A stretch of DNA of 64,000 nucleotides from Psychrobacter immobilis. Lineage in GTDB: Bacteria > Pseudomonadota > Gammaproteobacteria > Pseudomonadales > Moraxellaceae. The notes below the pieces were generated by a model. The model was not told the origin of the DNA and searched no databases. It was given only the letters and a program-made list of their open reading frames with translations. Positions 1-64,000 of the stretch are shown here, one piece after another; the first letter of the stretch is position 1; each line of letters opens with the position of its first letter. The stretch lies in assembly GCF_904846235.1 (NCBI RefSeq), contig NZ_CAJGZN010000013.1:1-64000 (forward strand). Direction: 5' to 3'. The position numbers and the translations under genes are program-made.

Positions 1-1
1 A

Positions 2-88
2 TTGCATAGCACGATTGGATATGTGTCACCCTTTGAGTTTGAAAAGCGGTATTATGATAATTTAACCCTGTCAGGCATCGCTGCCTGA
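2..88 (+). CDS. IS3-family transposase OrfB, C-terminal fragment (runs off the window)
   Basis: This open frame enters from the left edge and ends at a TGA at 86-88. Its product contains HSTIGYVSPFEFE followed by a short tail. This is the usual C-terminal end of the integrase (rve) domain of IS3-family OrfB transposases, just after the last helix of the catalytic domain. Only about 28 residues are visible, so the family is clear but the specific IS is not. The catalytic residues are outside the window. Confidence 0.75.
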   Translation: MHSTIGYVSPFEFEKRYYDNLTLSGIAA

Positions 89-98
89 CTCAAGTAAA

Positions 99-329
99 TC
101 ACTCTCCGATAAAGTCGGGGCGGTTCAATATCAAATGGGCTCGAATAGAAGAGGAGGCTTGACAGTCAAAATGATTGAGCTTTATATTACCTTTAAGTTT
201 TTTGACCACTTGTTCTGGTTCTAGAATGTCAGGCAGTGCTTCAATGAATGGATTCCCTTTATAAGAACCAAAGCTTTCTTTATAAACTGCATTAATCATT
301 ACTGTCTCCAACATTCTATAATCAGTCAT
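99..329 (-). pseudogene. tnsC: tnsC, 5' fragment disrupted by an IS
   Basis: TnsC is the AAA+ ATPase that links the TnsAB transposase to target selection in Tn7. Only the N-terminus survives: NPFIEALP and the later SSIRAHLI align with the start of Tn7 TnsC as I remember it. After about residue 68 the frame enters the terminal repeat of an IS3-family element and stops eight codons later. The Walker A and B motifs, which lie further on in the family, are absent, so the product should be inactive. The frame overlaps the end of tnsB by 8 bp. An internal ATG (MINAVYKE) aligns better with the Tn7 start than the first one does. Confidence 0.85.
101..127 (-). repeat. Terminal inverted repeat of the IS3-family element
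   Basis: This is the outer end of the insertion sequence, GC-rich at the tip (CGGGGCGGTTCA on the plus strand). It supplies the last eight codons and the stop of the truncated tnsC frame. The boundary at 127 rests on where TnsC similarity stops and on the typical IS3 tip; the partner repeat is outside the window. Confidence 0.7.
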
Positions 330-2427
330 CTTCAGATAAAATATTATGATAAATTGGGAACTTAAGCGCTAGCTCTTCATCATCAAATTCAGTTTGACTT
401 TTCGTGATTTTTTTGGTCGTAGACAGTTGAATTAACTCACCTTTTTTAAACTTATTTCTCTGCCTGTCCTGTCGCTCCTTATCTTTAGCTAACCTTTTGT
501 TATCATTAATATTAGCTAACTGAGCTGACTTACTTTTAAATGCTGTTCGTTTAGCCTTAATAGCTTCTTTTATGATTTTTTCATTTTCTCGTTCAAGGGT
601 TTCTAATGCGAAACTACTTTTAAGCTCCTGATTAGCAGCTGTTTTTTTCTGCTCTTCTTGTATTTGCCACACTTCCCAAAAACTACAGCCTTTAAACTCT
701 CTTGATCTATCGGATAAATGGGCTTTCCAGTAATTGAGGCTATCTTGTTCATAAAAGATAAAAATTGTATTCGCATCTAAAGGATCGTAAGCAACTTTAA
801 TCGACTTAGGTCTATTGATTGTGTTTTTCCGATGAAGCCAGCCTTTTTCTCTTATTTCAGCACAAATATAGTAATTACCAAAAAGCTTGACACCTAAATC
901 TGAAATGGTGGCTTTTTTTCGAGGTAATAGCGCTATGTATAAAGCATCCGCTGAGACAGCACGAAGCCTACCCGTTCGATGTTGTAATCCCCAATTCCAT
1001 AATTCAATAGGAACTAAAGGTAAGTCAGACGGCATATCACTATCTCTATCATAGTGACTTAATTGATGAGCATTGTTATGCATCAAAATTGAATTAATAA
1101 TAATTTTTTTGAAATCTGAAATTGTCAAAGCAGCATCTAGTCGATAGTCTTTGCCACCTTTTTTCTTCTCTTTAACCTCTGTGACTACTCCTGGCGCAAA
1201 TGGTTTGAACTTTGCCTGCATCGTTTTAAAGTAACGCTCCACAATAGGTTTTAAGTCGCCACGATAAGGAGGTGTATTCTCTACTCGAACTGAAAAGCTT
1301 TTTTCCAAGGTCTCAATTTGATGACCTAGTAACTCTCCTCGATCTGCGAGAATTGCATCTGGCAAGCCTATACATGGCCAATCATCAGCTGTGATATTAA
1401 GGCCATAATTTTTACAGTGACTTTGTTTATCCGCTACCGCCATCTCTAAGGCTTGAACACTCGTGACATAGGAAGGATTTTCAAATCCAATATAAAAACC
1501 TGCTACCATGCGGCTAAACACATCTGTAACGAAATAAATAACTGGACGACCTACAATACTTTGTCTATCTGAATCAGATACTAGATAAATATCTGCAATA
1601 GTAGCATCGATCTCATAGCGTGAGCCAGGTCCAAGAACTTGAGTATTAACAGTCGATCTTAACTGTCTCACATCTTTGTTATAACTAATTTTGTTATGTC
1701 TCGCTTTGAGTTTTTGAACAGAAGTAAAGTTCTTGTCATAAAAGTATTTAAACTGCCAGATACTAGGAAAGTCTTCTTCTTTAACATCTGGATTTAAAGA
1801 GCGATAGATTGTTTTAAACTTTCGGTAAGCATAGATGACTGTATGCTTGCTATCGTTTAATAAGTACTTATTTATAGTAATTGAGAAGAGCCTTTCTACA
1901 TCTTCGTTAATAACGGCAGCAACGCCTTCCTTATAAAGCCTAGGCCTACCTAGCTCTTTATCTTTAGCAATACGCTTTTTTCCTTTCGCTCCAGAATTCT
2001 TATAGTTCGGAAGTAGAGCATTAGGTACTTGGCCTTTTTGCCAATACCTACGAAGTAACCGATATAGCGTTTGTTTTGTACTTCTTTTAGAGTCAACAAT
2101 CTCATTAATGAACTTTGCACGTTCCTCTGGAAGGTAATATAAAGGGTGACTTACAATAGGCTTAATAAGCTCATAACTTTCATCTCGTTTTAACTGAGCT
2201 TTACTGCCATCTTTTGGAGTTTGTAACAGTAAACTCTGATGAGGGTCGTCAGTGATATAACACACATCCTCTTCAATCAGATTTACTAAATCCTTAATAA
2301 GTACAAGTTCAGGCAATGCGGATGTACGATCAATCTCAATCCAAACAACTTGCTCTGGTAAAAGGCTTAGTATTCTATACGTTGAACCTTGATTACTATA
2401 AACATCATTGATTCGCAACATATCCAA
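322..2427 (-). CDS. tnsB: Tn7-like transposase TnsB
   Basis: TnsB binds the transposon ends and performs the 3'-end cleavage and strand transfer of Tn7-type transposition. At 701 residues it is almost exactly the length of Tn7 TnsB. The DDE triad is readable: D274 in YEIDATIADI, D362 in ILADRGELLG and E397 in PIVERYFKTM, matching the spacing of the Tn7 triad. A DNA-binding N-terminal part with helix-turn-helix-like segments lies at about residues 100-250, and a basic, charged tail from about 620 on resembles the region that contacts TnsC in Tn7. It overlaps tnsA by 23 bp and tnsC by 8 bp, indicating translational coupling. The gene looks intact even though tnsC is broken. Confidence 0.93.
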   Translation of the reverse strand: MDMLRINDVYSNQGSTYRILSLLPEQVVWIEIDRTSALPELVLIKDLVNLIEEDVCYITDDPHQSLLLQTPKDGSKAQLKRDESYELIKPIVSHPLYYLPEERAKFINEIVDSKRSTKQTLYRLLRRYWQKGQVPNALLPNYKNSGAKGKKRIAKDKELGRPRLYKEGVAAVINEDVERLFSITINKYLLNDSKHTVIYAYRKFKTIYRSLNPDVKEEDFPSIWQFKYFYDKNFTSVQKLKARHNKISYNKDVRQLRSTVNTQVLGPGSRYEIDATIADIYLVSDSDRQSIVGRPVIYFVTDVFSRMVAGFYIGFENPSYVTSVQALEMAVADKQSHCKNYGLNITADDWPCIGLPDAILADRGELLGHQIETLEKSFSVRVENTPPYRGDLKPIVERYFKTMQAKFKPFAPGVVTEVKEKKKGGKDYRLDAALTISDFKKIIINSILMHNNAHQLSHYDRDSDMPSDLPLVPIELWNWGLQHRTGRLRAVSADALYIALLPRKKATISDLGVKLFGNYYICAEIREKGWLHRKNTINRPKSIKVAYDPLDANTIFIFYEQDSLNYWKAHLSDRSREFKGCSFWEVWQIQEEQKKTAANQELKSSFALETLERENEKIIKEAIKAKRTAFKSKSAQLANINDNKRLAKDKERQDRQRNKFKKGELIQLSTTKKITKSQTEFDDEELALKFPIYHNILSEDD

Positions 2428-3220
2428 GCTCCTCAGTCATCAAGTCCCAATAATGAGAGTTACTTATTTGAATGTCGCTACACTTTAGCTTTCTAAAGTC
2501 TATGCGAAGGTCGAATATGAAGAACCTTAGCCCTAATAATGTTCTCAACTCATTAAGCGAACTGCCTATCTCACTGAAATATGCAGTATCAATATCTTTG
2601 CACACAGCAATAATGCTTTTTTTAGGATATTTGGTAAATTCCTTAGCGTAAAAATTCAGACTGTCTTGAGTATCAATTGACCTATTTAGAGTAGTTTCTG
2701 GATATAGCCATTTAATGTTATTTTGAACGGCTATAGGTATGTCTTTTTCAGTGATTATCTGCCACGAAATACCTTTAGAGTGCCAGTATCGACGCTCTAT
2801 CTCTAGTTTCTCTATAGTTCTGGGCTTCATTAGGTCTTTTGAATATTTTGCCTGCAAAACAAATTGGCTAAGCTCTTTATCAGAGCTCACAACATAAAAG
2901 TCTGATGTCATAACATGAGTATTGCCTCTAATAGCAGGGTGCTTTACTTGCATATTCTCTGCAATCTGAAGAGTTTCATCAAATTTAAGAGGAAATTGCT
3001 CTCGAATATCTATGATTTCTTGACTCCATTCAAGAAATAGAAATGTTGCTAGCTCTAAATCAGACATTAAATGATGAGTACGTCTTGTTTTGTGACCGAA
3101 AACTCTATGGGAGCGACCTGACGACGATATATCAGATATTTTTATCCAAGGTTTATAATCGGCAAACTCCCCCTGACCTCTACCTTCTTTAAGCCACTTT
3201 TCTTGTTTTTTTGAAAGCAT
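2405..3220 (-). CDS. tnsA: Tn7-like endonuclease TnsA
   Basis: TnsA makes the 5'-strand cuts at Tn7 ends and works as a complex with TnsB, giving cut-and-paste movement. The 271-residue length matches Tn7 TnsA (273). The restriction-enzyme-like active site is present: E56 in SDLELATF, D107 in VMTSDFYV, and Q123/K125 in LQAKYS. Other family landmarks are GRGQG, SSGRSHRV and DIREQFPL. The C-terminal half is the winged-helix part that meets TnsC. The ATG follows directly on a run of six T residues and a strong hairpin; the only SD-like sequence, AAGGGG, lies in that hairpin. The gene is first in the tnsABC operon and is read in the same direction as glmS. Confidence 0.93.
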   Translation of the reverse strand: MLSKKQEKWLKEGRGQGEFADYKPWIKISDISSSGRSHRVFGHKTRRTHHLMSDLELATFLFLEWSQEIIDIREQFPLKFDETLQIAENMQVKHPAIRGNTHVMTSDFYVVSSDKELSQFVLQAKYSKDLMKPRTIEKLEIERRYWHSKGISWQIITEKDIPIAVQNNIKWLYPETTLNRSIDTQDSLNFYAKEFTKYPKKSIIAVCKDIDTAYFSEIGSSLNELRTLLGLRFFIFDLRIDFRKLKCSDIQISNSHYWDLMTEELGYVANQ

Positions 3221-3226
3221 AAAAAA

Positions 3227-3261
3227 CCCCTTGCTAAAGTTATATAAACTTTAGCAAGGGG
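3227..3261 (-). promoter_or_regulatory. Leader hairpin of tnsA, terminator-like, covering the SD
   Basis: Two perfect 15-base arms (CCCCTTGCTAAAGTT and its complement) flank a 5-base loop. On the minus strand the stem is followed by TTTTTT and then the tnsA ATG. It therefore has the form of an intrinsic terminator placed against a start codon, and the second arm ends in AAGGGG, the only plausible tnsA ribosome binding site. It could stop read-through from glmS, hide the SD in long transcripts, or both. The stem is seen directly; both roles are inferred. Confidence 0.75.
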
Positions 3262-3280
3262 TGATAGCGGAGTCAACAGT

Positions 3281-3344
3281 ATGACTCTTTATTACTCAGT
3301 ATGATTCTTTATTACTTAGTATGTCACTTTATTACTCACGTACA
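3281..3344 (-). repeat. Transposon right end with three 20-bp TnsB-type repeats
   Basis: Three tandem direct repeats with an exact 20-bp period (starting at 3281, 3301 and 3321) share the core CTTTATTACT. Read inward, the core is AGTAATAAAG, close to the AATAAAGT core of Tn7 TnsB-binding sites. The last copy runs to the tip, which ends in ACA at 3344 (5'-TGT inward). Tn7 right ends carry four overlapping 22-bp sites, so three 20-bp copies is a related but different layout. Confidence 0.85.
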
Positions 3345-3369
3345 AGGAGCTGTCGTAGAGTAATTCTTC
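3345..3369 (-). other. attTn7 spacer and insertion point downstream of glmS
   Basis: Exactly 25 bp separate the transposon tip from the glmS stop codon. In Tn7-type elements TnsD/TniQ binds the end of glmS and directs insertion about 25 bp beyond it. The first five bases (AGGAG, 3345-3349) would be one copy of the target duplication; the other copy is outside the window. Confidence 0.8.
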
Positions 3370-5214
3370 TTATTCTACCGTGACTGATTTTGCCAAATTG
3401 CGTGGCTGGTCGACGTCTGTGCCACGCATCACTGCTACATGGTATGACAACAGCTGCACAGGCACGCTGTAGACGATAGGGGCAAGCGTCTCGCAAACAT
3501 CGGGTACATATACTAAGTGTAGTCTATCTTCCGCGACCATTTGACTGGCTTCGCTAGCGAATACAAATAGCTCGCCATGACGCGCATGCACTTCTTGCAT
3601 GTTGGCTTTTAATTTATCAAACATACTGTCTTTGGGCGCTAGTACGACGATGGGCATGTCTTTATCGACCAATGCCAATGGACCGTGTTTAAGCTCGCCT
3701 GCCGCATAACCTTCTGCATGAATGTAAGAGATTTCTTTTAGCTTTAGCGCGCCTTCTAGCGCAATCGGGAACTGTAGCCCGCGACCTAAGAATAGACAGC
3801 TTTTCTTATCTTCAAAGCTTTCACTCATGGTTTTGATAGGAGCATCAAGGTTTAAGCTGGCGTAGAGTTGTCCTGGTAATTGATGTAACTCACTTAATAA
3901 CGTATTTAACTGCTCGTCAGTCATGCGTTTCTGCGTGACACCAATTTTTAATATCAACAATATCAAGGCCACAAGCTGCGTGGTAAATGCTTTGGTAGAG
4001 GCGACGCCAATCTCAGGCCCTGCCAACGTCGGTAAGAAAATATCTGTTTCACGTACCAGCGATGACGTCGGTACATTACATAATGCCAAGCTGACTAAGC
4101 CTGCTGGTGTTTGCTTCTGGATATCACGTAATGCTGATAAGGTGTCAGCCGTTTCACCAGATTGAGAAATACAGATGACCAAAGTATTATCGACGACGAC
4201 AGGATTGCGATAGCGGAATTCGCTGGCAACCTCGACGGAACAAGGTATACGGATAAGGTTCTCAAACCAGTATTTTGCGACCATACCGGCATGATAACTG
4301 GTACCACAAGCAATCACTTGTACATGACGAATACCTGACAACAGTGTCTCATGACGCTGTAAAAAATCGTCGCGTAGTTTAGTCGTTTCACCATTGTCCA
4401 AAGCCATCTCGATCGTACGAGCGACGGCATCTGGCTGCTCGTAAATTTCTTTGAGCATATAATGCTTGAACTCGCCTTTATCTGCATTATGCTGGGTTGC
4501 ATCAATCTCATGTATCTGACGTTGGATTTCAACACCATCTGCATAAACTTGAATGCTATTGCGAGTTAATTTGGCGATATCGCCTTCTTCTAGATACATA
4601 AAGCGGTTAGTCACTGGCAGCAAAGCCAACTGATCTGATGCGATAAAATTCTCACCGATACCAACACCAATCACTAAAGGTGAGCCTAGACGTACAGTAA
4701 TGAGCTCATCAGGGCAATCTACGTGTACGATACCCAATGCAAAAGCACCGTGCAGTAACGGGATAATGGTGCGTACTGCTTCTAACAAGTCAGGTGTCTT
4801 TTTGTAGATATCATGGATTAGATGCGCCACAACTTCAGTATCTGTCTGTGAAGTAAACACGTAGCCTTTGGCTATTAGCTCTTCTTTTAGTTCAGCGTAG
4901 TTTTCGACGATACCGTTATGAACGACCGCAATTTTGCCTGACACGTGTGGATGCGCATTACGTTGTGCTGGCTCGCCATGGGTTGCCCAGCGCGTATGAG
5001 CAATACCGATATGACCATCAAAAAACTCTGGATTGATAGCGACGGCATTAACTAGTGCCTGTACTTTACCCACTTGGCGCTCACGGTGTAGTTCACCATC
5101 ACGAATAACGGTCAGACCAGCCGAATCGTAGCCCCGATATTCTAAACGCTTTAGGCCTTCAAGCAAGATATTCGCAATATTGCGTTCAGCAACGGCGCCT
5201 ACAATTCCACACAT
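3370..5214 (-). CDS. glmS: Glutamine--fructose-6-phosphate aminotransferase (isomerizing)
   Basis: GlmS makes glucosamine 6-phosphate from fructose 6-phosphate and glutamine, the first committed step to UDP-GlcNAc for peptidoglycan and LPS. The N-terminal class II glutaminase starts MCGIVGAV with Cys2 as nucleophile, and HTRWATHG follows near residue 75. Two SIS sugar-isomerase domains cover about 290-600, with CGTSYHAG and SQSGETADT. The C-terminus AKSVTVE is standard. Length (614) is normal. It is followed by attTn7 with an inserted Tn7-like element, so its native terminator is displaced. No glmS ribozyme is seen upstream, as expected outside Gram-positives. Confidence 0.97.
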   Translation of the reverse strand: MCGIVGAVAERNIANILLEGLKRLEYRGYDSAGLTVIRDGELHRERQVGKVQALVNAVAINPEFFDGHIGIAHTRWATHGEPAQRNAHPHVSGKIAVVHNGIVENYAELKEELIAKGYVFTSQTDTEVVAHLIHDIYKKTPDLLEAVRTIIPLLHGAFALGIVHVDCPDELITVRLGSPLVIGVGIGENFIASDQLALLPVTNRFMYLEEGDIAKLTRNSIQVYADGVEIQRQIHEIDATQHNADKGEFKHYMLKEIYEQPDAVARTIEMALDNGETTKLRDDFLQRHETLLSGIRHVQVIACGTSYHAGMVAKYWFENLIRIPCSVEVASEFRYRNPVVVDNTLVICISQSGETADTLSALRDIQKQTPAGLVSLALCNVPTSSLVRETDIFLPTLAGPEIGVASTKAFTTQLVALILLILKIGVTQKRMTDEQLNTLLSELHQLPGQLYASLNLDAPIKTMSESFEDKKSCLFLGRGLQFPIALEGALKLKEISYIHAEGYAAGELKHGPLALVDKDMPIVVLAPKDSMFDKLKANMQEVHARHGELFVFASEASQMVAEDRLHLVYVPDVCETLAPIVYSVPVQLLSYHVAVMRGTDVDQPRNLAKSVTVE

Positions 5215-5396
5215 GGCTATTCCTTAGATTTAAATTTTAGTAGTTCAATATATAATGGTGCAAGATCAAAAAATTTGGTTGGTCACTAATGATGAATCAT
5301 CAACAGATAAATATGATGAAGCAGCACCACAAAGATTGCCGTACTGCTTAGGTTTATTCAAAAATGACTGAGGTTGGCTAAACCACCAATGAGCAA

Positions 5397-6773
5397 TTAT
5401 TTTTTAGTTGGTCTTTGAAAGTCGTTTTTTTGTACTTGACGCGCACGACCAAACGCTAAGGCACTACAATCAACGTCTTTGGTAATCACAGAACCAGCGG
5501 CAACGGTAGCTGTATCGCCAATCGTCACTGGAGCGACTAAGCTAGCATTGGAGCCGATAAAAGCATTGTCTTCAATGATGGTTTGCGATTTATTAGCACC
5601 GTCATAATTACAAGTAATGACACCAGCACCGATATTCACGCCTGTACCGACAGTTGCATCACCGACATAGCTTAAGTGATTTACTTTACTGCCTTGACCA
5701 ATAGTTGATTTTTTAATTTCGACAAAGTTACCAACTTTGCTGTTATCAGATAGTATGGTATCAGGACGCAAATGCGCAAAAGGCCCGATATCAACACCAG
5801 CACCAATATCAGCGCGATCGATCACACAGTAAGGTTTGATGTAGCAGGCATTACCAATCTTGGCATTTTTAATAACACAGCCTGCTTCGATATAGACGTT
5901 GTCACCTAAGGTACAGTCACCTTCAAATACCACATTAACGTCAATAAATACATCTTGACCAGCGCTTAACGTACCACGGATATCGACACGAGTAGGGTCG
6001 GCAAACTGTACGCCAGCTTCTTGTAAGTCAGCAACTAGCTTACGTTGCCAAGTGCGTTCTAGACTAGCAAGCTGTTGACGATTATTAACCCCTTCAATTT
6101 CAAACGTATGCTCAGGCTCAATTGTCGCGATAGTAATACCATCGGCAACAGCCATTTTGACGATATCCGTCAGATAATATTCTTGCTGTGCATTGTCGTT
6201 AGAAAGCTCAGGCAAATATTTGTGCAGTAATGCATTATCGACGCAGTAGATACCGCTGTTAATTTCTTTAATACTTTGCTCTTCAGCATCGGCATCTTTT
6301 TGTTCAACGATGGCTTCAATATTACCTGCTTGGTCGCGTTTAATACGACCCAATCCAAATGGATTATCAACAGTCAATGTCAGCATCGACATACCATCAA
6401 TATTGGCAGTTTTTAATGCTGTCAATGTCTCACAGCTGACCAATGGCACATCACCGTAAAGAATGAGACTTTGTCCTGATTTAGGTAAATCAGACAGTGT
6501 CACCTTGACCGCATGGCCGGTTCCCAATTGCTCAGTTTGAGCAACCCAAGTAATCGATGCTTGTGTATATTGATTGGTAATTTCTGACTTTACTTGATCA
6601 CCACCAAAGCCATGAACAATGATGGTTTCATCAACAGTAAGCTGATGGCACGTATCTAGTACATGGCCTAATAAAGACTTCCCAGCCAATGTCTGCAATA
6701 CCTTTGGCTTTGCCGATTGCATACGTGTGCCTTTACCGGCAGCTAAAATAATTACAGAAAGAGGAGATGTCAT
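5397..6773 (-). CDS. glmU: Bifunctional GlcN-1-P acetyltransferase / GlcNAc-1-P uridyltransferase
   Basis: GlmU acetylates glucosamine 1-phosphate and then adds UMP, giving UDP-GlcNAc. The N-terminal pyrophosphorylase domain has LAAGKGTRM at about residues 10-18 and the GTGHAV and YGDVPL motifs. From about residue 230 a left-handed beta-helix of hexapeptide repeats forms the trimeric acetyltransferase, with NFVEIKKS and GANKSQTI. Length (458) matches E. coli (456). It lies 182 bp upstream of glmS in the same direction, so two consecutive enzymes of the pathway may share a transcript. Confidence 0.97.
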
Positions 6774-6942
6774 AATAGGCTCGCAAATGTAACAAAATAT
6801 AATATTGGATTATAGCGCAAATGTTCAGTTAGAAAAACACTGTGATGTGCAGGCTTTGTAATTTGAATACCAATAACTTAAGTAAGTAAAATCAAATATA
6901 TAAGACAGCTAAAACTGTAGTAAATATTTCTGTGCGCTAATA

Positions 6943-7548
6943 TCAAAAAGACATGAACATCATCGCAATGACGTAAATAACCAACCAAATGACCGCTGCC
7001 ATGATGCCTGCAATAATATCATCTAACATTACCCCAAGACCGCCAGCAACTTTTTTGTCTGCCCAGCCAATCGGTGGCGGCTTTAAGATATCAAATACGC
7101 GAAATAGGATAAAGGCGGTCGGTAGCCAGCCCCAAAACATAGGCATCATCATTAACGACAATGTATTTTCAGGCTTAGGAAATAAATAAGACAAAATGTA
7201 AGATAACGGTAATAAGGTAATCCACATGCCTGCCCATTCATCCCACACAATATGTGGATCATCGTGCACCTGCATTAATTCAGAAGTACGCCCACAGATC
7301 CAGATACCAACCAAACAAGATAAAATAGTCAGCAGTAAAAAAGGAATAAAACCTAGACTCATGAGGGGCACGCCCACAATCAGCCCACCAACGGTACCCC
7401 AAGTACCAGGTGCACGGCGTGGTAAACCACTACCTAAACCGATACCAAGCCAATAGACTGCACGGTCAAGCATACTGGCACCGACCGGTAGCGGTGGGCA
7501 GTCATTTGCTTTACGGATGTCAGGCTTAGATAAGTCGTGATCAGTCAT
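6943..7548 (-). CDS. pgpA: Phosphatidylglycerophosphatase A
   Basis: PgpA removes the phosphate from phosphatidylglycerophosphate to give phosphatidylglycerol at the inner membrane. Family landmarks are PGTWGTVGG near residue 47, the acidic VWDEWAGMW near residue 100 and the LDDIIAGIMAA segment near the C-terminus, which carry the metal and phosphate ligands. About four membrane segments are visible. It is last in the ribH-nusB-thiL-pgpA run, and its ATG is only 3 bp after thiL, a gene order common in proteobacteria. Confidence 0.95.
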   Translation of the reverse strand: MTDHDLSKPDIRKANDCPPLPVGASMLDRAVYWLGIGLGSGLPRRAPGTWGTVGGLIVGVPLMSLGFIPFLLLTILSCLVGIWICGRTSELMQVHDDPHIVWDEWAGMWITLLPLSYILSYLFPKPENTLSLMMMPMFWGWLPTAFILFRVFDILKPPPIGWADKKVAGGLGVMLDDIIAGIMAAVIWLVIYVIAMMFMSF

Positions 7549-7551
7549 GGA

Positions 7552-8583
7552 TTAGCCTGTAAAGTGTTGGTAACCAGTAAGATTGGGCCACGTTAAAAAC
7601 GGTGCGGGCTGAGTTGGCGTCACTGGCTGATTTTGATAAAACAGTTCAAGACGTGAGTTATTAGAAGACTTGGTATCTGTCGCTATAGGATCTGCTAATG
7701 CAATTACCTCGCCGATACAGGTGACAGGTGTATTGCAAGTAGGAGGTTTGATATGCGCAGGTAAGGTAAATGCCAATTCATAATCATCGCCGCCCGCTAG
7801 CTGACCTAATAAGCAATCAGACAAATCGACAGTAGATAATGACTCGCTACTCGGTAGCTTATCTAAATGGATGCGCATGCTGACAGAGCTTTGCTGACAG
7901 ATATGACCAAGATCTTGATAAAGGCCGTCGGAGATGTCTATCATCGCTGTTGCCCCCATTTTTGCCAATGCTGCACCTAGCGCAATACGCGGCGTCGGCA
8001 TATGTAGACGATGTGCTAACTCGATACCTTGTGCGCTGTCAGGATGCTGCAAGGCAAAAGCGGCATCACCAAGTGTGCCTGAAACATAAACCTTATCACC
8101 CACTTGTGCACCTGAGCGATAAATGGCTGGTGTATCTGCGGATAGCAATCCTTGCGCGCTGATGCTAAGTACTAAACGCTCACTGCGAGTCGTATCACCA
8201 CCTATCAGCGTCACGCCAAACAGCTGGCATGCATGAAACAGCCCTTTGGCAAACTCAGTGAGCCATGCGTGATTTGCTAAACGTTCAGGTAATGCCAGCG
8301 CTAGCATAATGCTATGCGGCGTCGCACCCATAGCAGCGATGTCTGAGACATTAACGGCCACGGTTTTATAGCCAATCGCAAATGCTAATTCGTCGACTCT
8401 TTGCCAGTCAGCATGAAAGTGACGACCTTGAACCAGTGTATCAATACAGCTAACCAAGCGTGATCCTGCTGGCAATGCCATCACAGCCGCGTCGTCACCG
8501 ATACCTTTTTCGATACCAGTTAATGGCGCATGCGTGGCCTGCATCTGTGAGAATATACGCTCAATCAGCTCAAACTCGTTCAT
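7552..8583 (-). CDS. thiL: Thiamine-monophosphate kinase
   Basis: ThiL phosphorylates thiamine monophosphate to the cofactor thiamine diphosphate with ATP. The sequence starts NEFELIERIF, then GIGDDAAV (metal/ATP binding) near residue 26, VNVSDIAAMGA near 78, LIGGDTTRS near 125 and MIDISDGL near 215, all PurM-fold signatures of the family. Length (343) is slightly above E. coli (325), mostly in the C-terminal part. It is 14 bp after nusB and 3 bp before pgpA, so it is clearly operonic. No TPP riboswitch is expected or seen in front of it. Confidence 0.96.
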   Translation of the reverse strand: MNEFELIERIFSQMQATHAPLTGIEKGIGDDAAVMALPAGSRLVSCIDTLVQGRHFHADWQRVDELAFAIGYKTVAVNVSDIAAMGATPHSIMLALALPERLANHAWLTEFAKGLFHACQLFGVTLIGGDTTRSERLVLSISAQGLLSADTPAIYRSGAQVGDKVYVSGTLGDAAFALQHPDSAQGIELAHRLHMPTPRIALGAALAKMGATAMIDISDGLYQDLGHICQQSSVSMRIHLDKLPSSESLSTVDLSDCLLGQLAGGDDYELAFTLPAHIKPPTCNTPVTCIGEVIALADPIATDTKSSNNSRLELFYQNQPVTPTQPAPFLTWPNLTGYQHFTG

Positions 8584-8597
8584 GGCTAGTCTTAGTC

Positions 8598-9440
8598 TTA
8601 ATCTTTAGTATCGTTAGCGTTTTTCTTGCTCGCCTTAAAGTCACTGATATTTGCACTGGCTTTACTGGCACTACTGCGTTTAACGTTAGCTTTGTTAGCA
8701 CTGATACGCGGCTTATTTGATGCAGTCGGCTCATCGACGATAGCGCTTTCAGTTTCAGCAGCAGTTTCGATATTATCGGCTGGATTTGCTTCAGACTGTT
8801 TAGCCGCCGCTTTTTGTGACGTACGTAGATTGGCATTGGTATCTGCTTGCACCTCTAAAGCGCGCAGCTCACCAGCCATTTTATCCAGTACCGCATTAAT
8901 CAACTTATGAGCATCAGTCGCCCCAAAGTGATTGTTTAGCTTCATCGCTTCATCAAGCACGACTTTATAAGGAATCTCTACACGGTTTTGCAGCTCATAC
9001 GCGCCAATCAACAAAATAGCGTGCTCAACCGTATCTAGCTTATCAACCTCACGATCGAGATGCTGACTGATAAGCGCATCGAGTGCTTCAATCTGCTCTG
9101 GGATGTCACGCATCATTTCATGATAATAACCGATATGGACGGTATGCATGGCATTGGTTGCACGCGTGCGAGCAGCAATATCGTGCGGAGCATTGGCTTT
9201 CCAGCCAAGCTTACCATCTACATCAAAGCGGCGATCAGTGACGAGCCATTCGTATAGGCCTTGCATCGCAAAGCGACGTGCCTTACGGATAGCAGTGTGA
9301 CTGGTCTTGTAAGAAGACTCACTCATATCGAATGTTTGATCACCCGCACTACTGCTCGCTATACGGGTAGCTTCAGCTTGTCCATCATTGGCTTGTGCGG
9401 TTTTCGCAGCGCTAATAGCGCGCTTGAGTTGGTCAGTCAT
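8598..9440 (-). CDS. nusB: Transcription antitermination protein NusB with long N- and C-terminal extensions
   Basis: NusB with S10 (NusE) binds boxA RNA and prevents early termination on rRNA operons. The helical core is at about residues 48-198, from [12 protein letters not shown] through [16 protein letters not shown] and the closing [14 protein letters not shown]. coli NusB has 139 residues; this one has 280. The extra parts are about 47 polar residues in front and about 80 Ala/Ser/Lys/Asn-rich residues behind, both probably disordered. They are in frame without stops, so they appear to be real. The gene lies between ribH and thiL, the conserved order. Confidence 0.93.
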
Positions 9441-9656
9441 AGGGGGTCTGTACCTAAATTTTTGAGATGATACCCAGTCAAAATATAAATTAGCAAAGTA
9501 GTTTTTTAGCTATGCTGATTCAAATCTTTGAAGGGTATAGAAATACGGCGAAAATTCAAAAAATAGCCAATTATTTTGATAGCTGGCTAGTGCTATAAGG
9601 TGTTGTTATTACTAAATAGCAGCACCAGTTAAACTAATAAATTTGAGCTTTAAAGC

Positions 9657-10175
9657 TTACGCTTCATCAATATCATCGATATCAAGTTGTGACAAAACAG
9701 CGATCATTTCTAGTACAACCATCGCAGCTTCAGAACCTTTGTTACCCGCTTTAGTACCAGAGCGCTCGATAGCTTGCTCGATGCTATCAGTAGTGATGAT
9801 ACCGTTAGCAACAGGGATATTATAATCCATTGCCACAGCGCTCAAACCTTTGGCAGATTCGCTAGCTACAATATCAAAGTGTGGAGTGCTGCCACGGATG
9901 ATTGCACCCAGTGCCACAATCGCGTCAAAACGATCTGATTCAGCAGCACGTTGGGCCACAAGTGGTAGCTCAAATGCGCCAGGCACACGAACAACAGTAA
10001 TGTTGCTACCCAATACACCATGACGGAGTAGGGCATCGATTGCACCATCAACTAATGACTCAACGACAAAACCGTTAAAACGACCAACAACGATACCAAT
10101 GCGAGCATCAGCGTTTTGATGGAGGTTGCCATCGATATGAGTCACGTCGTTGCGCTGCTGTTGTAAATTCGACAT
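9657..10175 (-). CDS. ribH: 6,7-dimethyl-8-ribityllumazine synthase
   Basis: RibH condenses 5-amino-6-ribitylaminouracil with dihydroxybutanone phosphate, the penultimate riboflavin step, in a 60-mer or smaller shell. Visible motifs are VVGRFNGFV near residue 30, VPGAFELPL near 63 and [14 protein letters not shown] near 90 with the catalytic His in the last. The segment [12 protein letters not shown] follows near residue 120. Length (172) is typical. It starts the ribH-nusB-thiL-pgpA run. The 185 bp before it show no FMN riboswitch that I can recognise. Confidence 0.96.
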
Positions 10176-10360
10176 AAAAAATCCTTTGCTTAATAAGCAT
10201 TCAATTGAAATATAGGCGTCAATAAATAGCTAAATAGTCTGATGCGTTCAATCGACTTGGCCGCCTATTATTTTGGCATTGCCCTAGTTAATTGAACGAA
10301 AATAAATGGTTAGCGCTATGATAGCATTTTTTTGGGTTTTATTTGTATATTACGAGCGTA

Positions 10361-11143
10361 CTAAAGACGCATCTGTATCCCTTGTGCTGCCATATACTCT
10401 TTGGCCTCCAATACCGTGTACTCACCGAAGTGAAAAATACTGGCGGCAAGTACGGCATCTACGCCGCCTTCTAGTACGCCTTCTGCTAAATGTTGCAGGT
10501 TACCAACGCCACCTGAGGCGATAACGGGTACATTGACGCGGCTCGTAATTTGCTTCATCAATGCCAAATCATAGCCTTTTTTGGTGCCATCACCGTCCAT
10601 CGAGGTGACCAGTAATTCACCAGCGCCCAGCTCTGCCATTTTGCTCGCCCAAGCAACGGCATCGATACCGGTTGGTTTACGACCGCCGTGAGTGAAAATC
10701 TCCCAACGCGGTACGACAATACCATCAACATTGATATCAGCGACACGTTTGGCATCGATGGCAACGACGATACACTGGTTGCCAAATTTCTGCGCGGCTT
10801 CACCAACGAACTCCGGCGTAAATACGGCTGCTGAGTTAATCGCCACTTTATCCGCGCCCGCATTGAGCAAATTGCGAATATCAGCGATTTTACGCACGCC
10901 GCCGCCAACAGTCAGCGGAACGAATACCGTTTCCGCCATGCGCTCAACAGTATGATAAGTGGTATCGCGCTCATCATTGGTCGCAGTAATATCCAAAAAA
11001 GTAATCTCATCAGCGCCTTGTTCATTGTAGCGGCGGGCGACTTCGACAGGATCGCCTGCATCTTTGATATCGACAAACTGCACGCCTTTGACCACGCGGC
11101 CATTGTCAACGTCCAAGCAAGGAATGATACGCTTTGCTAACAT
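10361..11143 (-). CDS. hisF: Imidazole glycerol phosphate synthase subunit HisF
   Basis: HisF is the cyclase half of the HisFH enzyme, joining the histidine and purine pathways by making IGP and AICAR from PRFAR and ammonia. It is a TIM barrel: [17 protein letters not shown] at the N-terminus holds one catalytic Asp, VVAIDAKR near residue 130 the other, and phosphate sites lie in VGGGVR and ASGGVG. I chose the ATG at 11143 (260 residues, close to E. coli 258) because AAGGTG sits 9 bp before it; a GTG four codons upstream overlaps that SD. No other his genes are in the window. Confidence 0.96.
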
Positions 11144-11328
11144 AGGGTCTTTCACCTTATAATCAATTCATAGGCGCTAGTCTAGCAAAATCACTGCTAT
11201 TTCAGGCAGGTTTTCGCAAGATTATTACGCTTTTTACCATCGTTTGATCATGCGCGGTACAATTGCTGTCATTACCGCAGAAATTTATCCTATTTAACTT
11301 CTTATCCAATTGCTATAAGTGAGATGTC

Positions 11329-12492
11329 ATGTCCGTCTATACCCAGTTAACCGATGATCAGTTTGCCGCCTTTTGCCAAAGCTTTGGCGTATCGTTTGCC
11401 CGCGCGATTCCGATCACTCAAGGTATCAAAAACTCAAACTGGTTTATTCAAACGACTGACGATGTAGACGGCACCTACTCTTACGTGTTTACTTTATTTG
11501 AAGAGCGTCCGCCCGCTGATATCGAAAAAATGGCCGTTATCCTCAATCAGTTAAATGGCAAGTTACCAGTCGCTGCGCCGCTAGCTGTTATTGAATCAAC
11601 TGGTTCGCAAACGGATGGCGATGATAAACGCTATGTCATCCATTATGAAGACAAAGCGATTACGCTAGTGCCGTGTCTAGCAGGCTCACATCCGGAGCAA
11701 ACCACGCAAGCAATGTGTCATGATATTGGTGCGGCATTAGCGATGCTGCATGAGACACTCCAAGCACTGCAACCCAGCGAGCAGTACGGCGTGCCTTTGT
11801 ATCCATGGAGCGAGGTGCGTGACCGTGAAATGCAGTTCATGCCAGGTGACGAAGCCAAGCTGATGAGCGATATTTGGCGCGCTTATTCAGAATTACCACT
11901 GGCAACTTTGCCAAAAGGTCTGTGTCATTTAGATATGTTTGCCGACAATACCTTATGGAATCTACAAAAACGCGAAGCGCGTTTGACAGGTCTACTAGAC
12001 TTCACCGAAGTCAGTGTCGAGCATTACGTGATGGATATTGCCATTACTATCAATGATTTTTGTACCACGTGGGGCGTTGCAGAACAAGGCGAATCCGTTA
12101 ACTTTGACCGCAGTAAAATGGCAGCGTTCTTACAAGGTTATGAATCGATTCGCCCGCTAAACAGTGATGAAAACCGTGCACTACCTGTTATGCTGGCAAA
12201 GGCCGCGGTGATCTTCTGGTTATTACGCCTCAATGTGATTCATTACAACCGTACCGAAGGCCGTACGGGTGATAACATCATGGTCAAAAACCCTGACTTG
12301 ATGAAACGTCTGGCCGCTTACCATTGGGCGCATGTTGAAAAGTCGCAAAATACCGTATTTGTACTATTAAACAAACCAGACAATCAAATAGTCGGCGTGT
12401 TTAGCAGTATCACCCAAGCTGAGCAAGCGCAGGAAACATTAAATAGTAGTGAGTTTGCAATCAAAGAATATACGCTAGATCAATTATCGTAA
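11329..12492 (+). CDS. thrB: Homoserine kinase (ThrB, aminoglycoside-phosphotransferase fold)
   Basis: This enzyme phosphorylates homoserine on the way to threonine. It is not the GHMP-type ThrB of E. coli but the APH-fold type used by Pseudomonas and Moraxellaceae. The catalytic loop CHLDMFADN gives H200, D202 and N207, and the metal site DFTEV follows. The N-terminal GIKNSNWF is the family nucleotide-loop motif. At 387 residues it is longer than usual (about 320). A tail from about residue 335 (VFVLLNKPDNQIVGVF onward) looks like an added small domain. A DUF2007 protein and a glutamine amidotransferase follow on the same strand. Confidence 0.9.
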   Translation: MSVYTQLTDDQFAAFCQSFGVSFARAIPITQGIKNSNWFIQTTDDVDGTYSYVFTLFEERPPADIEKMAVILNQLNGKLPVAAPLAVIESTGSQTDGDDKRYVIHYEDKAITLVPCLAGSHPEQTTQAMCHDIGAALAMLHETLQALQPSEQYGVPLYPWSEVRDREMQFMPGDEAKLMSDIWRAYSELPLATLPKGLCHLDMFADNTLWNLQKREARLTGLLDFTEVSVEHYVMDIAITINDFCTTWGVAEQGESVNFDRSKMAAFLQGYESIRPLNSDENRALPVMLAKAAVIFWLLRLNVIHYNRTEGRTGDNIMVKNPDLMKRLAAYHWAHVEKSQNTVFVLLNKPDNQIVGVFSSITQAEQAQETLNSSEFAIKEYTLDQLS

Positions 12493-12564
12493 GCGTTGCT
12501 TATTCATTTATTCTAGTACCAATGCTAGTACTAATTTTAGTACCGAAACCTTAGAGGCGACCCC

Positions 12565-12894
12565 ATGACCGATCAAGTTGATAACTGGCACAAACTGGCG
12601 CGCTTTGATACCAATATGCAAGGCGAGCTGCATGCCAATCTATTACGTAATAACGGCATAACCGTGTCCTTGCAGCCGCTCAGTGCGATCCCTGGTATGA
12701 ACTCTGGTATCGTTCTGTGGGTAGAAGACACCGACTTGGCAGAAGCTCAGCGCATTTTGAATACCATCCCAACTGATGGTGCCGCTTTGCTTGATGAGAT
12801 GAGTGATGCTGACTTTGATGCGCTATCTGCCACTCAAAGCAATGCTACTCAAGGTAACTCAATAATAGACGACAATAACGGCGGTACTTTATAA
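12565..12894 (+). CDS. DUF2007-type small protein
   Basis: This 109-residue protein opens WHKLARFDTNMQGELHANLLRNNGI and contains GIVLWVEDTDLAEAQRIL. This is the DUF2007 pattern, a small ferredoxin-like alpha/beta domain sometimes called putative signal-transducing, of unproven function. The tail from about residue 85 is Asp/Asn/Thr-rich and probably disordered. It starts 72 bp after thrB, and its TAA stop directly abuts the ATG of the glutamine amidotransferase, so the two are probably translated together. Confidence 0.75.
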   Translation: MTDQVDNWHKLARFDTNMQGELHANLLRNNGITVSLQPLSAIPGMNSGIVLWVEDTDLAEAQRILNTIPTDGAALLDEMSDADFDALSATQSNATQGNSIIDDNNGGTL

Positions 12895-13815
12895 ATGTGT
12901 CAACTCTTAGGAATGAACTGTAATACCCCAACGGATATTGGCTTTAGCTTTGCAGGATTTCGCAAGCGCGGCGGGATGACGGACAGTCATGAAGATGGAT
13001 TTGGTATTGCATTTTTTGAGCGCAGCGAATGCAGCAATAATGACAAAGCTAACGATGAGACGGCAAATGACTCAACGGGTCTGCGTCTGTTTCATGATAA
13101 TCGTCCAAGCCATCTATCGCCAGTCGCTGACTTGGTCAATAATTACCCAATCAAAGCCATGAATGTCATTGCGCATATTCGCAAGGCGACGCAAGGGCAG
13201 AACTGCTTGGCAAATACCCATCCATTCGTCCGCGAAGTCTGGGGCGAGCAGTGGGTATTTGCGCACAATGGACAGATGAATAGCGAATTTATCAAACGCT
13301 GTCAGCGCTTGCAGGACAACGGCAATGCCGCGCATTGTCAGCCAGTCGGTTCAACTGATTCTGAAATGGCATTCTGTTATTTGGTTAATCGTCTAAAGAG
13401 CAGCTTTAAATCACGTCCTGATGACAAGACGCTGTTTAATTTTTTGACCACGCAATGTCGTTATCTATCGGCCAATGGGCTATTTAATTGCTTAATATCC
13501 AATGGCAGGTGGCAACTGGCTTATGCAGGTAGCTTACTGTTTTATCTTACGCGCAAAGCACCATTTGGTGAAGCCAAACTCGCTGATGATGATATGGCGA
13601 TTAATTTTGGTGATGTGACCACAGACACAGATAAAGTCACTATTTTAGTCACCGTTCCATTGACTGAAAATGAGAAATGGCAACAATTGGCAGTTAATGA
13701 ATGTTTAATTTTTCAAGATGGTGATGTCATTTATAAAGACAGTCCAAGCCAGCGTAAATTTTTGACCGTTGATGAAGGTATTGCAATTGCACGAGCCGTT
13801 GGAGCGAGTGTTTAG
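12895..13815 (+). CDS. Class II glutamine amidotransferase, YafJ/EgtC-like
   Basis: The protein starts MCQLLGMN, giving Cys2 after Met removal, the N-terminal nucleophile of class II glutaminases. Further features are HIRKATQG near residue 95, HPFVRE, VFAHNGQMN near 120 and STDSEMAFCYL near 155, all typical of the YafJ family (about 255 residues in E. coli, 306 here). These are stand-alone glutaminase domains whose acceptor is usually unknown. A short insertion at about residues 43-60 is Asp/Asn-rich. The gene begins one base after the DUF2007 stop codon. It converges with the YchJ-like gene. Confidence 0.85.
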   Translation: MCQLLGMNCNTPTDIGFSFAGFRKRGGMTDSHEDGFGIAFFERSECSNNDKANDETANDSTGLRLFHDNRPSHLSPVADLVNNYPIKAMNVIAHIRKATQGQNCLANTHPFVREVWGEQWVFAHNGQMNSEFIKRCQRLQDNGNAAHCQPVGSTDSEMAFCYLVNRLKSSFKSRPDDKTLFNFLTTQCRYLSANGLFNCLISNGRWQLAYAGSLLFYLTRKAPFGEAKLADDDMAINFGDVTTDTDKVTILVTVPLTENEKWQQLAVNECLIFQDGDVIYKDSPSQRKFLTVDEGIAIARAVGASV

Positions 13816-13839
13816 CGGTTAATGAATATCCAATACTGT

Positions 13840-14430
13840 TTAAATATAACTCCCACAACACCGCTTAAACTTCTCACCAGACCCACAAATACACGGTTGC
13901 TTTTGGCTAACAGTCATCGCAATCGTCGGATCTAAGAAATACCAGCGCACATCGTTATTAGCCTTGTCTTTTACCTTCACGAAGGTGGACAGCTCATGAT
14001 GCGCTTGTACTTTTACTGCTAAACCACTTGTTGTTTTCTCAGAACTTTTAAAATAAGCCTTAAACTCAACCTGTGCATGACGTTTACCCAGCTTTGGTTT
14101 GTGCGCTACAATCTCTAATCCTGCCCAGTCCGTTTCCTTCGCCCAACTTTCAATCGCTACAACATCAAGTAATGCTTGCTGCGCAGGTACTGTGGTCTTG
14201 ACGATATAGTCTGGTTTCACGAGTACAAACGCACTATAGCGCGTACGCATGAGCCGTTCGGCTGTCTCCGCTTTTATACCATCTGCTTTGTCAACCTCAT
14301 CATTATAAAACGCACCATTATAAAAAGCATCATGATAAGGCCGGCAGCAGTCTTGATAGGATAAAGTAGAGCTTGTCGTCTCTGCTGTTGGATTGATCTG
14401 GCACGGGCAAGTATCTGGGTAAGATTGCAT
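13840..14430 (-). CDS. YchJ-family protein with SEC-C zinc motif
   Basis: The C-terminus QPCICGSGEKFKRCCG is a SEC-C zinc-binding motif, and an N-terminal cysteine set (CPCQINPT and YQDCCRPYHD) is a second. The middle is the NTF2-like YchJ domain with LMRTRYSAFVL near residue 65 and a C-terminal YFLDPTIA. Length (196) is larger than E. coli YchJ (152); part of the excess is a polar insertion at about residues 38-58. The function of YchJ proteins is not established; zinc binding is inferred from the cysteines. It converges with the amidotransferase gene. Confidence 0.85.
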   Translation of the reverse strand: MQSYPDTCPCQINPTAETTSSTLSYQDCCRPYHDAFYNGAFYNDEVDKADGIKAETAERLMRTRYSAFVLVKPDYIVKTTVPAQQALLDVVAIESWAKETDWAGLEIVAHKPKLGKRHAQVEFKAYFKSSEKTTSGLAVKVQAHHELSTFVKVKDKANNDVRWYFLDPTIAMTVSQKQPCICGSGEKFKRCCGSYI

Positions 14431-14489
14431 GTTTTACTCTAATTTTTGTTTGGGCTTATTCGTTTAGGCTCAGTGGTCTTTTGATAACT

Positions 14490-15215
14490 TTATTGCAGCA
14501 TGCTTTTTATTAATTCTGGCAATATGCCGACTTTGAGCTGCGCCCATGCTGAAGGATCACTTAGTCGTGACCAAAACATCTCAAAAGGTGGGGCGGCATA
14601 CACCAGTAGCCCCAGAATAGTATATAAAAGCAGATACCACCATTTGTCTTTTGGCTGATAAAATTTCATTGCCGTGCCCGATGAACGTTTCATTTTCATA
14701 TTGGACAGATTGACGCTATACAGCTCGTCCAATGATAAGTGCACCATCGCGCCCCCAAATAAAAACAGACCATAAAACCAGCTAGTCGTCAGTGGTAGGT
14801 GCAAGCCATAATAACTTAGGCACGTCAGACCCAATCCCAGTATCGCCATATACGGCACAGAGTGGATGACGCCGCGATGCACCGTCATAGTAGTAAAAAT
14901 ATGAAAAACCACGTAGCGCATGAAACCGTAGCCTGCTAGCCACAATACTATCAATGCCAGTAAGCTCAAGTCACTACGCCAATGCATGACCAGACCAAAA
15001 GCAAATATGAACGAGGTGATATTAAAACCGAGCTTAATCGGTGTTGAATTATCAGAATCCAAGTCTGGCAGCAATCCACCGATAGTACCAAGCGCTACGC
15101 ACACCAAAAACCCTGAATCATCAATCAATCCAGCTTTATAAACCGTCAAACTCAGTGTGCCGCTGACCATAAAGGCGACATTTAAGTGGGTATTAAAATT
15201 TGCCATAAAACTCAT
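14490..15215 (-). CDS. YdjM-like membrane-bound metal-dependent hydrolase
   Basis: This is an integral membrane protein of the LexA-regulated YdjM / DUF457 family. It has an N-terminal His (TH at residue 9), GGLLPDLDSDNS near residue 45 and HRGVIHSVPYM near residue 118, the motif set that defines the family as putative metal-dependent hydrolases. About five to six transmembrane helices are visible, plus a short hydrophilic loop around residues 168-190. The substrate is unknown. A second ATG three codons in is an equally good start. No SOS box was recognised in front of it. Confidence 0.8.
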   Translation of the reverse strand: MSFMANFNTHLNVAFMVSGTLSLTVYKAGLIDDSGFLVCVALGTIGGLLPDLDSDNSTPIKLGFNITSFIFAFGLVMHWRSDLSLLALIVLWLAGYGFMRYVVFHIFTTMTVHRGVIHSVPYMAILGLGLTCLSYYGLHLPLTTSWFYGLFLFGGAMVHLSLDELYSVNLSNMKMKRSSGTAMKFYQPKDKWWYLLLYTILGLLVYAAPPFEMFWSRLSDPSAWAQLKVGILPELIKSMLQ

Positions 15216-15334
15216 TCATCCATAGCGCTCAAAAAGTCCTTTCGAGCGGTGTATCTAGCAGTAAAAAAGCGCACCATGATACCATAGACCGTCCATACGT
15301 CTAATAGAGATAGCCTGTAAGAGAGAGAGCTTCT

Positions 15335-16405
15335 ATGCCTGCCAGTGATTTACCTGCCACACTTAATTCCGTTACTTATACTAAGCAGCTGTCTGTAGTA
15401 GAAGGTAAGCTTGATAACAGCTTTGTTGATATTGATTGGCAAGCGCCTTGGTTGTCGCATATTACTCAGTTGAGTTATATCAACAACACGATTGAACGCC
15501 TTAGTCGCTCGAAATCACAGAGAAATAGCTTGGATGGTTCGAATGACTCAGAAGGTTTGGATGATGCAAAAAGTCTAAATAAGCACGATATAAATGCTTC
15601 TGACATCAATACGCCTGACACGGTTGCCAAAGTCTTAAAAACGGCGATGACGCAGCAGGCTGATCACTTACAACAGCCGTTACCGCATACCAAACCTACT
15701 CATGACCACAAATCTCAGAAGCTACAGTTCGTCTCTCAAAATGCACTGCCTGAAGGGGAAGCCTATGAGCATTTCATCGGCACAACTGGCAATATCCCAA
15801 CGCGTGATAACTTGCATGACTTATTTAACGGCAGTATCTGGCTGACGTTTCCCAAGACCAAAGCGGTGCTGAATTATTACCACATGCTGGAAATCGCCAA
15901 ACAAGGCATCAGCGAGCATCGAGGGCATGTGCGCGACACTATTACTGTGTTTGATGAGAATGGCGCAGTGCTAGTGACTTCTGATGCTAGTATCGGTGAG
16001 GCATTAGTCAATTTTGACTGGCAGGCAAGTTTGGTGAAACCACGTGCTAAATGGGACAACCCAACCCAGCCTGATGACAGTGCTCAAGCCGCAGTTTATA
16101 TCTTTGGCCATGCATTGCTTGAGCAGTTGGTACACCCACGCAAACCTCTATGCGCTCACAGCATTATCATTCATGTTGCACAAGAATTCTTTACCTTATC
16201 GTTAGCTGGACGTATGAGCTATTTGGATGACAAGGTTGCCGAATACATGGACACATTACTGTCAAAGGATGACGTGACACCGCGCCAGCTTGCGCCGCTT
16301 CCTATTTTAGGCGTGCCGCATTTTTGGGCAGAAAATACCAATACTGACTTTTATGAAGACAGCTATGTATTTCGCAGTGGACGTCGTCAGAAAAATAAGA
16401 AATAA
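15335..16405 (+). CDS. DUF3025 domain protein
   Basis: The domain at about residues 130-340 carries HDLFNGSIWLTFPKTKAVLN, which I associate with DUF3025, a family of about 270 residues with no established role. Further conserved-looking segments are ALVNFDW and IFGHALLEQL. Residues 58-115 form a low-complexity, Asp/Ser/Asn-rich stretch that accounts for the longer length (356). There is no signal peptide and no membrane segment, so it is probably cytoplasmic. It is a single gene with AGAGAGAG before the ATG serving as SD. Confidence 0.75.
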   Translation: MPASDLPATLNSVTYTKQLSVVEGKLDNSFVDIDWQAPWLSHITQLSYINNTIERLSRSKSQRNSLDGSNDSEGLDDAKSLNKHDINASDINTPDTVAKVLKTAMTQQADHLQQPLPHTKPTHDHKSQKLQFVSQNALPEGEAYEHFIGTTGNIPTRDNLHDLFNGSIWLTFPKTKAVLNYYHMLEIAKQGISEHRGHVRDTITVFDENGAVLVTSDASIGEALVNFDWQASLVKPRAKWDNPTQPDDSAQAAVYIFGHALLEQLVHPRKPLCAHSIIIHVAQEFFTLSLAGRMSYLDDKVAEYMDTLLSKDDVTPRQLAPLPILGVPHFWAENTNTDFYEDSYVFRSGRRQKNKK

Positions 16406-16539
16406 ATAGGAATGAGTCACTTAGGATTGGTTAGCCAAACCTTTGTTACGTTTACGATTGTGCCACGATTTGACAACGTCCAGACGTTAACAAAGACTCA
16501 TATGTTTGTTATGGTAAAAGGACGTTTCTGTTAAACAGG

Positions 16540-16560
16540 AAAGAGATGGTTATCTCTTTT
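16540..16560 (+). promoter_or_regulatory. Hairpins in the long leader before acnA
   Basis: The 296 bp before acnA hold no gene but several inverted repeats. The clearest is AAAGAGAT-GGTT-ATCTCTTTT at 16540-16560, an 8-bp perfect stem with a 4-base loop and four T residues. Nearby are CTGTTAAACAG and CAGTTT-TATT-AAACTG. They could be a leader structure, a weak terminator or a small RNA end. The stems are seen; any role is inferred. Confidence 0.4.
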
Positions 16561-16701
16561 GTTAACACAGAGTCACATCAGACAGTTTTATTAAACTGCT
16601 TTGCTGATTAAAGATATATCGATCATCTATTGAGCCACCCGTTATACATAAACTTATAATAATTTATGTCTAGGATCTATAACAACGATAAGGAAGCTAT
16701 C

Positions 16702-19539
16702 ATGAGTGATATTTTTAATGTAAAAGACACCCTTTCAGTTGCGGGCAAGGAACATGCCTACTACAGCCTGCCCAAACTTACCGAAACTTACGAGCATATC
16801 AAAACGCTACCATTTTGTATGAAGGTCGTGTTAGAGAATCTATTGCGTAACGAAGACGGTGGTCAGTCAGTCGGCAAAAACCATATCGAAGCGGTTGCCA
16901 ATTGGGATGCAGGCGCTGAGGCGTCAAAAGAAATCGCCTTTATGCCAGCGCGCGTGGTGTTGCAGGATTTCACTGGTGTGCCTTCAGTCGTTGATTTGGC
17001 TGCGATGCGTGATGCAGTGGTCGAGCTTGGCGGCAAAGCGGAACAGATTAACCCATTTATCCCTAGTGAGCTGGTCGTCGATCACTCTGTACAGGTTGAT
17101 GCTTATGGCCGCGAAGATGCGCTAGATTTGAACGAAAAAATTGAATTTAAGCGTAACAATGAGCGCTATGAATTTTTGCATTGGGGCAAGCAAGCCTTTG
17201 AAAACTTCGTCGTGGTGCCACCAGCGACAGGTATCGTGCATCAGGTCAACCTTGAGTATCTAGCCCGTGTCGTGATGGCAGCAGACGTCGATGGCGAGCT
17301 GACAGCTTATCCAGATACAGTATTTGGTACAGATAGCCATACTACGATGATTAATGGTATTGGCGTGCTTGGTTGGGGTGTGGGCGGTATCGAAGCTGAA
17401 GCTGCGATGCTAGGCCAACCGTCATCAATGCTGATTCCACAAGTGGTCGGCTTTGAGCTAAAAGGCAAGCTAACTGAAGGCGTCACGGCAACCGATTTGG
17501 TACTACGTGTGGTTGAAATGCTGCGTGCACACGGTGTGGTAGGTAAGTTCGTCGAATTTTATGGCGAAGGCTTACATAGTATGCCGCTAGCGGATCGCGC
17601 CACCATTGCCAATATGTCACCAGAGTATGGTGCGACTTGTGGTATTTTCCCAATTGACCAAATGGCGATTGATTACCTGCGTCTATCAGGTCGTGATGAA
17701 GAGCAGATTGAGCTGGTTGAAAAGTATGCTAAAGCGCAAGGATTATGGCACGATGCCGATACACCTGCGGCAACTTATTCAAGTAAATTAGAGTTGGATC
17801 TGTCTTCAGTACAGCCAGCACTTGCTGGTCCGAACTTGCCACAGCAGCGTATCAATTTGTCTGATATGCATGAGAAGTTTGGTGAAACGCTAGAAAAAAT
17901 GACCAAAGATCGCAAGTCAGAAGTAGAAGGCAAAGTACGCTTTGATCAAGAAGGCGGCGAGCAAGAGCAAGCTGAACACTTGGCGGCTGAGCCGAATATC
18001 GAAGTTGATACTAGTGATGATAATGCAGGTTATGCGCCAGCAAACAATGTCTTCTCAAATGTCAGCATCAATGACAAACAACACAAGTTACGAGACGGGT
18101 CGGTAGTTATTGCTGCTATTACTTCTTGTACCAATACTTCCAATCCAGCAGTAATGATTGGTGCAGGTCTAGTGGCCAAAAAAGCTGTTGCCAAAGGTCT
18201 TAAAGCCAAGCCTTGGGTTAAGACATCGCTTGCACCGGGTTCTAAAGTGGTCACCGACTATCTTGAGAAAACTCATCTGATGGATGAGCTAGAAAAAACG
18301 GGCTTCTATTTAGTAGGTTATGGGTGTACCACGTGTATCGGTAACTCAGGGCCATTATCAGAAGAGATCGAAAAAGGCATTGAAGAAAACGACTTAGTCG
18401 CAGCAGCGGTACTGTCTGGTAACCGTAACTTTGAAGGTCGTATTCACTCGCATGTCAAAGCCAGTTACTTAGCCTCACCACCATTGGTCGTTGCCTATGC
18501 ATTGGCAGGTACTGTTGATATTGACTTGACGACTCATCCGCTCGGACAGGATCAAGATGGCAATGATGTATTCCTAAAAGACATCTGGCCGACTTCGGAA
18601 GAAATTAACGAGCTGATTGCCAACAATATCGATGCTGATATGTTCCGCAAAAACTACGGCGAAGTGTTCGACGGTAGTGCAGCGTGGAACGCAATTAGTT
18701 CAGCGGATAGCCAACTATATCCATGGGATGAAGGGTCAACGTATATCAAAAACCCACCGTTCTTTGATGGTATGACCATGGAACCAGAAGGTATCCCTGA
18801 TATCGAAGGCGCGCGTATTCTAGGTCTATTTGGTGATTCAATCACCACTGATCATATCTCACCAGCAGGTAATATCGATCCGGACTCACCAGCAGGTAAG
18901 TACTTGCAAGAGCGCGGTGTGATGGAAGCAGACTTCAATAGCTATGGCTCGCGCCGTGGTAACGATGCAGTCATGACTCGTGGTACCTTTGCCAACATCC
19001 GTATCAAAAACACCATGATGGGCGGTAAAGAAGGCGGTTATACCTATTACTTCAAAGATGACAGCGCTATGTTACAAGATGGCGAAGAAATGCCTATCTA
19101 TAACGCAGCGATGAAGTATAAAGAAGATAAGCGTCCGCTCGTCGTACTTGGTGGGGCAGAGTATGGTTCTGGCTCTAGCCGTGACTGGGCAGCTAAAGGT
19201 ACAATCCTGCTAGGCGTAAAAGCAGTATTGACCAGCTCGTTTGAGCGTATTCACCGTTCAAACCTCGTCGGTATGGGTGTACTGCCATTGACGTTTAAAG
19301 ATGGTCAAAATGCAGAAACCTACAAACTAGATGGTTCTGAAGTGCTGAGCATCACAGGTCTGGACAATGGTGAGAGTAAAACGGCCACGGTTACGGCTAC
19401 ACGTGCTGATGGTTCGGCAGAAACCTTTGAGGTAAATGTCGGTCTACAAACGCCAAAAGAGCGCGAATATGTGCGTCATGGTGGCGTATTGCACTATGTA
19501 CTACGTCAATTGGCTGCTGAGAGCAAAGAAGCTGGCTAG
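16702..19539 (+). CDS. acnA: Aconitate hydratase AcnA
   Basis: Aconitase interconverts citrate and isocitrate through a [4Fe-4S] cluster. The cluster cysteines are C476 in SCTNTSNP and C542/C545 in GCTTCIGNSGP; the 66-residue spacing equals that in E. coli AcnA (435, 501, 504). The fourth domain contains the swivel motif GAEYGSGSSRDWAAKG. The protein has 945 residues against 891 in E. coli. Most of the excess is an acidic, Glu/Gln-rich insertion at about residues 405-450, just before the first cluster cysteine. I chose the ATG at 16702 because AGGAAG lies 5 bp ahead; an upstream ATG at 16666 lacks an SD. A strong terminator follows. Confidence 0.95.
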   Translation: MSDIFNVKDTLSVAGKEHAYYSLPKLTETYEHIKTLPFCMKVVLENLLRNEDGGQSVGKNHIEAVANWDAGAEASKEIAFMPARVVLQDFTGVPSVVDLAAMRDAVVELGGKAEQINPFIPSELVVDHSVQVDAYGREDALDLNEKIEFKRNNERYEFLHWGKQAFENFVVVPPATGIVHQVNLEYLARVVMAADVDGELTAYPDTVFGTDSHTTMINGIGVLGWGVGGIEAEAAMLGQPSSMLIPQVVGFELKGKLTEGVTATDLVLRVVEMLRAHGVVGKFVEFYGEGLHSMPLADRATIANMSPEYGATCGIFPIDQMAIDYLRLSGRDEEQIELVEKYAKAQGLWHDADTPAATYSSKLELDLSSVQPALAGPNLPQQRINLSDMHEKFGETLEKMTKDRKSEVEGKVRFDQEGGEQEQAEHLAAEPNIEVDTSDDNAGYAPANNVFSNVSINDKQHKLRDGSVVIAAITSCTNTSNPAVMIGAGLVAKKAVAKGLKAKPWVKTSLAPGSKVVTDYLEKTHLMDELEKTGFYLVGYGCTTCIGNSGPLSEEIEKGIEENDLVAAAVLSGNRNFEGRIHSHVKASYLASPPLVVAYALAGTVDIDLTTHPLGQDQDGNDVFLKDIWPTSEEINELIANNIDADMFRKNYGEVFDGSAAWNAISSADSQLYPWDEGSTYIKNPPFFDGMTMEPEGIPDIEGARILGLFGDSITTDHISPAGNIDPDSPAGKYLQERGVMEADFNSYGSRRGNDAVMTRGTFANIRIKNTMMGGKEGGYTYYFKDDSAMLQDGEEMPIYNAAMKYKEDKRPLVVLGGAEYGSGSSRDWAAKGTILLGVKAVLTSSFERIHRSNLVGMGVLPLTFKDGQNAETYKLDGSEVLSITGLDNGESKTATVTATRADGSAETFEVNVGLQTPKEREYVRHGGVLHYVLRQLAAESKEAG

Positions 19540-19562
19540 TAGTTAGTTAAGCTTTATATGGC

Positions 19563-19603
19563 AAAAAGCCCAATCCCCTACTTTGCAGGGGATTGGGCTT
19601 TTT
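19563..19603 (+). terminator. Intrinsic terminator after acnA
   Basis: A 17-bp perfect stem (AAAAAGCCCAATCCCCT and its complement) with a 7-base loop ends in six T residues. Because the stem is A-tailed on the left it should also work leftward for the convergent lysE-type gene. Confidence 0.93.
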
Positions 19604-19638
19604 TATGGAAGACGTTTTTTCTCTTGTTACACTACTCT

Positions 19639-20292
19639 TTAACCCTTCTCAGTCAACAGCTTAATTCCTAGCCCCATAAATACGACACCACTTATTTTAT
19701 TCATCATGGATTCAATTTTTGGATTCTCTCTTAGTTTTTTGCTGAACTTTGACGCCAGCAGCGCCAAACTCAAGCACCATATAAAGCCTGTGGTGGCAAA
19801 AGTCAGCCCTAACATCAAAAATGACAGCATGCCATAAGCATAACTAGCGTCGATAAACTGAGGGAAGAACGCCAAGAAGAATAAAGCGACTTTTGGGTTA
19901 AAAGTATTGGTCAATACACCTTGCTTATATATTTGCCAACCATCTACAGCCTTTCGGCTAGTCACGTTCTGATCTTTGGATAAATTGCTTGCAATCAGGT
20001 TAGAGTTTTTGCTCGTCAGCATCTTAAAGCCTAAATAACACAAATAGCTGGCTCCAATATATTTAACAATCATAAAAGCGGTAGGGGAGTTGGTAAGTAA
20101 TACGGACAATCCTAGCGCTGCCAATAACGTATGTACCAAAATACCCGAAGTAATGCCAAGAACAGAATAAAACCCTGCTGTTTGCCCCTGTGAAATACTA
20201 CGGGTGATGATGTACATGCTATCCGTACCTGGCGTTAGGTTTAACAAAATAGCTGCCAAGATAAACCCCAGATAATTCTCGATACCAAACAT
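19639..20292 (-). CDS. LysE/RhtB-family amino-acid exporter
   Basis: This inner-membrane exporter belongs to the LysE/RhtB family, whose members export amino acids such as threonine, homoserine or lysine. It has six hydrophobic segments and the family motif NLTPGTDSMYIITRSISQG at about residues 17-36, where Pro-Gly is characteristic. The central loop around residues 108-130 is hydrophilic and ends in the FNPKVALFFLAFFPQF motif. Length (217) is standard. I chose the ATG at 20292, with GGGAAG 8 bp before it, over a GTG three codons upstream. The substrate cannot be told from sequence. Confidence 0.9.
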   Translation of the reverse strand: MFGIENYLGFILAAILLNLTPGTDSMYIITRSISQGQTAGFYSVLGITSGILVHTLLAALGLSVLLTNSPTAFMIVKYIGASYLCYLGFKMLTSKNSNLIASNLSKDQNVTSRKAVDGWQIYKQGVLTNTFNPKVALFFLAFFPQFIDASYAYGMLSFLMLGLTFATTGFIWCLSLALLASKFSKKLRENPKIESMMNKISGVVFMGLGIKLLTEKG

Positions 20293-20484
20293 CGCAATCA
20301 CTTCCCTTTAATCACGCCAAGCCCCATCATTTCTAGTATGGGGTTGTATTTTATCAATACGTCTGTCAGATCGATATTAACGAGTATTAGATAGGTTGGC
20401 AATAGTGCTATCAACAGTAAGCTAGCAGCTATTAATAATAAGCTAACGACAATAGAATAGAGGATGTTGAAAAACGACAGACAT

Positions 20485-20522
20485 AAAAAAGCCCAGTCAC
20501 CGGATGATGACTGGGCTTTTTT
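20485..20522 (-). terminator. Intrinsic terminator after tRNA-Glu
   Basis: A 15-bp perfect stem (AAAAAAGCCCAGTCA and its complement) with an 8-base loop. On the minus strand it lies about 60 bp past the tRNA-Glu 3' end and ends in a T run, so it should end the tRNA-Ala/tRNA-Glu transcript. Confidence 0.9.
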
Positions 20523-20584
20523 ATTGTTCGCTTATTAGTCTAACCTGATGCTAAGCAAAAGTGCTAACAAGTGACGCCGAATAG

Positions 20585-20660
20585 TGGCGTCCCCAGGGGG
20601 ATTCGAACCCCCGTTACCGCCGTGAAAGGGCGGTGTCCTAGGCCTCTAGACGATGGGGAC
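20585..20660 (-). tRNA. tRNA-Glu (anticodon TTC)
   Basis: The minus strand folds as a complete cloverleaf of 76 nt with encoded CCA. It has acceptor arm GTCCCCA, anticodon stem CCGCC/GGCGG around loop CTTTCAC (anticodon TTC), and T arm GGGGGTTCGAATCCCCC. It lies 148 bp downstream of tRNA-Ala on the same strand and shares its terminator. Confidence 0.97.
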
Positions 20661-20808
20661 GCATAGAGTGTTATAACCAGTGGTTACAACGGTACTTCAC
20701 AATATCAGATAGCTTGTTAAATAAGCATTGCCTAGGTGCTGATATCGTCCTACTAGCGAGTATTTATTATTACGTTTCAGTAATACTGAGCGTTGCTATA
20801 AATAAGTA

Positions 20809-20884
20809 TGGTGGAGCTAAACGGAGTCGAACCGTTGACCCCTTGCATGCCATGCAAGTGCTCTACCAACTGAGCTATAGCCCC
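20809..20884 (-). tRNA. tRNA-Ala (anticodon GGC)
   Basis: Complete 76-nt cloverleaf with encoded CCA. Acceptor GGGGCTA pairs with TAGCTCC using one G-T, the anticodon stem CTTGC/GCAAG frames loop ATGGCAT (anticodon GGC), and the T arm contains GGTTCGACTCC. A near-consensus sigma70 promoter lies just upstream. Confidence 0.97.
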
Positions 20885-20901
20885 TCGCTAAGAGTGTGCG
20901 T

Positions 20902-20930
20902 ATTTTATGTAAGAGCGACAGTCTTGTCAA
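20902..20930 (-). promoter_or_regulatory. Sigma70 promoter for tRNA-Ala and tRNA-Glu
   Basis: On the minus strand TTGACA (20925-20930), a 17-bp spacer and TAAAAT (20902-20907) form an almost perfect sigma70 promoter. The expected start near 20895 is about 10 bases before the tRNA-Ala 5' end. Confidence 0.85.
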
Positions 20931-21006
20931 CACCTATTTCAAAAATAATTCATAAATATGCAAAAAAAAGTGATTTAGCCTATTTTAAAGGCTCAGCAAG
21001 CCCAAA

Positions 21007-21372
21007 TTAGCGTGGATTTTGCTTAAGTGCGATCTCTTTGATGGCTTTATCGGTATAAAACTCTTCTTCGCTACCATCAGAAAAAATAATCGCACAGCAT
21101 TCAGTTGGTATATATTGACCGCCTTTTTCTCGGATCGTTCTTATGCCTTTGACGCCGATGATGTCATATTCGCCCAATTTATCTAGATTATGTTTGGTGT
21201 AACCGCAGTAAGTGCTGTATATCCATTTTAAATCTTCGAAGTCTTGGCCCTTGGTCAGGGTCAAAGTTGCATCAAAAAGCTCCTTTACAATGCCATCATA
21301 GTATTTCTGTGCTTCTTTTAGGGTATTAAAGACATAATCTTTGCTTTCTATTGTGACGGTTTTGGCGGCCAT
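21007..21372 (-). CDS. Small protein resembling DUF3223
   Basis: This 121-residue cytoplasmic protein has a predicted beta-alpha start (VTIESKDYVFNTLKEAQKYY), a central KGQDFEDLKWIYSTY and a C-terminal segment CCAIIFSDGSEEEFYTDKAI. The layout of short strand, helix, central acidic helix and closing strand with a YTDKAI-like end resembles DUF3223, a small domain also found fused to larger proteins. I am only moderately sure of the family. Function is unknown. The ATG at 21372 is chosen over an in-frame TTG four codons upstream; both have a weak SD. Confidence 0.6.
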   Translation of the reverse strand: MAAKTVTIESKDYVFNTLKEAQKYYDGIVKELFDATLTLTKGQDFEDLKWIYSTYCGYTKHNLDKLGEYDIIGVKGIRTIREKGGQYIPTECCAIIFSDGSEEEFYTDKAIKEIALKQNPR

Positions 21373-21443
21373 ATTTTTTTCCAATTAAAATATTTAATAA
21401 AAGACGTTTAATAATACGAGGGTAGTTGTACTTATTAACAACG

Positions 21444-21474
21444 AAAAAAGGGCCAGAGATGGCCTGACCCTTTT
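21444..21474 (-). terminator. Probable terminator after gltX
   Basis: On the minus strand AAAAGGG...GGCC, a 6-base loop and GGCCCTTTTTT form a GC-rich stem with a 3-base bulge, ending in a T run, about 60 bp past the gltX stop. Confidence 0.65.
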
Positions 21475-21531
21475 ACATTCGACAAGTTTAGCTAGTTAAC
21501 TGTTTAGCAGATAAGTTATTCAGCTTCTAAA

Positions 21532-23055
21532 CTACTCAGCAGCAGCCAAAAAATCTGGCAGTTCTGACGCTTGTTTCTCAAGTTTTTTCAGTTTCTTTTT
21601 ACCGAGGCCGCCTAATACATCAACTGCATGACGCAAGCGAGTCAATGTCATGTCAGCGCCGATAATCGCCATAGAGTTCATGACTGGCGTCGATGAGGTG
21701 CTACCAGCGATAGCAATAAAGAACGGCGCCATAAAATCACGCATCTTAATATCAAGATGAGCAGCAAGGCCTTTTAGCGTGGCATAGATGTTTTCTTCTG
21801 ACCACGTCGGCAAGACTTCTAATTGCCAAAGCGCTAATTGCAGCATCTCGATAATTTGCTCAGGGGTGAGCGATTTATGAGTGAAGCTCTCAGCATTGAT
21901 GTCAGGTAGGTTTTGGAAGTAGAAACCACCCCAATTAACCGCATCAGACAATAGCTCGATACGTGGCTGAATCGCCGCTGCGATCGCGGTCAGTTTGTCA
22001 CTGTTGCTGGCCCATTCAAGGATTTTATTCTTTAATTCTTCAGGGCTAAGCGCACGTAGCCATTCTGCATTGAGCCAGTTTAGCTTTTCGATATCGAAGA
22101 TAGGGCCACCAAGCGACACACGCTGAATATCAAAGTTGGCAATCATTTCTTCTAGCGTAAACTGCTCAGCATCATTGGGCATTGAGTAGCCCATACGACC
22201 GAGATAGTTTAACAGCGCTTCAGGTAGCACGCCTGCATCACGATAGTAGGTGATAGAGGTTGGGTTTTTACGCTTAGACAGCTTTGACTTATCAGGGTTG
22301 CGTAGGAGCGGCATATGGCAAAGGGTCGGCATCTCCCAACCAAAATAATCATATAGCAGTTGATGCTTAGGCGCAGAGTTCAACCACTCTTCACCACGCA
22401 TCACATGAGTGATTTCCATCAAGTGGTCATCAACGACGTTGGCTAGATGATAGGTTGGCATGCCGTCTGTTTTTAGCAGTACTTGCATATCGACTTGAGT
22501 CCAAGGAATCTCAACGGTGCCACGTAGCATGTCTTGTACCTGACAAGTGCCTTCGGCCGGTACGCGCATACGAATCACGTGCGGTTTGCCCTCGCTTACC
22601 AATTGCTCGGTTTTTTCTGGAGCAAGATGAGCACAGCGACCATCATAACGTGGGGTCTCGCCATTGGCCATTTGCTCAGCACGCATAGCGTCTAACTCTT
22701 CACTGGTACAAAAACAGCGGAACGCATGGTCTTTTTCTATGAGTATCTCAGCGTGCTTTTTGTAGATATCGCTACGCTCGCTCTGACGATAAGGGGCGTG
22801 TGGGCCACCAATATCTGGGCCCTCGCTCCAATCCAGACCAACCCAGCGTAAGGCGTCCAAAATCATTTGTTCTGATTGCTCAGTCGAGCGAGTTTGATCA
22901 GTGTCTTCGATACGTAAGATGAATTCGCCGCCGTGAGCTTTGGCAAAGGCCAAGTTAAACAGGGCAATATAGGCAGTGCCTACGTGTGGGAAGCCAGTTG
23001 GCGATGGGGCGATACGCGTGCGCACAGGGCGCGTGCTGTCAGTAGAGGTTTGCAT
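21532..23055 (-). CDS. gltX: Glutamyl-tRNA synthetase
   Basis: GltX charges tRNA-Glu with glutamate; the products also feed haem synthesis. The class I signature is [13 protein letters not shown] near residue 18 (HIGH equivalent HVGT) and KLSKRKN near residue 260 (KMSKS equivalent). The C-terminal helical anticodon-binding domain covers about 330-507 and ends [12 protein letters not shown]. Length (507) is typical. It lies close to tRNA-Glu, although a small gene separates them. A second, short GluRS-like enzyme (gluQ) is elsewhere in the window. Confidence 0.97.
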
Positions 23056-23305
23056 GGTAAAAGTCTCAAAGTTTGCTATCGATATAAGCTATTAGTATAA
23101 ATAGCGATGAAAGATATGAAGTCGATGTTAAGAAATAGCGTAAAATATAGCGCTAGTATAACAGAGACATGTGATATTTTTAATGAAAAGCCCTTCTAGT
23201 GCTTGACTACAGGTGTATCCTTGCGATAATAATGCTAAGCAAGTCATAACTTGTTTATTTTCATCTAATTACTGGCCAGTACGGTCGTCATCTATTGAGT
23301 TGTTT

Positions 23306-24457
23306 GTGTCCCTATCAAAGTCTAAGCCAAAATCGAAAGCCAGTCCTTCTGCCGCCGCTGATCTCTCTGAGTCAGTGTCCAATCCTTCTGTTATAAAGGA
23401 TGCGTCTACGCAAGATGTCGATCTGGATGTTACTCACGCCCGTCATGAGGGCGATATCACGTCTGATGAATTGAGTTTTGTCCATGATGCGGTGCTGCTG
23501 CAAGAGACTGTCGCTGCGGTGCTCGGCGTAAAATCCTTGCCCAAGCAAACAGAAGGTGACCAAAATAGCTTAAATATAAGTGGTATCTACGTTGATGCAA
23601 CTTTTGGCCGTGGTGGCCATAGCCGACTGCTATTAAGTCAACTTGCCGATGACGCCACACTGATTGTCTTTGACAAAGATCCGACAGCCATTAGTGTGGC
23701 GCAAGAGCTGGCAAGCAAAGACAGCCGCGTGCGTGTGGTTCACGATAGTTTTGCGACGTTGACCGACAGTCTGGCTGCTATGGGTATCAGTGAAGTTGAT
23801 GGCTTAATGGCAGATTTGGGTATTTCATCACCGCAGATTGATGATGGTAGTCGCGGCTTTAGTTTTATGCGCGACGGGGCAGTAGACATGCGTATGGACA
23901 CCAGCCGTGGCCAGTCAGTTGCCGAATGGCTTGAGAAAGTCGATGATGAAACGTTGGCCAATGTGCTTTATGAGTTTGGCGAAGAGCGTCATAGTCGCCG
24001 TATTGCCCGCGCTATCAAACAGATGGAGAGCTATGAGTCTACGCTTGAATTGGCAGAAGTGATCAAAGTAGCGCATCCTAACTGGCAACGCGGTAAACAT
24101 CCAGCGACGCAAAGCTTTCAAGCCATGCGTATTTTTATTAATAATGAGCTGGGCGATGTTGATGACTTTTTAGCGCAAAGCATTCCTATCTTAAGGTCAG
24201 GTGGGCAGCTAGCGGTCATTAGTTTTCACTCATTAGAAGATCGCCGTATCAAGCAGTTTTTGCAGCGACATAGCAAAGGGCAGTATCCAGAAGACGAAAA
24301 CCTGCCAATGCCGCCGAATCGTCCACGCTATTTTAGCAAGCCAAAACGTGTTGGCCCAAGCAAAGCTGAGACTAGTCAAAACCCGCGCGCGCGTAGCGCA
24401 TGGTTGCGTATGGCAACGCGTACTGACACAGCTTATGAGCAGACAACAGGGTTATAG
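23306..24457 (+). CDS. rsmH: 16S rRNA (cytosine-1402-N4)-methyltransferase RsmH
   Basis: RsmH (MraW) methylates C1402 of 16S rRNA in the ribosomal P site and is the usual first or second gene of the dcw cluster. The SAM-binding motif is DATFGRGGHSRLLLSQ, followed by GLMADLGISSPQIDD, RGFSFMRDGAVDMRMD, SFQAMRIFINNEL and ISFHSLEDRRIKQF. The family is about 310 residues and normally starts close to HDAVLLQE. Here an open frame of about 90 residues, Ser/Lys/Asp-rich, precedes that point. I propose the GTG at 23306 (383 aa); the frame remains open to a GTG at 23213. Neither start has a good SD. No mraZ precedes it. Confidence 0.9.
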   Translation: MSLSKSKPKSKASPSAAADLSESVSNPSVIKDASTQDVDLDVTHARHEGDITSDELSFVHDAVLLQETVAAVLGVKSLPKQTEGDQNSLNISGIYVDATFGRGGHSRLLLSQLADDATLIVFDKDPTAISVAQELASKDSRVRVVHDSFATLTDSLAAMGISEVDGLMADLGISSPQIDDGSRGFSFMRDGAVDMRMDTSRGQSVAEWLEKVDDETLANVLYEFGEERHSRRIARAIKQMESYESTLELAEVIKVAHPNWQRGKHPATQSFQAMRIFINNELGDVDDFLAQSIPILRSGGQLAVISFHSLEDRRIKQFLQRHSKGQYPEDENLPMPPNRPRYFSKPKRVGPSKAETSQNPRARSAWLRMATRTDTAYEQTTGL

Positions 24458-24886
24458 AAGAACATCACGACGCCACAAGTCATAGTCGAATATGATTAGT
24501 GAGTTGCCTGAGGTTGCTAATGTTTGTCTAAATGATGCGCAAATGTCCTAATGGCTACGCCACTGTTAAAAATCTGTAAATATTGTCTGTTAGGCTCAGC
24601 AGTTGGTTTTTATCTGCTTAATAGTTGAATGGTTTTATATAGTATAGCCATTCAACGTGTTTGGTTGTGGTATGACATATTGATAGCCATGAGTTGTGAT
24701 GATTTATGGCTCCTGAGTAAATTGGCTATTGGATGTGTTTTTTACGTTCGTTTTTTAAGTGTGGTTTTTACACTTATAAGTGTCTTTGGTTTTATATTTA
24801 TCGATGGTATGACCGAATAATGACACGTTCATCTTTCGCAATCCGTTATCTACTCTATCGTTTACGTTCACCTTTTTGAGATCGTC
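24458..24886. other. Intergenic region between rsmH and ftsL
   Basis: This 429-bp stretch, AT-rich in its second half, lies inside the dcw cluster where genes are usually packed. I see no convincing gene, terminator or RNA. A 63-codon hydrophobic frame at 24629-24820 has no SD and looks accidental. The region may carry an internal promoter for ftsL-ftsI-mur genes, but none stands out. Confidence 0.5.
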
Positions 24887-25369
24887 ATGGCAATATCTGA
24901 CAAACCTGCGAATCGCCGCACTGCTACACTTTATAATACCGATGTCGGCGAGCTGTTCGTGCGCCGGTTTAATGTGGTGAGCATTTATGTGGTCGTCCTA
25001 CTGCTATTGGCAGCCACGATTGTATGGAGTGGTATCAAAACTGCCGAAGAAGTTCAGCAGTATCATCAGGACTACAAAACCTTGCAAGACATGAAAAAAC
25101 AAGAACGTAAGCTACAAGTAGAGCATCAGCGTCTATTGATTGAGCAGCAAACCTTTAGCGCCACTCCGCAGATTGCCAGTCGAGCGGTTGCTGAATTGGG
25201 CATGTATTCACCAACATTAAAGGATAAGCTGATTATCCAGCCTGGTGTCGCTACTGCATTGGTGCCAGTGGTTACGGAAGACTCAGATGAAGATTTGACT
25301 GACGTGATTGGGCCACGTGCCTCTACCGACATCTCTCCTGAAGAACCAGCGACGGAGGTAGGACAATGA
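24887..25369 (+). CDS. ftsL: Cell division protein FtsL
   Basis: FtsL is a small bitopic divisome protein that forms the FtsQLB complex and activates FtsWI. It has a short cytoplasmic N-terminus, one membrane helix at about residues 28-50 (VVSIYVVVLLLLAATIVW) and a periplasmic coiled coil around 58-95 with heptad-like KKQERKLQVEHQRLLIEQQ. The usual FtsL end comes at about residue 120; the acidic tail beyond (EDSDEDLTDVIG and on) is extra. The assignment rests on topology and position between rsmH and ftsI. Its stop overlaps the ftsI ATG (ATGA). Confidence 0.88.
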   Translation: MAISDKPANRRTATLYNTDVGELFVRRFNVVSIYVVVLLLLAATIVWSGIKTAEEVQQYHQDYKTLQDMKKQERKLQVEHQRLLIEQQTFSATPQIASRAVAELGMYSPTLKDKLIIQPGVATALVPVVTEDSDEDLTDVIGPRASTDISPEEPATEVGQ

Positions 25370-27456
25370 GTGAAAAAAAGCCTAAATCCACCGCAAAAAA
25401 TACTAGCAAAAAACCAGCCAGCGGCAAGGTAACCAAACCTCTACGCCGAGCCAGTGCGGCTAAATCTGGTCAGACGAGTAGTAAGCCTGATAAAGCTGCA
25501 AGTAATCGTAAGGCCAAATTGTTTGGTCGCATCAAAAAAAGCGATACCCAAGGCGCTTATACCAGTGTAAAAAACCGCAAAAGCAAAATGGTTTTTTCGA
25601 GCAAAGCGTCAGGTGCTTCTGCTCTTGGCGGTTTTGAACAAGACAAAAACCGTTTTCGTATGGTCTGGGGTCTAGCGCTGATCATATTAGCGCTACTGAT
25701 TAGCCGCGCCTATTATATTCAGGTTGCCAACGCACAGTTCTATCAAGACAAAGGCAATGAGCTCATTACCAGTGAGCGTACCCAAAAGTCTTATCGCGGT
25801 ATGATTACCGATCGTAATAATCTACCGCTTGCAGTCAGTGCGCCGCTCGCGACAGTTTCGTTTAGTCCGCATGATTATTCTCGTGAATATTACGAGCTAA
25901 AGCGCATTATCATTACCAATCCTAGCAGTCCACAATTACAGGCGCGTATGCAAAAGCGTCTAGATAATATGGATCTGACAAAGCTAGCCGCTGCTGCCAA
26001 TATCTCGGTCGATGAGTTGAAAAAAGTCACGGCTATTAATGACAGTATCGATGTGACCGATGAGAAAGCCGTAAAAGCTGCTTTGCCATCTGGCGCAGGA
26101 TCGCACTATTTGCCACTGCTTAATAAGGTCACACCTGAGATTGCCCAAAGCGTCAGTTCGCTTGATTTCCCTGGCGTCTACGAAAAGAATTTCTTTCAGC
26201 GTTATTATCCGCAGCCACAGTCTAATGCGCAGCTGCTGGGCTTTATGGGTCAAAACGCCAAAGATCCTGAAGGCGGTTACGAAGGCCGTGCTGGTATTGA
26301 GCGTCAGTACGAAAAAGATCTGGCAGGTGATGATGGAAAAGTTTTAGTTCTAAAAGACGCCAAACAAAACAGCCTAAAAGAAATTAAGCAGATCGAGCCA
26401 GAAGTACCTGGCAAAGATGTGGCGTTGACGATTGATTCACGCTTACAGTATTTGCTATATAAAGAGCTAGAAAAGGCTGGGCGTTTGCAAAAAGCACGTT
26501 GGTCAACGGGTATGATCGTTGACGTACAAACTGGTGAAGTATTAGCACTATCAACATGGCCGTCGTTTAACTCGAACAACCTCAATGAGATGACGGGTGA
26601 AAACCAGCGTAACCGCGCACTGTTAGATGTGTTTGAGCCAGGTTCGGTGATGAAACCGTTTACCGTGGCGGCAGCGCTAGACTCGGGTAAATATACGCCA
26701 ACAACTTTGATTGATACCAATCCTGGTTCGATTCGTGTACGCGGCTATACCATTCGAGATCATAATAATTTGGGCATGATTAACATGGCCACGCTACTAC
26801 AGAAATCTAGTAACGTTGCCTCCACCAAGATTGCGCTATCACTGCCAGCCGATGCTATTAGTAATATGCAACGACAGTTTGGCTTTGGCTCAAAAACACC
26901 TTTGCAGTTCCCAGGTGAGGGCAGTGGTTTAATCGTCACGCCAAAAGAAAAAGAAACCTCGCGCCGTGCAACGGTTAGTTATGGTTATGGTCTACAAGTG
27001 ACATTAGCACAGGTTGCACAGGCGTATTCAGCCCTAGCAGCAGGTGGAGTCATGCATCCATTAACTTTAATTAAAGATGACAAGTCGCAGCCAAGCAAAC
27101 GCATTATGGCGCATGAGCAAGCAATGTCGATTGTACAGATGCTTGAGAGCGTAACTGAGCCCGGTGGTACGGCGAAAGCTGCTGCCATCGATGGATATCG
27201 GGTGGCAGGTAAGACAGGTACGTCACGCCGTATCAATCCAGATGGTGGTTATTATACCGACCAGTATCGTAACGTCTTTGCTGGTATGGCACCTGCATCC
27301 AATCCAAAGCTGGTGGGCGTGATGCTTATCGAAGACCCGCGCGGTCAGATTTATGCTGGTCTAACGGTTGCCCCTGTCTTCCATAATGTGATGAAAGAAG
27401 CATTGCGATTGTATAATGTGCCTTTGGATAAGCCACTAAAAACGGAAGCGCAGTAA
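25366..27456 (+). CDS. ftsI: Septal peptidoglycan transpeptidase FtsI (PBP3)
   Basis: FtsI cross-links peptidoglycan at the division septum together with FtsW and is a beta-lactam target. Catalytic motifs are S427-V-M-K in EPGSVMKPF, S481-S-N in KSSNVAS and K616-T-G in AGKTGTSRR. A membrane helix is at about residues 102-122 (MVWGLALIILALLI). The cytoplasmic N-terminus of about 100 residues is unusually long and Lys/Ser/Ala-rich; E. coli has about 20. Length is 696 against 588 in E. coli. The residues at 180-245 of the periplasmic pedestal are also extended. It overlaps ftsL by 4 bp. Confidence 0.96.
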   Translation: MSEKKPKSTAKNTSKKPASGKVTKPLRRASAAKSGQTSSKPDKAASNRKAKLFGRIKKSDTQGAYTSVKNRKSKMVFSSKASGASALGGFEQDKNRFRMVWGLALIILALLISRAYYIQVANAQFYQDKGNELITSERTQKSYRGMITDRNNLPLAVSAPLATVSFSPHDYSREYYELKRIIITNPSSPQLQARMQKRLDNMDLTKLAAAANISVDELKKVTAINDSIDVTDEKAVKAALPSGAGSHYLPLLNKVTPEIAQSVSSLDFPGVYEKNFFQRYYPQPQSNAQLLGFMGQNAKDPEGGYEGRAGIERQYEKDLAGDDGKVLVLKDAKQNSLKEIKQIEPEVPGKDVALTIDSRLQYLLYKELEKAGRLQKARWSTGMIVDVQTGEVLALSTWPSFNSNNLNEMTGENQRNRALLDVFEPGSVMKPFTVAAALDSGKYTPTTLIDTNPGSIRVRGYTIRDHNNLGMINMATLLQKSSNVASTKIALSLPADAISNMQRQFGFGSKTPLQFPGEGSGLIVTPKEKETSRRATVSYGYGLQVTLAQVAQAYSALAAGGVMHPLTLIKDDKSQPSKRIMAHEQAMSIVQMLESVTEPGGTAKAAAIDGYRVAGKTGTSRRINPDGGYYTDQYRNVFAGMAPASNPKLVGVMLIEDPRGQIYAGLTVAPVFHNVMKEALRLYNVPLDKPLKTEAQ

Positions 27457-27522
27457 GCGTTCAATTATTTTAAATGTCCAGCTCTACTGAGCTGACACGT
27501 TTTAACTGTTTAGGATTTATCT

Positions 27523-29238
27523 ATGACTATATCATCGCTAGATAGCGCTACTGTTACTTTACAACAGCTTATAGATGCCAATAAAAGCCAGCAGCAAAAA
27601 CTGGCTGAGCAGCTTACAGCGATGATAGCAGCATCGATTCAGGAAGCATCCAATCAGGCGGGTTTAGCTCAAGCCCAGTCTATTGCCCATATTCCGTTTC
27701 AACAATTTCGCTTGGACAATCGCCAATTGGAAGTGAACGACGTATTTGTCCTGTTAAAAAGCCAAACAGCCAATTCTGAAAAAAGTCGCGATTATTTACT
27801 GCAAGCCGCTGAACAAGCCGCGTTTATTCTCTCAGAGATTGACCCTGGTATTTTGCTTAGCGAAGCAACAAATCCCTCAAATACCAGTAGTGAACCGCAG
27901 ATAGATATTATTGCTAATGCACCTCAGCAACTAGCAGCGTTGCCATGCCCTGTCTTATACGTTTCTAATATTCGCGACTTTTTGGGTAGCTTAATTCAAG
28001 CACGCCTTCAATATCAGCAGCAAGTGACTCTACCGACCGTGGTTGCGGTGACTGGTACAAATGGTAAAACAACCATCAGTCAATTAGTAGCACAGCTTAC
28101 TCAATTGATGGGTCAGAGTAGCGCAGTGATGGGTACGGCAGGTAATGGTAGACTTGGTGCTCTGGTGCAAGCCAGCCATACCACGGGCGATGCGTTAGCT
28201 GTCCAGCAGTTCCTATATCAGATGGGAACAGAGCAAGCAGAAATGTTGGCATTAGAGGCCAGCTCTCACGGGTTGGACCAACAACGTCTACAAGGTATGC
28301 CAGTCACTGTAGCGATTTATACCAATTTGAGTCGTGACCATTTAGACTATCATGCCGATATGGCAGAATATGCCGCTGCCAAAGCAAAACTGTTTGATAA
28401 AGCCCATTTTCCAAATTTGACCCATGCCATTATCAACATCGATGATGAGCACGCTCAGGTTATGTTAGATACGGCAAACGCCAGCGGTTTGACGGTATGG
28501 ACATACAGTTTGGATTCATCAAAAGCTGCTACTTTCGTTGCCGCTGATATTACGCCAAGTCTGCAAGGCGTCAAAATAAAACTGCGTACTGATTTTGGCG
28601 ATGAGAAAGCTGACAACATAGAGATTGTTAGTCCACTATTAGGTCGCTTCAATGTAGCCAATTTGCTCGCAGCGATAGCAGCTGTCGTAGCACTTGATGT
28701 TGACTTGGCTATGAATATCGAGCGTATTGTGCCTGCTGTTGCACAGTTGCAAGGTGCGGTTGGGCGTATGCAGCGTGTACCATCAAATGATGGCTGCTTT
28801 ATCGTTGATTATGCGCATACCCCAGATGCGCTAAGCCAAGTGCTAGCAAGTTTAAAAACCCACTGTAAAGGTCAGCTATGGGCAGTATTTGGTTGCGGCG
28901 GAGATCGCGATGCAGGCAAGCGACCGTTGATGGCGCAAGCAGGTCTGGCAGGTGCTGATCAAGTTGTTTTGACTGCGGATAATCCACGTACCGAAGATCC
29001 CAATATGATTTTGCAAGATATGCAGGCTGGTATGACCGCTGAGCAATATCAACGAACCCATATCGAGCCTGCCCGCCAAACCGCTATTGAATATGCAGTT
29101 AGTCACTCAGGTGTAGATGATATCGTTGTCATCGCAGGCAAAGGTCATGAGACCTATCAAGAGATTAACAACGTTCGCTATGATTTCGATGACAGTGTTG
29201 TTTTGCAGCAGGCATTGAATCAAGCTGGCCGTGTGTAG
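27523..29238 (+). CDS. murE: UDP-MurNAc-L-Ala-D-Glu--meso-diaminopimelate ligase
   Basis: MurE adds the third residue of the peptidoglycan stem peptide with ATP. The P-loop is G178-TNGKTT, HTTGDAL and EASSHGLDQQRL follow, and the specificity motif D486-NPR indicates meso-diaminopimelate rather than lysine. Length is 571 against 495 in E. coli; the extra residues are in the N-terminal UDP-binding domain, where residues 15-55 form a Gln/Ala-rich helix-like stretch and 115-130 a polar loop. It sits 66 bp after ftsI and 82 bp before murF. Confidence 0.96.
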   Translation: MTISSLDSATVTLQQLIDANKSQQQKLAEQLTAMIAASIQEASNQAGLAQAQSIAHIPFQQFRLDNRQLEVNDVFVLLKSQTANSEKSRDYLLQAAEQAAFILSEIDPGILLSEATNPSNTSSEPQIDIIANAPQQLAALPCPVLYVSNIRDFLGSLIQARLQYQQQVTLPTVVAVTGTNGKTTISQLVAQLTQLMGQSSAVMGTAGNGRLGALVQASHTTGDALAVQQFLYQMGTEQAEMLALEASSHGLDQQRLQGMPVTVAIYTNLSRDHLDYHADMAEYAAAKAKLFDKAHFPNLTHAIINIDDEHAQVMLDTANASGLTVWTYSLDSSKAATFVAADITPSLQGVKIKLRTDFGDEKADNIEIVSPLLGRFNVANLLAAIAAVVALDVDLAMNIERIVPAVAQLQGAVGRMQRVPSNDGCFIVDYAHTPDALSQVLASLKTHCKGQLWAVFGCGGDRDAGKRPLMAQAGLAGADQVVLTADNPRTEDPNMILQDMQAGMTAEQYQRTHIEPARQTAIEYAVSHSGVDDIVVIAGKGHETYQEINNVRYDFDDSVVLQQALNQAGRV

Positions 29239-29320
29239 TTAATTGGCTTTCGATACATGTATTAGTAAAAATTGATCATTAAATATAAAAATTAAGTAGT
29301 CATCATATAAGGTAATCATT

Positions 29321-30769
29321 ATGACAGCCGACACCGATAATACTGCCCAGTCGCAAGGGCTCTATGTCTGGCAAATGGACAATCTGCTCGCAGCGACCAC
29401 GTCGCTCGATGGGCATTGGCAACTACCACAAGGCCATGCAGCAGAACAGACGGCCTTGTCCAGTAAACGTATAGCCACCGATACCCGTACGATAAAGCCA
29501 GGCGATATATTTTTGGCGCTCAGTGGCGATAATTTCGATGGTCACGATTATATCGACACAGCAATATCAAAAGGCGCTGTTGCCGCTGTTGTCTCGCATC
29601 CTATTTCGTTGTCCGGCCCAAATGCTATTCCGCAATTGGTGGTCAGCGATACTCGTTTGGCGCTAGGTCAATTGGCAGCATATCGTCGTCAGCAGCACAA
29701 AGATTTAACCGTGATTGCTATTACGGGTTCTAGCGGCAAGACCACTTGCAAAGAAATGCTAGGCAGTATTTTTGGTAGATTGGCACCGACCTTAATCACT
29801 CGTGGTAACCTCAATAACGATTTGGGTGTGCCAATGATGCTTCTTGAGCTATCAGACCATCATCGCTATGCTATTTTAGAGTTGGGTGCAAACCATATTG
29901 GCGAGATTGCTTATACGACTGAAATCGTTCAGCCTGACGTGGCCTGTATCTTAAACATCGGTACAGCCCATTTGGGTGAATTTGGTAGCCGTGAAGGTAT
30001 CTGCCAAACCAAAGCAGAGATTTACCATACGTTGACGGACGCGCAGTTTGCGATTGTTCCTGATAAGGATGATTTTACCAATCAGCTACGCCGTATCGCT
30101 GAAAAGCACACCTCACATGTGATTGGCTTTGGTAATACGGATGTAAGCGCAAGCCATCTAGACGTAGAGCCTGAGCGTAGCGAATTTAAGCTACATATCG
30201 GTAACCAAGTCCATGATATCAACTTACCATTGGCAGGTGAACACAATGTCAATAATGCCTTGGCCGCTGCTGCCTGTGCGCATGCGCTGAATATTGAGGT
30301 GAGTGATATCGTCATTGGGCTTGAAAATGCGCGTCCTGCTAAAGGTCGTCTAAATAGCCAGATACTTGGTATGCATCGTCTTATTGATGATACTTATAAT
30401 GCTAACCCGCATTCAGTGCGTGCCGCTGCCAAAGTATTGGCTGCGCAAACAGGTACGCAGGTCATGGTACTGGGCGATATCGGTGAGCTAGGCGAGGCGG
30501 CTATCAGTGAGCATCAGAGCTTGGGCCGTACTATTGCGACCACAGGTATCAACGTGCTGCTTTGTGTTGGCGAATATGCCCCTTACACCGTTGCGGGTGC
30601 ACAAGAAGTGTCTGATATTAGTGCTCACGCTTTCACCGACAAAGACAGTTTATTACAGTATTTACAGCCGTATTTGCAAGCGCAACAAGCTAAGCCTTGT
30701 ACTGTGTTGTTCAAAGGCTCTCGTTCCATGGGAATGGAAACACTTATTCATGCGCTAGTAGAGGAGTAG
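29321..30769 (+). CDS. murF: UDP-MurNAc-tripeptide--D-Ala-D-Ala ligase
   Basis: MurF completes the UDP-MurNAc-pentapeptide by adding D-Ala-D-Ala with ATP. The P-loop is G136-SSGKTT with K140, then TRGNLNNDLGVPMMLLEL and ELGANHIGEIAYT. The substrate loop DDTYNANPHSVRAA and the C-terminal VLGDIGELG are also standard. Length (482) is slightly above E. coli (452). It ends 3 bp before mraY, whose SD GAGGAG lies within the last murF codons. Confidence 0.96.
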   Translation: MTADTDNTAQSQGLYVWQMDNLLAATTSLDGHWQLPQGHAAEQTALSSKRIATDTRTIKPGDIFLALSGDNFDGHDYIDTAISKGAVAAVVSHPISLSGPNAIPQLVVSDTRLALGQLAAYRRQQHKDLTVIAITGSSGKTTCKEMLGSIFGRLAPTLITRGNLNNDLGVPMMLLELSDHHRYAILELGANHIGEIAYTTEIVQPDVACILNIGTAHLGEFGSREGICQTKAEIYHTLTDAQFAIVPDKDDFTNQLRRIAEKHTSHVIGFGNTDVSASHLDVEPERSEFKLHIGNQVHDINLPLAGEHNVNNALAAAACAHALNIEVSDIVIGLENARPAKGRLNSQILGMHRLIDDTYNANPHSVRAAAKVLAAQTGTQVMVLGDIGELGEAAISEHQSLGRTIATTGINVLLCVGEYAPYTVAGAQEVSDISAHAFTDKDSLLQYLQPYLQAQQAKPCTVLFKGSRSMGMETLIHALVEE

Positions 30770-30772
30770 GCG

Positions 30773-31891
30773 GTGTTAGTTTGGTTGTTCGGCTGGCTTG
30801 GCCAGTATTATTCGCCGTTTTCTGCGGTTTCTTCGTTGACACTGCGAGCATTGCTTGCCGTTGTTACCGCCCTTGTATTTAGCATGATGTTTGGTGGCCG
30901 TGTCATTCGGCACTTACGATCGCTCAAATATGGTCAGGCCATTCGTAATGATGGGCCTCAGTCGCATTTGGCCAAGACTGGTACACCAACCATGGGCGGG
31001 GTATTGATCCTAAGTGCGATTGGCATATCGACGCTACTATGGGCACGACTAAACAATCCTTATGTTTGGATTTTGCTCGTGGTTATGGTTATCTTCGGCG
31101 CCGTAGGTTGGGCAGATGATTGGCTGAAAATTAAGTACAAAGATCCAAAAGGCTTAATCGCTCGCAAAAAGTATTTTTGGCTATCTATGGGCGCACTGTT
31201 TGTCGGTGTGTCTTTGTACTATATCGCCACATTACAACCCGATATCAACACCACGCGTGAGATGCAGGATCTGCTATTGCCAGTATTCAAGGACTGGATG
31301 ATTCCATTTTCAGCAGTGCCATTTGGTATTGGCTTTATCATCTTTACTTACTTTGTGATTAACGGTGCTTCTAACGCAGTCAATCTAACCGATGGTTTGG
31401 ATGGTTTGGCGATTTTGCCAGTCGTTCTCGTCGCTGCAGGTTTGGGCGCGATGGCCTATGTATCAGGCGATGTACGCTTTGCTGATTACTTGCATGTGCC
31501 TTATATTCCTTATAACTCTGAGGTCATCATCGTCTGTGGCTCAATGGTCGGAGCAGGTCTTGGTTTCTTATGGTTCAACGCACATCCAGCACAAGTATTT
31601 ATGGGTGATGTTGGCGCACTAGCACTAGGTGCAATGCTAGGTACTATCGCCGTGATGACCCGCCAAGAAATTGCCTTTGCGATTATGGGTGGTTTGTTTG
31701 TCGCAGAAGCGCTATCAGTTATGTTGCAGGTTGGCTCGTACAAACTGCGCAAAAAACGCGTCTTTCGTATGGCACCGCTGCATCATCATTTTGAGGAAAT
31801 TGGCTGGAAAGAAACGCAAGTGGTGGCGAGATTTTGGATCATTGCCATTATCCTTGTCATCCTTGGGCTAATGACGCTAAAACTGCGTTAA
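30773..31891 (+). CDS. mraY: Phospho-N-acetylmuramoyl-pentapeptide transferase
   Basis: MraY moves phospho-MurNAc-pentapeptide onto undecaprenyl phosphate, giving lipid I at the inner membrane. It has about ten membrane helices. Signature segments are [13 protein letters not shown] near residue 70, GWADDWLK near 115, [10 protein letters not shown] near 205, [15 protein letters not shown] near 278 and [13 protein letters not shown] near 335. Length (372) is close to E. coli (360). The start is GTG at 30773 with GAGGAG 6 bp upstream inside murF. A terminator follows, so this part of the dcw cluster ends here instead of continuing into murD-ftsW. Confidence 0.97.
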
Positions 31892-31937
31892 GCTATAACC
31901 GCCAAATATCTATATGGATATCAATTTGCAAAAATCC

Positions 31938-31973
31938 AAAAAGCCGTTTCAATCATGATTGAGACGGCTTTTT
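31938..31973 (+). terminator. Intrinsic terminator after mraY
   Basis: Stem AAAAAGCCGTTTCAATCA pairs with TGATTGAGACGGCTTTTT, one G-T pair, and ends in a T run. It closes the rsmH-mraY transcription unit and looks bidirectional. Confidence 0.88.
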
Positions 31974-32030
31974 GTCGCTCAAGGCCCATGAATTTTGTTA
32001 AAATGCGAAGCATATTGCTATCACTTTGAG

Positions 32031-32978
32031 ATGCCCGTGTCGTTATTTATTTGTCCACTTTGTCAGTCACCACTACAGCCTGCCGCAGATACTTGGCGCT
32101 GTGATGGTAGTTTGCACCCTAAGCAAACTTCACATCCCTTTGATGTGGCGCGTCGAGGCTATGTCAACTTACTACCAGTACAACAGAAAAAGTCTAAAGC
32201 CCCCGGGGATAGCCAAGAATCTATCGATGCGCGTAAACGGTTTTTGAATCATGGTCATTATGCACCGCTCCAAAAACTAATTAGCCAAAAAATGACAGAG
32301 TTGCTGTCTAACGATGAGTTAATAGATAAGCAAGATAGCAAACCGGTCAATTGGCTTGATATTGGCTGCGGAGAAGGCTACTACACGCAGGCAATGGCAC
32401 AAATGGGAACGGATGTTATAGACACGTTGATAGCCGCTGACATCAGTAAGCCTGCAGTGGTTGAGTTGGCTAAAGTCAGTAAAATAGCAGGTCGTCTATG
32501 GTATCAGCCGCGCAAAGAAGATACTGCCAAGACGACAGCAGTCTATCCATTAGTGACCAGTGCTGCACATCTACCATTACGCCCGCATAGTATGACGGGT
32601 ATTAGTAGTATTTTTAGCCCTATTTTGCCCGAGGCGTTTGATAATGTATTGATGGATGGTGGCTATCTGATTATTGCCAAACCTGATGTCGGGCACTTGG
32701 CAACGATGCGTGATGCGCTGTTTGATGATGTGCGTGAGCATGATTCTGATAAATTTTTGCAAGAATTGGCACCGTATTTTACGTTGGTTGAGACCTGCCT
32801 TGTCAGTACAGAACTGACATTATCCGCAGAGGATTTGGCTGATTTGATGACGATGACACCTTATGCGTACCGTGCTCGCAGCGAAAAAAGGCAAGCACTA
32901 TTGGCTGCCGTAGAAACAGTAGCATTTAGCACAAAGGCAAAGTTTGTGGTTTATATTTTGCAGAAAACGTCTGTTTAG
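32031..32978 (+). CDS. rlmA: 23S rRNA (guanine-745-N1)-methyltransferase
   Basis: RlmA methylates G745 in 23S rRNA. The N-terminal zinc ribbon has C8, C11, C24 and H35 (CPLC, RC, HPFDVARRGYVNLLP), matching the E. coli C5-C8-C21-H25 set with a longer loop. The linker QKKSKAPGDS and the SAM motif WLDIGCGEGYYTQAMA near residue 107 follow. Length (315) is somewhat longer than E. coli (269). The ATG at 32031 is preferred because the zinc ribbon begins there; an upstream ATG adds 12 residues rich in Cys and Tyr. Confidence 0.9.
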   Translation: MPVSLFICPLCQSPLQPAADTWRCDGSLHPKQTSHPFDVARRGYVNLLPVQQKKSKAPGDSQESIDARKRFLNHGHYAPLQKLISQKMTELLSNDELIDKQDSKPVNWLDIGCGEGYYTQAMAQMGTDVIDTLIAADISKPAVVELAKVSKIAGRLWYQPRKEDTAKTTAVYPLVTSAAHLPLRPHSMTGISSIFSPILPEAFDNVLMDGGYLIIAKPDVGHLATMRDALFDDVREHDSDKFLQELAPYFTLVETCLVSTELTLSAEDLADLMTMTPYAYRARSEKRQALLAAVETVAFSTKAKFVVYILQKTSV

Positions 32979-33408
32979 CACATTTAGAGCATAGCAGTCT
33001 GGAGTATTGCTATGTTCGCTTTAAACATTAGCCATTAACTTCTAATGAGTTAGGTTTTTCGAATAGCAGAAAGGTCGATACAGAAGTTTTAGCTTAACCG
33101 CCTCCGTATTTGCATTTTTCATTAATCAGCTAGTCATTCGCGTTTCTATAAATATCCTGTTTACGATGCTTACCGATAAAGCGTAAATGCGCTGTCATTT
33201 AACCAAACATTACGCCAATACCTAACATGCCTTTGATTGTGCATGCCCTCGTAACAATCGCAACCTTTCTTCAAGTTTCATAAATCTACTTAATACTAGA
33301 ATCATTTATCATTCTCTTTGTCGATAGAGTAAAGCTTTATCACGATAGTTCATTTAACACTAAATGCATTATCTATAACTACTCTAAATATGAATTCAAA
33401 GGAATAAA
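32979..33408. other. Intergenic region before the His/Lys-rich protein gene
   Basis: This 430-bp region holds no gene I can support. A 7-bp stem, CATAGCA ... TGCTATG (32990-33014), lies just after rlmA and might be a weak terminator. The remaining sequence is AT-rich and probably contains the promoter of the small exported protein, which has a good SD (AAGGA). Confidence 0.45.
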
Positions 33409-33708
33409 ATGATGAAAAAGATACTAGTTAGCTCGATTCTAGCCGTTACTGCTTGTTTGTCGATGGTTGGTCAGGCCAATGCCGCACCTAATTTTGATAA
33501 GCATCATACAGCTCAAGTACAGCAACAAAAACACAGCAGCAATAAAGCGAGTAATAACTATAAGCAAGCCAAAGCTAAGGCAGCAAAGTCACATCACAAA
33601 GCGAACGTAGTGGCTGCTAAACACAAAGTAACAGCCAAAAATGTCCATGCTAAATACAGCCATGATAAAAACAATCATGACAAAAATAACCATGATCGTC
33701 GCTCGTAA
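33409..33708 (+). CDS. Small exported His/Lys-rich protein
   Basis: A signal peptide of about 25 residues (MMKKILVSSILAVTACLSM, cleavage after QANA) precedes a mature chain of about 74 residues. The mature part is almost entirely Lys, His, Ala, Asn and Gln, and ends in tandem HDKNN repeats (SHDKNNHDKNNHDRRS). It has no recognisable domain, is strongly basic and should be periplasmic and disordered. The composition recalls acid-shock-type or metal-chelating peptides, but there is no direct evidence for either. SD AAGGA lies 5 bp before the ATG, and a terminator follows. Confidence 0.7.
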   Translation: MMKKILVSSILAVTACLSMVGQANAAPNFDKHHTAQVQQQKHSSNKASNNYKQAKAKAAKSHHKANVVAAKHKVTAKNVHAKYSHDKNNHDKNNHDRRS

Positions 33709-33727
33709 AAATACAATCCTACCATCC

Positions 33728-33760
33728 AAAAATAGCGCCTTAATTAGGCGCTATTTTTTT
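33728..33760 (+). terminator. Intrinsic terminator after the His/Lys-rich gene
   Basis: Perfect 13-bp stem AAAAATAGCGCCT / AGGCGCTATTTTT with loop TAATT and a long T run. It is A-flanked on the left, so it may also serve the convergent lipoprotein gene. Confidence 0.92.
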
Positions 33761-33802
33761 GTTTTTATATGACACTATTGATCGTTACTAATTGAGCAAA
33801 TG

Positions 33803-34522
33803 CTACTGACTGATAAACGTCATTGATTTGGATGTGCCATTTTTACTGGGCTGAGTGAGTGTGACTTTACTACTCAAAACATCGCCTTTGGCATTGATTT
33901 TATAGCATTCTGACGAAGTACCTGCAGCATCAGAAGTCAAAAGTAGATTGCCTGAGGTTTCTATACAGAGCCACGCCGTGTTATTTGTATCTTGTGTGAG
34001 GGACCAGTCCTGCTTATAGGTGGCGGTTTTCTGACCCATACTGCTGTCAGCATATACGTTTTCAGTGATGAGCTGATTTGAGTCGCCCACCGTAGCTATC
34101 TTAGGGATACTTGTCGTTTGGTTAGCGATTGAATACTCACCCGTACTATCCGTAAAACCATGGAACACCAATGGGTTTAGCGTAAAGTAATTGATAGCGA
34201 CGGACTGATCCGTAATCTGCTGATTCACTGTGTTGATTGTGCTGACTTCTGCGCCTTGTACCATCTTATTATTAAAGCGCATGCTGCCTTTAGGGGTGAT
34301 TTGAATATCTGCGGCTACGCTTTGTCCGCCGACAGTAGCGACCAGTTTTTCACTACGTTGTTTGGTATAGATATTGAGTAAGGCAGTCTCAACTGGGTAT
34401 TGAGTGATCACTTTATCAGAGTTGTTATTTTGATTGGTATTACCTGTTGCCATGCCGCCTATGCCAGTCGTGCAAGCACTCAATCCGAGTCCTGCTACGA
34501 TACACATTCCTAGTGTTTTCAT
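33803..34522 (-). CDS. Predicted lipoprotein of unknown function
   Basis: The N-terminus MKTLGMCIVAGLGLSACTTG is a lipoprotein signal with lipobox LSAC and lipidated Cys17. The 220-residue mature part is rich in Thr, Ser, Asn and Gln, with alternating short strands suggesting a beta-rich periplasmic fold. I do not recognise a domain. Asp at +2 is absent (Thr instead), so by the usual rule it should be sorted to the outer membrane. The ATG at 34522 is chosen because AAAGGA lies 7 bp upstream and the signal begins there; an upstream in-frame ATG would add 24 non-signal residues. Confidence 0.75.
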   Translation of the reverse strand: MKTLGMCIVAGLGLSACTTGIGGMATGNTNQNNNSDKVITQYPVETALLNIYTKQRSEKLVATVGGQSVAADIQITPKGSMRFNNKMVQGAEVSTINTVNQQITDQSVAINYFTLNPLVFHGFTDSTGEYSIANQTTSIPKIATVGDSNQLITENVYADSSMGQKTATYKQDWSLTQDTNNTAWLCIETSGNLLLTSDAAGTSSECYKINAKGDVLSSKVTLTQPSKNGTSKSMTFISQ

Positions 34523-34950
34523 CGTTGTATCCTTTAGTTTATTTAAATAAATACTACCGATATCTACTATAATCCAGTTTTTGGACAATGGCATCTGCCG
34601 AGTATCAGTGACTCTACTGTTATTACATTTTTGTACGGTATAGCAATGATGGTAAATATAGATATAAAGCTAGATTGAGCACCACAGAAAAAATCAAAGC
34701 CTTTTCGTATAAGGGTTTAGGGATAAAATTAAGCTGATAGTAAAACGAATCGTAATAGAGTATCTACTCATTTAAAGGTAGTTTTATACGGCCAAATACG
34801 ACTGAAAAAATTATTATAATCTGCACGACTGTAAAAAAATCTATTCAAAAAGAGATAAAGACTAAGTTTGCTAATACGACTCGGCTTTATTCGAATGCGT
34901 GAAAATAGGTTACAATAGCTATCCAAGAACATATATCTCTAGTACGTCGT

Positions 34951-34980
34951 AAATAAGCCACTTTAAGTGGCTTATTTATT
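34951..34980 (+). terminator. Terminator-like palindrome ahead of the M20 gene
   Basis: AAATAAGCCACTT followed at once by AAGTGGCTTATTT forms a stem of about 11-12 bp with a tiny loop, then TATTT. It sits in the 573-bp space between two divergent genes, 116 bp before the M20 ATG, so no known gene ends there. It could be an attenuator in the M20 leader or the end of a short RNA. No clear gene occupies the rest of 34523-35095. Confidence 0.6.
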
Positions 34981-35095
34981 TGGTAAAAGTAAAAGAATGC
35001 AAAAAGATTAGATGGTTTTTCGCTGTCCAAAAGTTGATAGCGCGTATCAATGCCAACGTCGGTATATCAATACATACTCTCAAAGGGAAAAATAA

Positions 35096-36259
35096 ATGTC
35101 AGTTAATGAAGCATTATTAGATGAAGTCAAACAATGGCGCAAACAGATTCATAGCCAGCCTGAGCTTGGATTCAAAGAATTTAAGACCTCTTCATTCATC
35201 GTAGATAAATTACAGTCTTTTGGTATTGAAGTTCATCAAGGCTTGGGTGGCACTGGTGTGGTTGGCACTTTAAAGAACGGTGAAGGCCCTACTATCGGTA
35301 TAAGAGCCGATATTGACGCGTTACCAATCGCAGAACAAAACGACGTTGAGCATAAATCTACCCACGCAAACTGTATGCACGCTTGTGGTCACGATGGTCA
35401 TACCTCTGTTCTGCTAGGAGCGGCAAAACACTTAAGCCAACATAAAGAGTTTAACGGCACCATTCACTTTATTTTTCAGCCTGCAGAAGAGGTGTTAGGC
35501 GGCGCCAAAGCCATGATTGATGATGGCTTATTTGATAAATTTCCGATGGATGCCGTTTATGGCTTGCATAATTGGCCTGGGCTGCCAGTAGGAGAAATCG
35601 CTGTAAACAATGGCCCTATGATGGCTTCTTTTGATACTTTTGAGATTACGTTAACCGGCAAAGGCACACATGCTGCCATGCCGCATTTGGGCGCTGACCC
35701 TATAGCCGCAGGTGCTGCACTAATCACTAATATCCAATCTATTATCTCTCGCCGCGTCTCGCCATTGCAGTCTGGCGTTATTAGCGTGACGCAAATGAAC
35801 AGCGGCGATACCACCAACGTGATTCCAGATGTCGCCATCTTAAAAGGTACGGTTCGTAGTTTTGATATGGATGTACGCCAATCTATGCAAGAGATGCTAA
35901 CAGAAATGGTCGCCACTCTGCCGCCTTTATATGGTGTCAAAGGCGAGATGAATTACCACATTCGTTATCCAGTAACCACCAACGACAGTCAGGCTTACCT
36001 TGAGATTAAAGAAGCGGCTACTAAGGCGTTGGGCGTTGATAAAGTCAATACCGATGTAGAACCTTCGATGGCTTCTGAAGACTTCTCATTTATGAGTCAG
36101 GTAGTTAAAGGCGCCTATTTTTGGTTGGGCGTTGATGGCAGCATACCTTCTAAGCCGCTGCACAATGCCTCTTATGATTTCAATGATGATGCTATCGAGA
36201 CCGGTATCAAAGTATGGGTTTCTTTGGTTGAGTCGGAGTTACCAAAGAGTGCTGAATAA
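35096..36259 (+). CDS. M20-family amidohydrolase (hippurate-hydrolase-like)
   Basis: This is a zinc/manganese-dependent amidase of the M20D group, which removes acyl groups from amino acids or hydrolyses related amides. Metal ligands are readable: C97 and H99 in CMHACGHDGH, E131/E132 in PAEEVLGG and H158 in GLHNWPG, with a late His in PLHNASYDF. A dimerisation domain covers about 180-290. Length (387) is normal. It has no signal peptide. A DUF3100 membrane protein follows 77 bp later, probably as a transport partner. The substrate cannot be read from sequence. Confidence 0.92.
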   Translation: MSVNEALLDEVKQWRKQIHSQPELGFKEFKTSSFIVDKLQSFGIEVHQGLGGTGVVGTLKNGEGPTIGIRADIDALPIAEQNDVEHKSTHANCMHACGHDGHTSVLLGAAKHLSQHKEFNGTIHFIFQPAEEVLGGAKAMIDDGLFDKFPMDAVYGLHNWPGLPVGEIAVNNGPMMASFDTFEITLTGKGTHAAMPHLGADPIAAGAALITNIQSIISRRVSPLQSGVISVTQMNSGDTTNVIPDVAILKGTVRSFDMDVRQSMQEMLTEMVATLPPLYGVKGEMNYHIRYPVTTNDSQAYLEIKEAATKALGVDKVNTDVEPSMASEDFSFMSQVVKGAYFWLGVDGSIPSKPLHNASYDFNDDAIETGIKVWVSLVESELPKSAE

Positions 36260-36336
36260 AATTTTATTATCGACAGATAAAACTCAACAGACCAAGTTCA
36301 ATCAATAGAGTCACATCACACTCAAAGGGAATTCAT

Positions 36337-37653
36337 ATGAACAACAATAGCGTGCTGTCACCTACTATGACAAAGCACCTGCTTGATTGGAAACTGCATT
36401 TATTAGTGATTGCGGTATCGTTATTAGCGGAATGGATAGGCATTATCAAAATCCCTATTGGTATTGGCATTTTGGTGTTACTGCCATTACTTTATGCTTT
36501 TATCTTTGCGATTTTATTAAACCCTAATGTCGTGCCTTCGATGAAAGCGGTTATAACCAAACAACGAGCCAAGTTCGCCAGTTATGCCATTCTGTTAAGT
36601 ATTATGCCTTTCATCGCCAAATTCGGTGTTGGCGTTGGTCCAAATATCGAAGAAATCATTGCTGCCGGTCCAGCACTACTATTGCAAGAGTTAGGTAATG
36701 TAGCGACCGTTCTGATTGCCCTACCAGTTGCAGTGCTTGTCTTTGGCATGGGCCGAGAAGCTATCGGTGCCACGCACTCTGTTGCTCGTGAACCCAACGT
36801 TGCTTTGATTGCTGATAAATATGGGTTACAAAGCCCAGAAGGAATCGGTGTAATGGGCGTCTATGTCATGGGTACTTTGTTTGGCGCGATTTACTTCTCA
36901 TTAATGGCCGGTATCATTGCCTCGATGGACATTATGGATGTACGCGCACTTGCTATGGCATGCGGTATTGGTAGTGGTAGTATGATGGGTGCTTGTTCAG
37001 CAGCATTGGCAGAGACGGTGCCTGCCCAAGCAGAAACCATTACTGCATTTGCGGCCACTTCTAACCTGCTAACGTATGCCACTGGCTTATTCGTTAGTTT
37101 ATTTGTGGCGCTGCCTTTTACAGAGTTCTTGTATAAAGTAGTCAGTAAATTTAAGAAGAACCAACAAACAGTCGCTACGACAGAAACCAATTTTGATGCA
37201 GTCATGGAAGAGCCTGCCAGTCTTTCAATCATGCAATCTTTTATTTTATTGGCTGTGATTTGCGTGGTCTTGCTACTGAGCAACTGGGTAGGGCAGGGTG
37301 TAAATCCATTAACGGCATTACCTGCCATGCTCATTTTGTTTGCCTGTTGCGTAATTGGTATGTTGTTAAAACGATTTATTCCAGTCAATGTACCGGCGAT
37401 TGCTTGGATATCTATTGTAGCTATTTTAATCTCTCTACCACAGTTTCCATTTAATGCTTATGTTTTGGAGGAAACCGCCAAACTGGGTGTTCTGCAATTA
37501 TTAACACCAGTACTTGCTTATGCTGGTTTCGCTATCTCGCAAATGGAAGTTGATTTGTTTAAGAAGTCTGGCTTTAAAATCGCCATTGTTGCGATATTAA
37601 CCTTTACAGGTACCTTCATCGGATCAGCGATGATTGCGCAAGCCATGCTCTAA
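36337..37653 (+). CDS. DUF3100 membrane protein
   Basis: An integral membrane protein of 438 residues with about ten to twelve hydrophobic helices. The start (DWKLHLLVIAVSLLAEWIGI) and the central GMGREAIGATHSVAREPN and GIGSGSMMGACSAALAE motifs fit the DUF3100 family, whose members are proposed transporters without a proven substrate. A hydrophilic loop lies at about 268-290. It is encoded directly after the M20 amidohydrolase and before a strong terminator, so the two form a two-gene unit; uptake of the hydrolase substrate or export of its product is the simplest idea. Confidence 0.85.
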   Translation: MNNNSVLSPTMTKHLLDWKLHLLVIAVSLLAEWIGIIKIPIGIGILVLLPLLYAFIFAILLNPNVVPSMKAVITKQRAKFASYAILLSIMPFIAKFGVGVGPNIEEIIAAGPALLLQELGNVATVLIALPVAVLVFGMGREAIGATHSVAREPNVALIADKYGLQSPEGIGVMGVYVMGTLFGAIYFSLMAGIIASMDIMDVRALAMACGIGSGSMMGACSAALAETVPAQAETITAFAATSNLLTYATGLFVSLFVALPFTEFLYKVVSKFKKNQQTVATTETNFDAVMEEPASLSIMQSFILLAVICVVLLLSNWVGQGVNPLTALPAMLILFACCVIGMLLKRFIPVNVPAIAWISIVAILISLPQFPFNAYVLEETAKLGVLQLLTPVLAYAGFAISQMEVDLFKKSGFKIAIVAILTFTGTFIGSAMIAQAML

Positions 37654-37680
37654 AAGTTAGGTGGGTATTTGAAGATAATA

Positions 37681-37710
37681 AAAAACCCCAGTTGACCAAC
37701 TGGGGTTTTT
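37681..37710 (+). terminator. Intrinsic terminator after the DUF3100 gene
   Basis: Perfect arms AAAAACCCCAGTT and AACTGGGGTTTTT around a 4-base loop GACC, ending in T residues. The 300 bp from here to tRNA-Ser contain no gene I can support. Confidence 0.93.
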
Positions 37711-38010
37711 ATTGCTTGCTCTTATAGAAGAGCAGATAGTTATCTTGTGTTATAACTCTTATATGAGTCACTCTCAGTCCATGATACGAGTTTTTGAACT
37801 TGGCCAATAAACGTGGTATTCAATTAGATATATAGTTATTAAATCTTATACGACATATGAAATTAAGGCTAAACAGAAATATTTCAGACAGCAGTAGAGG
37901 ATGAGTATAGACTGAAAGTCTTACTGTTAAACTGTTAAAAGATATAAAGAATATTTAGGAAAGGGTAGAACAGGATGAAAAACAAAGGTTTTGCTTAAGC
38001 AGAATAAGAT

Positions 38011-38101
38011 TGGCGGTGAAGGAGGGATTCGAACCCTCGATACGCTATGAACGTATACACACTTTCCAGGCGTGCGGTTTCAGCCACTCACCCACTTCAC
38101 C
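38011..38101 (-). tRNA. tRNA-Ser (anticodon GGA)
   Basis: The minus strand gives a 91-nt class II tRNA with encoded CCA. Acceptor GGTGAAG pairs with CTTCACC, and the anticodon loop CTGGAAA gives GGA. The long variable arm is TATACGTTCATAGCGTA, and the T arm contains GGTTCGAATCC. A good promoter is visible upstream. Confidence 0.97.
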
Positions 38102-38117
38102 GTTTTTTGAACGCCTA

Positions 38118-38146
38118 AGTATAGCGGATACCATTTAAAATGTCAC
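38118..38146 (-). promoter_or_regulatory. Sigma70 promoter for tRNA-Ser
   Basis: On the minus strand GTGACA (38141-38146), a 17-bp spacer and TATACT (38118-38123) match sigma70 boxes with one mismatch each. The tRNA 5' end follows about 17 bases after the -10. Confidence 0.75.
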
Positions 38147-38230
38147 GACTTGCGCGCTATCTTTCTTTATTGGCAAGCGCCTGCTAGGATAGCAAGTATG
38201 TAACGGCAAGTATAAATGGTTGAAAGTTGA

Positions 38231-39124
38231 ATGATAAGTTTTAGTAGGCTTAAGTACGGATGTAAGAATAGTGCGCTGATGGCAGTATTACTTGTCGCGA
38301 CAGGTATTACCCAAGCACACGCTGATGATTTGACCCAGTGTAGCCAGTCTTTTTATGGGGGTGTTTATCCTGAATTTACCAATACCAAGCTAAAAAAAGA
38401 CACACAAGCGCTATGCATGGATGGCTTTGCGGTTATGTATTCAGGAGTATCGCGTACACCGCTTTGGTCAGCAGAGCATCTCGATCGCACACGTCTGCAA
38501 CAAGCTAAGCAGATCGATCGTGAAGATAGCTTTCACGAAGAGAGTAAACTACCAAAGTCAGCACGAGCCTCATTGTCTGATTATTCAGGTTCTGGCTATG
38601 ATCGAGGTCATTTGGCACCCAATGCCAATATGGCCAATCGCAGCCAGCAGTATGATAGTTTTAGTTTAGCCAATATTGCCCCGCAGTCACCACGTAACAA
38701 TCGCTACATTTGGCGTAATATTGAATCTGCCACTCGATATTTGACTCAGCAATACGGTGAGGTGTATACCATCACAGGTGTGGCATTTACTAATAAAAAA
38801 ACCAAGCAGCTCGCTAACCGTGTCCTTGTGCCCAGTCACTTCTTTAAAGCGGTATATATCCCAGCAACCAATCAAGCAGGCGTGTATTACGCCCCAAATG
38901 ATGAGTCAGAACGCATCGACGTAATTAGTATCGATGAGCTGACTACTGAGATTGGTATCGATGTATTACCTATGCTAGATAGTCAGTCCAAATCTCAAGC
39001 GTTTGATTTACCATTGAAGGCGGGTGAGAGCTCAGATACCCCTGAGGCGCCTGTGGAGGAGCCTGAGTGGATGCTGTTTGTCTGGGCTATTTTAGAGTGG
39101 TTAATTGCACAATTGCAGGCTTAA
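38231..39124 (+). CDS. Secreted DNA/RNA non-specific endonuclease
   Basis: This is a sugar-non-specific nuclease of the Serratia NucA type (beta-beta-alpha-Me finger). The core motif is D124-R-G-H127 in SGYDRGHLAPNANM, with the metal-binding N157 and downstream E165 in PRNNRYIWRNIE. A signal sequence is present at residues 15-31 (ALMAVLLVATGITQAHA), so it acts outside the cytoplasm. The C-terminus is unusual: an acidic linker (about 260-280) then a hydrophobic, Trp-rich helix, WMLFVWAILEWLIAQLQA, which could hold it to the membrane. Possible uses are DNA scavenging or competition; none is proven. Confidence 0.9.
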   Translation: MISFSRLKYGCKNSALMAVLLVATGITQAHADDLTQCSQSFYGGVYPEFTNTKLKKDTQALCMDGFAVMYSGVSRTPLWSAEHLDRTRLQQAKQIDREDSFHEESKLPKSARASLSDYSGSGYDRGHLAPNANMANRSQQYDSFSLANIAPQSPRNNRYIWRNIESATRYLTQQYGEVYTITGVAFTNKKTKQLANRVLVPSHFFKAVYIPATNQAGVYYAPNDESERIDVISIDELTTEIGIDVLPMLDSQSKSQAFDLPLKAGESSDTPEAPVEEPEWMLFVWAILEWLIAQLQA

Positions 39125-39195
39125 GCTGAAAGTAAGCCCCTAAAATATCCACATTTCGAAAAATATAAAATGTTACTGATAATAAGGATAATCAA

Positions 39196-39459
39196 ATGAT
39201 TGAGCCATTCGCCAACGACCATCAAAGCATGCAGATTGGTGATCTTGTCATTGAAAATCAAAAAGACAAGATTATTATATATGGTGATATTGATCTCACT
39301 TTTGACGAATTAGGATACGACCAAGCCCAACAGCTACATGAGCTGTCGGGGAAAATCGTACAAGCATTTGCAGATAAAAATCTATATAGTAAGAATGATG
39401 CTAAGTCAAAGGAAAATGATGACCAATTAGATAAAGATATCGACAATCCTTTCCTATAA
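39196..39459 (+). CDS. Small acidic protein of unknown function
   Basis: An 87-residue acidic protein, without signal peptide or membrane helix. The first half shows a regular IGDLVIENQKDKIIIYGDID strand pattern and a helix (DQAQQLHELSGKIVQAF). The second half is charged and disordered, ending NPFL. I recognise no family. AAGGA lies 8 bp before the ATG, which supports real translation. It follows the nuclease gene by 71 bp on the same strand and could be cotranscribed; an inhibitor role is conceivable but purely speculative. Confidence 0.6.
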   Translation: MIEPFANDHQSMQIGDLVIENQKDKIIIYGDIDLTFDELGYDQAQQLHELSGKIVQAFADKNLYSKNDAKSKENDDQLDKDIDNPFL

Positions 39460-39720
39460 GTCTTTGATATGGTTTTATTTTTACAGAAATAAGAAACTGT
39501 AAAAAAATTACTAGGCAAAACCTAAAAATTGCTTATAATGAGTTAAGACATCGCTTGTATCGCTCGAATCTTTAACCAAAAGCTTATAAGTTGTAATGGT
39601 AACTATCATTTAAAAAGGTCGAAACCGTAAAGCTCGTAATGAAAGGTTCTAGCAAAGGATAAGCATAGGACAACAGAAACATAACGTTTCGAGTAATCAT
39701 TGTATGAAGGGAGTCAATCT

Positions 39721-40104
39721 ATGAAATTATTTACAAAGACCACTTTAGCAGTTGCTGGTATTGGTATTGCTAGCATGGCATTCGCCGCTGACCCATTAGC
39801 CAACACTACTTGGCAGACATATGATGAAGGCAAGCCAAAAGGTACGGTAAAGATCACTGAGTCAAATGGTGTGTTGACCGGTACTCTTATTGCTACTAAC
39901 TCAGCTAAAGGCAAAAAGCACGTTGGTACGACCATTATTAAAGGTCTAAAAGCTGACGGTGGTGGTAAATATAGTGGTGGTACGATTACTGACCCTGAAA
40001 AAGGCAAAGACTATCGTATGACTGCAAGCTTAAGCGGCAACACGTTGAAGCTAAAAGGCTATATTGGCCCATTCTCTCGTAGCCAAGAGTGGAAAAAGAA
40101 ATAA
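39721..40104 (+). CDS. DUF2147 periplasmic protein
   Basis: A signal peptide (MKLFTKTTLAVAGIGIASM, cleavage after AFA) leads into a 105-residue DUF2147 domain beginning with DPLANTTWQTYDEGKPKGTV. The domain has the family pattern of short beta strands and ends KGYIGPFSRSQEWKK. DUF2147 proteins are small lipocalin-like periplasmic proteins without an assigned reaction. The ATG at 39721 follows GAAGGGAG and is preferred to one seven codons upstream. A TATAAT at 39534-39539 lies in the long leader and may be its promoter. Confidence 0.88.
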   Translation: MKLFTKTTLAVAGIGIASMAFAADPLANTTWQTYDEGKPKGTVKITESNGVLTGTLIATNSAKGKKHVGTTIIKGLKADGGGKYSGGTITDPEKGKDYRMTASLSGNTLKLKGYIGPFSRSQEWKKK

Positions 40105-40133
40105 ACTAAAAAATTAGTTTCAGCGTAATATAT

Positions 40134-40169
40134 AAAAACCCGCGTTACCGAAAGGTCTCGCGGGTTTTT
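40134..40169 (+). terminator. Intrinsic terminator after the DUF2147 gene
   Basis: Perfect 11-bp stem AAAAACCCGCG / CGCGGGTTTTT around a 14-base loop, ending in a T run. Confidence 0.92.
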
Positions 40170-40296
40170 TGCGCTTTAGGTTCAAGCTTATAGTTTCAAT
40201 AGGGGAGAGCTTTAAACACTAAAATTATAAACGCCGATACTACAGTGGGTAGTATCAGCGCATTTAACATCAATCTTTAGCTTACTTGAAAGGAGC

Positions 40297-41559
40297 TTAT
40301 CTTATAAATTCTGGGTAAGCTTCCATACCACATTCTGCAATATCAGCACCTTCGTATTCGTCTTCTTCAGAGATACGTAGACCGATAACCAGCTTGATGA
40401 TAGACCAAACCACTAGGCTGGCAATGAATACCCAAGCAAAGATGGTTGCAGCACCCACAATCTGACCGATAAAGGTAGATGCTGGGTTAGTAATAGGTAC
40501 AATTAGCAGACCAAATAGACCGACCACACCATGAACTGAGATTGCACCAACTGGATCATCAATTTTGATTTTGTCTAAGGCTAAAATAGATAGCACTACA
40601 ATAATACCGGCGATAACACCAAAAATAGTGGCTTGTAATGCAGAAGGAGTTGAAGGCTCAGCAGTAATGGCAACTAGACCTGCTAGTACACCGTTTAGAA
40701 GCATGGTTAGATCCGCTTTACCAAAGATGATGCGGGCTAAGATTAAGGCACCGACAGCACCGCCAGCAGCAGCAGCATTAGTGTTCAAGAATACCATTGC
40801 AACAGCATTAGCACTAGCGATGTCGCCTAATTTAAGCACTGAACCACCGTTGAAACCGAACCAACCCATCCACAAGATTAGTGTACCGAGTGCCGCTAAT
40901 GGTAGGTTGGCACCAGGAATAGCACGTATCTCGCCATTAGGGCCATATTTACCTTTACGTGAGCCTAAGAGCAATACACCTGCTAGAGCTGCTGCAGCAC
41001 CGGCCATATGTACAATACCAGAGCCTGCAAAGTCAGAGAAGCCCATGTCGCCTAGGTTAAATAGACCAAAGACATCGTTGCCGCCCCATGTCCAGCTACC
41101 TTCTAGTGGGTAGATAACACCAGTCATGACCACAGCAAACAACAAGAATGACCACAGTTTCATACGCTCAGCAACGGCACCTGATACGATTGACATACAG
41201 GTCGCTACAAAGACGACTTGGAAGAAAAAGTCTGATGCGGCAGAGTAGACAGAGTCGCCACCGAAGCCATTTTCAGCAGAGGCTGCTAGGGCGTCTTCTA
41301 CTAACGTATCACCGCCTGCAATTCCGCTTAAGAATAGGTCGCCACCATACATAATCGCATAGCCGCATACCATATACATGATACTAGCTGTTGCAAATAG
41401 TGCGACGTTTTTGGTTAAGATTTCGACTGTATTTTTTGATCGGACCAGTCCGGCCTCTAACATAGTGAAGCCTGCTGCCATCCACATGACCAACGCACCA
41501 CATATCAAAAAGTAAAACGTATCGAGCGCATATTGGAGCTCAAAGATTTGACTTTCCAT
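40297..41559 (-). CDS. amtB: Ammonium transporter
   Basis: AmtB/Mep/Rh channels move ammonium across the inner membrane and are blocked by GlnK. About eleven helices are visible. Family motifs are AGFTMLEAGLVRSKN near residue 30, DFAGSGIVHMAGAAAALAGV near 175 and WMGWFGFNGGS near 222, with pore histidines expected at H184 and in ISVHGVVGLFG near 328. Length (420) is normal. This protein has no cleavable signal by eye. It is cotranscribed behind glnK with a 107-bp gap, the standard nitrogen-control pair. Confidence 0.96.
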   Translation of the reverse strand: MESQIFELQYALDTFYFLICGALVMWMAAGFTMLEAGLVRSKNTVEILTKNVALFATASIMYMVCGYAIMYGGDLFLSGIAGGDTLVEDALAASAENGFGGDSVYSAASDFFFQVVFVATCMSIVSGAVAERMKLWSFLLFAVVMTGVIYPLEGSWTWGGNDVFGLFNLGDMGFSDFAGSGIVHMAGAAAALAGVLLLGSRKGKYGPNGEIRAIPGANLPLAALGTLILWMGWFGFNGGSVLKLGDIASANAVAMVFLNTNAAAAGGAVGALILARIIFGKADLTMLLNGVLAGLVAITAEPSTPSALQATIFGVIAGIIVVLSILALDKIKIDDPVGAISVHGVVGLFGLLIVPITNPASTFIGQIVGAATIFAWVFIASLVVWSIIKLVIGLRISEEDEYEGADIAECGMEAYPEFIR

Positions 41560-41666
41560 TTAAATTCCCCCTTGAATTTATAATATAGATATCGGCATTA
41601 CCGATAGATAAAAATACTGTAAGAGTCTGTACCTATAAGTTTATGCCCGTAGGTAGGTCTTCAAAT

Positions 41667-42484
<818 letters not shown>

Positions 42485-43339
42485 TTATGCTTTAGGAAAT
42501 AGTAGATAAGGAGTTTTTGTGCTGACCAATAGCTTTTTAGTGTCGCTACCTTGTAGTAATTCGCGTAGACGAGATTGGCCAAAAGCCCCAGTCATAAGTA
42601 AACCGATATCATGTTGGTTTTGATAGTAGTTCAAAGCCGCAGCTACATCACGGCAGTCAAGCAATGTCTTTTTAGATTTGATACCCGCCTGTTTGAGCTT
42701 GGCATAGGCTTCACGCAACGCATCACAGTTATCAGAAGTTTCCTTGCCAACCATCACAATATGAACCGTTAGTGCACGCACCAGTGGCGTTTTACACAGC
42801 CAATTTAGTAGTTTATGGCACGTTGGACTGTTATCAAACGCAAATAAAGCAGTAGTAGGGGGCAAAAATGGTGCATGTGTCACCAAAATAGGGCAGTGGC
42901 TGACTCGAATAAGTTGGCTCAGTGTAGATTTGCAAGTGACATGATGCCCTATAACGATCAATTGTGCTTGGTCATCGACGTAATCAATGCTCTGATTGAG
43001 GTTCTCATGACGATGCAATGTATATGTCTTTAGCTTATGGCGCTGCTGCTCACAATACGAGGTAGCTTGAGATAATAGCAGTCGGCCCTGCGCTTTTAGC
43101 TCACAATTGCTCAAATGCTCTTTGGATGTGAACTGTTCGAGCAAAGCGTTTTCATCATCAATATTGAGGCAACCAGAATAATTAATGGCGGCTTTTTGCT
43201 GCAAGCTTGGCATCGAGTGCAATAAGCCAACAGGCGCGCGCAGGCGAATAGAAGCCCACATACTGGCCTCTAGTACCGCTTGAACATGATCAGGACAGTC
43301 CAAGCAAGCAATCACACTATCTGGTTTTAAATTACTCAT
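42485..43339 (-). CDS. Universal stress protein (UspA family, two-domain)
   Basis: A 284-residue protein made of two Usp-like halves. The first opens DSVIACLDCPDHVQAVLEAS and ends LIVIGHH; the second opens TTALFAFDNSPTCHKLL and ends LLMTGAFGQSRLRELLQGSDT, which is close to the ATP-binding G-2X-G-9X-G(S/T) motif. The first half lacks that motif, so only the second is likely to bind ATP. Tandem Usp proteins of this size are common in gammaproteobacteria. It is downstream of a SulP transporter gene by 174 bp, on the same strand; joint regulation is likely. Confidence 0.85.
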   Translation of the reverse strand: MSNLKPDSVIACLDCPDHVQAVLEASMWASIRLRAPVGLLHSMPSLQQKAAINYSGCLNIDDENALLEQFTSKEHLSNCELKAQGRLLLSQATSYCEQQRHKLKTYTLHRHENLNQSIDYVDDQAQLIVIGHHVTCKSTLSQLIRVSHCPILVTHAPFLPPTTALFAFDNSPTCHKLLNWLCKTPLVRALTVHIVMVGKETSDNCDALREAYAKLKQAGIKSKKTLLDCRDVAAALNYYQNQHDIGLLMTGAFGQSRLRELLQGSDTKKLLVSTKTPYLLFPKA

Positions 43340-43513
43340 AAAACGACCACATCATTTTAATAATAAAAATCGGCTATCTCAGTTTATGGTTGGCGTATGC
43401 AAAATACATCCAACCCTTTTACTAATATAACTGTCTATTAATATCCGATACATCAGCCATGGACTAAGAATATAGCCATATGGCAACCGCGTAGATTCGC
43501 TTAACAGTTTCGC

Positions 43514-45013
43514 TTAGTCTAACAAGCCAATGTCTCGGCGGTCATGAACAGAGAAGCGATCAATCAGTGTTCGACTCGCATTGTTGAGTCCTACCACTTT
43601 GACATCAATACCTTCACGTTGCAAGCGCATCACTAGTTTGTCCAAGGTATCAACAGCGCTAACATCCCAAAAATGTGCTTGGCTTACATCAATCTGAATA
43701 CTATCTACAGCCTCTTTGGTATCAAAACCATGTAAGAACTGGGTAGTAGAGGCAAAGAATACCTGTCCTTGAACATAATAGTAGCGAGTGTTGCTGCTGT
43801 CATCATATTCACTAAAGATGGTTAGGAACTGACCAATTTTATTGGCAAATGCCAAAGCAGATAGTAAGACACCTACGCCGACACCGTAAGCTAAGTTGTG
43901 AGTAAAGACGGTAGTCAATACAGTCGCTAGCATAACGATATTAAATGACATTGGATGCGTTTTAAACTCGCGAATAGATTGCCAATTAAACGTACCAATC
44001 GATACCATAATCATGACTGCAACCAAGGCTGCCATTGGAATTTGACTGACCCATTCGCTCAAGAACACGACCATAATAAGAAGAACAACACCGGCCATCA
44101 AAGTAGACAGACGCGTACGACCACCCGATTTGACGTTAATCATTGACTGGCCAATCATCGCACAGCCTGCCATACCACCAAAGAAACCCGACACGACATT
44201 AGCCATACCTTGACCACGACACTCTTTGTTTTTATCACTTGGGGTATCGGTCAATTCATCGACGATCGTTGCTGTCATCATAGACTCTAAAAGACCAACG
44301 ATGGCAAGCGCGATAGAGTATGGTGCAATAATCAGCAAGGTATTTAGGTTTAATGGAATGTCAGGCAACAAGAATACTGGCAATGAATCTGGCAAATCAC
44401 CCATGCTGCCAACGTTGCGAATGTCAAGATTCATATACATTGCAACAGCGGTCAAACCTACAATACAAATAAGCGGTGAAGGAACGATGCGACCGATTTT
44501 AGGAATAAGGGGAAACAGATAAATAATCGCCAAACCAGCTGCCGTCATGATATAAACGGTCGTGCCAACACGCTCAGTCATGGGGTTCAGTTCTGGTAAT
44601 TGCGCAGCAAAAATCAGTATTGCTAAAGCATTGACGAAACCGATAACCACTGAGCGAGAAACAAAGCGCATCAAGTTGCCGAGCTTTAGGATGCCCATGA
44701 CAACCTGAATGGCACCGCATAACAGAGTCGCAGCAAGCAGATACTGCAAGCCATGATCAGCGACCAAATCGACCATTACCAGTGCCATTGCCCCAGTCGC
44801 CGCCGAAATCATACCTGGACGACCACCGACAAAACTGATCACTACCGCGATACAAAATGAGGCATATAAGCCAACCTTTGGATCAACACCAGCGATAATG
44901 GAAAAGGCAATGGCTTCTGGAATAAGGGCTAGGGCTACAACCAAACCCGATAAAACGTCACCGCGAACATTGGAAAACCACTCGTCACGCAAGTTATCAA
45001 TAAAAGATGTCAT
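43514..45013 (-). CDS. SulP-family anion transporter with STAS domain
   Basis: SulP proteins carry sulfate, bicarbonate, dicarboxylates or other anions. About twelve to fourteen membrane helices fill residues 20-390, with the family motifs [23 protein letters not shown] near the start and [20 protein letters not shown] near 285. A cytoplasmic STAS domain covers about 400-495 with [19 protein letters not shown]. The ATG at 45013 (499 aa) is chosen for the typical start [10 protein letters not shown]; an ATG nine codons upstream is possible. Bicarbonate uptake is one option, but the anion cannot be told from sequence. Confidence 0.9.
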
Positions 45014-45714
45014 AAGTAAACTACATAGGGTTAGAGGCAAAAAAAGTAATCATTACTCATTTATAAAATGATCGCGTCGCTAATAATAGCTATTCATTTT
45101 TCTTTTACTTCAACATGCACTAGGTCATGTTGCTGTGTTGAATTGTGAGAAACTAATAACCAAAATATCTAACTAAGGTCTCTAACTAATAACCAAAGTA
45201 GCTACTGATTTTTTTGGTATCAAAAATACGCTCATCAATAATCAATACGATGATAAGGGCAGTAAATTACCTAAAAATATTTTTTAAAAGATTGCTTAAA
45301 ATAGGCAACTAGATAGATGTACCTACAATAATATATAGAGTCAGCAATCACTTGCTGTAGTAGAAGGTGATATATCACTCGTCAAATTATCAAAATTGTC
45401 TGATACACCCTTATTACAACGAGAATCGTTGATGAAGAGACGTGACAATCGCGCGATAAATGTGACAACATGCTAAACTAAAATGCTTGAGCAATGTGCT
45501 CAGCAAAATACTGATAAATATTAATCAAGCTGACTATTATAGCATTAGCCACTTAATATAAAAACAGGCGAATAATAGCATAAACTCATAAAAAATCAGT
45601 ACCGAAATCTGAACGATGGCGTTAAGATGCTGCACATCTTAGCGGTGTCGATTAGAGTCGCTATACAGCAGATTTATTTGATACAACTTTTCTCGTTTAA
45701 TAGAAGGAATAGAT
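45014..45714. other. Divergent intergenic region between sulP and murD
   Basis: About 700 bp without a supported gene, AT-rich. Inverted repeats are CAACGA-GAA-TCGTTG at 45417-45431, TGAGCA-ATG-TGCTCA at 45488-45502 and TAAGATG-CTGCA-CATCTTA at 45623-45641. The last lies 74 bp before murD and could be a leader hairpin; the first is a partial match to a Fur site. Promoters for both divergent units must lie here, but none is clear. Confidence 0.45.
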
Positions 45715-47139
45715 ATGACCACTAATACAGCAACAGAAGCCTTACTTCATAAGGGTAGTGGTCTACAAGTCGTGGTCGGTTTGGGGCAGTCTGGATTGTC
45801 AGTCGCGCATTATCTGGCCAAGCAAGGCTATCAAGTCGCAGTCACTGATGCTCAAGTTACCCCTAAATTGGCCGATCAGTTGCCAGCCGAGATTGAGATT
45901 CGTCAGTTTGGTGCGATAGATGCCGATTTATTGCAGCAAGCGGCACGTATTATTATTAGCCCAGGTATTTCTCTTGAAACTGCCGCAGTAGCTGCTGCTC
46001 GCCAAGCCAATATTCCTGTAGTTAGTGATATTCAACTGTTCTGTGAAGCGTGTACCGTACCCATCGTAGCAATTACAGGCTCTAACGCTAAAAGTACGGT
46101 CACTACGCTAGTTGGTCAAATGGCGGCAGATGCTGGCGTTAATGTGGGTGTCGGCGGCAATATCGGTGTACCCGCTTTAACATTGCTAGATAATACTGAT
46201 ATGGAGCTTGCGGTGCTTGAGCTGTCTAGCTTCCAATTAGAAACCGTTACCAACTTGGGCGCAAAGGTAGCGACTGTGCTTAATATGTCGCCTGATCATT
46301 TAGATCGTCATGGAGATATGCTTGGCTATCATCAAGCCAAACACCGTATCTTCCAAGGTGCCAAGTCGGTAATGATTAACCGCGAAGATGCACTGACTCG
46401 TCCATTGGTCGCAGACAACCTACCGAGAATTAGTACGGGTATTCATGCCCCTGATAAAGGTCAGTATGGTCTGATTACCGACACAGAGGGCCAAGCTTAT
46501 CTTGCTCGTGGTACAGAACGATTACTGTCGGCAGACAAACTGTTGATTAAAGGTCGTCATAATCTATTGAATGCGCAAGCGGCTCTGGCACTTGGTGAGC
46601 TTGCAGGATTGCCGCTAGAGAGTATGCTGACCACTTTACAGCAGTTCACAGGTCTTGAACACCGCTGCCAATATGTGGCTAACGCTGCTGGCATTGATTA
46701 TTTCAATGACTCTAAAGGCACCAATATTGGTTCGACCATGGCCGCTATCGAAGGCTTGGGTGCAGTCTATGCACCAAAAGACGGTAAGCTACTATTGATC
46801 TTAGGCGGGCAAGGCAAAGGGCAACAGTTCGGTGAATTAACGCCTTTTATCAATCAATACGTGAGCCAAGTCTTGTTCATTGGTGAAGATGGTCAGAAGA
46901 TTGAACAACATCTAAGAGCTGCGAAACTGAGTGATGATGTTGCACTACATCAGTGTCAGACATTAGAGAATGCATTTGCGACTATCCAACAAGTCACTAC
47001 CAGTAGTTTATCGCAAGTACAGGCTGTATTGCTGTCACCTGCCTGCGCCAGCTTTGACCAATATAGTGGTTATGCGGCTCGCGGTGAACACTTTAGCCAA
47101 CTGGTCAAGCAATTAGACACCGCACAATTAGAAGCTTGA
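45715..47139 (+). CDS. murD: UDP-MurNAc-L-alanine--D-glutamate ligase
   Basis: MurD adds D-glutamate to UDP-MurNAc-L-Ala with ATP. The P-loop reads G122-SNAKST128, with Ala125 where E. coli has Gly; I recall the same form in Pseudomonas, so it is probably tolerated. Other motifs are VGVGGNIGVPAL, LELSSFQLET, MSPDHLDRH near residue 198 and YFNDSKGTN near 328. Length (474) is slightly above E. coli (438). The SD AGAAGGAA precedes the ATG. It pairs with ftsW, away from the rsmH-mraY block, as in other Moraxellaceae. Confidence 0.95.
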   Translation: MTTNTATEALLHKGSGLQVVVGLGQSGLSVAHYLAKQGYQVAVTDAQVTPKLADQLPAEIEIRQFGAIDADLLQQAARIIISPGISLETAAVAAARQANIPVVSDIQLFCEACTVPIVAITGSNAKSTVTTLVGQMAADAGVNVGVGGNIGVPALTLLDNTDMELAVLELSSFQLETVTNLGAKVATVLNMSPDHLDRHGDMLGYHQAKHRIFQGAKSVMINREDALTRPLVADNLPRISTGIHAPDKGQYGLITDTEGQAYLARGTERLLSADKLLIKGRHNLLNAQAALALGELAGLPLESMLTTLQQFTGLEHRCQYVANAAGIDYFNDSKGTNIGSTMAAIEGLGAVYAPKDGKLLLILGGQGKGQQFGELTPFINQYVSQVLFIGEDGQKIEQHLRAAKLSDDVALHQCQTLENAFATIQQVTTSSLSQVQAVLLSPACASFDQYSGYAARGEHFSQLVKQLDTAQLEA

Positions 47140-47416
47140 TAGGTAGTCGAATATATTAAGCAGCTATATAGGTTGGCATAGCAGATGTCTATTCTCTAGC
47201 AACAGCCAGTATTTTCTGGATAAATGATTGTTTTGCTTATAGATTGCTGCTACTGTCAAGCATATAATCTTGATTACTGAAATAGGTGCTAGCTCAGGCG
47301 TTTGCCGATGGTTAAGGGCTTTCTATCATCTATCTAGTACGATTTACTTTATGATTTTTTAAACGGTGGCGTTTCATAGACGCCGTGTTTTTTCGTTTGT
47401 TAGTGTATATAAAATT

Positions 47417-48613
47417 ATGGCGCTCTCTTCTTTTTTTCGTTCCTCGCCCCAAACCAAGCAAACCTCTGGCTCAGACGGGGTTCTGTCTATGCCGTCAGCG
47501 CGTGCAATTTTATTATCAAGCGTCGGCTGTATGATGGTGCTTAGTCTGCTGATGGTTGCTTCTGCTTCTATCCCTTTTGCGCTTAGCCGCGGTATGACAG
47601 AGCTGTATTTTTTCAAAAATCAGCTGTTGTATATGACGATTGGCTTAATTGTTGCGGTCATTCCTTATTATGGCGTGTCTTTACGCACCCTATATAAGAC
47701 CGAGACCCAGTTTGCTTTGTTAGGCATCACAGGGCTATTACTTGTTGCCACACTGTTTAGCACACCAATTAATGGTTCTAAGCGCTGGCTTACGGTAGGC
47801 GGTTTTAACTTTCAGGTAGCTGAGTTAGCCAAATTGGTCATGATTGTGTTTGTATCTGACTTTGTGGTGCGTCGATCTTTTGAGGTTCGTAATGGCCTAG
47901 ATGGTTTCTTACGAATTATGTTGGTAGTGGCGCTGATCACGATACTGCTATTGTCGCAGCCAGACTTTGGTTCTTTTGTCGTCATTATTGGTACGCTGTT
48001 CGCGATTTTTTATATCGCTGGGGCACCTTACAAGCACTTCTTAGCCTTGGGTGCTGCTGCTGTTGGCGGTGCAGTGTTGATGGTGACTACGGCAGAGTAC
48101 CGATTGGTGCGTGTGATGTCGTTTATGGATCCATTTGATGATGTGCAAGATACTGATTATCAGTTGGCACGTAGTTTGATCGCCTTTGGTCGTGGCCAGT
48201 TCACAGGTGTCGGCTATGGCGAAAGTGTACAGAAACTGTCGCATTTGCCTGAGGCGCATACGGACTTTTTATTAGCCATTACGGGTGAAGAGTTAGGGTT
48301 CGTCGGTGTCAGCATGGTACTGATACTTGAAGCGCTGATCATCGGTAGTGCGATGAGGATCAGTTACAACGCGCTGAAACGTCGTCAAATGCGCATGAGC
48401 TATACTGCTTTCGGAATCGGTGTAGTATTTATTGCCCAGACTATTATTAACGCTGCAATGAATATGGGTGCCATTCCAACCAAAGGTCTCACTATGCCAT
48501 TCTTTAGTTATGGTGGATCGTCTATGTTGATTAGCTTGGTTATGGTTGCGCTATTATTAAAGATATATAAAGAAAGCCCTGAAATCGAGAAAAGCCAATG
48601 CCGTTATTACTAA
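47417..48613 (+). CDS. ftsW: Septal peptidoglycan polymerase FtsW
   Basis: FtsW is the SEDS-family glycosyltransferase that polymerises lipid II at the division site with FtsI. About ten membrane helices are visible. Landmarks are NGSKRWLTVGGFNFQVAELAKL, where the Lys-Arg-Trp and Glu are conserved, LLLSQPDFGSFVV, AHTDFLLAITGEELGFVG (with the catalytic-type Asp) and the final FFSYGGSSM. The ATG at 47417 (398 aa) is preferred, but it has no clear SD, and the frame stays open to a GTG at 47366 that adds 17 basic residues. It lies downstream of murD and ahead of a terminator. Confidence 0.94.
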   Translation: MALSSFFRSSPQTKQTSGSDGVLSMPSARAILLSSVGCMMVLSLLMVASASIPFALSRGMTELYFFKNQLLYMTIGLIVAVIPYYGVSLRTLYKTETQFALLGITGLLLVATLFSTPINGSKRWLTVGGFNFQVAELAKLVMIVFVSDFVVRRSFEVRNGLDGFLRIMLVVALITILLLSQPDFGSFVVIIGTLFAIFYIAGAPYKHFLALGAAAVGGAVLMVTTAEYRLVRVMSFMDPFDDVQDTDYQLARSLIAFGRGQFTGVGYGESVQKLSHLPEAHTDFLLAITGEELGFVGVSMVLILEALIIGSAMRISYNALKRRQMRMSYTAFGIGVVFIAQTIINAAMNMGAIPTKGLTMPFFSYGGSSMLISLVMVALLLKIYKESPEIEKSQCRYY

Positions 48614-48689
48614 TAGGCTTTGCCTATAATTGGCTGAATGTCATGTAACTTTAAAATTTCGGTAAATCATGCCCAGTACGATTGGCATC

Positions 48690-48716
48690 AAAGCGTCACA
48701 AATGGTGGCGTTTTTT
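48690..48716 (+). terminator. Intrinsic terminator after ftsW
   Basis: Stem AAAGCGTCAC pairs with GTGGCGTTTT, including two G-T pairs, around loop AAATG, followed by T residues. It lies between the convergent ftsW and gluQ. Confidence 0.8.
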
Positions 48717-48745
48717 ATTGTCTATTTATAGCTTTTGAACTCTTA

Positions 48746-49762
48746 TTAATAGGTAAGGTTTAACTGTTGCTTGCCTTGTAGTGGGGTGTTATCCCATTGA
48801 GCAATAGTTTGTTTAAGCATATTTTCTGGGGTATCGATATCGACCTTTGGTTGCTGTAATAGCGATAGTGCTTCAGCAATAAGTTGGCTCGGATCTGACG
48901 TATCGATTGGTTGAGCAAGGTTCTGCTTAGAGAGCTTTTGGCCATCAGCATTATTAATCAATGGCAGATGATACCATTGGTCAATAGTAGGTAGGCGCGC
49001 GGCTTGCATGATACCGATTTGCGCCGTCGTCATAGGTAGAATATCAAGGCCACGCATGATATGAGTAACCTGCTGTAGACCATCATCGAGACTGGCTGCC
49101 AGTATGTAATTAATCATACCATCTTGGCGGCGAGCAACCATATCGCCTAATGTCTGCTGCGGATTATCCCATTGTAGTCCTTGAATACCATCATTGAACC
49201 CAATCCGATAGTCTGGTAGCTGAATACGTAGCTTATGCTGCTGTCTATCAAGGTCAGCTGCCACACAGCGCCGCGGATAGCGCTGCCGATTTGGCTGTAC
49301 TTGGCTAATTGATGAAACTTGTTCGTCTAACGATGTCTGGTCGGTCAGCGCAGCTAAGCTAGCAAGACTATGGTTTCTACTTATCCCTTCTTGCGCCCAG
49401 TACTGTTCTAAGTCTTTACGGGAGCATTGGCAGCCATAGGTCAACGGCCCTAGGTATGATGATAGATAATCGTTGTAGATATCAATGCGCTCAGACTGAT
49501 AAATAACATCACCATCCCAATGTAGCCCAAGGGCCTCAAGATCCATCAAAATTTGCTCAGTGAACTGTCTGTCACAACGTTCAGTATCGGTATCTTCCAT
49601 ACGCAACAGCCATTTACCACCGATTGATTTAATATGGCAGAAGCTGGCAAGCGCGGTGGTTAAAGAGCCGAGATGTAACTCACCCGTTGGTGAAGGCGCA
49701 AAGCGCCCAATGGGCTGTGATGGTGGCGTTTGAGTCGGCATGGTGGTAGGCATTGTTTTCAA
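48746..49762 (-). CDS. gluQ: Glutamyl-Q tRNA(Asp) synthetase
   Basis: GluQ (YadB) attaches glutamate to the queuosine base of tRNA-Asp. It resembles the catalytic half of GluRS without the anticodon domain. Motifs are [20 protein letters not shown] near residue 22 (HLGS as HIGH), [10 protein letters not shown] near 55, [16 protein letters not shown] with zinc cysteines near 115, and KLSKQN near 285 (KMSKS form). Length is 338, a little over the usual 300 because of an insert near residues 145-165. It lies downstream of dksA, the conserved dksA-gluQ order, behind a terminator. Confidence 0.94.
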
Positions 49763-49925
49763 AATAAATGGCTGTCTATAAAAGGTAATAAAGATAGAAT
49801 AATAAATATGAGTATCAAAAGATATTCATTAAATGAGATTGTTTTGTTAGTACTGTCATTATTCAGGCGATTGTATTTATCAGAGCAAAGTCAGTAACGC
49901 AACAAAATAGTGACAGTCTAAAATA

Positions 49926-49952
49926 CAAAAAGCGACCTATTATAAGGTCGCT
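49926..49952 (-). terminator. Intrinsic terminator between dksA and gluQ
   Basis: On the minus strand AGCGACCT, loop TATAAT and AGGTCGCT are followed by TTTTT. It lies 32 bp after the dksA stop and should limit read-through into gluQ, as reported for the same gene pair in E. coli. Confidence 0.88.
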
Positions 49953-49983
49953 TCTGCTGACATTTATATCTGTAATATCTGAT

Positions 49984-50421
49984 CTAAGCGCCTTGGTTTT
50001 GACGTTCTTTAATTTCAGATAAGGTTTTGCAGTCGATACATTGAGTTGCGGTTGGACGTGCTTCAAGGCGACGTAATCCAATCTCTACACCACAAGTCTC
50101 ACAAAATCCATAGTCGTCATTTTCAATTTCTAACATAGATTTGTCGATTTTGCGGATAAGTTTGCGCTCACGGTCACGAGTACGTAATGCCAATGCAAAC
50201 TCTTCTTCTTGAGTGGCACGGTCATTGATGTCTGGCATGGCGCTTGACTCATCTTGGATGTAGTTTTTGGTACGATCCGCTTCGCCAATCAGTTGGTTTT
50301 TCCAATCCAATAAAATAGCCTTAAAGTGCTCCAACTGCGCATCAGACATATACTCTTCGTCTTTGGCCGGCACATAAGGAGTAAATTTAACTTCACTCGG
50401 ATTCGTGGTCAGGGTGCTCAT
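49984..50421 (-). CDS. dksA: RNA polymerase-binding transcription factor DksA
   Basis: DksA enters the RNA polymerase secondary channel and, with ppGpp, adjusts rRNA and amino-acid promoters. It has a central coiled coil (about 35-110) with DINDRATQEEEFALALRTRDRERKL, whose tip residues Asp-Ala-like DRAT match the active loop, and a C-terminal zinc finger with CETCG and CIDC. Length (145) is close to E. coli (151). It is followed by a terminator and then gluQ. The 492 bp upstream probably hold its promoter. Confidence 0.96.
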   Translation of the reverse strand: MSTLTTNPSEVKFTPYVPAKDEEYMSDAQLEHFKAILLDWKNQLIGEADRTKNYIQDESSAMPDINDRATQEEEFALALRTRDRERKLIRKIDKSMLEIENDDYGFCETCGVEIGLRRLEARPTATQCIDCKTLSEIKERQNQGA

Positions 50422-50913
50422 ATGGGTATCCTACTTTTTCAAATTAATTCAATAAAACGACGTATCAAAAGACAAGACGTTATTAATGCTACAAACGCTA
50501 CAATTTGTCCTTTTATCAAACGTTTCACCACTTGGTAATACAAGTAACACAGCTGATCAAATAATATCGTAGACTTTATATCTTGACAGTTATATACCGA
50601 TTGTTAGATAGGTTGTTATATAAACTTCGGTTTGAATAATACTGTCTAAAGCATGCCGTAGGTCATTGATTGTGAAAACTGAGCTTGTGGTTAATGGGCC
50701 ATCCTAGCTATCTTGCAGTGGCTTCATATCAGATATTGGGCCACCCTTGCTTTATTTCATAAGTTGTATCATTGTTTGTAATAATAATGAAGTGATTTTT
50801 TATATTGAATGCATATTTTATTTGTTTATTACTGTATTTTTTATCAAAAAATATTGGCGTAAGCTATAATTATAAAGGGCTATAGCTTTTACTAGTACCA
50901 ATAATTCTGGGCA
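50422..50913. other. Intergenic region upstream of dksA
   Basis: This 492-bp, AT-rich stretch lies between the end of cpdA and dksA, both on minus. An 8-bp stem, AAGCTATA ... TATAGCTT (50861-50888), is found just after the cpdA stop but lacks a minus-strand T run, so it is not a convincing terminator. No gene or RNA is supported. Confidence 0.45.
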
Positions 50914-51753
50914 TCAAGTATCCAGTCTTTCAACCCAGCTTGCAACTGTTCCATTGTTGGCTAATTGCAACCAGCGATATCCTGGTAAAGCATGCTCATC
51001 ATAAGAGAAATCATCTTCATAAGGTTTGAACTGATAGCAGGTAGATGGCGTGCTATACACCGTGACGCCTTGGCGCAGTCGAACTTGCTCTTGGTGAGTA
51101 TGCCCACTGATCACCACTTGTAGCTGTTCAAATGGTGCCATATGCTGCCAAAAACTCTCAGTGTTTTCTGCCATATGGGTATCAATCCAGTCAGAATCAA
51201 CTGGAACAATATGGTGGTGCAGGGCGATTAATGCTGGCTTATCACAGGTGCTAAGTCTTTCACATAACCAATTGATATCAGTAGGCGTAATCTGGCCTGC
51301 GACCTTACCAGAAATAGATGAGTCTAATAACAACAGCTGCCAGTATTCAGTTTCAATGACATGACGACTTAACAAACGTGAGTCAGCAGGCTGAGCGACA
51401 AGCTCTCGCTGAAAAAATGGCAAGTCCTTACCATTCTCGTCCGTCACATCGTGATTACCAGCAATACAAGCAAAAGGAATCTGAGTCGCTTGTAATACAG
51501 TAAAGATATGATCGTAAATTGAGGACTTTACTCGATTGACCAAGTCACCGGTTACAATAATCAAATCGCAGCGAATATCTTCACTAAGCGCTTGTTGGAG
51601 AACCGCTTCAAAGCTACGCTGACAAGTCATGTCATCAGTATAGGTATTACTCTCATCAACAAGGACAGGCGTCGATAAATGCAAATCAGTAATCTGTAAA
51701 ATATTTATCGTTTTATCAGAGGTGCTTAACTTATTGGCAGGATAGTTTGGCAT
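50914..51753 (-). CDS. cpdA: 3',5'-cyclic-AMP phosphodiesterase (CpdA/Icc type)
   Basis: A class III phosphodiesterase of the metallophosphoesterase fold that hydrolyses cAMP to AMP. The dinuclear metal site is spread over ITDLHLS near residue 22, VTGDLVN near 69, GNHD near 98, LHHH near 178 and SGHTHQEQ near 222, in the expected order. Length (279) matches E. coli CpdA (275). It is cytoplasmic. The 316 bp upstream of it show no gene. CpdA assignment over a general phosphoesterase is supported by overall length and motif spacing only. Confidence 0.88.
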   Translation of the reverse strand: MPNYPANKLSTSDKTINILQITDLHLSTPVLVDESNTYTDDMTCQRSFEAVLQQALSEDIRCDLIIVTGDLVNRVKSSIYDHIFTVLQATQIPFACIAGNHDVTDENGKDLPFFQRELVAQPADSRLLSRHVIETEYWQLLLLDSSISGKVAGQITPTDINWLCERLSTCDKPALIALHHHIVPVDSDWIDTHMAENTESFWQHMAPFEQLQVVISGHTHQEQVRLRQGVTVYSTPSTCYQFKPYEDDFSYDEHALPGYRWLQLANNGTVASWVERLDT

Positions 51754-52069
51754 TGGTTCAGTCCCTTATCGAGTCACAACAATAAGTATTGTTAGCGCGA
51801 GTATGGATAAATGAGCTACTATTTTTCACTGGGTCTTTATAATTATTATTAATCTACTATAAAAGAGCACAGCGTTTGCCTTGAGCTTACTTTGACTCTA
51901 ATCAACGATATTTATACTATCAACTAGCAATAGCAAATTTAAAGTCTAGAGCCACCTTATAGTATTATCGAGCTAAAGTATTCATTATATTAATAAAATA
52001 AAGTTGAACAAAAAGATAGCGAAAAACAGTCATGTTTTATTTATTATAACGTATTTACAGCGACGCTAA
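51754..52069. other. Intergenic region between znuB and cpdA
   Basis: A 316-bp AT-rich stretch. I see no gene, strong hairpin or RNA in it; it should contain the cpdA promoter and the end of the zur-znuCB transcript. Confidence 0.45.
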
Positions 52070-52873
52070 CTAAAGTTTTATCTTTATTAACTTTGAAAAA
52101 ATGAGTGCAGTAAAAAATAAAGCAGCTAATATCAAGACGATAGAAAGACCTGTTTGAATATCTAGCCAAATACTGCCCCACACACCAAGTGTCACACCCA
52201 GTTGAGCGATTATCAACGCTATAATCACCATTTGTTTTGGCGATGCCGACCATAGACGTGCGGTCAGTGCAGGTAGCACTAATAAACCGCTGATTAATAA
52301 ACTGCCAACCGCTTGTAGTGCAATCGCACAAAACCCTGCCAGTACACCCATAAAAAACAGCCGTTGCCGCGTTGGGTTGATACCTTGAATACGTGCCAAT
52401 GCTTCATGCGTTGCCAGCTTGATTTGCGCAGGCCAAATGTAGATAAGCAGTCCCAAGCCAGCTAATACGCTACCAGCAAGCAAAGGCAAATCTGCCCAAT
52501 CGAGATCTAGCAAATTGCCGAATAAAAATCCGAGCACATTGGCCTGTTGGTCAGTCAATTGGGTCAAAGCCAGTAAGCCTAGGCACAGGAGCGACACTGA
52601 CACGACTGCCAATACAGCATCCACTGGCAGACGCTCATCATCAATCAAGACCAGTCCCAGTACGACCATGACACTGACCAATGCAATGCCGATACCCATT
52701 GGTAATTGCCACCACACAGCCAAAGCCACACCTAGCAACGTGCCATGAGCTAAGGCATCGGCGAAAAACGCCATGCGCCGCCACAATACCAAGCAACCTA
52801 ACGGCGCTGATAATAACGCTAATATACTGCCAGCGATCCAAGCAGGCGCAATGATGGCTAACCAAGCAGTCAT
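52070..52873 (-). CDS. znuB: Zinc ABC transporter permease ZnuB
   Basis: ZnuB is the membrane channel of the high-affinity zinc importer. It has about seven to eight helices and the ABC-3 family features WRRMAFFADALAHGTLLGVAL near residue 31 and ALQAVGSLLISGLLVLPALTARL near 185. Length (267) is standard. It lies third in the zur-znuC-znuB unit, 113 bp after znuC. Expression should be repressed by Zur when zinc is plentiful. Confidence 0.95.
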   Translation of the reverse strand: MTAWLAIIAPAWIAGSILALLSAPLGCLVLWRRMAFFADALAHGTLLGVALAVWWQLPMGIGIALVSVMVVLGLVLIDDERLPVDAVLAVVSVSLLCLGLLALTQLTDQQANVLGFLFGNLLDLDWADLPLLAGSVLAGLGLLIYIWPAQIKLATHEALARIQGINPTRQRLFFMGVLAGFCAIALQAVGSLLISGLLVLPALTARLWSASPKQMVIIALIIAQLGVTLGVWGSIWLDIQTGLSIVLILAALFFTALIFSKLIKIKL

Positions 52874-52986
52874 AATGAATGTCCGTAAAATTTTTTATAA
52901 AAGAGTAAAGCCGTATTATTTATATGTTTAATAGTTTTGGCTTTAATGAGCTGGATTTTGGCGATTTTGAGCCTTGATTACTAACG

Positions 52987-53799
52987 CTATAACTCGCTTG
53001 GTGCATGGTGTTCACAGGCATGGGGCTGATGCACGTATGGCTGCTCATAATGATGACCAAATAGCTTTTGAAATTCAGTACTAATAGCCAGCTCGCTTGG
53101 TTGTCCTTCACAGCAAATATGCTTATTCAAACAAATGACACGGCGGCTGCCTTTCATGACCCAATGCAAATCGTGAGACACCACCAGCATGGCGCAACGT
53201 AAGAAATCAGGCAGCTCGTCAATAAACTGGTATAGCCAAACTTCAGTATCGGGATCGAGACCCTGCATCGGCTCGTCTAAAATAAGCAAGTTGGGTTTGT
53301 CTAGTAGCGCTCTGGCCAATAGTACGCGCTGCGTCTCACCACCTGATAAATGCAACATCTGCCGTGACAGTAGATGGGTTAATGATAAGTTATCAAAGAT
53401 AAACTGCCGCTGCTCGGGGGTTAAACGTTTCTTATCTGCTTGCCCTAACAAATCGCAGACACGCAGTGGCAATATTGGTGGCACAGCAAATCGCTGCGGT
53501 ACGTAGCCAAGCTGTAGCGGCTGATGTGCTGTCATAGAGCCATCAGTTGACTCAATTAAACCTAAAATAAGTTTGACTAGCGTTGACTTACCAGCACCAT
53601 TTGGACCGATAAGACTGACCGTCTCATTAACAGCAATGTCAATATCGATGTGAGAGAGCAGACGTTGAGGCCCAATATGGTAACTGATATTGTTTAAGCT
53701 CAATAATTTGTCAGCATTACTCACAGTACTGCTATTCGCAACAGTAGTATTTAACTGATTAGAAGGTAGGGTAGAGATATTCATAATATGACAACGCAT
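52987..53799 (-). CDS. znuC: Zinc ABC transporter ATP-binding protein ZnuC
   Basis: ZnuC powers zinc import. Walker A is GPNGAGKST near residue 68, the Q-loop GYVPQRF near 103, the signature LSGGETQRVLLARALL near 154, Walker B LLILDEPMQGLDPD near 175 and the switch His in VVSHDLHWV. The C-terminus is His-rich (HHYEQPYVHQPHACEHH), as in other ZnuC proteins where it may bind zinc. A second ATG six codons in is an alternative start; neither has a strong SD. It lies 57 bp after zur. Confidence 0.95.
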   Translation of the reverse strand: MRCHIMNISTLPSNQLNTTVANSSTVSNADKLLSLNNISYHIGPQRLLSHIDIDIAVNETVSLIGPNGAGKSTLVKLILGLIESTDGSMTAHQPLQLGYVPQRFAVPPILPLRVCDLLGQADKKRLTPEQRQFIFDNLSLTHLLSRQMLHLSGGETQRVLLARALLDKPNLLILDEPMQGLDPDTEVWLYQFIDELPDFLRCAMLVVSHDLHWVMKGSRRVICLNKHICCEGQPSELAISTEFQKLFGHHYEQPYVHQPHACEHHAPSEL

Positions 53800-53856
53800 A
53801 GTTAAATAGACAATCGACGAATCATGCTTAAAACGTTTACACGAACCACAGTAGCC

Positions 53857-54435
53857 TTACTGACAAGCTTGGCAACGACCGCTAAGCTCAATGACACTAC
53901 GCTCAACCACAAACCCCACATCTTGCTCGGCAAAGCTCATCATTTCTTGAACGGGTAGGCTGCTGCATTCTTGCACTCGTTGACACTGATCGCAGATCAA
54001 AAATGCGGCTGTATGCTGGGCGCGAGGATGACAGCAAGGAACATAAGCATTGATAGAGGTCAACTGATGAATCAACCCTTCACTTAGCAAAAATTCTAAA
54101 CTGCGATAAACCGTTGGCGGCGCGACATTTTTCGGCGCTTGTTTTTTGGTTGTATTAGTGTCTACTGACAGTGTTGGTGAGCTCGCTACTTTTTGAATAT
54201 CGCTGTTATCAGGTATAGATAATCGCATTTGCTGCAACTGAGTGATTAGGTCATAAGCGCCGACGGGCTGATCTGCCTCTAAGACCAATTGGTATATCTG
54301 CTGACGCAAAGGCGTAAAGCGCGCGCCATTTACACGGCAGTGCTCTTTAGCTGCTGCTAAGCGTTCATGAACATCATGCGGAGTCAGATCTTGCACATCA
54401 TGCAAATGTTCGCAAATCGATGAAGTAATAGACAT
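53857..54435 (-). CDS. zur: Zinc uptake regulator Zur (Fur family)
   Basis: Zur is the zinc-sensing repressor of zinc import. The winged-helix part includes FTPLRQQIYQLVLEADQPVGAYDLI and PPTVYRSLEFLLSEGLIHQL. The dimerisation part has the zinc cysteines CDQC and CQAC and the His-containing CCHPRAQHTAAFLICD. A polar insertion at about residues 68-92 is unusual and lengthens the DNA-binding domain; total 192 residues against about 170. The ATG at 54435 is chosen: AGGAG lies 8 bp before it, and an upstream ATG would start inside the Zur operator. It heads the zur-znuC-znuB unit. Confidence 0.93.
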   Translation of the reverse strand: MSITSSICEHLHDVQDLTPHDVHERLAAAKEHCRVNGARFTPLRQQIYQLVLEADQPVGAYDLITQLQQMRLSIPDNSDIQKVASSPTLSVDTNTTKKQAPKNVAPPTVYRSLEFLLSEGLIHQLTSINAYVPCCHPRAQHTAAFLICDQCQRVQECSSLPVQEMMSFAEQDVGFVVERSVIELSGRCQACQ

Positions 54436-54497
54436 GGTACAAGCTCCTAAAAATAGCATGGTAATCGCATGACGTTTTTTATGATAGCGTTTTTTAT

Positions 54498-54512
54498 TGT
54501 TATAGTATAACA
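54498..54512. promoter_or_regulatory. Zur operator between zur and znuA
   Basis: TGTTATAGTATAACA is a perfect 7-1-7 palindrome matching the core of the gammaproteobacterial Zur box (TGTTATANTATAACA). It lies between zur-znuCB and the divergent znuA, 63 bp before zur and 134 bp before the znuA ATG. On the plus strand it falls between TTATTG and TAAAAT (16-bp spacing), a possible znuA promoter. The site is seen directly; Zur binding is inferred. Confidence 0.9.
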
Positions 54513-54645
54513 TACTAAAATAAGAACTGAGTTAATTGTCTTATAGTAGTCTTGTATATCTACCCTTTTTACAGGAGTGGGGCAGGACACTATGACTTAT
54601 ACTTTCGTTATCCAACAATGCTATCTAACAATAAAAGAGCTTACT

Positions 54646-55539
54646 ATGAATGCTGTTTTTACTTACTCCGTACGTTCGCTTATCACATTACAGCGCTTGC
54701 TAATGACAGGACTGATCGTTCTAGGAACTTTCACACTGAATGCACAAGCTGCAACGGTCAGTGTTAGTAATTATCCGCTATTCTTGTTAAGTGAAGCAGT
54801 AACAGAAGGCGCGCCATCAGCCAATCGACTATTGCAAGCGGGGGAGGTAGGACATCATGGTAGTATTAGCCCTGGTGATATCAAGGCAATCAAAGACAGC
54901 AAGTTCGTCGTATGGTTCGGTGAGCCGCTAGAAAACAATCTAGCAGCGAGCCTGAAAACAGCCCCAAATGCCATTGCTTTATTTGAGTTCGATGCATTCA
55001 ATCGTCATCCATTACGTGATGTAAAGGGCGACGCTATCGCGGGTACACTAGATCCACATATTTGGCTAGATCCTGAAAATGCCAAAGCCATTACCCGTGC
55101 ATTGGCTGTGATTCATAGCCATGCCAATCCACAATATAAGGACTTGTATCAAGCCAACGCGAAAAAATTTGCACAGCAACTAGACAAAGAAGTTACTGCA
55201 TTTGAGCAAAGCTCTATTAAAAGTGCCTCAAAAACACGACCTTATTGGGCTTATCACGATGCTTATCAGTATATCGAAGACAGCTTACACTTAACGCTCG
55301 TTGGCAGCCTTAGCGTGGATCATCACCTATCACCCAAAGCAAGCCAACTACGTTGGTTAAACGAGCAACGCCCAGCTAAGCAAATGTGTTTGGTCAGTCC
55401 AAGTGAGCCAGCAAAAGGCTTACTTGCGAAGTTACAACCAGTGAAGAGTACGGTACAGCCAGAAGATATGAGTAGTAGCGATGACTTTATCAGCGGTTGG
55501 CAGAATATGGCCAAACAGATATATCAATGTATCTCGTAA
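54646..55539 (+). CDS. znuA: Zinc ABC transporter substrate-binding protein ZnuA
   Basis: ZnuA is the periplasmic zinc receptor of ZnuBC. A signal peptide of about 36 residues ends in NAQAA, and the mature protein has the A-1 cluster fold. Metal ligands are expected in VGHHGSISPGD near residue 70, DPHIWLDPENAKA near 135 and YWAYHDAYQY near 200. The His/Asp-rich loop of E. coli ZnuA is missing, making this a short form (297 aa from this start). The ATG at 54646 gives the better signal peptide; an in-frame ATG at 54577 would add 23 residues. It is divergent from zur across a Zur box. Confidence 0.92.
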   Translation: MNAVFTYSVRSLITLQRLLMTGLIVLGTFTLNAQAATVSVSNYPLFLLSEAVTEGAPSANRLLQAGEVGHHGSISPGDIKAIKDSKFVVWFGEPLENNLAASLKTAPNAIALFEFDAFNRHPLRDVKGDAIAGTLDPHIWLDPENAKAITRALAVIHSHANPQYKDLYQANAKKFAQQLDKEVTAFEQSSIKSASKTRPYWAYHDAYQYIEDSLHLTLVGSLSVDHHLSPKASQLRWLNEQRPAKQMCLVSPSEPAKGLLAKLQPVKSTVQPEDMSSSDDFISGWQNMAKQIYQCIS

Positions 55540-55816
55540 TGTAGCCAAAAACAGCAATTTGCTAGGATTGTTTGAGTTGGTTGTACAGCTTCGCTTTAAG
55601 CATTCATTACAGACTACGTAATATAGTAATCTTAGCAAAATGCGTTAGGTGACTGATAAAAGTCATATTTTACTTGCTTAATAGTTACGCTCTACCTATA
55701 ATAAGTAGCGTTTTATTTTGGCCGAAAGGTAATGCCTGTAGAGTAAGTCATTCACGGATAAAATTATCATAAGTATGATATATTGTCCCAATGCTGTAAG
55801 GGCTATAGGAATACCG

Positions 55817-56215
55817 ATGACCAAGCCTGCCAAACGCACGCAAAAAGACAAGATTGGCATCTATATTAAACGACAAGCATGGATACTATTTATCCTTATT
55901 ATCATTGCTTGGATAGTAGATACTATTTGGTTACATAGTGAGCTTATGATAGCAAAAAGTGCTGCAATTGGTGCGCTACTAAGTTTTATCACTCAAGCAG
56001 TATTTGCGTTTTTTATTTTTTGGTACACCGGATATCGCGCGCGCCAACACATCGTTAGCCAGCTATATCGGGGTCAAATGTCAAAATGGTTATTGACCGT
56101 GTTTGGTTTTGCACTAATTTTTATTACCGTACAACCCCTATCTGCGCCAGCGCTGTTTATCGGTTTTATGGTAATGCAAATTAGTCACAGTTGGATGTTG
56201 TGGCATATACGCTAG
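55817..56215 (+). CDS. atpI: ATP synthase subunit I-like protein
   Basis: A 132-residue protein with four hydrophobic segments and a basic start (TKPAKRTQKDKIGIYIKRQ). This is the topology of AtpI, a chaperone-like helper for the c-ring of F-type ATP synthase. The assignment rests mostly on topology and on position before atpB, since AtpI sequences vary widely. The ATG at 55817 has AGGAAT 4 bp upstream and is preferred over one 14 codons earlier. A 676-bp gap with a terminator-like hairpin separates it from atpB, so it is not tightly coupled to the structural genes. Confidence 0.7.
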   Translation: MTKPAKRTQKDKIGIYIKRQAWILFILIIIAWIVDTIWLHSELMIAKSAAIGALLSFITQAVFAFFIFWYTGYRARQHIVSQLYRGQMSKWLLTVFGFALIFITVQPLSAPALFIGFMVMQISHSWMLWHIR

Positions 56216-57758
<1,543 letters not shown>

Positions 57759-57773
57759 TTAGACATTCAATAG

Positions 57774-58040
<267 letters not shown>

Positions 58041-58157
58041 TCCGAAAGCTCAGTTGTAAATGTTTGGTATTCGGAGACTTTCTATCAAATATAGTCAAGA
58101 TTTGACTACCAAACATGATCAATGAAACTGATTTTTCATTAACAAAGAGGTGATCAC

Positions 58158-58628
58158 GTGAATATCAATTTTACCCTCGTCGGTCAAGCCATTGCTTTTG
58201 CAATATTTGTGATTTTTTGCATGAAATTCGTGTGGCCACCACTTATCGGTGCCATCAATGAGCGTCAGCGTAAAATTGCTGAAGGTCTGAATGCCGCAGA
58301 AAAAGCAAAAGCAGATTTGGCGACCGCGGAGCAAAATGTCCAGCAGGAACTTGATCTTGCAAAGACCAAGGCTGCCGCTCTAATCGAGCAAGCGAACAAG
58401 AGTGCCAATCAGCTCGTCGAAGATGCAAAATCGCAAGCCCAAGCGGAAGGCGAGCGCATTCGTCAACAAGCGCAAGCATCTATCGATCAAGAAATCAATC
58501 AAGCGCGTGAGTCATTACGTGCCCAAGTTGCTGAACTGGCTGTACTTGGTGCAGAGAAGATTTTGCAAGACAAAGTCGATGTGCAAAAACATGCCAGTAT
58601 GTTAGACCAACTGGCGGCGAAGCTGTAA
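58158..58628 (+). CDS. atpF: F-type ATP synthase subunit b
   Basis: Subunit b is the peripheral stalk dimer. One membrane helix at about residues 5-27 ([20 protein letters not shown]) is followed by a long charged coiled coil (about 35-135) rich in Ala, Glu and Gln. Length is 156, equal to E. coli. The codon before the ATG region contains AGAGGTGATC as SD. It ends 13 bp before atpH. Confidence 0.97.
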
Positions 58629-58641
58629 TTGTGAGGATATA

Positions 58642-59265
58642 ATGGCTGACTTATCAACCTTAGCACGACCGTACGCTAAAGCCGCGTTTGACTATGCCAA
58701 CGAAAACGGCGCAGTCAACGAGTGGGAAAACTTCTTACTTGTTGCTAGCACTGTTGTCAATGACAAGTCGTTCAGTACTTGGCTAGACAATCCAGCTGTT
58801 TCTGCTGAGCATAAGTCAGCTGCTTTGGTCGATCTTTATGATACGCAAGTAGCTAGCGCTAATGATTCTGCTTTTAAGCAGTTATTAAGCGAAGCTCAAG
58901 GGACTAGCCTTGACAGTAACGTAAGCTATCCAAAAGTATCAGTAGCACTTAGTAACTTCGTTAAACAGTTATCAGAACAAGAGCGTCTGGCGCTGCTTCC
59001 TGAAGTTTATGAGCATTATCGCCGTCACAAGGCAATAAGCTTAAAGCAGCTTGACGCATATGTGACCTCTGCCTACCCATTGACTGATGAACAGCGTCAA
59101 ACGCTACAAACGCGTCTTGCTGCCTCGCTAAATGCTAGTGTAGTGATTCACGAATCAGTTGATCCAAGTCTATTGGCAGGCGCTACAATCAAAGTCGGTG
59201 ACAAAGTCATTGATGATTCGATGCGCGGCAAGTTACAACAGTTAAAAACACAGCTAACTGCCTAA
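58642..59265 (+). CDS. atpH: F-type ATP synthase subunit delta
   Basis: Delta caps the F1 hexamer and binds subunit b. The N-terminal six-helix bundle starts [17 protein letters not shown], and the C-terminal end is [14 protein letters not shown], both typical. Length is 207 against 177 in E. coli; the extra residues seem to lie at about 70-100 ([18 protein letters not shown] and on), between the bundle and the C-terminal part. SD GAGGATATA lies before the ATG, and atpA follows after 93 bp. Confidence 0.95.
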
Positions 59266-59358
59266 TGCCAATCATCAATACAGTCAAATATTGACTGTAT
59301 GATTATAAGAGCAATTAAGTCAGTGGGCGGGTTATCATAAATTAAAGGAAACAAGGCA

Positions 59359-60903
59359 ATGCAACAATTGAATCCAGCGGAAATCAGTAACCTGATTAAG
59401 CAGCGTATTCAAGACCTTGATGCGGGTGCAACTGCAAAGAATGAAGGCACGATTGTCAAAGTATCTGACGGTATCGTGCAGATTCATGGTCTTGAAGATG
59501 CCATGTACGGCGAAATGATTGAGTTTGAAGGCGAAATCTACGGAATGGCTCTAAACTTAGAGCGTGATTCTGTTGGCGCGGTAGTACTTGGTGATTACCT
59601 AAAGCTGCAAGAAGGTCAAAAAGCCTATTGTACTGGTCGTATTCTTGAAGTACCAGTAGGTCCTGAGCTGTTAGGCCGTGTTGTTGATGCTTTGGGTAAT
59701 CCTATTGATGGCAAAGGTCCTATCGATGCCAAGATGACTGATAAAGTCGAAAAGATCGCTCCAGGCGTTATCGACCGTCAATCAGTAGATCAACCAGTAA
59801 TGACTGGTTATAAAGCCGTTGATACCATGATTCCAATCGGTCGTGGTCAGCGTGAGCTTATCATTGGTGACCGTCAGACTGGTAAAACAGCGATGGCTAT
59901 CGATGCGATCATCGCACAGAAAGCTTCAGGCATTAAATGTGTATACGTGGCTATCGGACAGAAACGTTCGACTATCGCTAACGTCGTACGTAAGCTTGAG
60001 CAAACTGGTGCACTAGAATATACCACTGTTGTGGTTGCTTCAGCATCAGAGCCTGCAGCACTTCAGTATATCGCACCGTACTCAGGTTGTACGATGGGCG
60101 AATACTTCCGTGACCGCGGCGAAGATGCACTGATTGTATTTGATGACTTATCAAAGCAAGCGGTTGCTTATCGTCAGATTTCACTACTATTACGTCGTCC
60201 GCCAGGTCGTGAAGCTTATCCTGGTGACGTATTCTATTTACACTCACGCCTACTTGAGCGTGCATCACGTGTAAATGCTGATTATGTAGAAAAATTCACT
60301 AACGGTGAAGTGAAAGGTAAAACTGGTTCTTTAACCGCACTACCAATCATTGAAACACAAGCTGGTGATGTATCTGCATTCGTACCAACCAACGTGATTT
60401 CGATCACTGATGGTCAGATCTTCCTAGAGTCTAGTTTATTCGCCTCAGGTATCCGTCCAGCAGTAAACGCTGGTATCTCGGTATCTCGTGTTGGTGGTGC
60501 CGCTCAGACTAAGATCATCAAAAAGCTATCTGGTGGTATTCGTACCGCTCTAGCTCAATATCGTGAACTAGCAGCATTTGCTCAGTTCGCATCAGATCTT
60601 GATGACGCAACTCGCGAACAGCTTGATCATGGTGAGCGTGTGACTGAATTGATGAAGCAGAAGCAGTATCAGCCGATGTCAATCTCTGAGCAAGCAGCCG
60701 TTATCTATGCTTCAAACGAAGGCTTCTTAGCTGACGTACCTGTCGAAAAGATTGGTTCTTTCGAAGAAGCGTACCTACGTTATATGCATGATGAGCAAAG
60801 TGAATTGATGCGTGAGATTGATGACACTGCGAACTACAATGATGATATCGCAGGTCGTTTAAAGTCATCTCTAGAGACCTTTAAACAAAATCACAGTTAT
60901 TAA
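59359..60903 (+). CDS. atpA: F-type ATP synthase subunit alpha
   Basis: The alpha subunit carries the non-catalytic nucleotide sites of F1. Walker A is G170-DRQTGKT177, Walker B lies in [13 protein letters not shown] near 259, and the Arg finger region is in [13 protein letters not shown] near 375. Length (514) equals E. coli (513). The SD AAAGGAAA is 9 bp ahead of the ATG. Confidence 0.98.
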
Positions 60904-61119
60904 TTTAACGGGTTAAGCCGAATTGGTTATAACTGTAGCTTAGAGCTGATAAAGTGGCGCGTTGTCTGACTAGATATTTGCGCCACTGTTTTAACCATTA
61001 TCGGTATTAGATCGCGTAATGCCACAAGATATAAAATGTTATTCTGTAGGACTGATGTTGTATATCAAACGATTGTCGCATGCGCCAATGCTTTTTAACC
61101 CTCTTATATTGGAATCATT

Positions 61120-62001
61120 ATGGCAAGCTTAAAAGAGATACGTGCCAAAGTCACCAGTATTAAAAGCACCCAGAAAATTACTCGTGCTATGCAAATGGTA
61201 GCGGCAAGTAAAATGCGCCGTGCGCAAGAGCGCATGGACGTGGGTCGCCCGTATGCTGATAGTATGCGCCGGGTTATTTCACATTTGGTGCATGCCTCAT
61301 CAGACTATAAACATCCGTATATGGTATCGCGTCCAGTCAATAAGGTTGGCTATATTGTCATTACCTCTGACCGTGGCCTAGCGGGTGGTTTGAATATTAA
61401 CTTATTCAAAGCCCTAACTAAAAGTATCCAAGATTATCAAGATCAGTCTGTACAGGCTGAGTTTGCAGTCATCGGTGCCAAAGGTGTGAGTTTCTTCAAA
61501 AACTTTGGTGGTAAAGTTACGTCGGCTGTGACCGATTATGGCGATAAACCAACGTTTGAACAATTGAATGCACCGGTTCAAGCGATGCTTGAAGACTATA
61601 ATAACGGCAATATTGACCGTATTTATGTAGTCTATAACCGATTCGTCAATGCAATGACTCAGAAACCAACGGTTAATCAGTTGGTTCCTCTACCAGAGCA
61701 GTCATTTGATGATGAAGACAGTGGTCTACAGACAGAACTTAGCTGGGATTATATCTACGAGCCTGACATCAAGACGTTGATTGATGAATTGCTTGGTCGC
61801 TATATTGAGTCGATTGTTTATCAAGCGGTAATGGAAAACATTGCCTCTGAGCAGTCTTCACGTATGGTTGCGATGAAAGCGGCAACAGATAATGCTGGTG
61901 ACCTTATTAACGATTTACAGTTGGTTTATAACAAGCTGCGTCAAGCGGCGATTACCCGAGAAATCTCGGAAATCGTTGGCGGTGCTGCTGCTGTTTCATA
62001 A
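61120..62001 (+). CDS. atpG: F-type ATP synthase subunit gamma
   Basis: Gamma is the central rotor shaft. The N-terminal helix ([36 protein letters not shown] region, residues 1-36) and the C-terminal helix ending [14 protein letters not shown] form the coiled coil, with the Rossmann-like middle around [12 protein letters not shown] near residue 85. Length (293) is close to E. coli (287). A 216-bp gap precedes it, larger than elsewhere in the operon; it holds no gene. Confidence 0.97.
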
Positions 62002-62021
62002 TTGACTACACCTATATATAG

Positions 62022-63473
<1,452 letters not shown>

Positions 63474-63587
63474 GTTGTATGAGCATAAGCTAACGAGTAG
63501 ATATAATATAAACCTTGTATCTACTCTTCAGTAACGCATCGCAGTTTTACTGTTTTTTGATCGCGCTTTGATGGTAAGGAATTAAGT

Positions 63588-64000
63588 ATGGCAACGTTAC
63601 AATGTCGCGTCGTAAGTGCTCGTGAAGAGTTGTATTCAGGCGAAATTAGCATGTTAATAGCTACTGGTACCGAAGGCGAGATTGGTGTATTGCCAGGTCA
63701 CACACCGCTTATTACTTTGCTAAAGCCAGGTGCAATGCGAGTGCAAACACCAAACGGTGAAGAAGAAGTAATTTACGTCTCAGGTGGTGTACTAGAAGTA
63801 CAGCCTAAGATGGTTACGGTATTGGCTGATACAGCCATGCGTGCACACAATCTTGACGAAAGCAAAATCGTCGAAGCACGTAAAAAAGCTGAGCAAATGT
63901 TAGTTAACCAGTCTGATACGCTACAAACCAATGCGGCTTTGGCCTCACTTGCAGAGTCTGTAGGACAATTACAGACTATTCGTAAGTACAAAAACCGCGC
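63588..64000 (+). CDS. atpC: F-type ATP synthase subunit epsilon (cut by the window edge)
   Basis: Epsilon regulates rotation and inhibits ATP hydrolysis. The N-terminal beta-sandwich begins MATLQCRVVSAREELYSG and contains GEIGVLPGHTPLITLLKPG; the C-terminal helices begin near residue 90 (NLDESKIVEARKKAEQM). 137 codons are present with no stop, near the usual end of about 138-140, so only the last few residues are missing. The SD TAAGGA lies 7 bp before the ATG. Confidence 0.95.
   Translation, partial: MATLQCRVVSAREELYSGEISMLIATGTEGEIGVLPGHTPLITLLKPGAMRVQTPNGEEEVIYVSGGVLEVQPKMVTVLADTAMRAHNLDESKIVEARKKAEQMLVNQSDTLQTNAALASLAESVGQLQTIRKYKNR

Follow-up and report, generated by a model that had tools for sequence, protein, structure and literature searches.

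Tn7 inserts at high frequency beside an essential gene. In Tn10/IS10, the transposase gene is reportedly protected from external promoters, as Davis, Simons and Kleckner are said to have described in 1985: read-through RNA folds and thereby buries the transposase Shine-Dalgarno (SD) sequence, and the RNA made from the element's own promoter reportedly lacks the 5' arm of this fold and is translated. IS200 has one stem-loop for the termination of impinging transcripts and a second that occludes the ribosome binding site (PMC3196728). On Tn7 itself, the title of Gay 1986 (cited in PMC2918618) announces the insertion of Tn7 into the transcriptional terminator of Escherichia coli glmS, and glmS ends inside Tn7 may already have been mapped in that work. 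In the portion of the VchCAST report considered here, the orientation of integration is influenced by the sequence of one arm of a palindrome located 97-107 bp from the right end, and this palindrome is suspected of promoting tnsABC transcription (PMC10201428). Among openly licensed papers, we found nothing on Tn7 in relation to impinging transcription or external promoters, and no description of how Tn7 avoids glmS-driven activation, of what ends glmS RNA once its terminator has been split, of a combined promoter-terminator-SD-lock device, or of the reuse of such a device by the host.

Here, we describe a hairpin in front of tnsA in the window, i.e., the whole 64,000-nucleotide stretch of Psychrobacter immobilis DNA that was analyzed, and we consider it likely, from its sequence and that of its relatives, to act as a compact guard against read-through, centered on the tnsA promoter. 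The features of the locus are the following.

3370-5214, minus strand: glmS, the source of read-through, aligned to the GlmS C-termini of 104 relatives.
3345-3349, minus strand: target duplication CTCCT, closing the 25-nt gap from the glmS stop to the element; the left flank is CTCCG (4/5).
3278-3344, minus strand: right end of the element, with terminal TGTACGTG (3344-3337) and three TnsB-type repeats at 20-bp spacing with a GTAATAAAGNNTCATACT core.
3248-3276, minus strand: predicted sigma-70 promoter, TTGACT (3276-3271), a 17-bp spacer, and TG-extended TAAAGT (3253-3248), with the best score in the 130 nt before tnsA.
3262-3226, minus strand: hairpin with a perfect 16-bp stem and a 5-nt loop (5' arm, 3262-3247; loop, 3246-3242; 3' arm, 3241-3226).
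3240-3243, minus strand: predicted tnsA transcription start at the border of loop and 3' arm, placed from the promoter position ~7 nt past the -10 box.
3227-3232, minus strand: SD-like AAGGGG inside the 3' arm of the hairpin.
3221-3226, minus strand: T tract TTTTTT between the stem and the tnsA ATG, its first T being paired in the stem.
2405-3220, minus strand: tnsA (Pfam PF08722, 2.5e-21; PF08721, 4.8e-11).
322-2427, minus strand: tnsB, a Mu-type transposase (Pfam PF09299), with a TTG start as listed.

The element shows the hallmarks of the Tn7-like group: tnsA and tnsB follow in order at the right end, which faces glmS; the insertion lies ~25 bp past the glmS stop and is flanked by a 5-bp duplication with one mismatch; and TnsB-type sites occur at both ends, more densely at the right (three sites 20 bp apart) than at the left (three spaced sites). 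The earlier note had stated that transcription from glmS runs toward tnsA and that the insertion displaced the native glmS terminator, and both statements were borne out. The glmS gene lies on the minus strand, and 25 nt separate its end from the right end of the element. The left end was located on contig C34 of the same genome (L270:640-740); beyond it come CTCCG and then ATCCCTGCTATTGTAAACTCAGTAGCAGGGGTTTTTTATAATTTT, which is the terminator found directly after glmS in close relatives. The left end is, thus, joined to the old glmS 3' flank and terminator, and the displacement is real. This displaced terminator resembles a decayed tnsA hairpin and itself appears to be an older Tn7-like relic, a status based for the ATCCCTGCTATTGTAAACTCAGTAGCAGGGGTTTTTTATAATTTT group on arm similarity and decayed downstream sequence, with no surviving TnsB sites. 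Near codon 49, tnsC is divided between contig C13 (window positions 1-321) and contig C29 (L263/L261), and an apparent insertion sequence (IS) end lies at the break. By eye, the first 100 bases of the window resemble the end of an IS3-type transposase gene, so the element is probably IS-interrupted.

On the minus strand, the hairpin (3262-3226) reads ACCCCTTGCTAAAGTT TATAT AACTTTAGCAAGGGGT. The perfect stem abutting the tnsA start codon, first claimed to have 15 pairs, is real and has 16 pairs when the outer A-T pair is counted. The tnsA ATG (3220-3218) directly follows TTTTT, and no second in-frame start was found nearby. AAGGGG (3232-3227), placed in the stem by the same note, does lie within the 3' arm, and the best anti-SD duplex for tnsA (-7.1 kcal/mol) falls entirely in this arm. 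A stable stem with a T tract immediately 3' corresponds to an intrinsic terminator, and in a terminator scan of a 5-kb stretch the tnsA hairpin was the strongest of 9 terminator-like sites (3.3 expected in shuffles). The fold of positions 3160-3300, computed on the plus strand and applicable to the hairpin because its stem is palindromic, gave a z score of -5.0, with none of 200 shuffles equally stable; on the coding strand, the 160 nt upstream of tnsA fold with -26.3 kcal/mol, a stability reached by none of 100 shuffles.

The promoter predicted within the hairpin, a feature that the earlier note had missed, would explain how tnsA is ever expressed. According to promoter scores computed with approximate E. 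coli weights, its -10 box sits in the 5' arm and the predicted start falls at the loop, so the tnsA mRNA made from this promoter, with a predicted 5' untranslated region of ~21 nt lacking the 5' arm, cannot form the hairpin, whereas glmS read-through RNA can. The predicted energy needed to open the region from -16 to +3 is 25.5 kcal/mol in read-through RNA versus 4.7 kcal/mol in the own RNA, i.e., the tnsA SD is predicted to be buried in read-through RNA, as in IS10-type control.

We propose the following model. Read-through RNA from glmS, which has both arms, would fold and be released at the T tract, and glmS would thus gain a new terminator. In any read-through RNA that escapes, the tnsA SD would be buried in the stem, blocking translation. 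The own promoter of tnsA, with its -10 box in the 5' arm, would start RNA at the loop; without the 5' arm, this RNA would not fold and hence would not be terminated, and its SD would be exposed. Once the element decays, the host would retain the hairpin to end its glmS RNA.

This layout recurs widely. Searches by protein and by family, covering Psychrobacter, Moraxellaceae, Pseudomonadales, Gammaproteobacteria, plasmids, and E. coli genomes, yielded tnsA loci that fell into 58 distinct upstream clusters; these clusters, like the relics described below, are related, such that counts are not independent and p-values overstate independence. A hairpin beyond what shuffles produce, at or just before the start codon, was found in 41/58 distinct tnsA upstreams, classic Tn7 included, and an abutting hairpin in 0/44 other open reading frames of the window, a control covering one genome only. 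In 34 of the 41 hairpin elements, the predicted start of the top promoter in the 130 nt falls in the loop ±3 nt (binomial p of about 1e-21, for an assumed chance rate of 0.15 and with relatedness ignored), and the best SD lies within the 3' arm in 40 of them. The predicted opening of the start region costs a median of 19.4 kcal/mol in read-through RNA versus 5.2 kcal/mol in the own RNA, the latter being lower in 41/41. Hairpin sequences vary widely among clades and the layout is constant. Classic Tn7 (plasmid R721, E. coli attTn7) carries TTGTAA-17-TATGCT and the arms AGTCCAGTTATGCT / AGCATACTGGACT before tnsA, and the hairpin is at the same place in the Tn7 loci L027, L075, and L125. The glmS gene lies directly upstream in 33/41 elements with the hairpin versus 2/17 without it (p = 1.5e-6, confounded by relatedness).

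The two presumed functions of the hairpin are not equally widespread. In 17/41 hairpin elements, the T run has fewer than four residues, and in a few (L099, L101, and L102) it is essentially absent, so termination would not be universal, although the SD lock would be nearly so; 16/41 hairpin elements have an SD of weak complementarity (above -4 kcal/mol). In the Pseudomonadales elements L101 and L102, a full AGGAGG lies inside a strong stem and the T tract is absent, indicating that SD burial is more general than termination. In these two elements, judged by their sequences, the translation lock occurs naturally without the terminator. The T tract was also considered as a mark of glmS-adjacent elements and dropped, as no association was seen (18/33 versus 6/8, p = 0.43).

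The stem is conserved with changed bases in relatives, as expected if pairing matters. A set of 12 Psychrobacter-type stems, live or almost intact, shows pairing in 95% of cells and changes on both sides in 4 pairs, including C-G/U-A and A-U/U-A exchanges. None of 500 shuffles was as good on cells paired, two-sided cells, or covariation score, and slid registers also fell short. Among 27 distinct relic stems of one family, without intact tnsA, 96% of cells pair and 4 pairs are compensated (e.g., U-A, C-G, and G-C at one position); part of this relic covariation may predate decay. L149, L153, and L201 match the family-B pattern and were omitted from the covariation set as host-type terminators. 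The suggestion of the earlier note that the hairpin could both replace the glmS terminator and lock transposase expression is, thus, supported by a stem that covaries and a layout that recurs in Tn7 and in gammaproteobacterial Tn7-like elements.

The glmS 3' flanks of 104 Psychrobacter genomes were surveyed for the fate of the hairpin. A live tnsA follows glmS in 15/104, and 76 of the remaining flanks carry one or more marks left by a former Tn7-like right end. In 39 flanks, a matching hairpin arm is accompanied by a second mark independent of it, which is a TnsB-type site at the offset expected for one or else a broken tnsA start; L156, L197, L201, L220, and L230 are counted as relics by weak marks only and are absent from the site-defined subset. 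Relics selected solely by their TnsB-type sites have kept a terminator hairpin in 27/33 cases. In the 29 site-defined relics with any detected terminator, the median promoter score is 4.6 versus 11.9 in live elements (p = 8e-7), and hairpin energy in the same set shows no change relative to live elements (p = 0.41). At the sequence level, relics retain the pairing and the T tract and lose the promoter to decay. Most Psychrobacter glmS genes that lack an intact tnsA seem to end at decayed tnsA hairpins. From this retention, we infer that the host keeps the hairpin as its glmS terminator after decay of the element, under selection for glmS termination, a reuse that the earlier note had missed. 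The same relic pattern occurs in 3/30 Acinetobacter genomes (L252, L256, and L260); in most others, the native terminator is of a different type. In the Psychrobacter glmS flanks L154, L175, L215, L218, and L228, a TnsB-type site is present at +33 to +35, and the terminator hairpin downstream of it is unrecognizable or weak.

Ends of this type were also found outside Psychrobacter. The right end of the element (about 65 nt, 84 to 88% identity) recurs on two plasmids (L123:3001-3065 and L126:2501-2568): on a small one from Aeromonas, it sits immediately before qnrS2, and on one from Vibrio, it has an integron integrase and qnrVC7 nearby. In all, 133 plasmid records match this right end and may represent non-autonomous Tn7-like cassettes. 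The Moraxella osloensis plasmid pMOXF1 (L122:2980-3300) carries the right end, the hairpin, and an unannotated tnsA start, its TnsA being 82% identical over the matched part. A Psychrobacter-type element end with tnsA (78% identity) is also present on a Vibrio hibernica contig (L010), which points to transfer between families.

The hairpin could be solely a replacement glmS terminator, the buried SD and the promoter overlap being by-products of a short intergenic space. The strong stem with its T tract fits such a role, as does the survival in relics of precisely the terminator part after tnsA loss. We nevertheless regard this reading as unlikely, since strong stems with a buried SD and no T tract exist in L101 and L102 (AGGAGG) and also in L091 and L092, and since the promoter falls in the same loop register too regularly for this (34/41). 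The direction of capture could also be the reverse, with transposons having acquired host glmS terminators; live and relic hairpins are indeed alike, and some relics match in their arms only. Many relics, however, carry TnsB-type sites at +33 to +35 and broken tnsA starts past the hairpin, classic Tn7 on plasmid R721 has the hairpin away from glmS, and the native terminators of Acinetobacter are of another type, all of which makes a host origin highly improbable.

The palindrome may instead work as DNA, as an operator for TnsB or another repressor or as a part of the transpososome, rather than as an RNA structure. It adjoins TnsB sites, and a right-end palindrome is reported in the portion of the VchCAST paper considered (PMC10201428). 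Such a role appears very unlikely given that arm sequences differ among relatives with pairing kept, that the T tract, where present, is on the tnsA side, and that the hairpin survives in relics without tnsA and promoter. We give equally little credit to a regulated attenuator, in which the true tnsA start would precede the 5' arm, and transposition would be switched on when a protein or small RNA opens the hairpin. A strong terminator combined with SD burial would suit a switch of this kind, and the tnsA start in the loop is a predicted one; yet the best promoter is predicted to start in the loop in those same 34 of 41 elements, and no family reached the cut-off in the Rfam scan, which returned sub-threshold, chance-like matches only.

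Altogether, we favor a guard against read-through that is centered on the tnsA promoter. It is also reasonably probable, in our judgment, that across the glmS-targeting Tn7 lineage one hairpin acts as promoter, terminator, and translation lock, adapted to a site after an expressed essential gene, that serial insertion and decay have repeatedly replaced host glmS terminators, and that transposons now supply the terminator for a large proportion of the glmS genes of Psychrobacter. Two questions on Tn7, its escape from glmS-driven activation and the ending of glmS RNA after the terminator is split, would then be answered by one small hairpin. The device is testable in E. coli with Tn7 and bears on the design of mini-Tn7 and CAST vectors with regard to right-end sequence and read-through. 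The relics would clearly illustrate, for bacteria, how a host can retain the regulatory RNA of a transposon as its own terminator.

Set beside the known systems, the tnsA hairpin resembles VchCAST/Tn6677, by description only, in having a palindrome upstream of tnsA; in the portion of that report considered, the palindrome is described as an orientation determinant, with no terminator or SD lock proposed (PMC10201428). It shares with IS200 the termination of impinging transcripts and the occlusion of the ribosome binding site, but IS200 uses two separate stem-loops, whereas the single tnsA hairpin would do both and also holds the promoter. The predicted logic is the same as in Tn10/IS10, with the SD buried in read-through RNA and an own RNA without the 5' arm. 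Two features differ from Tn10/IS10, an unrelated element family: the tnsA stem is followed by a T tract, as in intrinsic terminators, and its 5' arm contains the -10 box itself. With Tn7 at attTn7, the element of this study shares the family, the site, and a hairpin at the same position.
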